A DNA stretch of 37,629 nt, taken from contig JAJZEE010000029.1 in assembly GCA_021805735.1 (NCBI GenBank), forward strand, positions 1-37,629, read 5' to 3'. This document shows positions 1 through 37,629 of the stretch, piece after piece (the stretch's first letter is position 1; every line of letters starts with the position of its first letter). The position numbers and the translations under genes were made by a program. This DNA is from Bacillota bacterium (GTDB taxonomy: Bacteria; Bacillota; Bacilli; Alicyclobacillales; SLC66). The notes under the pieces were generated by a model that was given only the letters and a program-made list of their open reading frames with translations, made no database searches and was not told the origin of the DNA.

Positions 1-15
1 GCAGGAAATGGACAC

Positions 16-44
16 GAGACAAGGCGGCCGAACAGGTGTATAAT
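16..44 (+). promoter_or_regulatory. Candidate promoter of sigW
   Basis: A perfect TATAAT lies at 39-44. A GAGACA (4 of 6 matches to TTGACA) lies 17 bases upstream at 16-21. This looks like a vegetative-type promoter about 50 bases before the sigW start. No SigW-type TGAAAC/CGTA autoregulatory promoter was seen, but only 92 bases of upstream sequence are in the window. Confidence 0.45.
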
Positions 45-92
45 GGAATCCGATGAAGGTGTCTTGGTGCAGATGATGCCTGGGGGCTTGGC

Positions 93-671
93 ATGGAACG
101 TGTGGACCAACAAACATTAGAACTGGCCCAAACGGGCGACATAGCAGCATTTTCGGTGGTCGTTGAATCCTGCGCGGATCAACTGTATTCTCTGGCGTTC
201 CGATTTTTGTGCAACGGTCCAGAGGCGGAAGACGCGGTTCAGGAAACGCTGCTCCGAGTTTATACGAATCTGCCGCGCTACGATGGCCGATTTAAGTTTA
301 CCACCTGGGTCTACCGGATTGCCACGAATGTCTGCATCGATCGGTTGCGCAAGAGAAAGCTGGAGAGTTCTCTCGATGCGGATCGTGACGATGGGGACGC
401 GGAAGGAACCGACTGGTATGACCGTTTGCCAGGATTCTCGCCGACTCCGGAAGAGGAACTGTTGCGCATGGAGACCTGCAATGAGGTGCAACGGGCACTC
501 GCTGATCTTCCGCCTACGTATCAGACGGTGTTGATTCTGCGCTATATTCAGGAGCTGTCATTGCAGGAGATCAGCGACATTGTCCATCTGCCGATTACTA
601 CGATCAAGACACGTATTCACCGAGGGCGAGAGGCAATGAAGCAACTGCTTATGCGGTTGCCCGTGAGCTAG
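93..671 (+). CDS. sigW: ECF RNA polymerase sigma factor, SigW-like
   Basis: This 192-residue protein is an extracytoplasmic-function sigma factor. Region 2 runs from about residue 25 to 90 and contains the core-binding and -10 recognition helices (EAEDAVQETLLRVYTN, FTTWVYRIATNVCIDRLRKRK). Region 4 runs from about 135 to 185 with the -35-binding helix-turn-helix (LSLQEISDIVHLPITTIKTR, IHRGREAM). An acidic linker at about 95-125 separates them. Length and motifs match Bacillus SigW, which governs the cell-envelope stress and antimicrobial response. The following gene encodes a zinc anti-sigma factor, and cdaA-cdaR-glmM-glmS come next, which is the Bacillus order. The ATG at 93 follows a G-rich but weak ribosome site. 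The family call is firm; the exact name SigW rests on motif resemblance and gene order. Confidence 0.9.
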   Translation: MERVDQQTLELAQTGDIAAFSVVVESCADQLYSLAFRFLCNGPEAEDAVQETLLRVYTNLPRYDGRFKFTTWVYRIATNVCIDRLRKRKLESSLDADRDDGDAEGTDWYDRLPGFSPTPEEELLRMETCNEVQRALADLPPTYQTVLILRYIQELSLQEISDIVHLPITTIKTRIHRGREAMKQLLMRLPVS

Positions 672-716
672 GGCGGCGTATCGCACTTGTGATTCGCCGC
701 GAAAGGGGAGACAGTC

Positions 717-974
717 ATGACCTGCGACGAAGCGCGTACCAGTATGCACTTTCACTTGGACGGGGACGATCACTTGCACGTGCAAAATGCTCGACGGCAC
801 ACAGCCTCATGCATGCATTGTGAGCGCCACATGCTCGATTTGCAGGAAGTCGAGGATCGCTTGCGAACACTCAAGCGATATGCCGCGCCAGCGGATCTCA
901 AAGAACGAATTTTGCTGGCTGTGCGGGATACAACGCAAAAACGTCCTCTGCGCGCCAGACCGCAACTGCCGTAG
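717..974 (+). CDS. Short zinc-binding anti-sigma factor (ZAS domain only)
   Basis: This 85-residue protein has the zinc anti-sigma signature H-x3-C-x2-C (HTASCMHC, about residues 28-35) followed by a helical stretch (DLQEVEDRLRTLKRYAAPADLKERIL). It should bind the SigW-like factor encoded just upstream and hold it inactive. A good ribosome site (AAAGGGGAG at 702-710) precedes the ATG. The Bacillus counterpart RsiW is about 200 residues long, has a transmembrane helix and is released by regulated proteolysis. Here there is no hydrophobic segment, and a terminator follows 37 bases after the stop, so the gene appears genuinely short. It is probably cytoplasmic, and a different signal, such as redox or zinc loss, would have to release the sigma factor. 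That last point is inference. Confidence 0.8.
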   Translation: MTCDEARTSMHFHLDGDDHLHVQNARRHTASCMHCERHMLDLQEVEDRLRTLKRYAAPADLKERILLAVRDTTQKRPLRARPQLP

Positions 975-1010
975 ATACAGCGGGTGCAACGGGTAGGCAA
1001 TAGCGGGTTG

Positions 1011-1044
1011 GGGCGCGCGCGATACGCAGCGCGCGTCCTTTTTT
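1011..1044 (+). terminator. Rho-independent terminator after the sigW operon
   Basis: A 10-bp GC-rich stem (GGGCGCGCGC with GCGCGCGTCC, one G-T pair) closes an 8-base loop and is followed directly by six T residues at 1039-1044. It ends the sigma/anti-sigma transcript and separates it from cdaA. Confidence 0.85.
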
Positions 1045-1059
1045 ACGGACAGACTTTCC

Positions 1060-1228
1060 TGTCTGAGCAGGGGCGCAGCAGAGACGACCGTATTTTTCAG
1101 TATAGATCGTCATGGCGCTTGCGCGCCGCCATCAGTGGAATGAAAAGCCCGCTCGTGAGGATTCATATGCTGTGCCCGTCGCGAGTTCGGCGCAGCCGTG
1201 TCTGAGCAGGGGCACAGCATATGAATCC
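1060..1228. repeat. Structured intergenic element: 21-nt direct repeat plus 19-bp perfect inverted repeat
   Basis: The stretch between the terminator and cdaA holds two overlapping repeat structures. A 21-base direct repeat occurs at 1060-1080 and 1199-1219 with one mismatch. A perfect 19-bp inverted repeat has arms GGATTCATATGCTGTGCCC (1159-1177) and its complement (1210-1228), with a 32-base loop that contains a small CGGC/GCCG hairpin. There is no T-run after the structure, so it is not an ordinary terminator. Further hairpin potential follows at about 1226-1285. It may be a structured leader for cdaA, a small RNA or a remnant of a small mobile repeat. No convincing gene is present in 975-1387. 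Confidence 0.6.
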
Positions 1229-1387
1229 GGTCGGCAGCACCAAAAACCGGGAAGAAAAATGCGCCTGCGGCGATTTTTCGGGATAGCGGCAGGCGTCACA
1301 GGAAAACGCTCTCTTCATGAAGAATTAAGTATGTATGCGTCGGGTATGCGCATGATGTAATCTTGTCTTCACAGCTAGGTGGATTTT

Positions 1388-2212
1388 ATGAACCAGGTCA
1401 TATCGCTGCTATTGCATAAGTTCACAATCTTCGATGTGCTGGATATCGCCATCGTATCGTATGTATTTTACCGCGTGATCCTGCTCATTCGAGGAACGCG
1501 GGCTGTTCAGTTGCTAAAGGGCGTCATCTTCCTGCTCATCGCCACTGGCTTGAGCGGCGTGTTGCACTTGGAGGCGCTCAACTGGCTGCTCAACCGGGTG
1601 CTGGAGATCGGCTTGCTGGCGATTCCGGTTGTATTTCAGCCTGAGTTGCGCAGGGCGCTCGAACAGTTGGGGCGTTCCAGTTTATTTAACATCAACATGC
1701 GTTGGCAGGGAACCGGGGACCTGGCGCATACCATCCACGAACTGGTGACGGCCGCGCAGGTATTCTCAAAAAACCGCATCGGGGCTCTGGTTGTGCTTGA
1801 GCGGGAAACGGGTCTGAACGAATATGTGGAGACGGGGATCGCCATTGGCGGTCTTTTGAGCGCGGAGCTGCTGATCAACAGTTTTATCCCCAACACGCCT
1901 CTGCACGACGGAGCGATGATCGTGCGTGCAGACCGCGTCATTGCCGCTTCTTGCTATCTGCCGCTGAGTGAAAGGTCGGACATTGCCAAAGAGTTGGGAA
2001 CGCGTCATCGAGCTGCTGTCGGCATAACGGAACAGTCTGACGCCCTGGTTGTTGTGGTGTCAGAGGAAACTGGAAAGATTTCCGTTGCCGAAGGGGGAGA
2101 ATTAATCAGGGATCTGGACGAGAGAGCCCTGACTGAGAAGTTGACGAGAGGCCTCAGCCCCCAACATAACGGGGGATTTCGCCTGTTTGGCCGGAAGGCG
2201 GGCACTTCATGA
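1388..2212 (+). CDS. cdaA: Membrane diadenylate cyclase CdaA
   Basis: This 274-residue enzyme makes the second messenger c-di-AMP from two ATP. Three N-terminal membrane helices (about residues 19-34, 42-59 and 70-84) are followed by a DAC catalytic domain from about 105 to 245. The diagnostic Asp-Gly-Ala motif is intact at 174-176 (PLHDGAMIV), and the Arg-His-Arg motif is at 206-208 (GTRHRAAVG). The ATG at 1388 is preferred because AGGTGG lies five bases before it; an in-frame GTG at 1379 would overlap that ribosome site. The gene overlaps cdaR by four bases and heads the conserved cdaA-cdaR-glmM run, in which CdaR and GlmM are known in Bacillus and Listeria to modulate CdaA activity. c-di-AMP controls potassium and osmolyte balance and the cell wall. 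Confidence 0.96.
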   Translation: MNQVISLLLHKFTIFDVLDIAIVSYVFYRVILLIRGTRAVQLLKGVIFLLIATGLSGVLHLEALNWLLNRVLEIGLLAIPVVFQPELRRALEQLGRSSLFNINMRWQGTGDLAHTIHELVTAAQVFSKNRIGALVVLERETGLNEYVETGIAIGGLLSAELLINSFIPNTPLHDGAMIVRADRVIAASCYLPLSERSDIAKELGTRHRAAVGITEQSDALVVVVSEETGKISVAEGGELIRDLDERALTEKLTRGLSPQHNGGFRLFGRKAGTS

Positions 2213-3435
2213 AAAAGCGCGGGAACTGGTTGCAAAACAATAACTTCGTGCGACTGATCTCCCTTGTGATGGGTGTTGCTTTGTGGATTATCGTAAACTC
2301 GTCTCCCAATGGACAGGTGAGCAGTGGACTCGCCAATACCACGCAGGTGCTTCACAACGTACCGCTTGAAGTCGTGACTTCACCCAACATGGTGGCCGTC
2401 ACGCAGAGTCCGGCTCGGGTCAATATCAGCATTACAGGCAGCATCCTCGATGTTGCGACGGTACAGGCGGAATCGTCAGGCATTCGAGCCGTCGCCAACG
2501 CCCTGTCCGTCAGAACGGGCATTCATCAGGTGCCGGTGATCGTGGAGAACGTTCCGACGAGTTCCGTCAACTATGCGCCGCAACCGAACGCTGCGGTGAT
2601 AGATCTGCAAGCCAAGGTCGGTGTCTCGGTGAAACCCGAGATTCAGGTCGTGGGCGCGGCGAGATCGGGCCTTACTGTGGACAGGCCCATCTCTTCGGTG
2701 GCGCGAGTCCTTGTCAGCGGACCGGACACTATGGTCCGTCAGGTTACAGGCGTCACAGCGCGGGTGGACATTGCCGGGAGTGGGCAAAGTGTCACACGGA
2801 TTGTGCCGGTGCTCCCTATTGGCAAGGATGGCAGGGTCATTCCCGAAGTCACGTGCACGCCCGCGACCATCACGGTGACGATACCTATTCGGAACCCCAT
2901 TCACCGTGTCAGACTGGTTGCAACGACGGTTGGAACACCCGCGGGACTCCGCGTGGTATCGGCAATTTCTATTCAACCCGCGCATATCCTGGTGCAGGGA
3001 GCCAGCCGGGTTGTGGACGGCCTCGCCAACATCGTGTTGCCGCCGATCAACGTCAGTAAGTGGAGCGGCACGCAAACAGTGCAGGTTCCCATTCCCAGCC
3101 CCTTCCCTGGAGCGCATCTGTCAACGCCGGAGGCTCAGGTGACAGTGACCCTGGCGCCCCGCGATATGATTACCGTTGAAGATGTGCCCATTGTGCTCGT
3201 CGGGAAAAAAGCGGGTGTGACGTACACTGTGAGCGCGACAAGCACCGCCGTGACTGTGACGGGCCCGGCGCAGCAGCTGTCTGCGCTGCAGCCGTCCGAT
3301 CTGGTGGGGTATGTCAATGTGAGCGGAATGAAGTTGGGCGGCAAGGCAAAACTGGCTGTTTCTGTGTCACTGCCTCAGTTTGTGAACCTGCACAGCATTG
3401 CGCGGTCATTTGTGATCGTCAAGAGTGGGAAATAA
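2209..3435 (+). CDS. cdaR: CdaA regulatory protein CdaR (YbbR-domain)
   Basis: This 408-residue protein has one N-terminal transmembrane helix (about residues 13-30, FVRLISLVMGVALWIIV) and then a long extracytoplasmic part made of repeated YbbR domains, which are beta-rich and high in Val, Thr and Pro. Repeat-like blocks begin near residues 50, 135, 220 and 310. Its start overlaps the cdaA stop (ATGA), so translation is coupled. In Bacillus and Listeria, CdaR binds CdaA through the membrane and alters c-di-AMP production. It may sense the wall from outside, though its ligand is unknown. The length is a little under that of B. subtilis CdaR. Confidence 0.93.
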   Translation: MKKRGNWLQNNNFVRLISLVMGVALWIIVNSSPNGQVSSGLANTTQVLHNVPLEVVTSPNMVAVTQSPARVNISITGSILDVATVQAESSGIRAVANALSVRTGIHQVPVIVENVPTSSVNYAPQPNAAVIDLQAKVGVSVKPEIQVVGAARSGLTVDRPISSVARVLVSGPDTMVRQVTGVTARVDIAGSGQSVTRIVPVLPIGKDGRVIPEVTCTPATITVTIPIRNPIHRVRLVATTVGTPAGLRVVSAISIQPAHILVQGASRVVDGLANIVLPPINVSKWSGTQTVQVPIPSPFPGAHLSTPEAQVTVTLAPRDMITVEDVPIVLVGKKAGVTYTVSATSTAVTVTGPAQQLSALQPSDLVGYVNVSGMKLGGKAKLAVSVSLPQFVNLHSIARSFVIVKSGK

Positions 3436-3579
3436 GGGCAACCAGAGCGGACACTAATTCCCAGATTGCGATCTCTTGCGAGACTTTCTTTGCTATGCGA
3501 CAATGGCAAAGAATACTTAGTGACGGACTTTGCTGGCAAAAACCATTACGTTCGCATTGCGATTAAAGGAGACAAAGGC

Positions 3580-4941
3580 GTGGCTCGTTTGTTTGGAACG
3601 GATGGAGTGCGCGGTATCGCCAACCGCGAACTGACGCCCGAATTGGCTTTTCGGCTGGGCTATGCTGCGGCGTGCGTTTTGGGCGCGAGGGGAACGGAGG
3701 CGCCATTTTTCGTGATCGGCAAGGACACCAGGTATTCCGGTGATCTGCTCGAGGCGGCTCTGATGGCAGGTGTCATGACAGCCGGCGTTAACGTTTGTCC
3801 GCTCGGGGTGATTCCGACGCCGGGGGTAGCCTATGTGACTCGTATTTCGGGCGCGGCGGCCGGTGTGATGATATCCGCTTCTCACAATCCCATGGAGGAC
3901 AATGGCATCAAATTTTTCGGCGCGGATGGATTCAAGCTGTTCGACGCGGTGGAAGACGAGATTGAGGCGCAGATGGCTCAACTGGATGAGTGCGAACGCC
4001 CGATGGGCAGCGGCGTCGGCAGAGTTGTCGAAAAAACGCAGGGGATCGCCGAGTACGCCGCTTTTTTGCATGATACGGTTCGCCACTCACTCGCTGGATT
4101 AAAGGTCGCGGTCGACGCGGCTCATGGCGCGGCGTATGAGTTGGCGGCCCGCGTCCTTGCTGATTTGGGCGCTGACGTGCAGCTGTTCGCCGCAGAGCCC
4201 GATGGCACGAATATCAATGTAACCTGCGGCTCGACCCATCCTGCTCACATCGCGCAGCGCGTGCGCGAATGCGGCGCTGATGTGGGTCTCGCATTTGATG
4301 GAGACGCCGATCGACTGATCGCGGTGGATGAACGGGGGAACATCGTTGACGGTGACCGCGTCATGCTGATTTGCGCCAAGGATATGACACGGCGCGGCAC
4401 TCTTTTCGGCCAGACGGTCGTGACGACCGTCATGAGCAACTACGGATTTGTCAAGGCGGCTCGCGAACTGGAACTGGAACTGGTGCGTACGGCCGTAGGC
4501 GACCGGTACGTCATGGAAGCGATGCGCGACGGCGGTTACGTGCTCGGGGGAGAACAGTCGGGCCATGTCATATTTCTTCAGTACAACACGACAGGAGACG
4601 GCATCCTGACGGCCCTGCAGTTACTCGACGTCGTGGCCGGTTCCGGTAAAAAGCTCAGCGAACTGGCTGACGTGATGCGTTCATACCCTCAGGTGTTGAT
4701 CAATGTGCGCGTCAAAGACAAGACGGCCTGGCTGCGCAATGAGGCTATCGGTCAAGCCATTAAAGCAGTGGAAGAGAAATTGGCAGACGAAGGTCGGGTA
4801 CTCGTGCGCGAATCGGGAACGGAATCCATCGTAAGGGTCATGGTGGAAGGCGCCGTTGAAGAGGATGTGCGCCGTTACGCGGAGGACATCGTGGCTGTCG
4901 TGCGCCAGGAGTTGGGGGCGGAGCGACAGGCCACCTGTTGA
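3580..4941 (+). CDS. glmM: Phosphoglucosamine mutase GlmM
   Basis: This 453-residue cytosolic enzyme converts glucosamine 6-phosphate to glucosamine 1-phosphate on the way to UDP-GlcNAc and peptidoglycan. It starts with the family hallmark ARLFGTDGVRG. The phosphoserine loop SASHNP puts the catalytic serine at about residue 101, the magnesium loop is DGDADR, the sugar-binding loop is GGEQSGH, and the phosphate-binding loop near the C terminus is RESGTESIVRVM. The GTG at 3580 is chosen over an upstream ATG at 3466 because AAAGGAG stands eight bases before it and homology begins there. In related bacteria GlmM also binds and inhibits CdaA, linking wall precursor flow to c-di-AMP. Confidence 0.96.
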   Translation: MARLFGTDGVRGIANRELTPELAFRLGYAAACVLGARGTEAPFFVIGKDTRYSGDLLEAALMAGVMTAGVNVCPLGVIPTPGVAYVTRISGAAAGVMISASHNPMEDNGIKFFGADGFKLFDAVEDEIEAQMAQLDECERPMGSGVGRVVEKTQGIAEYAAFLHDTVRHSLAGLKVAVDAAHGAAYELAARVLADLGADVQLFAAEPDGTNINVTCGSTHPAHIAQRVRECGADVGLAFDGDADRLIAVDERGNIVDGDRVMLICAKDMTRRGTLFGQTVVTTVMSNYGFVKAARELELELVRTAVGDRYVMEAMRDGGYVLGGEQSGHVIFLQYNTTGDGILTALQLLDVVAGSGKKLSELADVMRSYPQVLINVRVKDKTAWLRNEAIGQAIKAVEEKLADEGRVLVRESGTESIVRVMVEGAVEEDVRRYAEDIVAVVRQELGAERQATC

Positions 4942-4999
4942 TACTGAAGTTGGGCGTGCGCATGCAGACTGAAAGCGGCGCATGTCCGCGTAACCCGGG

Positions 5000-5046
5000 G
5001 ACGGGGAACGCATGACGCGGGTGACGGCGAACGCGTGACGCGTGAC
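5000..5046. repeat. Two imperfect tandem copies of a CG-rich 24-26-base unit
   Basis: Two adjacent near-copies of the pattern GACGG-GAACGC-TGACGCG-GTGAC occur between glmM and the glmS ribozyme. The rest of 4942-5240 shows no convincing gene. Open frames that cross it and run into the ribozyme are ignored. Confidence 0.5.
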
Positions 5047-5239
5047 TGACATTTGGCGGCGGTAACCTGAGGGGAGGTGGTGGCAGCCAGGTTTGCGATT
5101 TTTGGGCGTGCGCTGCGCAGAGGCGACGATTTGGGTCCTGGACCGACGCCGATTCCTGCCACAACGTATACAGCGGAGAAGACGGAGGTGGTTGCATTCT
5201 GGCAGACAAGACAACGCCAGGAGTTCTCAACACTGCACG

Positions 5240-5400
5240 GTGAAAGCGCCAGGACTGTCTGGAAACAGATCAGGCAGTTGACGCGGGGGAGGTTAGCGAA
5301 TCATTCGGCGGGTGCCTCCCGGTGTGGATCCGCATCGATATGGAACGCCGCAAAACTGTGGGGCGACCTGCAGGACAAGGGCCATCCAGGACATTGGAGA
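5240..5400 (+). ncRNA. glmS ribozyme (glucosamine 6-phosphate-activated self-cleaving riboswitch)
   Basis: The conserved core is readable by eye. The self-cleavage site lies between A5245 and G5246 (GAAA|GCGCCAGGACT). A P1-like hairpin follows: ACTG/CAGT and TCTG-GAAA-CAGA at 5254-5278. Then come the block GTTGACGCGGGGGAGG at 5277-5292 and the near-invariant segment TTCGGCGGGTGCCTCCCGG at 5304-5322. The P3/P4 region with GGACAAGGG extends to about 5400; that 3' limit is approximate. When glucosamine 6-phosphate is high it acts as the cofactor for cleavage, and the cut mRNA is degraded, which lowers GlmS. The position upstream of glmS fits exactly. About 250 bases separate the ribozyme from the start codon, which is long. 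Confidence 0.93.
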
Positions 5401-5648
5401 AACAGACGCAACAGCAACAAGCTGAACAGAGAACTGTACACACGAGATACGGCACGGTGAAAATGAGCGATACGCGAGATAGTGGGCGCATTTTTCAAAT
5501 CTGCGCAAAGTCGATCTGCCATGGACGGAGAGGACATGGACGTTCTGGATCAAATATGCGACGTGGCGCAGGAGCACGTTCTCTTCATTGTTGTCTCCGA
5601 AGGCAACAGGGGAACTTGTTTTGGCGCACGCCAATCGGGGGAATGGAC

Positions 5649-7478
5649 ATGTGCGGCATTGTTGGATATATCGGACCGCGTCAGGCACAGGAGGTGCTGT
5701 TGTCAGGGCTTTCAAAACTGGAATACCGGGGATACGATTCGGCGGGAGTGGCCATTCACACGAGTGGCGAAGTGTGCGTGGAGAAATCAGTGGGACGCCT
5801 GGCCGTTTTGGTTGCGCGTCTACAGGCACATCCGATTGCGGGAACGATCGGCGTCGGCCATACGCGATGGGCTACTCACGGCAAGCCATCGGATGACAAT
5901 GCCCACCCGCATGCGGACTGCGCGGGCGAGTTTGCGGTCGTGCATAACGGCATTATCGAGAATTACCTGCAACTGCGCGAGGACCTGACGGCGCGCGGCC
6001 ATCATTTCTCGTCGGAGACCGACACGGAAGTGGTTGCGCATCTTCTGGAGGAGAACTGGAGCGGCGATCTGTTTACGACGGTGATTGCCGCTCTAAGACA
6101 TATTCGCGGGGCCTTTGCGCTTGCCGTGGTCGCCAAGGGCGATCCAGAGAAAATCATAGCGGTGCGCAAACATTCGCCGCTGGTGATTGGGTATGGGCAG
6201 GGAGAGGCGTTTCTCGCCTCGGACATCCCGGCGCTTCTGGACTACACGCGGCAGGTTTACATTTTGAACGAGGGAGAAATGGCGGTTCTCACTGCTGAGG
6301 GGGTGTCCTGCCACGATCTGGACGGCCGCGCGGTGGAAGCCGTGCCGTTTGAGGTGACATGGGATGCTCAGGCGGCCGAAAAGGGCGGTTACGACCACTA
6401 CATGCAGAAGGAGATTTTCGAGCAACCGAAGGCCGTGCGAGACACTCTGAGCGGGCGGATTGCTGAGAGTGGCGCCGGTGTGACGTTACCCGAACTGTCA
6501 TGGTCGGCGGATTTTGTCGCTCGCATCGATCGCATCCACATCGTGGCGTGCGGCACGTCGTATCATGCGGGGTTGGTGGGCAAGGCCGCGATTGAGACGC
6601 TCGCGCGGATTCCTGTGGACGTGGAAATTGCCTCCGAATACCGCTACCGCGATCCCATTCTCTCGAAGGATACATTGATCATGGTGATCTCCCAGTCGGG
6701 AGAAACGGCGGATACGCTGGCCGCGTTGCGAAGCGCAAAAGAGCGTGGCAACCGCGTATTTGCGATCACCAATGTGGTGGGAAGTTCCGTGGCGCGCGAG
6801 GCCGACGACGTGATGATCACGTGGGCGGGACCGGAGATTTCAGTGGCGTCCACGAAGGCGTACACGACGCAACTGATCGCCCTGTATCTGTTTGCCGCCT
6901 ACCTCGGACAGGCGCGGCAAACGGTCTCAGGTGACGACTTGGCGAAGCTCGTCGCAGAACTGCGCAGTCTGCCAGAGAAAATCGAAGAAGTGCTGGACAC
7001 CGCGCCGCGCATCAACGACATCGCGCGAGATTTTTCCGTATGGAATGACGCGTTCTTTCTCGGCCGGGGCATCGATTATTTCGTGGCGTTGGAAGGCGCG
7101 CTCAAGTACAAGGAGATTTCCTATATCCACGCCGAAGCATACCCGGCGGGCGAACTAAAACATGGAACCCTTGCGCTCATCGTCGAAGACGTGCCCGTGA
7201 TCGCCCTTGTCACTCAGGACGCGCTATACGAAAAGTCGCTCAGCAACATCAAGGAAGTCAAGGCGCGCGGCGCACACGTGCTCGCACTCGCGTGGGCGGG
7301 TGACGGCGAAATTCACAAGACGGCGGATCGTGTACTTTACGTGCCGCGCACGCTGCCTTTCTTGGCGCCGGTGATGCTCGTCGCTCCTTTGCAGTTGCTC
7401 GCGTATTATGCATCTGTGGCCAGGGGCAACGACGTTGACAAGCCGCGCAACCTAGCCAAGAGCGTGACCGTGGAGTAG
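5649..7478 (+). CDS. glmS: Glutamine-fructose-6-phosphate aminotransferase GlmS
   Basis: This 609-residue cytosolic enzyme makes glucosamine 6-phosphate from fructose 6-phosphate and glutamine, the first committed step to amino sugars. The mature N terminus is CGIVGYIG, so Cys2 is the glutaminase nucleophile. The class II amidotransferase domain covers residues 1 to about 235 (GHTRWATHG, HNGIIEN). Two SIS isomerase domains follow, with VACGTSYHAG, ISQSGETADT and a second domain ending in the C-terminal catalytic tail (DKPRNLAKSVTVE). The ATG at 5649 is chosen although the frame is open to 5322, because family homology starts here and CGGGGGA lies just before it. The upstream ribozyme gives product feedback, and a strong terminator follows. 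Confidence 0.97.
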   Translation: MCGIVGYIGPRQAQEVLLSGLSKLEYRGYDSAGVAIHTSGEVCVEKSVGRLAVLVARLQAHPIAGTIGVGHTRWATHGKPSDDNAHPHADCAGEFAVVHNGIIENYLQLREDLTARGHHFSSETDTEVVAHLLEENWSGDLFTTVIAALRHIRGAFALAVVAKGDPEKIIAVRKHSPLVIGYGQGEAFLASDIPALLDYTRQVYILNEGEMAVLTAEGVSCHDLDGRAVEAVPFEVTWDAQAAEKGGYDHYMQKEIFEQPKAVRDTLSGRIAESGAGVTLPELSWSADFVARIDRIHIVACGTSYHAGLVGKAAIETLARIPVDVEIASEYRYRDPILSKDTLIMVISQSGETADTLAALRSAKERGNRVFAITNVVGSSVAREADDVMITWAGPEISVASTKAYTTQLIALYLFAAYLGQARQTVSGDDLAKLVAELRSLPEKIEEVLDTAPRINDIARDFSVWNDAFFLGRGIDYFVALEGALKYKEISYIHAEAYPAGELKHGTLALIVEDVPVIALVTQDALYEKSLSNIKEVKARGAHVLALAWAGDGEIHKTADRVLYVPRTLPFLAPVMLVAPLQLLAYYASVARGNDVDKPRNLAKSVTVE

Positions 7479-7579
7479 CTGGGTTGGGGTCGGGGGGCGC
7501 TATTCATATTCGCAAAACCACCTCCTTCCCTCCACAAAATGGTCCTTCTGTGAGCAAAAAAATGGTTGTTCCCTTCAGT

Positions 7580-7624
7580 ACGGGTGAATTCGGGTCAAAA
7601 GCCTGAATTCGCCCGTCCTTTTTA
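7580..7624 (+). terminator. Rho-independent terminator after glmS
   Basis: A long stem (ACGGGTGAATTCGGGT with GCCTGAATTCGCCCGT) closes a short CAAAA loop and is followed by CCTTTTTATT. It marks the end of the housekeeping block; what follows is accessory. Confidence 0.9.
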
Positions 7625-7761
7625 TTACGCTAGAGCGAAAGGCGGCGAGACTCAGAGTCGGATTTTTACAAAAGAGGATCTGGACTTACGTGGTGGAGGA
7701 TCGCCAGGAAAGCGGGAATTCGGGGCGAGGCGGCGGAGCAGTTGAGGGATCACTTCGAAAC

Positions 7762-7787
7762 AAAAATACCCCTGGGAAACGGGGGTG
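7762..7787 (-). terminator. Minus-strand terminator after the toxin gene
   Basis: Read on the minus strand, ACCCCCG-TTTCCCA-GGGGT forms a short hairpin followed by ATTTTTG. It sits 11 bases past the stop of the minus-strand toxin-like gene and supports that gene being real. Nothing else is evident in 7625-7761. Confidence 0.65.
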
Positions 7788-7797
7788 AGTAGGTTTC

Positions 7798-8229
7798 TTA
7801 TGGGTAATCATTACCAGTGGACAGGTAGCTTATCACAAACTCGAAAGCTTGTTCCAAGGTTCGGATATCATGATTTGCTTCTACAGGTTTTCTATCATAC
7901 AAAACATGGTGACGGTGATGTGGATCTGTTGAAAGACCGTGATTGTGTTCGTTCTCCCAAGCACTGATGTTCCCCGTGGGCTTGCTGTTCATTTCCCAGC
8001 AGTACCGGTATTGTACCAAGTCGTCATTTGAGTCATACCATTCGCGAATGCGAAACTTGGTAACACCCAATGTCGGGTGCGGAGTGAATTCGATGTTTAG
8101 CACCACCTTCGTCTCATTTGTGTACGGATCGACGCCTAAATTCAGAAGTGGTGGCGATGCAATCCAAGAACTGTACTTTAAGATTAAATTGGTATATTTG
8201 TATGATGTGACCATGAATTCGACCGTCAC
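7798..8229 (-). CDS. TumE-like toxin component (DUF6516-type)
   Basis: This 143-residue protein resembles the TumE/DUF6516 toxin family. It has a beta-rich N-terminal half and the typical run of Tyr-Arg-Tyr-x-Trp (QYRYCWEM), Trp-x-Asn-x-x-His (AWENEHNHG), then a His-rich PHHRHH at about residues 102-107, and a C-terminal helix (LEQAFEFVISYL). The likely start is the GTG at 8229, which overlaps the stop of the upstream HTH gene by four bases (GTGA); an internal ATG at 8214 is possible. The partner-first order and tight overlap are typical of toxin-antitoxin operons. The region is visibly richer in AT than its surroundings, which suggests transfer. The family call rests on motif recall only, and toxicity is inference. 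Confidence 0.65.
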   Translation of the reverse strand: MTVEFMVTSYKYTNLILKYSSWIASPPLLNLGVDPYTNETKVVLNIEFTPHPTLGVTKFRIREWYDSNDDLVQYRYCWEMNSKPTGNISAWENEHNHGLSTDPHHRHHVLYDRKPVEANHDIRTLEQAFEFVISYLSTGNDYP

Positions 8230-8975
8230 CCGTTTAATCGTTCAAGCAGCCGTTGCTTTTCTTCTTCAAGCACTTTCCAGTCCTGAATATCCACCGCCTC
8301 TGACATTCCATCAATGTCCTCAGAACTTAAGCGTCCAAACAGATGATGAAATGTCCCTCTATATTCTCGTTCAAATTCATCGATCTGTCTGTTGATTGAT
8401 TCAATTTTCTGTTCAATAGTCTGATTGCGCTCTCTTTTGACCTGGTAAATCCATTGCATCTGAAGAGCGTATGCGGGATTTTTCCAAGCATCCAGAATAA
8501 ATCGAGGTATCTTTTGGCTTCCCTTTTCGCCGACCACTTCCAGACCACGATCCATGTACTTGTACATCATCGTTCTGGATACACCGAGTTGGTCGGCGGC
8601 ATCAGAAATATTGACCAAAATATCTGGGTTGTAGTCGTATACCAAAGAACCTTGGTTGGTGATTTCATAAAACCAAGAGTCGAAAGTTAGTTTTAGCTCA
8701 ACTGGCTCAATCCGTTCAGAGAAGATTCTCTCCGAAAAACTCAATACCTTCTTTAGCGAAGACAGATATTTGTCGCTAAAGAGGAACTGCGGCTCTGTTC
8801 TCAGTTTCACTCTCATGGGTTTTACGTAGTTGAAAACACGAGAGTATACATCAGACAAGTTGATGGCAAGGTTGTTCAGGACAAAGAGAGTTTCCTTTTC
8901 TAACAGAGGAATGTCGTGTGATTCAAAGGCTTTGTTGATTTGGTACTCTGTCTTCGTAAGAATTTCCGTTGTCAT
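8226..8975 (-). CDS. HTH protein, probable antitoxin/regulator of the TumE-like gene
   Basis: The 249-residue product has an all-helical N-terminal half of unknown fold and a MerR/excisionase-type helix-turn-helix at about residues 135-180 (VNISDAADQLGVSRTMMYKYMDRG, followed by PRFILDAWK). A charged coiled-coil-like tail follows from about 190 to 249. The ATG at 8975 is chosen because GGAGGG stands seven bases upstream; longer frames to 9134 read through the promoter. It probably binds its own promoter, where a dyad overlaps the upstream edge, and neutralises the downstream toxin-like protein. It is much larger than usual small antitoxins, so the N-terminal half may do something else. Function is inferred from position and the HTH. 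Confidence 0.7.
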   Translation of the reverse strand: MTTEILTKTEYQINKAFESHDIPLLEKETLFVLNNLAINLSDVYSRVFNYVKPMRVKLRTEPQFLFSDKYLSSLKKVLSFSERIFSERIEPVELKLTFDSWFYEITNQGSLVYDYNPDILVNISDAADQLGVSRTMMYKYMDRGLEVVGEKGSQKIPRFILDAWKNPAYALQMQWIYQVKRERNQTIEQKIESINRQIDEFEREYRGTFHHLFGRLSSEDIDGMSEAVDIQDWKVLEEEKQRLLERLNG

Positions 8976-8996
8976 TTTCAATCCCTCCACACCCCC

Positions 8997-9046
8997 ATTG
9001 TACATTGTGGTTGACAGAACATCAATGGTGTATACTTTACAGTATA
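8997..9046 (-). promoter_or_regulatory. Promoter and dyad operator of the toxin-antitoxin-like pair
   Basis: On the minus strand TTGATG (9020-9025) and TACAAT (8997-9002) are separated by exactly 17 bases. Just upstream lies the inverted repeat TATACT-TTAC-AGTATA (9031-9046), a fair candidate operator for the HTH protein. Confidence 0.65.
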
Positions 9047-9268
9047 TCGATATCGTCAGATTTAATACTGGTTTGGGCAGATGATCAGATGTTGGGTTGG
9101 CGCATGAACGACGAGAAGGGTGTTCGTTCGACAAGGAGTCTCAAATGATCTGATCGACATTGTGGAGTACGGTTGCGTGGAGGGGGAAATTTGAGCGCAA
9201 GCCACTTACCGTTGACGACATCGAAGTTATGATGGTGGCAAGCAAACCGTAAATGTCATTTGCTCAAG

Positions 9269-9295
9269 AAGGGGAGGGTATCGCATCCTCTCCTT
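9269..9295 (+). other. 10-bp hairpin upstream of the 2H phosphoesterase gene
   Basis: AAGGGGAGGG and TCCTCTCCTT pair over ten positions, including two or three G-T pairs, around a 7-base loop. Only a weak T-run follows (GATTTC), so it may be a weak terminator or a leader hairpin. The rest of 9047-9337 has no gene I can support. A short reading frame ending at about 9259 (…RKPLTVDDIEVMMVASKP) could be the end of a decayed gene. Confidence 0.4.
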
Positions 9296-9337
9296 GATTT
9301 CTGTGCGGCGCATTCAACATAAACGGAGGGTATGACG

Positions 9338-9868
9338 ATGCAGTTCTTTATCGGAATCGTACCACCAAATGATTACAAAGAGAAGATTGTCGAGTTTCAG
9401 AAGAGGTGGCAAAGCAATCATACATGGGAAGTCGTCGAACCTCACATTACCGTGAAGGCTCAAAGTGGATTAGGGTCCGATTTGCACTGGCTGAAGGAAA
9501 TTAAACGCACATGTGCGTCATTTCCAAGATTCACACTGTCCATTTGCAGTGTTGAGACTTTTGGCGACGCTGTCGCCTATTTAAGTGTACACTCCCTTGA
9601 AATTCGTGACTTTCATGAGCGACTTGTTGAAGCTGTTTTGCCACCACCAGAAATCATGAAACAGTATACGGAAATGGGCCGATTCATCCCTCATCTAACA
9701 TTAGGACAAACCCATTGGGGAATGAGTTCAGAAGAAATCTTTGAAATGAAGGCATCTGCGTTGACCGCGCTCTCTCCATTCCCTACTTTCTCAGTTGATT
9801 TCATTCGTGCCTTTCAGGAAATCGAAAAGGACAGGTATGTACCATTCGAGGACATTGAACTCGCTTAG
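9338..9868 (+). CDS. 2H phosphoesterase superfamily protein (2'-5' RNA ligase / YjcG-like)
   Basis: This 176-residue protein carries the two His-x-Thr motifs that define 2H phosphoesterases: PHITVKA near residue 36-42 and PHLTLGQ near residue 123-129. Members hydrolyse or form 2',5'- or cyclic phosphodiester bonds in RNA or nucleotides. The bacterial YjcG type has no settled substrate. The ATG at 9338 is preferred to that at 9332 because ACGGAGGG is seven bases before the former and one base before the latter. It stands alone between a toxin-antitoxin-like pair and a decayed gene, so its role in RNA repair or defence cannot be judged from context. Confidence 0.85.
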   Translation: MQFFIGIVPPNDYKEKIVEFQKRWQSNHTWEVVEPHITVKAQSGLGSDLHWLKEIKRTCASFPRFTLSICSVETFGDAVAYLSVHSLEIRDFHERLVEAVLPPPEIMKQYTEMGRFIPHLTLGQTHWGMSSEEIFEMKASALTALSPFPTFSVDFIRAFQEIEKDRYVPFEDIELA

Positions 9869-9916
9869 TATGTGATGTGCATTTACGCTTTACGGGGGTT
9901 ACGATATGGGGCGAAA

Positions 9917-10195
9917 TGATGAGCGAGTTGTACGACAAGATCGGTAAGACACTTCATATCGAGGTGCCGCAGCGGGAGTGCATTGGGATGCCGACGCAAG
10001 GCATAGGTGGCACGACCGTGGAGCAAAGGTAAGCGAGTGCATATCGGTTACTTCGATACCGTTCCCGAAGCCCACGCGACCCTGCTGATGTACCAAGAGA
10101 CCGGCCTGCGCGTCAAACGGGCGAAGGCACGCTCGGTGAAAGTATTTTACAACCACACTCGAAAAAGGAGTGTCATTCGTCGGCGAACGGGGTAT
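9917..10195 (+). pseudogene. Probable frameshifted remnant with an AP2-like DNA-binding segment
   Basis: From about 10007, one frame encodes WSKGKRVHIGYFDTVPEAHATLLMY. This resembles the AP2/integrase-type beta-sheet DNA-binding motif (Trp…Gly-Lys-x-x-x-Ile-Gly-x-Phe-Asp-Thr…Glu-Ala) found in phage HNH endonucleases and regulators. Another frame starting at 9917 (MSELYDKIGKTLHIEVPQ) ends at about 10030, where the AP2-like frame takes over, so a frameshift near 10007-10030 is likely. The AP2 frame then runs on into the promoter and start of the next gene, which means its natural end is lost. An intact small gene starting at the GTG at 10007 is a weaker alternative. Confidence 0.4.
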
Positions 10196-10198
10196 AAT
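10170..10198 (+). promoter_or_regulatory. Promoter of the lone NTPase gene
   Basis: A perfect TATAAT at 10193-10198 is preceded 17 bases upstream by GTGTCA (10170-10175, 4 of 6 matches to TTGACA). The start codon is 30 bases downstream, with AAGAAGG seven bases before it. Confidence 0.55.
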
Positions 10199-10227
10199 AG
10201 ATACAAAAAATCGAAGAAGGATGGATT

Positions 10228-11376
10228 ATGTATAATCCATTTAACCCGAATTTGCCGGCAGATGCACGTTTTTTTGCGAATCGAAAGGAATACATCGAAC
10301 GGTTTGAGCGACTGATCCTGCCCAGTTACGATAAGGGCAGCGCGGGTGTGCGCAATGTGGCGATCATCGGTCCCTGGGGGATTGGCAAAACCAGTTTGGC
10401 CCATTATCTGAAAGTGATTTGCGAAAGACAGAAGGCGCCAGTGGTTCCCGTCTACATCAGTTGCACGACCGGTTATGGTTCGCTGTACAATCTGGCGCAG
10501 CGCATGGTGTCAAGCATTGTGGAAACCGTGGCCGCTCAGGGCAAGTGGAAAAAACCCATTTTGGATGAGCTGAATGCCTGGCACCTTGAAATCCGAACCC
10601 CCTTTTTCACGGCTTCTCGACAGGAAAAATCGCAAATGCAGGCGGCGAGCGTGGCTGATTTGTTGGAACGTCATCTCGGCAAGCTGTGGAATGGCTTTCT
10701 GAGGGAAGCGAATATCAGTGTCATGATCGTGCTTGACGACGCACACGCTTTGTTTGATCTGGATCCCAACGCCATGTTGGTTTTTCGCGCGGTCTTCCAA
10801 GACCTTCATTTGGCGGGCTCGCGATTCGGTTTGGTGATTACTGGGCAAGAAACGTTGATCAAAACCATGCGGGAAGTGGCGGAATCCACGAGTCGTTTTT
10901 TTGAGCATTGGTCCCTTAAGGCGTTTACACGCGATGATCTTCGTGCTGTGGTATCGGAGCCGATTCAATACACGCATGCCGGTTTTACCGTGCAGGACGC
11001 TGCCGTGGATTGGCTCATGGAGATCACGGAGGGGCATCCCTATTTTGTCTCTTTCGTTTTGCAGGACTGGTACGAAAGCGCCACGTTCCATGAATTGAAA
11101 GTGATCGACCGGGAATACGCGGTGCGTACCTGGAATGAGTTGCGTGATCATCTGGAACGAGAAAAGTTTGAGTTCGATTGGGAACATGCGACGGTTAGCG
11201 AACGAGATTCCTTAACAGCTATGGCACAGGAACCTGTTTGGGAAAACAAGGGCGCGATCAACACAGGAAGATTGAATACGCTTTTGAAAAAGAATTTGAT
11301 TGCCCGTTTAGAACGCGGAACGTACGAGTTGTACCATCCTCTATTTCGAGATTTTGTCTTGCGTGCGAAACAGTAA
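10228..11376 (+). CDS. AAA/STAND-type P-loop ATPase with C-terminal winged helix
   Basis: The 382-residue protein has a Walker A motif (GPWGIGKTS, about residues 49-57) and a Walker B motif (VMIVLDDAH, about 167-175). A sensor-like stretch (FGLVITGQE, about 202-210) and an Orc1/STAND-style helical region follow, and a winged-helix-like C terminus spans about 320-380 (GRLNTLLKKNLIARL, YELYHPLFRDFVL). Such proteins use ATP-driven switching to control DNA or signalling partners, but no effector domain is visible here. It has its own promoter, a good ribosome site and no co-transcribed partner. The next gene is convergent, with only 16 bases between the stops. It lies in the accessory stretch and could be a defence or regulatory switch; the true function is unknown. 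Confidence 0.75.
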   Translation: MYNPFNPNLPADARFFANRKEYIERFERLILPSYDKGSAGVRNVAIIGPWGIGKTSLAHYLKVICERQKAPVVPVYISCTTGYGSLYNLAQRMVSSIVETVAAQGKWKKPILDELNAWHLEIRTPFFTASRQEKSQMQAASVADLLERHLGKLWNGFLREANISVMIVLDDAHALFDLDPNAMLVFRAVFQDLHLAGSRFGLVITGQETLIKTMREVAESTSRFFEHWSLKAFTRDDLRAVVSEPIQYTHAGFTVQDAAVDWLMEITEGHPYFVSFVLQDWYESATFHELKVIDREYAVRTWNELRDHLEREKFEFDWEHATVSERDSLTAMAQEPVWENKGAINTGRLNTLLKKNLIARLERGTYELYHPLFRDFVLRAKQ

Positions 11377-11392
11377 ACAGAAAGTGGACTTA

Positions 11393-12769
11393 TTACTCCG
11401 AACTGGACTGCGCGGGCTGACTGTATCGCCGCCAGAGTGCAACCCCCGAAAATGCAACTGCGCACAACAAGAAGATGAACACGCCAAAGGCGAACGCCTC
11501 GCGAGTGAAGAGATGGAGCCCGTTCGTGGGCGACTCTGCTGCGAGCACGACAGCGCCTATGACAAAGCCTATCCATAGAGATGCGGCCACGCTGGCTGCG
11601 TTGTGACCCCGCATTCCTTTGTGCCTCTCCCAGAGCGGCTTTCCCACTCCGTATAATCCTGCTGCCAGCGCGCAGACGAAACCTATGACGACAGCCAAGG
11701 TGACAAAGCTGCCATAGTTGCCGTCATCCAAAAGCCGTGACCACATGCCGATGATAATGCCGCAACCGAGCAATCGCCAACGCTTTGTGAGCCAAGTCAG
11801 CCATGGCTGGCTGCCTAAGACGGGCCACGACCACTCGGGAGTCGAGGCAGTCTCTGACTGGAACTCCGGTTCGCCGGGAAGTCCGTACTCGGTTGCCAGC
11901 GAGGTGAGCAACAGAACCTGCGCGGCAAGCATGAACAGCGAAGTCGTGAAGATATAAACGAAACCGTGGCTGAAGTACAAGGAATAGATGTTGGCGGATC
12001 CCTGCTGCATGAATCTATTACTTAGCGCCACGGTCAGGTAACCGACGAGTGTAAAGGAACCTAACAGGATTCCTGAACTCGCAAACGGATTCCATGGTCT
12101 TCCCTGTAGGCGGTGGTGTCGAAGTGTCCAACCGACCGCGAAGACTAACGCGAGATTGGGGATCGTGGTTCCAGGTATGGCGAGCAGATACAGCAGGGAG
12201 AAAAGGCCCGGGAGAGCGTTCGCCAGCAGCGGTTCCATCCCCGCCAGCGCACCGCAGACCGCGCCGATCCACCATAGCATCCTGTTATGCGTCCACGCGC
12301 CCGCCCAAGACGGCGCACTGTAACCGGCAAGTCGGGGAGTGTACCGTTGCGCCCACCAGAGCAGTGCGAGACCCGGCATCAGTGACACAATATCGGGGGC
12401 CATGATCGACGGAGCAGATCCACTGTGGCCGATATACAGAAGAGACATCGTCAATGCCGCGAGGCTGAGCAGTCGAAAAACCCACCGCACCAAAACCACG
12501 GGGTGGCGATCGAGTACGGAGATTTTCTTTTGCAGTGCGGACACATGAGTCGCTGGCGCAGGTGGTGGGGAAAACGCATCGCGCAGGCGCCCCGGATCTC
12601 CCATGCGCGCCAAGGCTTCGAGTCGGGCTTCCTCAGGTGTCATTCCACCTGCCACAAGGTCTTCGGCCAGAAAAGAGAGATGCGTGAACAATTCCCGCCG
12701 AACGGCCGCAGCCTCCCGATTGTTCTGGATCTGCTCGGTTGCTCCTTCGAGAAACTCATACCAGTCCAT
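11393..12769 (-). CDS. Multi-pass membrane protein with PadR-associated N-terminal domain
   Basis: The 459-residue product begins with a soluble helical segment (about residues 1-70, including RRELFTHLSFLAEDLVAGG, MTPEEARLEALARMGDP). This is the type of prefix found on membrane partners of PadR regulators (HAAS/permease-prefix or DUF1700-like). About eight to ten membrane helices follow, for instance about 95-115, 130-145, 170-190, 195-215, 230-250 and 270-290. The ATG at 12769 is preferred since AGAGGAG lies seven bases before it; the longer frame from 12805 lacks a good ribosome site. It overlaps the padR stop by 14 bases, so the pair is co-translated. The likely role is signalling or transport controlled with PadR. 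The substrate is unknown. Confidence 0.7.
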   Translation of the reverse strand: MDWYEFLEGATEQIQNNREAAAVRRELFTHLSFLAEDLVAGGMTPEEARLEALARMGDPGRLRDAFSPPPAPATHVSALQKKISVLDRHPVVLVRWVFRLLSLAALTMSLLYIGHSGSAPSIMAPDIVSLMPGLALLWWAQRYTPRLAGYSAPSWAGAWTHNRMLWWIGAVCGALAGMEPLLANALPGLFSLLYLLAIPGTTIPNLALVFAVGWTLRHHRLQGRPWNPFASSGILLGSFTLVGYLTVALSNRFMQQGSANIYSLYFSHGFVYIFTTSLFMLAAQVLLLTSLATEYGLPGEPEFQSETASTPEWSWPVLGSQPWLTWLTKRWRLLGCGIIIGMWSRLLDDGNYGSFVTLAVVIGFVCALAAGLYGVGKPLWERHKGMRGHNAASVAASLWIGFVIGAVVLAAESPTNGLHLFTREAFAFGVFIFLLCAVAFSGVALWRRYSQPAQSSSE

Positions 12770-13097
12770 GCGCCGTCTCCTCTCCAAATAGCACGCGCTG
12801 CACAACGTGCGCTCGCGCGTCCCACTCTTCCCGCTCCTTCATCAGGTGTCCCCGCCCCGCTTCCGTCAGGGCATAGACGCGGGCGGGCCGCTCTGATTCC
12901 GCCTTTTGCCACTCGCCCAGTATCAGGCCCTTGCGTTCCAGTTGATGCAGGAGCGGGTAGAGTGTTCCTTCCTTCATGGTAAGTGTTCCCGTCGACTGTC
13001 GCTCGATCCAGCGCGCGATCCGGTATCCGTGGAGCGGACCTTCCTCAAGTGAGCGCAAGACGAGCAAAGTCGGGAGGGAGGGCATGAGTGCATCCAT
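12756..13097 (-). CDS. PadR-family transcriptional regulator
   Basis: This 113-residue protein is a compact PadR repressor. It contains the winged-helix core with LLVLRSLEEGPLHGYRIARWI at the start, then the family-typical GTLYPLLHQLERKGLI and the wing ARVYALTEAGRGHL. The short C-terminal dimerisation helix (MKEREEWDARAHVVQRVL) fits subfamily 2. The ATG at 13097 follows an almost ideal GGAGGTGAT. It probably represses its own operon with the downstream membrane protein and is released by a small ligand or by that partner. The promoter directly upstream fits autoregulation. Confidence 0.9.
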   Translation of the reverse strand: MDALMPSLPTLLVLRSLEEGPLHGYRIARWIERQSTGTLTMKEGTLYPLLHQLERKGLILGEWQKAESERPARVYALTEAGRGHLMKEREEWDARAHVVQRVLFGEETAHGLV

Positions 13098-13147
13098 CGA
13101 ATCACCTCCCGAGAGAACCCTAGATTTCTATGCCTAGTAGCATATGT

Positions 13148-13176
13148 ATAATAATCTGGATATTCATCGCTGTCAA
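13148..13176 (-). promoter_or_regulatory. Promoter of the padR operon
   Basis: On the minus strand TTGACA (13171-13176) and TATTAT (13148-13153) are separated by exactly 17 bases, a near-consensus promoter 50 bases before padR. An ATACATATG dyad-like stretch overlaps the -10 region and is a possible PadR site. Confidence 0.75.
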
Positions 13177-13185
13177 GAGTGCAGC

Positions 13186-13207
13186 GTTCAATGTTCAATC
13201 GTTCAAT
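13186..13207. promoter_or_regulatory. Three direct copies of GTTCAAT between divergent promoters
   Basis: GTTCAAT occurs at 13186-13192, 13193-13199 and 13201-13207, directly adjacent or one base apart. The array lies between the padR promoter and the sugar-operon promoter. It could be a binding array for a regulator of either side; no binding protein can be named. Confidence 0.4.
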
Positions 13208-13213
13208 CCGCTA

Positions 13214-13271
13214 TTGACACCCAATCAGGATCGTGGTACATATAATATAGTAATCGTTCTCAAGAAAACGA
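13214..13271 (+). promoter_or_regulatory. Promoter and palindromic operator of the sugar operon
   Basis: TTGACA at 13214-13219 is followed by TACATA 17 bases on (13237-13242) and by TATAAT at 13241-13246, so the -10 is probably in this overlap. Immediately downstream, at 13254-13271, lies the near-palindrome TCGTTCTCAAGAAAACGA, with 14 of 18 positions symmetric. Its place just after the -10 suits a repressor. It is a good candidate site for the LacI/DeoR hybrid encoded in the operon. Confidence 0.55.
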
Positions 13272-13416
13272 ATTCACGGAAGGGAGGGCCCGAGGTCTGT
13301 GTGATCACCTCGATTGAAGTGCTTGAGAAGCGTTGTTCAGCCTGGTGTGATCTAAACTTCTACAGGTTGCGAACAGGGATAATTGCCAAAAATGCAAGAT
13401 TGATTCTTCGAGGTTC

Positions 13417-13430
13417 AGCAAACGTTTTCT
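13417..13430 (+). promoter_or_regulatory. Possible catabolite-response (CcpA) site
   Basis: AGCAAACGTTTTCT matches the Firmicute cre consensus TGWAANCGNTNWCA with three mismatches and has a central AAACGTTT palindrome. It lies in the leader of the sugar operon about 65 bases before the first gene. This is a weak call. The rest of 13272-13495 shows no gene. Confidence 0.3.
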
Positions 13431-13495
13431 CCAGTAGTTGTTGTCTCTTGTAAGCGATAACACAGGTCAAGAGGATGTTTAAGGGGGAACATAGA

Positions 13496-14701
13496 ATGAA
13501 AAAAAAGCTGGTAATGTCGGCGCTGCTTAGTGCCGCAGTCGTTCTGGGCAGTGCCGGGATGACCTTTGCGAGTACTTCCGCGAATCCGCCACTTACACAG
13601 ATATCAAAGGCGCTAATTAAGCAAGAATTGGCAGGAAAAATCCCCGCCTTTGTTGCACAGGAAATGAGCAATTCTGGTAAACTCGGAATGGGCGAACCAG
13701 TTCCTGGATTTCCGAAGGGAGTTCCGCCGGTTTCTTCATACTACTTCCACTTTTCTTCTAGCCAGATAGCAAAACTCAAAGCAGGCCACTTCACGGCGGG
13801 GATTGTCATGCACACCATGAGCGCCGCCTGGCCGCGTTTGCAGATTGCCGGCATTACCAATACATTGAATAAATTTGGCATAAAGGTCATTGCCGTGACT
13901 GATGCAAACTTTGATCCGGCCACGCAGATCAACGACCTCGAGACAATGATCGCGCGACACCCGTCAGTGATCTTCTCCATCCCGGTGGACGCTCCGACCG
14001 AAGTGAATGCCTATAAGAAGGTAGCTGCGGCCGGCATTAAATTGGTTTTTATGGATAACGTGCCACCCAACATGACCCCTGGCAAGGATTACGTTAATGT
14101 CGTAGCGTCCAACAATGGCGGCAATACTGTGTTCGCTGTCAACCAGCTTGTTAACCAGGTCGGCCCCAAGGCGCAAGTAGGTGTCATGACTCTCGGCACA
14201 TACTACTGGTCGGTTTTGGTTCGTTTTCAAGCAGCCATGGCCAAGCTAAAGCATTATCCTCATATGAACGTAGTAACAGGAACCTTTACTAATCCGGGAC
14301 AGCAGGCTTACAACATTGCTCTTGATATGATGCAGTCGCACCCGAACATGAAGGGCATGTGGCTGGCCTGGAATACCCCTGCGGAAGGCGCGGTGGCGGC
14401 GGAGAAAGCATTGGGCAGGCATCTCGTCATTACCACCAATGATCTCGGGCCCATTTCGTCTCTGGACATCGCCAATGGATCAATCACGGCCATCGGAGCA
14501 CAGAGACCCTACGATCAGGGCGTCGCTGAAGCGAACTCAGCAGCCTACTCTTTGCTGGGGCTGAAGGTGCCATTTTACATTGAGGTGCCAACGCTGCCTG
14601 TTACAAGGGCAGATCTGATCCCCGCCTACAAAGCAGTCATGCACACAGCGGTACCACAAGACGTGATCAAAACCCTCGAAAGCTATGCTACCGGAAAGTA
14701 G
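13496..14701 (+). CDS. Sugar ABC transporter substrate-binding protein (ribose/RbsB type)
   Basis: This 401-residue protein is a periplasmic-binding-protein type I sugar binder (Peripla_BP_4-like), with blocks such as TNTLNKFGIKVIAVTDANFDP, SIPVDAP, AGIKLVFMDN and ALGRHLVITTNDLG. An N-terminal Sec signal spans residues 1 to about 26 (KKKLVMSALLSAAVVLGSAGMTFAS). It has no cysteine lipobox, so it is not a standard lipoprotein, which is unusual for a Gram-positive importer. The ATG at 13496 follows GGGGGAA. It heads the operon with its ATPase and permease and should deliver a small sugar; the downstream enzymes suggest a four-carbon one. Confidence 0.88.
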   Translation: MKKKLVMSALLSAAVVLGSAGMTFASTSANPPLTQISKALIKQELAGKIPAFVAQEMSNSGKLGMGEPVPGFPKGVPPVSSYYFHFSSSQIAKLKAGHFTAGIVMHTMSAAWPRLQIAGITNTLNKFGIKVIAVTDANFDPATQINDLETMIARHPSVIFSIPVDAPTEVNAYKKVAAAGIKLVFMDNVPPNMTPGKDYVNVVASNNGGNTVFAVNQLVNQVGPKAQVGVMTLGTYYWSVLVRFQAAMAKLKHYPHMNVVTGTFTNPGQQAYNIALDMMQSHPNMKGMWLAWNTPAEGAVAAEKALGRHLVITTNDLGPISSLDIANGSITAIGAQRPYDQGVAEANSAAYSLLGLKVPFYIEVPTLPVTRADLIPAYKAVMHTAVPQDVIKTLESYATGK

Positions 14702-14728
14702 ATGACGGTGGTCTGTGATTAGGTGGCA

Positions 14729-14772
14729 TTCCACTTGAACCAAGGTTGATATTCACCATGGTTCAAGTGGAA
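14729..14772 (+). other. Intercistronic stem-loop between binding-protein and ATPase genes
   Basis: An 18-bp stem with one mismatch (TTCCACTTGAACCAAGGT against the complement of ACCATGGTTCAAGTGGAA) closes an 8-base loop. No T-run follows, so transcription should pass. Such hairpins commonly protect the upstream message so that more binding protein than ATPase is made. Confidence 0.7.
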
Positions 14773-14817
14773 AGATAGTATAGTCTCAGACAGGGTTCCG
14801 AGGGGGAGAAGATCGTC

Positions 14818-16338
14818 TTGGATCGGAATGTTCTTTTGGAGATGCGCGGAATAACCAAAAAATTTGGCGAGTCAAACGTTTTAAATGGAGTTGATTTCGC
14901 TCTTCTTAGTGGTGAGGTACACGCTCTTTTGGGAGAAAATGGCGCAGGAAAATCAACGTTGATGAAAATATTGTCTGGAGTGTACTCGCTGGACGCCGGT
15001 GAGGTGAGAGTTAACGATGTGCCCCGTAAAAGGTTTTCCCCTGCGGAGGCGATGCAGGAGGGAATCTCGATCGTTTACCAGGACCTTAGTCTTGTGCCGG
15101 AACTGACGGTGGCAGATAACTTGTTTCTCGGCATTGAGCCTCGCAGTTGGGGAATGTTGCGAAAAGAGCGCATCCATCGTGCTGCCCAGGGGATGATCAC
15201 TGAATACGGATTTCCTTTGAAACCGCAAATGAAGGTGGGCGACCTGAGTTATGCGCAGCAACAGATGGTGGAGATTTTAAAAGCTCTGTCAAAGAAAGCA
15301 CAGATATTGGTGCTTGATGAACCTACGGCGTCGTTGACTGTAGAAGAGGAAGAAACGCTCTTTTCGATCATCAATGATCTTAGAGCTCACGGTAAAGGCA
15401 TCATCTATATAAGTCATCGTATGGATGAGGTCCTTCGTGTAGCCGATCGGATAACTGTGCTACGGGATGGCATCAATCAGGGAACGATCGAGAAAGATCG
15501 GGCGACTTTGGATTTGCTCATTCAACTGATTACAGGAACCGAGACAACTTCGGGTTCACGCATCGCAAAGCATCATAGATCGACTTCCGGGATTCCTGCT
15601 TTGGAGGTTCGCGAGCTATCCACGTCAGGCAAGTTGCGCCAGGCAACATTCACCATTTATGAAGGAGAGATTTTGGGTGTTGCAGGGCTTGTAGGAAGTG
15701 GCCGAACCACGTTGGCTCGCGCATTGTTTGGTCTTGAAAGGATTATTGGCGGCCATATTCGATTTAAAGGCGAGATTTATAAACCTCAATCACCTGCTCA
15801 GGCAATCGATGCAGGAGTTGCCCTTATTCCCGAACAGAGGCGAGAACAAGGATTGTTTGGGGAATTGTCCATCGAAAACAACATTACCATGACAGTGTTG
15901 GATCGATTTTCGTATTTAGGCAATCTAAAGGGTCTGGCGTTCGTCAATAAACGAAACATGCTGCGCTATTCCGAGGAGAAAGTAGCGGATCTAAAGATTG
16001 CTTGCCGGAATGTGTTTCAAAAGGCGGGGGAATTGAGTGGAGGCACCCAGCAGAAAGTGATTCTCAGCCGATGGTTGAGTAAGGATCCCAAGTTGCTGAT
16101 CATGGATGATCCGACTGCAGGGGTAGATATAACCACAAAACAAGAGATCTGGACCATAATGGACAATATTGCGCAGAAGGGTACTTCAATCTTGTTCATT
16201 TCGTCAGACCTGAAAGAACTCGTTCAAGTATCTCATCGAATCGTAGTGATGGCGGATGGCGCGATTATTAGAGAGATTGATACTCAAATCGACGAGATCT
16301 CCGTACGGCGGGCGATGCAACATGCTATGGTCCAGTGA
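14818..16338 (+). CDS. Sugar ABC transporter ATP-binding protein, two-domain (RbsA type)
   Basis: This 506-residue cytoplasmic subunit has two ATPase domains. Domain 1 has Walker A LLGENGAGKS (about residues 39-48), signature LSYAQQQMVEI and Walker B ILVLDEPTA. Domain 2 has the degenerate Walker A typical of RbsA (GLVGSGRTT, about 292-300), signature LSGGTQQKV and the Walker B-like LLIMDDPTAG. This is the carbohydrate-uptake CUT2 arrangement. The TTG at 14818 is the start I can support, with GAGGGGGAG some ten bases upstream; homology begins near residue 7. It works with the permease downstream and the binding protein upstream. Confidence 0.93.
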   Translation: MDRNVLLEMRGITKKFGESNVLNGVDFALLSGEVHALLGENGAGKSTLMKILSGVYSLDAGEVRVNDVPRKRFSPAEAMQEGISIVYQDLSLVPELTVADNLFLGIEPRSWGMLRKERIHRAAQGMITEYGFPLKPQMKVGDLSYAQQQMVEILKALSKKAQILVLDEPTASLTVEEEETLFSIINDLRAHGKGIIYISHRMDEVLRVADRITVLRDGINQGTIEKDRATLDLLIQLITGTETTSGSRIAKHHRSTSGIPALEVRELSTSGKLRQATFTIYEGEILGVAGLVGSGRTTLARALFGLERIIGGHIRFKGEIYKPQSPAQAIDAGVALIPEQRREQGLFGELSIENNITMTVLDRFSYLGNLKGLAFVNKRNMLRYSEEKVADLKIACRNVFQKAGELSGGTQQKVILSRWLSKDPKLLIMDDPTAGVDITTKQEIWTIMDNIAQKGTSILFISSDLKELVQVSHRIVVMADGAIIREIDTQIDEISVRRAMQHAMVQ

Positions 16339-16383
16339 GAGCAAGAGTCCAGTCGTGCAAGATTTTGTTCGGGAGGTGCTACA

Positions 16384-17379
16384 GTGTTAAGAAGACTATC
16401 GCCAATACCAGATGTAGACTCGAATCGTAAGCAACGACGGATCAGTGTCGGCTCTTTGGGTTCTCAGGGACTAATCTATGCTATATTTGTGGTTATTATT
16501 GGGTTTTTTATGATTTTTGCCCCCAACTTTGCCACTGCAACCACATTTGCAGATATAGGGCGTGAAACGGCAGTTACGACCATTGTGGCAGTCGGGATGA
16601 CCTTGGTCATCATCACCGCAGAGATTGACTTATCCATTGGATCAACGGTCAGTTTTACAGGCTTGATGGCAGCGATTCTTATGCAAAGCCATGTCGGTTG
16701 GCTGCCGGCCTCTCTGGCGTCACTTGCCATTGGAGCTCTGATTGGCGCCTTGAATGGATTTGTAACTACTTACGTCGGCGTACCGTCGTTTCTCGTAACA
16801 CTCGGCACTATGGAAATTTTCGGCGGGTTAGCACAAATCATCACTGGTTCCATGCCTGTGCCCGTTGACAGTGTATCGTTTGGCAATATTTTTGGTGACA
16901 ACGCTCTGTTGGGAATTCCTATTCCCGTGTGGTGGACACTGATTATTGTGGTCTTAGGTTTCGTATTGCTTCATCGCAGCGTGTTCGGGCGTTGGATCTA
17001 CGCGACAGGCGGGAACAAGACCGCAGCGAGGTTTTCCGGAATCCAGGTGAATCGGATCAAGATGTATTGCTTTATTCTACTTGGGATATTTGGCGCAGTC
17101 GGTGGGCTGATCCTCGATGGGAGATTCGGGGCCGGTGATCCCAGCGTTGGGAATGGAATGGAACTCGACGCAATTGCTGCGACAATATTGGGCGGCACAA
17201 ATCTCTTCGGAGGTCGGGGAACCATCGTCGGCACAATCATCGGTTCCATATTTATCGGGAGTGTCAGTGTCGGTTTGATTATGTTGGGTGCTGGCGCCGA
17301 GTTGCAGACAGTAGTCAAAGGCGCCATTATCATCGGCGCAGTGGCCTTAAATAAGATTTCCGACAAACGACGAGTGTGA
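16384..17379 (+). CDS. Sugar ABC transporter permease (RbsC type)
   Basis: This 331-residue integral membrane protein has about eight to ten helices. Family motifs include MTLVIITAEIDLSIGS (about residues 76-91), VTTYVGVPSFLVTLGTM, the ATPase-contact loop ATGGNKTAARFSGI (about 207-220) and GGTNLFGGRGTI. It forms the channel of the CUT2 sugar importer. GTG at 16384 is the start, with GGGAGGTG six bases before it. Only one permease gene is present, so it should act as a homodimer, as RbsC does. Confidence 0.92.
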   Translation: MLRRLSPIPDVDSNRKQRRISVGSLGSQGLIYAIFVVIIGFFMIFAPNFATATTFADIGRETAVTTIVAVGMTLVIITAEIDLSIGSTVSFTGLMAAILMQSHVGWLPASLASLAIGALIGALNGFVTTYVGVPSFLVTLGTMEIFGGLAQIITGSMPVPVDSVSFGNIFGDNALLGIPIPVWWTLIIVVLGFVLLHRSVFGRWIYATGGNKTAARFSGIQVNRIKMYCFILLGIFGAVGGLILDGRFGAGDPSVGNGMELDAIAATILGGTNLFGGRGTIVGTIIGSIFIGSVSVGLIMLGAGAELQTVVKGAIIIGAVALNKISDKRRV

Positions 17380-17419
17380 ACTGTCATTTGCCAGATTAAT
17401 AAGGACTGGGGGGATTACT

Positions 17420-18850
17420 TTGAAGCAATACGATCTTTTCATTAATGGAGAGTTTGTACAGTCCAGCGCCGGGGTAATTCGGGAGGTAAGAAATCCTGCG
17501 ACTGAGGAGGTGGTTTCGCTAGTTCAGGAGGCTACCATAGATGATACACGACGGGCTATTCAAGCTGCAGCGGATGCACAATCTTCCTGGGCTGGTTTGC
17601 CCGCGATTCAGCGAGCCAATTATCTTACCCAAATCGCCGCGCGAATTCGGGACAATATGGATTATCTGGCGCAAGTCATTTCGGAGGAGCAGGGCAAGAT
17701 CCTCTCCATGGCGCTCGGGGAGGTGTCCTCCACGGCGGATTACTTAGAGTATATGGCAGGATGGGCGAGACGCATCGAGGGGGAGATCATTCCGAGCGAC
17801 CGGCCCAATGAGAATATCTTTCTGTTCCGGAAACCCATAGGCGTAGTTGCGGGCATTCTCCCGTGGAACTTCCCATTCTTTCTGATAGCCCGAAAAATGG
17901 CGCCGGCGCTGATTACGGGAAATACGATCGTCATTAAACCTTCTGAAGAGACGCCCAATAACGCATTTGAGTTTGCAAAGATCGTCGCGGAGTGTAACCT
18001 TCCAAAAGGCGTGTTTAATGTTGTTTCTGGGAATGGCGCCACTGTCGGGGCAGAACTAGCCTCAAATCCTCAAATAGGACTGATTACGTTTACCGGTAGT
18101 GTTGAGACTGGAACAAGTATCATGAAGGCAGCCGCCGACAATATTACGAAGGTGTCGTTAGAATTGGGAGGAAAGGCGCCGGCAATTGTTATGGACGATG
18201 CGGACATTGATCTCGCGGTCAGATGCATCCGCCTGTCGCGCATCGGGAACGCGGGCCAGGTTTGTAATTGCGCTGAGCGGATCTACGTTCATGAGGCAGT
18301 CTTATCCGAGTTTACTGATAAAATGGTAGAAGCTATGACAAACACGACCTACGGAGATCCGTTATCTGGGGAGGTAGACATGGGCCCCCTGATTAACCGG
18401 GAACAATTATCGAAAGTCGAGACAATTGTAGAACGCGCCGTGCAGGAAGGCGCTACAGTGGCCATTGGCGGGAAACGTGCGCCAACGCAGAAAGGCCACT
18501 ATTTCGAGCCCACAGTCCTACTTAACTGTAAGCAGGAGATGGAGATTACCCATAAGGAGATCTTTGGTCCTGTCTTGCCTATCATACCGTTTCGACACTT
18601 GGAAGAAGCCATATCCATGGCCAATGACTCGTCATATGGACTAACGTCGTCCATTTACACGAAGAGCCTTGAAGTCATGATGAGGGCAGCGAACGAGCTG
18701 AAATTTGGAGAGACGTATGTTAACAGGGAGAACAACGAAGCAATTCAAGCGTTTCACTCAGGATGGCGCAAATCAGGGCTCGGCGGCGACGACGGCAAAC
18801 ATGGTCTCGAGGAATTCCTGCAGTGGCGCGTCGTCTATGTTCAATATTAG
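17420..18850 (+). CDS. aldA: NAD-dependent aldehyde dehydrogenase, AldA-like
   Basis: This 476-residue enzyme closely follows E. coli AldA (lactaldehyde/glycolaldehyde dehydrogenase, 479 residues) across its length. Shared stretches include GILPWNFPFFLIARKMAPAL, ITKVSLELGGKAPAIVMDD and SGQVCNCAER-like NAGQVCNCAER, with HSGWRKSGLGG near the end. The catalytic Cys lies near residue 278 and the general-base Glu near 251 (ELGGK). It oxidises a short hydroxyaldehyde to the acid with NAD. TTG at 17420 is the start, after GGGGGG. Between the importer and the DUF1537 kinase, its likely job is to turn an imported aldotetrose into a tetronate; lactaldehyde or glycolaldehyde remain possible. Confidence 0.88.
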   Translation: MKQYDLFINGEFVQSSAGVIREVRNPATEEVVSLVQEATIDDTRRAIQAAADAQSSWAGLPAIQRANYLTQIAARIRDNMDYLAQVISEEQGKILSMALGEVSSTADYLEYMAGWARRIEGEIIPSDRPNENIFLFRKPIGVVAGILPWNFPFFLIARKMAPALITGNTIVIKPSEETPNNAFEFAKIVAECNLPKGVFNVVSGNGATVGAELASNPQIGLITFTGSVETGTSIMKAAADNITKVSLELGGKAPAIVMDDADIDLAVRCIRLSRIGNAGQVCNCAERIYVHEAVLSEFTDKMVEAMTNTTYGDPLSGEVDMGPLINREQLSKVETIVERAVQEGATVAIGGKRAPTQKGHYFEPTVLLNCKQEMEITHKEIFGPVLPIIPFRHLEEAISMANDSSYGLTSSIYTKSLEVMMRAANELKFGETYVNRENNEAIQAFHSGWRKSGLGGDDGKHGLEEFLQWRVVYVQY

Positions 18851-18853
18851 TCT

Positions 18854-18872
18854 GGTTTCAAGAAAACTGGTT
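18854..18872 (+). promoter_or_regulatory. Second copy of the operator-like core before the regulator gene
   Basis: GGTTTCAAGAAAACTGG shares the 10-base core TCAAGAAAAC with the palindrome at the operon promoter (13254-13271); the left arm is one base shorter. It ends about 21 bases before the regulator's start and may be an internal autoregulatory site. Confidence 0.4.
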
Positions 18873-18892
18873 GACAACTGGAGGTGAAGTCG

Positions 18893-19660
18893 GTGGTAAC
18901 GCTAAAGGATGTCGCAAAAGCTGCGGGCACTTCACCAGCAACGGTTTCGAGGGTTCTAAACGGCGTCGGTACAGTGGATGAAGAAATGGCCAGGCGCGTA
19001 TTGGCTGCCTCGGAGCAGCTTAACTACCAGCCGAATCAGGCCGGTAGAAGCTTGCGCACGGGTATGGATTCCGATTATGGGCCCGAGTTCGAACTGCGTT
19101 TACAGCATAACCTGGAGACAAAGCGGATTATTGCAAAACGGGCGGCCGCAGAGATTCAAGCCACTGATATCGTTATTCTGGACTCAGGATCGACTGTGGC
19201 GCAACTCGTTCCGTATTTACCACAAGGTGCGCTGATGTACACGAATTCGCTTGCGCTTCTCCAACCGATGGCCCGGCGTGGACTTAGTATACACTTGGCG
19301 CCGGGACTGTACGTTCCAGAGATGGCAGCCGTTTTCGGCACTGAAACCGAGGAATACTTTCAGAAATACAAGCCTTCCAAGTATATTTTTTCTTCTGCCC
19401 GTGTAGATGTAAGAACTGGACTCTACAACGTGAGTCCATTTACGCTCGGGGTGAAGAAAGTTGTATTGGGCAACGCGACGGAATCCATTCTTTTGGTGGA
19501 CCACGAAAAATTTTGCGATGCTGGGCTGCCGGGTTACGCACACTTGTCTTCCATTGATATGCTCATCACAGACTATGTGCCCGCTCAGTTTCGCGAGGCG
19601 GTCATGCAAACAGGTGTGACCCTAATTGAACTTGGCACGTCAGAAATGGGCGTTGGCTAA
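18893..19660 (+). CDS. Hybrid regulator: LacI-type HTH head joined to DeoR-type sensor domain
   Basis: The 255-residue protein starts with a textbook LacI-family DNA-binding head at residues 2 to about 57 (TLKDVAKAAGTSPATVSRVLNG, then the hinge-like region LNYQPNQAGRSLRTG). No LacI sugar-binding domain follows. The rest, from about 70 to 250, is a DeoR-family C-terminal domain: ETKRIIAKRAAAEI, VILDSGSTVAQLVPYL, MYTNSLALL, a glycine-rich middle, and the ending SILLVDHEKFCDAG with SIDMLITDY. DeoR domains bind phosphorylated sugars, so a tetronate phosphate is a reasonable inducer. GTG at 18893 is preferred because GGAGGTGA precedes it by seven bases; GTG at 18884 overlaps that site. The gene sits two bases before the kinase start. 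The reading frame is continuous, so this is not an assembly join I can see. Confidence 0.88.
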   Translation: MVTLKDVAKAAGTSPATVSRVLNGVGTVDEEMARRVLAASEQLNYQPNQAGRSLRTGMDSDYGPEFELRLQHNLETKRIIAKRAAAEIQATDIVILDSGSTVAQLVPYLPQGALMYTNSLALLQPMARRGLSIHLAPGLYVPEMAAVFGTETEEYFQKYKPSKYIFSSARVDVRTGLYNVSPFTLGVKKVVLGNATESILLVDHEKFCDAGLPGYAHLSSIDMLITDYVPAQFREAVMQTGVTLIELGTSEMGVG

Positions 19661-19662
19661 TT

Positions 19663-20979
19663 ATGACTATCGAGAAAATTTTCGTGATTGCCGATGATCT
19701 GACAGGTGCCTCCGACGCAGCCTTTCAATTTCATGCCGATTCTCGAAGGGTGAGAGTTTGCTTTGCAGTTGATCACCCTTGGGACTTTACATTAGGTTCA
19801 GATATAGTCCAGGCGTTTGATAGCGAAACACGCAACGCGGCGTCTGGCGCCGCTGCGAAGATTATGAGATTAGCATGCGATTTGTTGTATACACAAGTGG
19901 GTAGTGGCTGTCGTGTTTACAAGAAAGTAGATTCCACCCTGCGTGGTCCGGTAGGCATTGAAATTCAGACGGCATTGGCGGCGTTGGGGAAACGATGGGC
20001 CATATTGGCTCCATCCTTTCCTGAAACAGGCCGCACTGTACTCAATGGCTGTGTACTAATAAAAGGTGTTCCGATCAGTCAAACGGTGTTCAGGAGGGAT
20101 CCACTGGCCCCCGTCGCCGCAGATCGAATAGCGGAGATTATACGACAGACGTCTGACTTGCCCGTGTATGAAGTGGGGTTGTCCACCCTCAGGAAGGGTG
20201 CAGACGCCGTATGGCAAAGTCTGCTTCGGAACGGGGAAGGAATAGTAGTCATTGACGCTGAGACACAGGCCGATCTAGACTGCGTTGCGGATCTGGTTGC
20301 TTCCCGACCTGATGTGTTACCCTGCGGTTCGGCCGGGTTGGCCCATTCGCTGGCTGGGGCATGGCTCCCCCCTGCGCCCGTCTCTACGAATACTTCTACA
20401 GAAACACGCATTCCAGATACAGGGTCAAAGGGGAGAGTACTAGTGCTCATCGGCAGTGCTCATCCTCAGGCTTATCGCCAATTGAATTACTTGAAGGATG
20501 AACTGCCGATCACACATATGGTGATCGATCGGGATGGCAGAATGGAAGAATACTCGGAAAAATTGCAGGAGTGGGCGTCTTTAAGGGATTGCGATAATGA
20601 CCAGATAATTGCTGTAAGTGTCTCACAGGATGATCGCGAACCGCCATTAAAGCCCTGGCTTATCGAAAACTACTTGGCGGAGATCGCCAGGGAATGGTTT
20701 CGGATCGTGTCGTTGGAGCAAGCCTCTCAAATTGGCATATTCGTGACAGGCGGCGCAACAGCAACAGCAGTTTGCCGGGGCTTGGGGATTCAGGCGCTTT
20801 GGCCCATGGGAGAGCTGGCGCCAGGTGTGACATACACTATGGCGCATGTGAATGGCAGGCAACTGACAGTGATAACTAAAGCCGGAGGTTTTGGAGACGA
20901 GACAGTTCTACTTGAGTCGGCGCGCTTTTTGACTGGCGGAAATACCCATGCAGTAAACGGGAAAGGAAGATTGATGTGA
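19663..20979 (+). CDS. Four-carbon acid sugar kinase, DUF1537 family
   Basis: This 438-residue cytosolic kinase belongs to the family that phosphorylates tetronates at C4 (threonate, erythronate or 2-oxo-tetronate kinases). The N-terminal sugar-binding domain has the diagnostic ADDLTGASDAA (residues 10-20) and the loop YKKVDSTLRGPVG (about 86-98). The ATP-binding half has the LIGSAHPQ loop (about 262-269) and VTGGATATAVCRGLG (about 364-378). Paired directly with a PdxA2-like gene, it fits the D-threonate kinase (DtnK) branch described for DUF1537, in which no separate C2 dehydrogenase is needed. It overlaps pdxA2 by four bases. Exact stereochemistry cannot be read from the sequence. Confidence 0.88.
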   Translation: MTIEKIFVIADDLTGASDAAFQFHADSRRVRVCFAVDHPWDFTLGSDIVQAFDSETRNAASGAAAKIMRLACDLLYTQVGSGCRVYKKVDSTLRGPVGIEIQTALAALGKRWAILAPSFPETGRTVLNGCVLIKGVPISQTVFRRDPLAPVAADRIAEIIRQTSDLPVYEVGLSTLRKGADAVWQSLLRNGEGIVVIDAETQADLDCVADLVASRPDVLPCGSAGLAHSLAGAWLPPAPVSTNTSTETRIPDTGSKGRVLVLIGSAHPQAYRQLNYLKDELPITHMVIDRDGRMEEYSEKLQEWASLRDCDNDQIIAVSVSQDDREPPLKPWLIENYLAEIAREWFRIVSLEQASQIGIFVTGGATATAVCRGLGIQALWPMGELAPGVTYTMAHVNGRQLTVITKAGGFGDETVLLESARFLTGGNTHAVNGKGRLM

Positions 20980-21980
20980 CTGGTCCAGTTGTCGCTGTTA
21001 CGATGGGTGACCCCGCAGGAGTTGGTCCTGAGATATGCGTGTTGGCCATGAGCCATAGCACTGTCTATGATCGCGTCCGCTCTGTGATAGTAGGAGATGT
21101 TCGAAGACTTGAAATGGCCAGATCGATTCTCATCAAAGCGGGACGATTACAGGAACATGTTCCCGTGTTTGTAGCTATCAAAAAAATGGATGAAGCCAAA
21201 TTTGCGCCTGGTACAGTGGATGTCCTTGATCTTCAAAATGTACCGGAGGGATTAGAGTGGGGGCATACGTCTTCAGAGGCTGGTCGGGCATCCTTTGAGT
21301 ATGTTGAGCGGTCTGTCCAATTGGCGGTCGATAGACAGGTTGAGGCAATCTGCACAGCTCCTATCAATAAGGAAGCCTGGAAGCTGGCGAATATAACCTA
21401 CCCTGGCCATACAGAGGCTCTTGCTTTCCTCTCCGGTTCCACTCATTATGCGATGATGCTGGTTAACGGAGCCTTAAGGGTCGTACATGTCACAACGCAT
21501 GTAAGTATGCGTGATGCTGTTTTCCAGGTTACTACGAAACAAGTGTATGACACCATCCAACTCACAGCATCTACCTTACGGCAACTTGGCATGGGCGATC
21601 CGCGCATTGCGGTCGCGGGGCTAAACCCACATGCTGGGGAAGGAGGGCTATTCGGCGAGGAGGATAGACGAGAAATTGCCCCGGCTGTCGAACAGGCGCG
21701 GCAAGCGGGAATCAATGCCACAGGCCCTTGGCCGCCAGATTCAGTGTTTTTCCGGGCCGCCAACGGTGAGTTTGATTGTGTGGTCGCGCAGTACCATGAT
21801 CAAGGGCATATTCCCATTAAGATGCTCGGGTTTGATACAGGAATCAACGTCACAATCGGGTTGCCAATCCTCAGAACCTCAGTCGATCATGGAACGGCAT
21901 TTGACATCGCGGGCAAAGGGGTGGTGCGCGAACACAGCATGATCGAATGTATTAAGGTGGCAGCCGATCTGTCGAACTAG
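20976..21980 (+). CDS. pdxA2: PdxA2-like tetronate 4-phosphate dehydrogenase (decarboxylating)
   Basis: This 334-residue protein is in the PdxA family (4-hydroxythreonine 4-phosphate dehydrogenase fold). It begins VAVTMGDPAGVGPEI and has the metal-ligand histidine motifs YPGHTEAL, LNPHAGEGG and YHDQGHIPIKM in the usual order, plus TVGLPILRTS-like VTIGLPILRTSVDHGTAFDIAG. The PdxA2 branch next to DUF1537 kinases oxidises and decarboxylates D-threonate or D-erythronate 4-phosphate to dihydroxyacetone phosphate with NAD. The start GTG at 20976 overlaps the kinase stop (GTGA), with GAAAGGAAG upstream. No vitamin B6 genes are nearby, so a biosynthetic PdxA role is less likely. Confidence 0.87.
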   Translation: MTGPVVAVTMGDPAGVGPEICVLAMSHSTVYDRVRSVIVGDVRRLEMARSILIKAGRLQEHVPVFVAIKKMDEAKFAPGTVDVLDLQNVPEGLEWGHTSSEAGRASFEYVERSVQLAVDRQVEAICTAPINKEAWKLANITYPGHTEALAFLSGSTHYAMMLVNGALRVVHVTTHVSMRDAVFQVTTKQVYDTIQLTASTLRQLGMGDPRIAVAGLNPHAGEGGLFGEEDRREIAPAVEQARQAGINATGPWPPDSVFFRAANGEFDCVVAQYHDQGHIPIKMLGFDTGINVTIGLPILRTSVDHGTAFDIAGKGVVREHSMIECIKVAADLSN

Positions 21981-22182
21981 GGCAGTTGGTATGTTGTGTT
22001 CAGGGCGCTGTGTGAAATCGCCGATTTCTTGGGTGCGATTGTTCAGAACGCATTGCACCTTTCGAGATATCTGCGACAAGCGGGCTAGGTTACGGCCCAT
22101 AGAGAGGGGCAACTGGGTCACTACCGCTTGGCGCCCGAAATCTCGGCTTTCCTGCAAGCCATGCTGGGGTGGGTAAAAAAAA

Positions 22183-22260
22183 GTGGCTTCTTGGGGTGTG
22201 GGCGTCTTCCTGCTTCTTCTGGCGGTGTATATCGTTGCGGCGGCACTGTTCGACTGGTGA
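22183..22260 (+). CDS. Tiny hydrophobic peptide, uncertain
   Basis: A 25-codon frame beginning at GTG 22183 encodes MASWGVGVFLLLLAVYIVAA and five more residues, ending LFDW. It is a single membrane helix in size and character and is loosely like the small YjcZ-type sporulation peptides. A G-rich possible ribosome site lies about eight bases upstream. The remainder of 21981-22404 has a small GAAATC-GCC-GATTTC hairpin at 22014-22028 but no larger gene that I can support. This may well be chance. Confidence 0.3.
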   Translation: MASWGVGVFLLLLAVYIVAAALFDW

Positions 22261-22404
22261 TGGATTGATGCGATGGACTCCTTGACGCTGGGTTGCTTCG
22301 TGGCCAAAGAGGGGATGGAAGCCATTCAGGAGGCGAGAGGTATGGAAGATGCCTGCGAGTGCGGGCGTCATAATGACTAGGGTAATTGTCAGTTTGACCC
22401 CAAA

Positions 22405-22438
22405 AGAAAAAACCGCGCTCCAGAAGACATGCGCGGTT
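22405..22438 (-). terminator. Minus-strand terminator after the APH-like gene
   Basis: Read on the minus strand, AACCGCGC pairs perfectly with GCGCGGTT around a 12-base loop and is followed by TTTTCTTTT. It lies 23 bases beyond the stop of the minus-strand kinase-like gene. Confidence 0.88.
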
Positions 22439-22460
22439 CAAGTCCGTGTATCTACATTTT

Positions 22461-23447
22461 TTACCCTTCGAAGGATGCCCTATGCGCTGCAATAAATCCA
22501 TTGAGTCTGTTTCGAAGCCGAATCAGCCATTCGGGATCATCGCTCATCTCTTCGATATCTACAGAACGAAGCAAGCTAGCATATGACACAAGATCGTGTA
22601 ATCTTCTCAGCCACGGAAGATGCTGTAAGGCCGCACTATCTAGATCCGTTTCCTGCGTATACCCCTTTATGAATTCGAGCATACGCCGATCGTCAGGAGT
22701 AGCCCCCTCGTCAAATAAATCCCGGAGCGCGAAGGCAATGTCCGCTGCATACCAGTACTGTGCGCAATCATCAAAATCCAGTATACCAACAACGCCGTTG
22801 TCCCAACGAAGGTTATCCAGTTCGAAATCAAAGTGGATTATCCCCATTTGACTCTCGGACAGCGAAAGATTGTCGGCCCAGGACATCACGCGTTCGAGCT
22901 CCGTGACAGCGGCCGCATCCTGAGCGGGAATCGTCTCGCGCGCGAAAAGCAGGTGATCCCTCCAACTCGCGCGGTTGTGATAGTACCGTTTTGGCATCTT
23001 CTTCAGTATCCGGTGAAGACGCCCCAAGGCTTGCCCCCAGACGATAAACTGATCGTTTGGGAACTCCCCGAAATCATACTGTGTACCTGGCAAGCCCTCA
23101 AATACAGCGGCGAAATACACTCCCGCATCAGTCTCGACCGTCTCAATCCACTCCCCTCGTCGCGACAAGACAGGCTGCGCTGTACGTAACGGCTGATCCT
23201 TCAAATAGTGCAGTATGGCCATCTCCGCTTCAAGAGCGGGCAGCGACCTCTCTTTGGAGTCGTTAAAGCGCAGAAAGTATGTTCTTCCTTTCCTGTGGAA
23301 AGTAAATACGAAATTTGCGCTTGCTCTGAAATACTCAACTGATCCTTGGTCAAAACCCCATCTCTCGGCAATTGTTTCCGCGAGCGGACTGTGCCAATTC
23401 GCGTCGACAGTGTCGACGATTTTCCTCATGGTGCTCAGTTTCATCAT
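22461..23447 (-). CDS. APH-fold phosphotransferase (aminoglycoside phosphotransferase/choline kinase superfamily)
   Basis: The 328-residue protein has the protein-kinase-like APH fold. The N-lobe contains FVFTFHRKGRTYFLRF (a nucleotide-loop and lysine-like strand) and EAEMAILHYL. The C-lobe has the catalytic Brenner-type loop IIHFDFELDNLRWD (about residues 208-221) and the magnesium-binding GILDFDDC (about 226-233). Many Bacillales carry such genes for small-molecule kinases or spore-coat CotS-like proteins; the substrate is not evident. ATGs at 23447 and 23444 are adjacent and the ribosome site is weak. A hairpin with a T-run stands about 40 bases upstream on the same strand and may control the gene. 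Antibiotic resistance should not be assumed. Confidence 0.82.
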   Translation of the reverse strand: MMKLSTMRKIVDTVDANWHSPLAETIAERWGFDQGSVEYFRASANFVFTFHRKGRTYFLRFNDSKERSLPALEAEMAILHYLKDQPLRTAQPVLSRRGEWIETVETDAGVYFAAVFEGLPGTQYDFGEFPNDQFIVWGQALGRLHRILKKMPKRYYHNRASWRDHLLFARETIPAQDAAAVTELERVMSWADNLSLSESQMGIIHFDFELDNLRWDNGVVGILDFDDCAQYWYAADIAFALRDLFDEGATPDDRRMLEFIKGYTQETDLDSAALQHLPWLRRLHDLVSYASLLRSVDIEEMSDDPEWLIRLRNRLNGFIAAHRASFEG

Positions 23448-23485
23448 AATGGAGGCCCCTTTTCGTATGGCGGCACCCCGTTCGA

Positions 23486-23565
23486 AGTGAAAAAGGCCAG
23501 GCGTTGGTCGCCTGACCTCATTTCACTCTTCACTACTGCATCAAGCCCGCAGCAGAGGTGAGGCG
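23486..23565 (-). promoter_or_regulatory. Candidate attenuator leader of the APH-like gene
   Basis: On the minus strand GGTCAGGCG-ACCAA-CGCCTGGCC (plus 23495-23517) followed by TTTTT is a good terminator, flanked by AGTGAAA/TTTCACT pairs. It lies just upstream of the minus-strand gene. Further upstream, at plus 23555-23565, CGCCTCACCTC can pair 10 of 11 positions with the terminator's 5' arm (plus 23509-23519), which would disrupt it. Alternative pairings of this type are typical of attenuators and riboswitches. No known riboswitch or T-box motif was recognised. The rest of 23566-23792 shows no gene I trust. Confidence 0.45.
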
Positions 23566-23792
23566 CACCGAGTGTTGGACTGTCATCGATCACCCTCACT
23601 CCCTTCGCTGTATAATGGTGATATCGTACCTCATCTGCCCGCGGCTGTCTATAACTAAACCGCATCTTCTGGGATAATGGTTTTGTCGGTCGAAGGCGCT
23701 GGAAGGTGTTGGGGGGGTTTCTGACATGGATAGGATTATCGTGGATGTTCCTCAAATGACACGGCAAAGTTGCTTGAGCGGAGGAGAAACCA

Positions 23793-24542
23793 ATGCCGCC
23801 GCGTGAATTGGAGTTATCAGGAAAAGTCGCTGTCGTGACGGGAGCGGGCCGGGGGATTGGCAGGGCGATCGCACTCGCCTATGCCCATGCCGGTGCAATG
23901 GTGAGTTGTGCTGCCCGAACCCAGGCCGAGATCGACGACACGGTGCGGGAAATTGAAAGCTTGGGCGGCGAGGGTATTGCAGTGCGCACGGACGTGACGC
24001 AACTGGCGGCTGTTCAGAGCCTGTACCGCGCGACCACGCAACGTTTCGGAGGAATCGATCTGCTCGTTATCAACGCAGGTGCAAGCTACGACCGACGCAC
24101 CATTGAAGAAAGCGATCCCGAAAAATGGAAAGCCACTATGGAAGTGAATCTGATGGGTGCGTACTACTGCGCCAGGGAAGTTATTCCTTATCTGAAGCAA
24201 CGGGGCGGAGGGAAGATCATCGCAATAGGTTCCGGCCTTGGGCATCGCGGGATTCCCGAGAGATCGGCGTACGCCTCTTCAAAAGCCGGGTTGTGGATGC
24301 TGACGCGTGTCCTTGCCCAGGAACTCTGGCCATATAACATCGCCGTGAACGAGTTGATACCTGGTCCAGTTCAGACATCCATAGACGGCAAGCTGCCGAA
24401 CGACAAAAACGTCGTATCACAAATAGAGAGTGAGTGGAACAAGACGCCGGGAGACATCGTGCCGATGGCCATGTTCTTGGCCACCCAGCCCGTGATGGGG
24501 CCAACCGGTCAGAGCTTTAGCTTGATGCGGCGCGATCTTTGA
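23793..24542 (+). CDS. Short-chain dehydrogenase/reductase (SDR, FabG-like)
   Basis: The 249-residue protein is a classical SDR. It has the nucleotide-binding TGAGRGIG (about residues 16-23), NAGA (about 91-94) and the catalytic Asn (EVNLMGAYY). Ser and the Tyr-x3-Lys pair follow in GSGLGHRGIPERSAYASSKAG (Tyr near 157, Lys near 161). The C-terminal third resembles 3-oxoacyl-reductase-like enzymes, but the end is divergent (GPTGQSFSLMRRDL instead of the usual GG-x2-D). An Arg after the second beta-strand (CAARTQAE) suggests NADPH use. ATG at 23793 follows GGAGGAG. The substrate is unknown, and no operon partner is visible. Confidence 0.9.
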   Translation: MPPRELELSGKVAVVTGAGRGIGRAIALAYAHAGAMVSCAARTQAEIDDTVREIESLGGEGIAVRTDVTQLAAVQSLYRATTQRFGGIDLLVINAGASYDRRTIEESDPEKWKATMEVNLMGAYYCAREVIPYLKQRGGGKIIAIGSGLGHRGIPERSAYASSKAGLWMLTRVLAQELWPYNIAVNELIPGPVQTSIDGKLPNDKNVVSQIESEWNKTPGDIVPMAMFLATQPVMGPTGQSFSLMRRDL

Positions 24543-24622
24543 CAGAGGCCGCCGACCTTGGCAATCGGGAAGATGGTCTCTATATTGACCCGTCCAGGTG
24601 TTCAGGATTGACCAGCCCAGGT

Positions 24623-24715
24623 GTTCGTTCATTCCAGTGCACGATTAAGGGTGCCAAGCAGCGTATAGGGAACCATGACCGCCGGCATGCCAGTTCGTCC
24701 ATTCCAGCGTACGAT
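24623..24715. repeat. 23-base direct repeat, two copies 70 bases apart
   Basis: The sequences at 24623-24645 and 24693-24715 (both beginning GTTCGT and ending ACGAT around CATTCCAG) match at 20 of 23 positions. A shorter CCAGGTGTTC also occurs twice at about 24593-24603 and 24617-24626. They lie between the SDR and ATPase genes, where I see no coding sequence (24543-24819). Confidence 0.5.
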
Positions 24716-24819
24716 GGAGAGTCCAACGTCCACTTGGATGACGATGGGGTGGAGAGGGTGGGGATACTCACTGACTCAATCCAGGCGGCAGCGTGAAGTG
24801 AGATGAGGTGAGGAATTTC

Positions 24820-25557
24820 ATGTTTTTGCGCGAAGCGCGCTTTGTCGATTGGCCAACGGGAGCGGCGTATCCGTTTGATTTGCCTGCGTTTCAAGGGCTC
24901 CATCACCTGGATTTAAGCCGATTCATCACTTTCTTCGTAGGGGAGAATGGAAGCGGTAAATCAACGTTGCTTGAGGCGCTGGCTATTCAGGTTGGATTCA
25001 ACGCAGAAGGGGGTTCCAAAGGGAACCAGTTCTCCACAGCAAAAACTGAATCGGATCTATGGAAACATCTCCAACTGAGCTGGATGCCCAAGGTAACAAG
25101 CGGATTCTTTTTCCGTTCGGAGAGTTTCTTCAATTTTGCAAGCCACATTGACGATGCCGCGAAGGAATCAGGCGCCGCCAATCCTTACGAAGCGTACGGA
25201 GGCAGATCTTTGCATGAACAGTCCCACGGTGAATCGTTTCTCACTCTCTTCGCGGGGCGACTGTCGAATCGACGACCAGCCTTGTATCTGCTGGATGAAC
25301 CGGAAGCGGCCCTTTCGCCGACGCGACAATTGGCTCTCTTGCGCATATTGCACGATCACGAACGGATCGGTCGTTCACAGTTTATCGTTGCAACGCATTC
25401 ACCGATCCTTCTGGGGTATCCAGGCGCCACTCTCTGCAGTTTCGACAACGGATCCATCCAGCCAATCCGCTACGAAGACTCCTCCCATGTGATCATCACG
25501 AGAAAATTCCTGAATTCGCCCGAGTCTATGTTCAGAGAGTTGTTCAAAGACGATTAG
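24820..25557 (+). CDS. AAA-type ATPase, COG3910-like
   Basis: This 245-residue protein is an ABC-type single-domain ATPase. The Walker A motif is FFVGENGSGKST (about residues 36-47), a signature-like region is LHEQSHGESFLTLF (about 127-140), and Walker B is LYLLDEPEAALSP (about 152-164). The H-loop is FIVATHSPILLG (about 187-198). The order and length fit the COG3910 family of stand-alone predicted ATPases, related to SMC/RecF-type proteins rather than transporters. ATG at 24820 is preferred because AGGTGAGG precedes it by six bases; GTG at 24808 is the alternative. No partner nuclease gene is adjacent, so function is open. Confidence 0.82.
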   Translation: MFLREARFVDWPTGAAYPFDLPAFQGLHHLDLSRFITFFVGENGSGKSTLLEALAIQVGFNAEGGSKGNQFSTAKTESDLWKHLQLSWMPKVTSGFFFRSESFFNFASHIDDAAKESGAANPYEAYGGRSLHEQSHGESFLTLFAGRLSNRRPALYLLDEPEAALSPTRQLALLRILHDHERIGRSQFIVATHSPILLGYPGATLCSFDNGSIQPIRYEDSSHVIITRKFLNSPESMFRELFKDD

Positions 25558-25667
25558 AACCATCTGCGGCAGTCACTTGCCTAATCCATCAGCGCGGCTA
25601 CCGCAGCGCGTCGATTGGTTCAACCCTGGACACTCTTCGAAATCCCCTTCCCACTCCAGTTTTCGCC

Positions 25668-25712
25668 GCCAACATCAGCCAACATCAGCCAACATCAGCC
25701 AACATCAGCCAA
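25668..25712. repeat. Four tandem copies of a 10-base unit
   Basis: The unit AACATCAGCC is repeated four times without interruption at 25671-25710, with partial units either side (CGCC before, AATACGCC after). It lies in the gene-free 25558-25792 between the ATPase and merR. It may be a slippage-prone array; spacing and length rule out a CRISPR. Confidence 0.8.
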
Positions 25713-25792
25713 TACGCCCATACGCCAACGCGCGAACATAAGCCAACCGGTGAAGAAACGCTCGATTGCGAGAATGTAACCCTAATTCCCGC

Positions 25793-25823
25793 TTGCTTGT
25801 GACGTAACGTAACATAGTACAAT
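25793..25823 (+). promoter_or_regulatory. MerR-type promoter with 19-base spacer and central dyad
   Basis: TTGCTT (25793-25798) and TACAAT (25818-25823) are 19 bases apart, the overlong spacer typical of MerR-activated promoters. The spacer holds the dyad GTGACGTAACGTAAC (25799-25813), symmetric as GT-ACGT-ACGT-AC. The downstream gene is merR itself, so autoregulation is likely. Confidence 0.7.
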
Positions 25824-25844
25824 GAATCTCGAGGGAGGGGGAAC

Positions 25845-26651
25845 ATGGGAAAACGGGAGGAAAGACTGTTTACGGTGGGCGAATTGGCTCACAAGGCGGG
25901 CGTGACCGTGCGAACGCTGCAATACTATGACAAGTGCGGTCTGCTTATTCCCGAGTACAGCGAGGGCGGACGGCGCATGTACAATCGACGCGACGTCATG
26001 CGCCTTCAGCAGATCCTGTATTTGAAATCATTCGGCTTCTCACTGGAAGAAATACGCGACAGGCTGTTGCTTGCCGAATCGGCGGCAGAATTTGAACGCA
26101 TTCTTACACGGCAAAGACAAGGTCTTCTTGAGCAAATATCCCATTTGCAGCAAGTTGCCGAAGCGATGAATGAAGTGATTTCTGATATCAAAGCGAGCGG
26201 AGACATTGAGATCGATAAGTTCGTGGCGATCATGGCGCTGATGCGGCAGGGTAACCCCCATTCTTTCATTCTTCGCTATTTCACAAATGATCAGGTTAAG
26301 CATCTTGTCAACCGATTTGACGACGGCGATGACACTGCCGCAGACGTCACCGGTGAGTATCAGAGCATTTTTGCAGAAATGATGGAGCTTTACCGCCAAG
26401 GCGCCGACCCCGCTGGACCGGAGGGTCAGGACATGGCGTCAAGATGGTGGCGCATGGTGAGCACCTTCACAAACGGCGATTCGGCTCTGCTGGGAACCCT
26501 TGTGTCGGCAGGCATGGATGTGGATAACTGGCCGGATGAGGCCAATGAATTCAAGCAGGCGACCAAGATGTTTTTGGAACGTGCATTGGAAGTCTATTTC
26601 AGGGATAACGGAATTCAACTTCCTGCTGTGGAGGTGGAGAAGAATGGCTGA
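25845..26651 (+). CDS. MerR-family regulator with TipAS-like ligand domain
   Basis: The 268-residue protein starts with a MerR winged helix (LFTVGELAHKAGVTVRTLQYYDKCGLL, RMYNRRDVMRLQQI), then a dimerising helix (about residues 75-115). A helical C-terminal domain from about 155 to 255 resembles TipAS drug-binding domains (EYQSIFAEMMELYRQGADPAGPEGQDMASRWW…FLERALEVYF). TipAS-type regulators bind cyclic thiopeptides and other drugs and switch on efflux. The gene overlaps the ABC exporter genes it precedes, and its promoter has MerR geometry. It probably activates this operon on binding a toxic small molecule. Confidence 0.88.
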   Translation: MGKREERLFTVGELAHKAGVTVRTLQYYDKCGLLIPEYSEGGRRMYNRRDVMRLQQILYLKSFGFSLEEIRDRLLLAESAAEFERILTRQRQGLLEQISHLQQVAEAMNEVISDIKASGDIEIDKFVAIMALMRQGNPHSFILRYFTNDQVKHLVNRFDDGDDTAADVTGEYQSIFAEMMELYRQGADPAGPEGQDMASRWWRMVSTFTNGDSALLGTLVSAGMDVDNWPDEANEFKQATKMFLERALEVYFRDNGIQLPAVEVEKNG

Positions 26652-27558
26652 AGCAGCGATAAGGGTGCAGGGCCTGATCAAGCGATACGGTCCTACAATC
26701 GCCGTGAACGGCATCGACTTGGAAGTCCGCAAAGGAGAGATATTTGGACTCCTGGGCCCAAATGGAGCGGGCAAAACAACGACACTGGAGTGTTTGGAGG
26801 GTATACGCAAAGCGGACAGAGGCAGGATGACAGTGGATGGTTGCAACCCGCAGTCGGATCGCAAGGAACTGCGACGCCGATTGGGCGTGCAGTTGCAATC
26901 CTCATCACTTCCGGACACCATACGCGCCGATGAGGCCATGGCGCTTGTGTGCGCATGGCACGGGCTGCCGCCGCGGTTCGACCTGTTAAGAGACTTTGGC
27001 ATGGAAGCCTCGTTAAAAAAACAGTATCACGCATTGTCAACCGGTCAAAAGCGACGGCTACACTTGGCTCTCGCGCTGGCAAACGACCCCGCAGTGGTCG
27101 TGCTGGATGAGCCGACAGCCGGGCTCGACGTACAAGGCAGAGCACAGCTTCACGATGCCATAAGAGCTTTGAAATCACAGGGGATAACCATCCTGCTGGC
27201 CACTCACGATATGGCCGAGGCGGAGACACTGTGCGACCGTCTCGCCATCATGATACACGGCAATATAGCGGCTGTCGGAACTCCCGCGCAGGTGACGGCG
27301 ACCGGGCGCGGCGAGACGCGCATTGTCGTGCGTACTATAAACGGCAGTCTGCTGCAGGGATGCGATATTGGCAACGCGCGATTCACAAAAGCATCCGAGG
27401 GATACGGGGAATGGATGTGCTCCGATGCGGCGGCGGCGGTCATTGATCTATTGAGAAAAGTGCAGGCGGCAGGCGATACGGTGGCGGATTTGCGCGTGGA
27501 GAGGCCATCGCTGGAAGAAAGGTTTCTTGAGTTGGTGGAAGGAGGGGGGCAGGAATGA
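26644..27558 (+). CDS. ABC exporter ATP-binding protein (drug/ABC-2 type)
   Basis: The 304-residue ATPase has Walker A GLLGPNGAGKTTT (about residues 36-48), a Q-loop (VQLQSS), a signature-like LSTGQKRRLHLALAL (about 133-147), Walker B VVVLDEPTAGLD (about 153-164) and the H-loop LATHDM. A C-terminal extension of about 90 residues (from RIVVRTINGS) follows, as in CcmA/DrrA-type exporters. The signature has ST in place of SG, a minor change. ATG at 26644 overlaps the merR stop by eight bases, with GGAGGTGGAG before it. It pairs with the permease downstream to pump out a drug or lipid-like compound. Confidence 0.92.
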   Translation: MAEAAIRVQGLIKRYGPTIAVNGIDLEVRKGEIFGLLGPNGAGKTTTLECLEGIRKADRGRMTVDGCNPQSDRKELRRRLGVQLQSSSLPDTIRADEAMALVCAWHGLPPRFDLLRDFGMEASLKKQYHALSTGQKRRLHLALALANDPAVVVLDEPTAGLDVQGRAQLHDAIRALKSQGITILLATHDMAEAETLCDRLAIMIHGNIAAVGTPAQVTATGRGETRIVVRTINGSLLQGCDIGNARFTKASEGYGEWMCSDAAAAVIDLLRKVQAAGDTVADLRVERPSLEERFLELVEGGGQE

Positions 27559-28301
27559 ATGCTTTTCTGCTGCATCTCTGGGTGCAGTTCAGGATGGATG
27601 CGCGCGAAAGGGGGACGCTGCTGACTTTTTACGCCGTGCCGCTCATCTTCTTCGTTGTGATGGGGGCGGTGTTCTCATCCATAAATCCCACGGCAAAAGA
27701 GACTCTTGCGGCTTCCATGAGCATATTCGCCGTTACAATGGGGGCCGTGTTGGGAGCGCCCATACCGCTGGTCAAGATGAGGGAATCCGGCGTGTTGCGC
27801 GCCTACCGGGTAAGCGGCGTACCCAGCCGCGCGGTGCTGCTCATCCAGGAGGTTAGCGCATTTTTTCATCTGTTGCTGGTGTCGGCCGTTATCTTCGCGG
27901 CAGCGCCGTTGCTCTTTGGCGCGGGCTTGCCAAGGGATTATACTGGATACTTCATCATTCTGCTCATCTATATTTTTGCCAGCATCGCGCTTGGATTGCT
28001 CATCGGCGTGACGGCGCGCAGTCAGTCCATGGCGACCATGCTGTCGCAGGCGGTGTTTCTGCCGTCCCTATTGCTTTCCGGCATCATGTTTCCCGCATCC
28101 ATGCTGCCCAAACCGCTTCTGTGGCTAGGGCGCATCTTTCCCGCCACACACGCCATGCAGTCTTTCTCCGTGCTTGCCTATCACCTGAAAGCGAATTACA
28201 GCGGCGCTTTAGCGCTCGGCATAACGGCATGCAGTGGCATGCTGGCGATGGGCATAGCTGTATGGCGGTTCGAAGCGGCAGGAAGAGAAGAGTTGGGTTG
28301 A
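27555..28301 (+). CDS. ABC-2 type exporter permease
   Basis: This 248-residue membrane protein has six helices (about residues 22-42, 55-75, 98-120, 130-152, 160-180 and 222-240). It carries the ABC-2 pattern of a conserved loop between helices 5 and 6 (FPASMLPKPLLWLGRIFPATHAM). The start overlaps the ATPase stop by four bases (ATGA), giving coupled translation. With the ATPase it should form a dimeric exporter controlled by the MerR/TipAS protein. The compound exported is unknown. No clear terminator follows. Confidence 0.9.
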   Translation: MNAFLLHLWVQFRMDARERGTLLTFYAVPLIFFVVMGAVFSSINPTAKETLAASMSIFAVTMGAVLGAPIPLVKMRESGVLRAYRVSGVPSRAVLLIQEVSAFFHLLLVSAVIFAAAPLLFGAGLPRDYTGYFIILLIYIFASIALGLLIGVTARSQSMATMLSQAVFLPSLLLSGIMFPASMLPKPLLWLGRIFPATHAMQSFSVLAYHLKANYSGALALGITACSGMLAMGIAVWRFEAAGREELG

Positions 28302-28347
28302 CAAGCGAGATGTTCTTGAATCGGTCCGCCCGACAAGCTGATCGCTG

Positions 28348-28884
28348 CTATGCGAAGCCGTCATTCAGCGGGATTTCATACCACCTGATCTGCATCGCAC
28401 CCTGATTGCCGGAAGTGCTAAAGACATAATTTATGCCCAGCGAGTGTCCCGGAGTCACGACTACCGCCACCGGGGAGTGATCGTCGTCCACATCCACAAA
28501 GTCCGTATGAAAGATCTTGCCGCCAGTGATGGATACCCCCGCCCCTCCCGCGGCGGCTGCGGTACAGACCGGAGACCCGGTTATGTCCGTGTTCAGGTTG
28601 TAACCGGTCACCGCGGCTACACCGCTTGCCGTGCCGTCAAGACGAAGCGTCATCAGCGCCAGAACGCCGCCCGTGCTGACAGACACTTCGAGCGTGTCGA
28701 TCACCGCGCGGATGCCGGAACCGGAAGGATTGGACAGAGTCATGACCATTTGTTGGGATGTGCCGCCCGAAGTGAGCACCCCGGATGTCGCCTGGAACAG
28801 GTTACCAAAAATGCTTTCGGCGACTGAGGTGTGGGATACGATATACAGAGGGGCTTTCAGTTCGTTAAAGACTTTATTGTTCAC
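28348..28884 (-). CDS. Beta-rich protein of unknown function, possibly surface or appendage-like
   Basis: This 178-residue product has no signal peptide, no membrane helix and no motif I recognise. It is rich in Gly, Ser, Thr and Val with alternating hydrophobic residues (QQMVMTLSNPSGSGIRAVIDTLEVSVSTGG, LALMTLRLDGTASGVAAVTG), typical of an all-beta sandwich such as phage tail or spore-surface proteins. GTG at 28884 is the start, with GGTGGAG six bases before it. It stands alone, convergent to the exporter operon, with 46 bases between. Phage structural gene, exosporium-like protein or secreted adhesin cannot be told apart from this sequence. Confidence 0.6.
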   Translation of the reverse strand: MNNKVFNELKAPLYIVSHTSVAESIFGNLFQATSGVLTSGGTSQQMVMTLSNPSGSGIRAVIDTLEVSVSTGGVLALMTLRLDGTASGVAAVTGYNLNTDITGSPVCTAAAAGGAGVSITGGKIFHTDFVDVDDDHSPVAVVVTPGHSLGINYVFSTSGNQGAMQIRWYEIPLNDGFA

Positions 28885-29194
28885 GGTTCGCTCTCCACCT
28901 TTTTATCTAGCGGACTCCCGGCATCGACATGACGGAAATCACCATAGCGACTGGTCAGATAGACGCAAGATTCATTCTGTATCTGCTCTTGGCGATGAGG
29001 GCATCTCCCCGTCAACAATGTATGCAGTACTGGTAGTACTAGTTTGCTCAGTTGTGAAATAAGTCGTTTCAAATGTGGAATTCGGAGAGCGCAAGTCGGG
29101 TCAGGGTATTTGTGGGGAAAATGAGAACGGAGAACGGGCCAACCGCCAGGCAGGCCTGCGGCGCAGAGTGTCGCCTGTTATCAAGAAGACGCAG
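28885..29194. other. Gene-free spacer
   Basis: No supported gene, promoter or terminator was found in these 310 bases. A small AGTACTGGTAGTACT dyad lies at about 29026-29040. Open frames crossing it are short and show no family resemblance. Confidence 0.5.
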
Positions 29195-29893
29195 CTACAT
29201 CGGCGCATCGACCGCAAACGCAAACCGCTCAGCGGTTTTCCTGATGTATTCATCCAAGTGATCCGCTGGCTGGAATACGGGGTTCCCGTGGCAGACTTCC
29301 AGACGATGCGGGTTTAACCTGCGCACCACGACGCTGCTGTTGACCGCCTCCCGCATGTCCGCCGTAAACAGAGGCATTGGTCTGTGGAGTTGTCCGTGTT
29401 TCGAGGTGAAGAGATCTCCGGCCAGCAACACCCGATCCTTTTCGTGATAATACACGACGTGTCCCGGTGAGTGCCCGGGAGTCCAAAAGGGCATCAACGA
29501 ACCCATGGGTTCCATGCCGCCCTGAGCGTCCTCGCGAAGCGCCTGGGCCAGCCCTTTGGCGACGGACATGCCTGCCTTCCTGCGCCGGGGATAAGGAAGA
29601 TCGCCTTCCATAAAGGGGATCTCGGCGCAATGGGCGTATACCGGAACTTGCCGCTCTCGCAAAATACGTTCGATGGCCCCCACATGATCCGAGTGGCCGT
29701 GGGTCAGCACGATGCGCAGCAGCGGTCCGGCCTGCAGGCGTTCGATGAATTCCAGGATTCCCTTGGCCATCATGGATATGCCCGCATCCACCAGAGTGAC
29801 GCCATCCTCCTCGACGACAATCCACACATGGATGGGGATTATCACCCAACTGCGCAAACTCCAGACATGTTCGGACGCGCGTTCGATGTTCAT
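29195..29893 (-). CDS. MBL-fold metallo-hydrolase
   Basis: The 232-residue protein is a metallo-beta-lactamase-fold hydrolase. The metal-binding motif THGHSDHVGA is at about residues 64-73, with a further His at FWTPGHSPGHVVYY, Asp in LLAGDLF, and His in CHGNP near residue 200. The arrangement suits glyoxalase II or lactonase-like enzymes rather than antibiotic resistance. ATG at 29893 overlaps the tetR stop (ATGA), with GGAGGG eight bases upstream, so it is co-expressed with and probably controlled by that regulator. The substrate is unknown. Confidence 0.88.
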   Translation of the reverse strand: MNIERASEHVWSLRSWVIIPIHVWIVVEEDGVTLVDAGISMMAKGILEFIERLQAGPLLRIVLTHGHSDHVGAIERILRERQVPVYAHCAEIPFMEGDLPYPRRRKAGMSVAKGLAQALREDAQGGMEPMGSLMPFWTPGHSPGHVVYYHEKDRVLLAGDLFTSKHGQLHRPMPLFTADMREAVNSSVVVRRLNPHRLEVCHGNPVFQPADHLDEYIRKTAERFAFAVDAPM

Positions 29894-30576
29894 CGAATAT
29901 TCCCTCCTTGTATCGTTTGTTGTCGAAGGATCGTTTGCTGTCGAAAGCCCAGAAGAAGTACGTCAACCGCCTCGTCAAACGTGGGAGACAACCTCGCCAT
30001 CAACGCCTCGGGAGTTTCATCGGAATAAGTGTATGTGCCCACGATGCCGTGGATTGTGAAAAAAAAGATGCGGGCGCTGGTCAGCAGGAGGTCATCCCGG
30101 TGTCCGTCGAGACAGTCCTGAAGCGCCTGCTGCAGTAGTCGAAACAGCCCATTGCGCAATTGATTGATCTCCAGTGCGGGGCGTTCTTCGTCCACCCGCA
30201 CGGACTTCGCTCCGAAAAAGATCGTGTACATGGTCCGGTTCTGCAGACAGAAGCGGATGAATTCCCGACTGATGCCTTTCAATCTCTCTTCTGGAGAGAG
30301 ATCATGATGGAGCAAAATGCTCTCCATCCGCTGTTTCAGTTCTTGCAATGAAGGCATGGACAATGCGTGCAGCAACGCTTCTTTATCCTTGAAGTGTATG
30401 TAGATCGTGGTGTGGGAACAGCCTGCTTTTCCGGCGATCTCCCGCATCGTTACGGCATCGAATCCACGCTTGGCAAAGAGCGTTCCTGCGGCGGACAGGA
30501 TATCGCGTCTGGTCTCTGCGGAACGAAGTTCCTGCTTGCGCAGCATGTTGGCTGATCGCACCCTTTCGAAACCCAT
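29890..30576 (-). CDS. TetR-family transcriptional regulator
   Basis: The 228-residue protein has a TetR DNA-binding head at about residues 20-66 (TRRDILSAAGTLFAKRGFDAVTMREIAGKAGCSHTTIYIHFKDKEALL) and a helical ligand domain with a C-terminal WHG-like stretch (IFFFTIHGIVGTY). The ATG at 30576 is used; an ATG at 30546 is possible because homology starts later. The C terminus contains a recent 18-base in-frame duplication (QQTILR repeated), visible at 29912-29947. A perfect palindrome sits on its promoter. It most likely represses itself and the MBL hydrolase until a ligand binds. Confidence 0.92.
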   Translation of the reverse strand: MGFERVRSANMLRKQELRSAETRRDILSAAGTLFAKRGFDAVTMREIAGKAGCSHTTIYIHFKDKEALLHALSMPSLQELKQRMESILLHHDLSPEERLKGISREFIRFCLQNRTMYTIFFGAKSVRVDEERPALEINQLRNGLFRLLQQALQDCLDGHRDDLLLTSARIFFFTIHGIVGTYTYSDETPEALMARLSPTFDEAVDVLLLGFRQQTILRQQTIQGGNIR

Positions 30577-30654
30577 ATGCCCCTATCGGGGTGCAGGATG
30601 GAGTTGAACATGCGTCGAATGAAATGGACGTCGCTGATTGATGATCATCGGTTA

Positions 30655-30698
30655 GTAACCATCGGTCATAATATAACCGATGGTTACACGCGTGTCAA
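30655..30698 (-). promoter_or_regulatory. Promoter with perfect 12-bp TetR operator
   Basis: On the minus strand TTGACA (30693-30698) and TATATT (30670-30675) are 17 bases apart. A perfect inverted repeat, GTAACCATCGGT and ACCGATGGTTAC (30655-30666 and 30676-30687) with a 9-base centre, covers the spacer and -10. Repressor binding would shut the promoter of the tetR-MBL pair. Confidence 0.85.
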
Positions 30699-30813
30699 CG
30701 TATTTGTACCGCGCTTTGTCTGCGATATTTCGAAAATAAATGCTGGTTTCGGTCCGGGCGTTCCTGTCATTCCTGCTCAAGATCAACACATGCGTTCGCA
30801 AGGTTATCGCGCA

Positions 30814-32322
30814 CTACAACCCACTTGGACCGATGATGCAGTTTTTCAACGCCCGTTTTCCCTGATATAGGCGCTCGTCCGCGAGCCGGTAGCAGTTGCC
30901 AAAGTCGGAACACTCTTCAGGGGCGGCGACTGCGCCCATGGTCATATGCAAACCAAGGTTTGACAACGGGGAGTGGCGCGCCAGCTTCTCCAGTCTGTCA
31001 ATCAGGCAGCTGTCCCAACGACTGTCGGGAAAGACGAGCACAAACTCATCCCCGCCAAGGCGCGCGAGGAGATCCCCTTCGCGCAAGGATTCAGAGATAT
31101 AGCGAGTCATTTGCTTTAAGGCCGCGTCACCGCGCTGGTGACCATGGGCGTCATTATATGCTTTGAAGTTATCGAGATCGGCTATTACGAAAACGGCGCG
31201 ACTTGTGTTGGGAAACTCAAGCAATCGTTCCATCTGTTTCTCGAGTCCATGTCGGTTCAGGGCTCCCGTCAAAGGATCATGCTCGCTCAGATGGGCTAGG
31301 TGATGCCTTTGCCTCACAACTCGCAATGTCATGCCGAGGGTGTGCAGGATCGCTGGAATCACATGCTCCGCAAAGTCATCGAACGCGTTGCAGTAGAGGT
31401 TGACGGCGGCCAATGGCTCGTCGGCGCCAATCACGTACATAAGACCGCGCCCCCCTTCCGTTTCCCCTTCAACATAAGGAGGCAAGGCGTGCATCCCGAT
31501 CGGTGTCCAGAGTAAGAACTGTTCAGTCGAGAGCAGGTGCTTCGCGCGGTTGTTCAGCCAGTTTGGCATATCTCTGCCCAGTTGGTCCGCGTACGGTTCC
31601 ATGATTCCAAATACATCGTCAACGCGCCATTGACCGTTGCGGTAAACCGTATACGTTCCACCGCTGATGCGTTCAAGGCTTATGAGAATCCGTCGAAATG
31701 CTGGCCATATCGTGCTCGGGTCCGAAGTGAAAACGCTAGCCTCCGCCAGTTCTCTGGCCGCTCGCAACATCCGGTTCTCGTCTTCCAGGGTCGCCAGCAG
31801 CGACTGCCGCACGATCATCGCCGCCACGATCGGCGCGATCATCGTGAGGGCCCGCAGCGCCGACTGTGACATTTCGCCAGTGGACCGATCGGCCAAATAA
31901 ATCACGCCTACCACATTGCCTGCGTGAATGAGCGGAACGGCGATCGCCATCTCGATCTGCAGTTCGTGAATCACGGCCAGCGAGGAGGGACCCAGGTAGT
32001 TGATATTCCAGTCGTCGTTCGTCAGCAACGCAATGCTGATTTTCTCTTTGTAACACTGAGCAACCAGAGAATCGACGGGATCGAGCGAAAACGCGATGTC
32101 GGTTTCCCCGTAAGTTCCGTACCCTTTCACTCCCAGTGAGCGAATCTCGTTCCTGACTGGATTGGCCTGAAAGAGTCCGACAATACGCCACGGCAACAGT
32201 CGCGCCAATACGCTTCCCATGGCGCGCAGCGACTTTGCCTCCTGCAACGCCCGAATCCATTCCATCACCCTGTCATGCCATAGCGCTTCCAAAGCGACAG
32301 TGTCCATTCTGCTGGTGTTCAT
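30814..32322 (-). CDS. Diguanylate cyclase with GAF-like sensor domains
   Basis: The 502-residue protein carries a GAF-like domain at about residues 30-170 (AIAVPLIHAGNVVGVIYLADRS is typical), then a second, poorly defined sensor-like stretch at about 200-320. A full GGDEF domain follows at about 335-495. The catalytic motif LGGDEFV is intact, and the allosteric RxxD (REGD) lies five residues before it, so the enzyme should make c-di-GMP from two GTP and be feedback-inhibited. FKAYNDAHGHQRGD is the expected substrate loop. No membrane helices are present, so it should be cytosolic. ATG at 32322 has GGAAGGGA about ten bases upstream. Its gene neighbours include two other GGDEF proteins. Confidence 0.9.
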   Translation of the reverse strand: MNTSRMDTVALEALWHDRVMEWIRALQEAKSLRAMGSVLARLLPWRIVGLFQANPVRNEIRSLGVKGYGTYGETDIAFSLDPVDSLVAQCYKEKISIALLTNDDWNINYLGPSSLAVIHELQIEMAIAVPLIHAGNVVGVIYLADRSTGEMSQSALRALTMIAPIVAAMIVRQSLLATLEDENRMLRAARELAEASVFTSDPSTIWPAFRRILISLERISGGTYTVYRNGQWRVDDVFGIMEPYADQLGRDMPNWLNNRAKHLLSTEQFLLWTPIGMHALPPYVEGETEGGRGLMYVIGADEPLAAVNLYCNAFDDFAEHVIPAILHTLGMTLRVVRQRHHLAHLSEHDPLTGALNRHGLEKQMERLLEFPNTSRAVFVIADLDNFKAYNDAHGHQRGDAALKQMTRYISESLREGDLLARLGGDEFVLVFPDSRWDSCLIDRLEKLARHSPLSNLGLHMTMGAVAAPEECSDFGNCYRLADERLYQGKRALKNCIIGPSGL

Positions 32323-32595
32323 TTTGCGTTCGATCCCTTCCTGGTGTAACTGGCGCCTTGAAACGTCTGATTATTACCTCTCTTTTGCACATGCGGCTCC
32401 TGTTTGTAAGAGATTCCTCATCCAATCTATCAGATTTCCTCTTTGCTTACTACGGGTGCAGGTTCTTGACAGAGTGCTGAGTACTAAAGCAATAAAGGTT
32501 GCGACTTCCAATTCTCAGAACTTCGGAGTATAATAGTTTCGATTTGGACATGAATCCAAGGATTGGAACAAAATACGGACAAAGAGGTGGATGTC

Positions 32596-33069
32596 ATGCA
32601 ATCCGGGAGAAAATTCATTATTTTTGCGGTGGCGCTGGGTGTGGCGGCGATGCTGCTCACTGCAATTGGCGGCGCCAATGCGACACTGCACGGACTGGTC
32701 TCTATCGTCATCATCATTCTCGATGTGCTGGCCTTGGTCGCGGCGCTGTTCGCTGGCCGCGCCGCCAAACGCAGCGGCGGTCGCCCATTGTGGAAGGGAG
32801 CGCTTGTTGGCGCCCTATATGGCTTCCTGTCAAGTATCGGTATTTTTTTTGTGACCGTCACTGCGGCGCAAATCGATCAACAGTTGCGTAGGGTCGGCAC
32901 GGCTGTCTCTTCCACGGTGGTTGCGCAGGAGGTTGCGATCGGGAATTCACCCATCATGCATATCCTGGAAATCGTGGCGGCGCTTATAGTGTATGGAGTA
33001 TTGGGCCTGATTGTAGGGCTCATTGGCGGAGCCACCACACGGCGGGAGGGAGAGAAGGATGCCGTCTGA
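32596..33069 (+). CDS. Four-helix membrane protein, operon partner of the MacB-like transporter
   Basis: The 157-residue protein has four predicted membrane helices (about residues 7-26, 32-52, 66-91 and 118-145) and a charged C terminus. No family was recognised with confidence; it is of DUF-type small integral membrane protein character. ATG at 32596 is preferred since AAAGAGGTGG ends five bases before it; the frame is open from 32563. A TATAAT at 32529-32534 may be the operon's -10. Its stop overlaps the following ABC gene by 11 bases, so the two are translated together and it may be an accessory subunit. Confidence 0.65.
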   Translation: MQSGRKFIIFAVALGVAAMLLTAIGGANATLHGLVSIVIIILDVLALVAALFAGRAAKRSGGRPLWKGALVGALYGFLSSIGIFFVTVTAAQIDQQLRRVGTAVSSTVVAQEVAIGNSPIMHILEIVAALIVYGVLGLIVGLIGGATTRREGEKDAV

Positions 33070-35089
33070 AGTGTTGAACTCTTCTTCTCGGCCGTCTCTC
33101 GCGTTGCGCGGTGTATGGAAGCACTATCGGCGGGGCGAAGAGGACATTCAGGCGGCGGCCGATATCTCACTCGAACTGCGGGCGGGATCGTTCACCTGCA
33201 TTCTAGGTCCGTCGGGCGGCGGAAAGTCGACGCTTCTGCACCTGATGGGGGGCATGGACCGTCCTGACGAGGGGGAGATTCTCGTCTTTGGCCGGGACAT
33301 CACCCGTCTCAAATCAGATCAACTCTCGGCGTATCGACGAAGCGACGTGGGGTTTGTGTTTCAGTCCTTTCATCTCCTCCCCACCCTCACGGCGGCTGAG
33401 AATGTCGAATTGCCTCTGGCGATCGCCGGGGTGTCGCTTGCAAAACGGAGGGAACGGGCAAAAACTCTGCTCGCGCGCGTGGGTCTGCTTGACCGCTCGG
33501 GCCATCGGCCCCATCAACTGTCGGGCGGTCAGGCTCAGCGCGTCGCGGTCGCGCGCGCACTCGCCGCTGATCCGAAAATCGTGCTGGCCGACGAACCGAC
33601 AGGTAACCTGGACAGCCAAAGCGGTCTTGAAATCATGCAGTTGCTGGGGTCCATCGCGCATGAAGACGGGCGCACTGTCGTGGTGGTCACACACAATGAG
33701 GAATTCATTCCTTTTGCGGATCGAGTCGTCCGCATTCGCGACGGTCGAGTCCATTCGGACGATGTCCGCAAGGCTGCTGCAGACGTTTCGGCGGAACACG
33801 AAGCGGGGGTCGCGCGCAGCGTGCAGTTTGGCACTCTGGCGCGCATGGCGTTGTCCGCCGTCAGGCGGCGCATCGGGCGCGCCATTCTCACGGGGCTTGG
33901 CATTGCGGTCGGGGTGGCGGCGACAGTGTTGCTCATGGGTCTCGGGTCAGGACTGGAGTCAGGCGTCGTAGCCGGACTGACATCATTTGGACCGCTGACG
34001 TCAATTACGGTGTCTCCGCAACGCGTATCTGGTACGACCAGTCCGTTTGCTCCAAATACCGCCGCGGGCCCGACGACGCCGATCACGCCGCGCTCTTTGC
34101 GTGAGTTCGCCGCACTGCCAGGCGCCCGGGGGGCGTACGCGTCCGTCATGTTTTTGGCCACGCTGCGGGTGGGAGGCAGCAGCACCCTATCCTCCATCCT
34201 GAACTTGCCGCCTTCCCGCCTGGCGTCGGTATCAGGTCTGCGACCCACTCTGGAAGCGGGCGCATGGCCAACTGGAAGCGGCATCCTCGTGTCTGCCGCC
34301 GATGCCAAAGCACTGCTCGGCGGGAAGAAACCGAACCCTGACAAACTGATCGGACGCACCATTTCCATTCGTCCGGAAGGTATGTCTGGCGGTGTTTTCG
34401 GCGGCGGCACAGGACTTATCATGCCTCCGCGCAGACTCCCGTTTGTGACGCTGCGCGTGACGGGCATTGTAACTGCCAATGGCGCGAATTATATCCCCTA
34501 CACTCTCGCCACCGCATGGGTGAAGCAGGTTTCCGGCTCAGCGAGCATCACTTACCCTGGCGCGACTGTGATCGGTAAAACGATCACGGATGTGGCGCCG
34601 CTTGCAAAACGCATCGGGAAAATGGGATACGGAACCACAACGGTGGAGCAGATTTTGCAATCCATCACGAGCAGCTTCTCCGCCATCGAAGCGGGTCTCG
34701 GCATTATCGGCGGGATTGCGCTTGTCGTAGCCGGACTGATGATCAGCGTCATCATGAGTATGTCTGTGCTTGAACGGCGTCGCGAAATCGGAATTTTGCG
34801 CGCGGTCGGCGCACGGCGCAAGGACATTGCGCGGCTGTTTTTGACGGAAGTCGGAACCATCGGCATCGGCGGAGGCATTGTGGGACTTGGGTTGGGGGCC
34901 GGGGCTGGTGAAGTGATTAACGCAGTCATAAGCAAAAATGCGAGTTTCCACGGCGGAATCTTTCATCTGCCCCTATGGCTCCTCGTCCTGGGATTGGTGT
35001 TCGGCGCGGCCGTATCGCTGATTGCGGGATGGATTCCAGCAGCGCGCGCGGCACGGCTGAACCCCGTCATAGCGCTGCATTCGGAATGA
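33059..35089 (+). CDS. MacB-like ABC transporter, ATPase and permease fused
   Basis: This 676-residue protein has an N-terminal ATPase domain (residues 1 to about 235: Walker A LGPSGGGKST, Q-loop, signature LSGGQAQRVAVARAL, Walker B IVLADEPTGNLD). A MacB/FtsX-type permease follows: one helix at about 275-300, a large outer domain to about 560, then three helices in the C-terminal FtsX module (SMSVLERRREIGILRAVGARRKDI). This is the layout of Gram-negative MacB, which acts in efflux of peptides and toxins as a mechanotransmitter. In Firmicutes the two parts are usually separate genes. ATG at 33059 has GGGAGGGAG before it; a longer frame to 33023 overlaps the upstream gene further. A strong terminator follows. 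Confidence 0.9.
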   Translation: MPSEVLNSSSRPSLALRGVWKHYRRGEEDIQAAADISLELRAGSFTCILGPSGGGKSTLLHLMGGMDRPDEGEILVFGRDITRLKSDQLSAYRRSDVGFVFQSFHLLPTLTAAENVELPLAIAGVSLAKRRERAKTLLARVGLLDRSGHRPHQLSGGQAQRVAVARALAADPKIVLADEPTGNLDSQSGLEIMQLLGSIAHEDGRTVVVVTHNEEFIPFADRVVRIRDGRVHSDDVRKAAADVSAEHEAGVARSVQFGTLARMALSAVRRRIGRAILTGLGIAVGVAATVLLMGLGSGLESGVVAGLTSFGPLTSITVSPQRVSGTTSPFAPNTAAGPTTPITPRSLREFAALPGARGAYASVMFLATLRVGGSSTLSSILNLPPSRLASVSGLRPTLEAGAWPTGSGILVSAADAKALLGGKKPNPDKLIGRTISIRPEGMSGGVFGGGTGLIMPPRRLPFVTLRVTGIVTANGANYIPYTLATAWVKQVSGSASITYPGATVIGKTITDVAPLAKRIGKMGYGTTTVEQILQSITSSFSAIEAGLGIIGGIALVVAGLMISVIMSMSVLERRREIGILRAVGARRKDIARLFLTEVGTIGIGGGIVGLGLGAGAGEVINAVISKNASFHGGIFHLPLWLLVLGLVFGAAVSLIAGWIPAARAARLNPVIALHSE

Positions 35090-35107
35090 TCGTGGAGTGA
35101 CCAAACG

Positions 35108-35160
35108 GCCGAACGGGAATGTGACTGAATGACGTCATGCTCCCGTTCGGCATTTTTTAT
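35108..35160 (+). terminator. Rho-independent terminator after the MacB-like gene
   Basis: An 11-bp perfect stem (GCCGAACGGGA with TCCCGTTCGGC) closes a 22-base loop and is followed by ATTTTTTATT. Confidence 0.92.
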
Positions 35161-35187
35161 TGACGCATATATACATACATATATAAT
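35160..35187 (+). promoter_or_regulatory. Promoter of the tandem GGDEF genes
   Basis: TTGACG (35160-35165) and TATAAT (35182-35187) are 16 bases apart, in an AT-rich stretch directly after the terminator. The -35 overlaps the terminator's T-run, so the two units are packed very tightly. Confidence 0.75.
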
Positions 35188-35215
35188 AAAACTATATCAT
35201 ACAGATAGGGTGATG

Positions 35216-35848
35216 ATGGTGGATCAACATATTGACGCACTGACCCAATTGGGAGACCGGTTTCGCCTCGAGACATTCCTGGAAGAATGCATGACGGCGG
35301 ATCTCCCCGTTGCACTGGCTTTGCTGGATGTTGACCGCTTTCTCGAGATCAATGAAACGCTGGGCCGGGAGACGGGCGACCGCATGTTGACCATCATTGC
35401 GGAGTTACTTAAGGAGGTCGATGCAGCACACGTTTACCGGGTGTCCGGTGATGAATTTGCGATTGCCGCTTCGGGCGAGACTTTGGAGCATATGTTTTTG
35501 CGTATGGAGAGTCTCCGCAGCACTCTGCAAGCGGTTGGGGTGCGTGAAGCCGCAGGATGGAAGGATGTGCGGCCGCTCACCATCACCATCGGAGTAGCGC
35601 AGTGTCCCCGTGACAACAAGGAAGTACAGGGATTGATCAAAATCGCGACTGCGGCGATGTGGGGCGCGAAAGAACTGGGAGGGAATCGCGTGGGCCTTCC
35701 GCAACCGGAAGAGATGGTCATGAAGTCCAGTTATTACAGTTCTGCTCGACTGAGGCGTTTGAAACTTTTGGCAGAAAAAGAGGGGCGTGCGGAATCGGTG
35801 CTGCTGCGAGAAGCTCTGGACGATTTGTTGAAGAAGTATGATCGCTGA
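35216..35848 (+). CDS. Divergent GGDEF protein with ribbon-helix-helix-like C terminus
   Basis: The 210-residue protein has a GGDEF domain from about 5 to 160. The motif is SGDEF instead of GGDEF (YRVSGDEFAIA), and the allosteric RxxD is missing (KEVD in its place). The substrate loop also differs (FLEINETLGRETGD). SGDEF proteins can be active, so enzyme activity is open. A short tail at about 168-210 (SARLRRLKLLAEKEGRAESVLLREALDDLLKKY) looks like a CopG/Arc-type ribbon-helix-helix DNA-binding domain. Two ATGs (35213, 35216) and a GTG (35219) are possible starts; AGGG at 35207-35210 best suits the second. It overlaps the next cyclase gene by 11 bases. Confidence 0.75.
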   Translation: MVDQHIDALTQLGDRFRLETFLEECMTADLPVALALLDVDRFLEINETLGRETGDRMLTIIAELLKEVDAAHVYRVSGDEFAIAASGETLEHMFLRMESLRSTLQAVGVREAAGWKDVRPLTITIGVAQCPRDNKEVQGLIKIATAAMWGAKELGGNRVGLPQPEEMVMKSSYYSSARLRRLKLLAEKEGRAESVLLREALDDLLKKYDR

Positions 35849-36530
35849 CCGTGTTGGACCGGCTCGCACATACCGCGCGGCGCTTGCCGGGCTGGCCGCT
35901 GGATGTCTGGCGGGAGGCGTTCTGATTACTGTCGCCCGCGCGGCAATGTTATGGCAAGTAGTGGCGATAACGGGTTGCGCCGTCGCGGGGAGCGCAATCA
36001 CTCTGGCATTGTACCGGATGCAACGGTTAAGCGCGCTGGATCCAGGTACATATCTCTATAATCGGCGCATCCTTTTCGAACGACTGAGGCGATATGAACG
36101 TCGACGTCGCGCTGCCCACATGCCATTGGCGATGATTGTGGTGGATGTCGACAATTTCAGGCAGTACAACAACACCTTCGGGCATTTGACAGGCGACCGC
36201 GTACTGCTTGCAGTGGCTGACGCATTGCGTCTGGTTGTGCGTCAGGGAGACACGGTATGTCGCTGGGGTGGAGAGGAATTTGCTGTTATTTTGCCTGGCG
36301 CTTCCTTGCAGGATGCCACGGATATCGCGGAACGGTTGCGGCGGACCGTGGAAGGGTTGCATTTGCAGAATGAAAACTGCGGGGAAATCGGAGTGACCAT
36401 CAGCGCGGGAGTGGCGGCGGCAGTGAACGCGCAGGACATGGAACAGTTGGTTCACCGGGCCGATCTCGCCATGTACGAAGCGAAAATATTGAAAAATCGG
36501 GTGGTTGTGGAGGCGCAGGCTGGACACTGA
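35838..36530 (+). CDS. Membrane-anchored diguanylate cyclase (GGEEF)
   Basis: The 230-residue protein has two N-terminal membrane helices (about residues 12-33 and 40-60) with almost no outer loop, then a GGDEF domain from about 65 to 225. The catalytic motif is GGEEF (CRWGGEEFAVI). The RxxD inhibitory site (RQGD) lies five residues before it, and the metal and substrate residues are present (VDVDNFRQYN, FGHLTGD). It should be an active, feedback-inhibited c-di-GMP synthase at the membrane. Its start overlaps the upstream SGDEF gene by 11 bases, so they are co-translated and may act as a pair. The following 75 bases hold no clear terminator. Confidence 0.9.
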   Translation: MIADRVGPARTYRAALAGLAAGCLAGGVLITVARAAMLWQVVAITGCAVAGSAITLALYRMQRLSALDPGTYLYNRRILFERLRRYERRRRAAHMPLAMIVVDVDNFRQYNNTFGHLTGDRVLLAVADALRLVVRQGDTVCRWGGEEFAVILPGASLQDATDIAERLRRTVEGLHLQNENCGEIGVTISAGVAAAVNAQDMEQLVHRADLAMYEAKILKNRVVVEAQAGH

Positions 36531-36605
36531 AAGTCGCTCACACGAACCAGTCGGAGCGGGCGCCCTCTTTAAACGGTGGTTGGGACCAGCAGCCATACAC
36601 GCGCG

Positions 36606-37629
36606 TCAATTAAGCATCATCGGCCAAAGCACGAGCGACGCCCGGCTTCGCACTGCGCCCGCACTCTCCAGCGCCCGAACGACTAGCGACTCGGTGACTG
36701 GGCAACCATCCCAGGAGTCAATGACGATCTTGCGCAGGCCGTGTTGTCTAACGAGCGACGTCGCCACATCGCGCATCAGAAGACCAATCTCGTTCTCAGC
36801 GACGCCGACTGCCGCAACTCGTTCGCTGATCCAATGCAGACGCTTCCCGCGGTTTTCAATCCACATCAGCCACTCGCCATCACGAATGACAAGATAGTTT
36901 CCAGCTTTGCGGGCAAAGGCGACACGGTTCTGTTTTGGCCAGTTTAGACCGGCTCCATACGGGTTTGCAGGATCGACGGCGGACAGTACAATGGTTCCTG
37001 AACCGTTACCGGTGTCCGGAAAACGCCGAAGGGTGGCCGCAGTCTCTCTGGTGGCGTACTGGATGGACTGGATACCTTCGATGAATAGTCCGCGAGTGAC
37101 CATGCCCCACTCCTCCATACGATGCAAAACGCCTTGCAGCGTGTCCCACGAAAACGGCTGACCATCCGCAGTGTAACGGGAAAGAACGACATGCCTGCGC
37201 AGGAGTTGCTGTACCCACCCGACAACACTCTCTTCCGGGGAGGTCTGAGCTGGAGTCAAGGAACCAAGACTGTACCAACGGCCCACAGCGGATTGCAATT
37301 TGCGGGCGTGCTTACCGTCTCGATTGAGATAGTGGCGCAGAGGAGCAAACTGGTCATTGGCTACACGACCCTCCCAGACCAAATCATACAGTTGTTCAAG
37401 TGTGTGTGAAGGCAGGGCGTCCAGGTCTCCCGCGAGAGTGGCCAAAAAAGTCGCGCCACGCCGTTCCAAAATTCCTAGCAGAGAACTGTGAACTGTAGGT
37501 CGGGAACGTGTTTGTGACAGGTAGGGAGTATACAGTTCCTTGCTGCGCGCAAGAAAAAACGCGACTTTCTGTTCACTCGGCGCTGATGATTCACTCAGTG
37601 TGCCTTTTCCCACCCAAACGCCGTCGACG
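36606..37629 (-). CDS. C-terminal part of an Lhr-type DEAD/H helicase (partial)
   Basis: This frame is open to the right edge, so the gene's 5' part lies outside the window; about 341 residues are present. The stretch LFIEGIQSIQYATRETAATLRRF, then SAVDPANPYGAGLNWP, and GNYLVIRDGEWLMWIENRGKRLHWI is characteristic of the C-terminal region of large Lhr-family helicases (DEAD/H-associated domain). These act on DNA:RNA or DNA duplexes in repair, and full proteins exceed 1,000 residues. A GTG at 37613 is not the true start because the frame and homology continue upstream. The helicase core motifs themselves cannot be seen here. The gene ends convergently with the GGEEF cyclase. Confidence 0.8.
   Translation of the reverse strand, partial: VDGVWVGKGTLSESSAPSEQKVAFFLARSKELYTPYLSQTRSRPTVHSSLLGILERRGATFLATLAGDLDALPSHTLEQLYDLVWEGRVANDQFAPLRHYLNRDGKHARKLQSAVGRWYSLGSLTPAQTSPEESVVGWVQQLLRRHVVLSRYTADGQPFSWDTLQGVLHRMEEWGMVTRGLFIEGIQSIQYATRETAATLRRFPDTGNGSGTIVLSAVDPANPYGAGLNWPKQNRVAFARKAGNYLVIRDGEWLMWIENRGKRLHWISERVAAVGVAENEIGLLMRDVATSLVRQHGLRKIVIDSWDGCPVTESLVVRALESAGAVRSRASLVLWPMMLN

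Follow-up and report, generated by a model that had tools for sequence, protein, structure and literature searches.

LacI proteins insert the leucine of their hinge into the DNA at the central step of the site. Most motifs of the LacI family are reported to be palindromes of even length centred on CG, and for 110 operons sites are described that overlap at about 13 bp from each other, an arrangement said to be hard to reconcile with structures (PMC4052901); it is presented there as a puzzle because dimers at that spacing should not interact (PMC4052901). From the DeoR family, VdtR of Brucella is reported to repress a DUF1537 cluster that responds to D-erythronate (PMC10580937), and Escherichia coli YgbI to repress ygbJKLMN (PMC8464067). 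Chimeric regulators are also described, AraR of Bacillus subtilis carrying a GntR head on a LacI-type sensor (PMC4218819), and one survey places GalR/LacI among the families with promiscuous companion domains, the word "DeoR" being absent from its main text.

The regulator described here joins a LacI-type head to a DeoR-type sensor. With the LacI/GalR family (CcpA, PurR, LacI) it shares the head, a hinge segment with a conserved leucine and predicted CG-centred palindromic sites, for which other members of that family also show overlapping pairs about 13 bp apart, but it lacks the LacI sugar-binding core and carries the DeoR sensor instead. The DeoRC sensor is shared with the DeoR/GlpR family (E. 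coli DeoR, VdtR, YgbI), of which VdtR and YgbI control acid-sugar clusters, whereas the hybrid is without a DeoR-type helix-turn-helix and its predicted operator is of LacI type. Like AraR, it holds head and sensor of two different families in one chain, the pairing being GntR head with LacI-type sensor in AraR and LacI head with DeoR sensor in the hybrid. A first-pass annotation of this DNA had stated that no such member was described, which holds within the open-access full-text literature that was searched, where this pairing of head and sensor did not turn up. Chimeric regulators as such were already known through AraR, and it is the pairing of LacI head and DeoR sensor that appears to be new within that literature.

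The hybrid gene lies in the window, by which we mean the whole stretch of 37,629 nucleotides that was analysed, and comprises the following features:
18893..19660, + strand, hybrid regulator with LacI and DeoRC domains and orthologues, an open frame of 255 aa from GTG 18893 or 258 aa from GTG 18884
18899..19036, + strand, LacI-type helix-turn-helix (PF00356 at residues 6-51 in 258-aa numbering, Pfam E 8.8e-17), with modelled helices in the 255-aa form
19037..19066, + strand, LacI-type hinge segment with the leucine invariant in 16 fusions (alignment A2)
19109..19573, + strand, DeoR C-terminal sensor domain (PF00455, Pfam E 2.3e-28), with a fold match to E. coli DeoR 7L6L

The longest open frame runs on the + strand from GTG 18884 to 19660. 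GTG 18893, the start chosen in the first-pass annotation, is nevertheless the better one, because GGAGG at 18880-18884 ends 8 bases upstream of it and most orthologues begin at the matching MVTIKD. Both PF00356 and PF00455 (the latter over residues 76-230 in 258-aa numbering) score well above their gathering scores, and up to E 0.001 Pfam reported neither a DeoR-type helix-turn-helix nor a LacI sugar-binding domain in the window protein. Both domains were recovered in all 16 aligned fusions, one divergent fusion (33%) included, and the DeoR-type helix-turn-helix was absent among the six Pfam families tallied over these 16. By Pfam and by fold match, the periplasmic-binding-protein-like sugar domain of LacI type is replaced by DeoRC in the fusions. 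The helix-turn-helix is followed by a hinge segment, recognised by sequence, in which R55, L57 and R58 are invariant across the 16 fusions (alignment A2). NCBIfam mostly gives the same split, with partial DeoR-type matches over the C-terminal part and LacI-type matches over about residues 2-62; one DeoR-type model (UlaR) covers 2-245 of the hybrid, and all NCBIfam matches are far below their cut-offs.

An AlphaFold model of the hybrid, built from a three-row alignment, has a mean pLDDT of 72.9, with the head as helices 4-11, 15-23 and 30-42 (255-aa form) and a hinge of low confidence (pLDDT <50 at residues 48-63). Its top Foldseek match is E. coli DeoR 7L6L (E 9.1e-11), with which residues 68-246 align at Z 18.4 and rmsd 2.9 over 173 aligned residues (VIA-align 2), the next entries standing at Z 15.1 and below. 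As the structural comparison covers mainly residues 50-246, the assignment of the head rests on its sequence. The annotated LacI head and hinge are thus borne out by PF00356 and the invariant R55, L57 and R58, the C-terminal part was rightly called DeoRC according to both Pfam and the predicted fold, and Pfam finds the two families joined within a single open frame, as had been claimed.

Full-length orthologues were found in 19 of 59 genomes of the order, namely the genome of the window itself, a second assembly (G012) at 97% identity and 17 others at 55-62%, so that the join is not unique to this assembly. Neither of the two refuting outcomes named in the first-pass annotation, a join confined to this assembly and a C-terminal part other than DeoRC, was therefore borne out. 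The gene for the hybrid regulator is conserved across a group of bacteria from soils and acid sites. Against the G012 copy the window gene gives dN 0.010 and dS 0.118, and it is accordingly under purifying selection. One genome (G023) carries two copies of the regulator gene on two contigs.

In the window seven genes form a tight row, with the regulator gene in fifth place between an aldehyde dehydrogenase and a DUF1537 kinase. The other genes of the row are:
13475..14701, + strand, sugar ABC transporter substrate-binding protein (PF13407), first gene of the row
14818..16338, + strand, sugar ABC transporter ATPase (PF00005)
16384..17379, + strand, sugar ABC transporter permease (PF02653)
17420..18850, + strand, aldehyde dehydrogenase (PF00171; NF007497 at 772.6 bits, cut-off 500)
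19663..20979, + strand, DUF1537-type four-carbon acid sugar kinase (PF07005 + PF17042)
20976..21980, + strand, PdxA-type dehydrogenase, probably PdxA2 (PF04166; TIGR00557 above cut-off)

The best NCBIfam model for the kinase is D-threonate kinase at 212.2 bits, under its cut-off of 450, and the D-threonate 4-phosphate dehydrogenase model likewise scores below its own cut-off on the PdxA-type dehydrogenase; because both enzymes fall below the curated D-threonate cut-offs, D-threonate was left unassigned as the exact substrate. Just beyond the row, at 22461-23447 on the - strand, stands an APH-fold phosphotransferase (PF01636).

This gene context recurs among the orthologues, as computed for 19 loci outside the window's own genome (L153-L170 and L172; L173 was dropped as the same plasmid copy as L167). 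The DUF1537 kinase comes next on the same strand in all 19, its match starting 6-203 bases past the regulator match, and PdxA follows the kinase in 18, an MFS transporter standing there in L164, which has no PdxA match. Orthologues with the same join beside DUF1537 and PdxA genes, for which the first-pass annotation had suggested looking, therefore exist. A KdgT-type permease follows PdxA in L153 (Pfam), in L156, L161 and L170 (by resemblance) and on the Alicyclobacillus dauci plasmid (annotation).

Upstream of these operons lie paired palindromes, and the following elements were predicted in the window:
13214..13246, + strand, predicted promoter, with the -35 box TTGACA at 13214-13219 and the -10 box somewhere in TACATATAAT at 13237-13246
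13250..13275, + strand, predicted tandem operator GTAATCGTTCTC-AA-GAAAACGAATTC, a palindrome pair found as a pattern match
13418..13429, + strand, possibly one more operator, GCAAACGTTTTC, with GAAAACGTTTTC as its counterpart in the 97% relative, from sequence

In the orthologues the pair, of which GAATACGTTTTC-A-GAAAACGTATTC is an example, lies 5' of the regulator gene; in the window and G012 it precedes the gene that opens the row. Tandem palindromes at a spacing of 13 bp were present in 18 of 18 orthologue upstream regions, a count that includes the identical regions of L166 and L167 and close relatives with shared operators; the spacing is 14 bp in the window and G012. Both palindromes are CG-centred in 17 of the 18, the exception being the second palindrome of L165. 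The pair of the window is a weaker one, matching 22 of 24 positions at its 14 bp spacing; no other place in its genome matches at either spacing, 13 or 14 bp, when up to three mismatches are allowed. In dinucleotide shuffles the observed score was reached 0 times in 300 for 19 of 20 regions and once in 300 for L156, a measure of chance and no independent discovery, because the pattern was drawn from those same upstream regions.

When the 13-bp pattern was searched in the 59 genomes, the matches listed included 10 exact ones, all at fusion operons; of the six listed with one mismatch four were at fusion operons (G039, G040, G047, G048) and two were not (G033, where the site is an array before an MFS-like gene, and G053). 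With up to three mismatches, 109 matches were listed for the 59 genomes as against 17 for a reversed-pattern control, and since just 18 of the 109 are at fusion operons, only near-exact tandem sites can be taken as specific. In 17 of 18 orthologue regions (L165 is the exception) the operator is preceded at a distance of 36-42 bp by a TTGACA/TTTACA box, and in the window at 36 bp, so the tandem operator is probably near the likely transcription start. The LacI-style operator recognition predicted in the first-pass annotation gains support from these CG-centred palindromes.

A similar arrangement was observed elsewhere. Tandem AAAACGTTTT-type palindromes 13 bp apart precede a gene that is MFS-like by resemblance in L194, L199, L204, L206 and L208, near base 1500, and the genomes with this array are several of the order, most of them without the fusion. 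The array is perhaps the operator of another LacI-family protein, and because it shares the 13-bp spacing in several genomes, that spacing is not unique to the hybrid.

With the motif and its place computed directly from the DNA, we consider it likely that the protein is a natural chimeric repressor, with LacI-style operators as its targets and a four-carbon sugar-acid intermediate as the signal that it senses; binding of the motif by the hybrid itself, repression, the oligomer and the effector are the parts that we infer. The CG-centred palindromes, which overlap and lie close to where transcription of the operon probably begins, would be bound by the LacI-type head and hinge, and the leucine at the hinge place corresponding to that of LacI proteins is the one invariant in the 16 fusions. 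The hybrid would thereby regulate the operon carrying its own gene, which in the window encodes the transporter, the DUF1537 kinase, the PdxA-type dehydrogenase and the aldehyde dehydrogenase. The DeoR sensor, instead of a LacI core, would hold the chains together and would bind an intermediate of a four-carbon sugar-acid pathway, most likely phosphorylated, in line with the phosphorylated sugar proposed in the first-pass annotation. Since the operator is near the likely transcription start, the bound hybrid would block transcription, and effector binding would release the heads from the DNA and turn the operon on. A four-carbon sugar acid or its phosphate is proposed as the releasing effector by analogy with VdtR and YgbI, ygbK presumably being a DUF1537 gene.

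The strongest rival to this reading is that the tandem palindromes are catabolite-repression (cre) sites bound by CcpA and that the hybrid binds elsewhere or not at all. CcpA belongs to the LacI family, the tandem sites resemble cre sites, and a CcpA-like head in the same genome (L006, named by resemblance only) has the same TVSRV recognition segment as the hybrid. The ACGT-centred sites moreover fit what we take to be the cre consensus, whereas the ATCGAT-centred ones depart from it. A near-identical CcpA-like head is also present in a genome without the fusion (L020, G006), yet all 10 exact sites listed are at fusion operons, and sites of this kind also accompany the divergent fusion, which carries the same SPAT head. 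Among operators whose head has Ser at the residue that we number as LacI position 18, 5 of 6 contain a GTTTGC half-site in their tandem pair, against 0 of 13 where that residue is Ala, counts that are not corrected for kinship; the separate third site of the window carries GCAAAC. On this balance we regard binding by CcpA in place of the hybrid as unlikely.

That the hybrid binds the operator as an activator, not as a repressor, seems less probable still. Activators do exist among DeoR relatives, an L-fucose operon activator being among the partial NCBIfam matches, but in 17 of 18 regions a -35-like box precedes the operator by 36-42 bp, which points to an operator near the transcription start, where a bound protein blocks, and the described DeoR-family proteins of acid-sugar clusters repress. 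An assembly or annotation artefact in which two genes were run together was rejected and has a negligible probability, given the intact frame in G012 at 97% identity, the same join in 19 of 59 genomes (two of the 17 at 55-62% being single-contig), an independently annotated copy on the A. dauci plasmid NZ_CP104065.1 and the purifying selection on the gene. The join of LacI head and DeoR sensor in one frame is confirmed as a real gene.

Beyond the order, no fusion was found among 398 genomes of the phylum (matches with E up to 1e-14), nor in a profile search of 398 genomes of the class among the matches listed, down to about 5e-28, nor in 398 genomes of the class with the divergent fusion as query. 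As no more than six candidates were scored for each genome in the phylum and class searches, these samples may contain a rare or divergent fusion that escaped detection. Three near full-length profile matches outside the order (G482/L189, G520/L190 and L117) were set aside, their heads being plain DeoR-type by eye. Of the 62 loci L038-L099, 36 led to 35 genomes, in which no fusion was seen either. Among the best 25 of 950 matching plasmid records only that of A. dauci was annotated as LacI and no further fusion was seen, and none was apparent among the best 10 of 31 matching phage records, which are mostly unannotated. Viral contigs gave four matches over the head only and one DeoR-type match, which led to L255.

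Within the order, G047 holds the second, divergent fusion (33%; L171 9310-10092, G047:C121), which adjoins an FGGY kinase, an alcohol dehydrogenase, a DeoC/LacD-type aldolase and transporter-like genes. Upstream of it are three single LacI-type sites matching 12 of 12 positions, and 0 of 2000 shuffles reached three. A set of 162 DeoRC domains was thinned to 80, with 12 orthologues kept, for a tree in which these 12 formed one clade (100/100) and the divergent fusion was placed elsewhere on a long branch; the bootstrap had not settled. A single clade for all fusions was not rejected (p-AU 0.231, 38 rows), and the sensor may have been joined to the LacI head once or twice. Alignments A1 and A4, in which the sensor part is misaligned, were left out of these conclusions on the sensor. 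The 22 loci of the nearest plain DeoRs showed no DUF1537 kinase or PdxA match in flanks of about 5 kb each, or as far as the contig reached, and the fusion profile recovered no DeoR at E 1e-3 in the flanks of LacI loci.

The hybrid is a natural domain swap that has been conserved, uniting two large families of regulators whose sensors are unrelated, and its likely operator can be read from the sequence. The overlapping mode of binding may tentatively be assigned to the LacI head and hinge, because a hybrid without the LacI core keeps the predicted 13 bp spacing in 18 of 18 regions outside the genus of the window; the head would then be a portable module that moved with its operator code onto an unrelated sensor. 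If the hybrid works as proposed, a LacI head is active without a LacI core, protein engineers gain a junction tested by evolution, and the puzzle of overlapping operators at 13 bp becomes open to study in the absence of that core. There is also a gap in labelling, since the orthologue on the A. dauci plasmid is annotated simply as "LacI family DNA-binding transcriptional regulator", by which its DeoR sensor is hidden.

Two further observations concern the operons themselves. In G023 the regulator-kinase-PdxA operon occurs in two copies on two contigs (L166 and L167/L173) with identical 415 upstream bases, and transposase genes lie near the plasmid copy (L167/L173). At L153 10042-12399 (G024:C1), the DUF1537 kinase and PdxA are contained in one open frame of 785 aa, possibly a natural kinase-dehydrogenase fusion.
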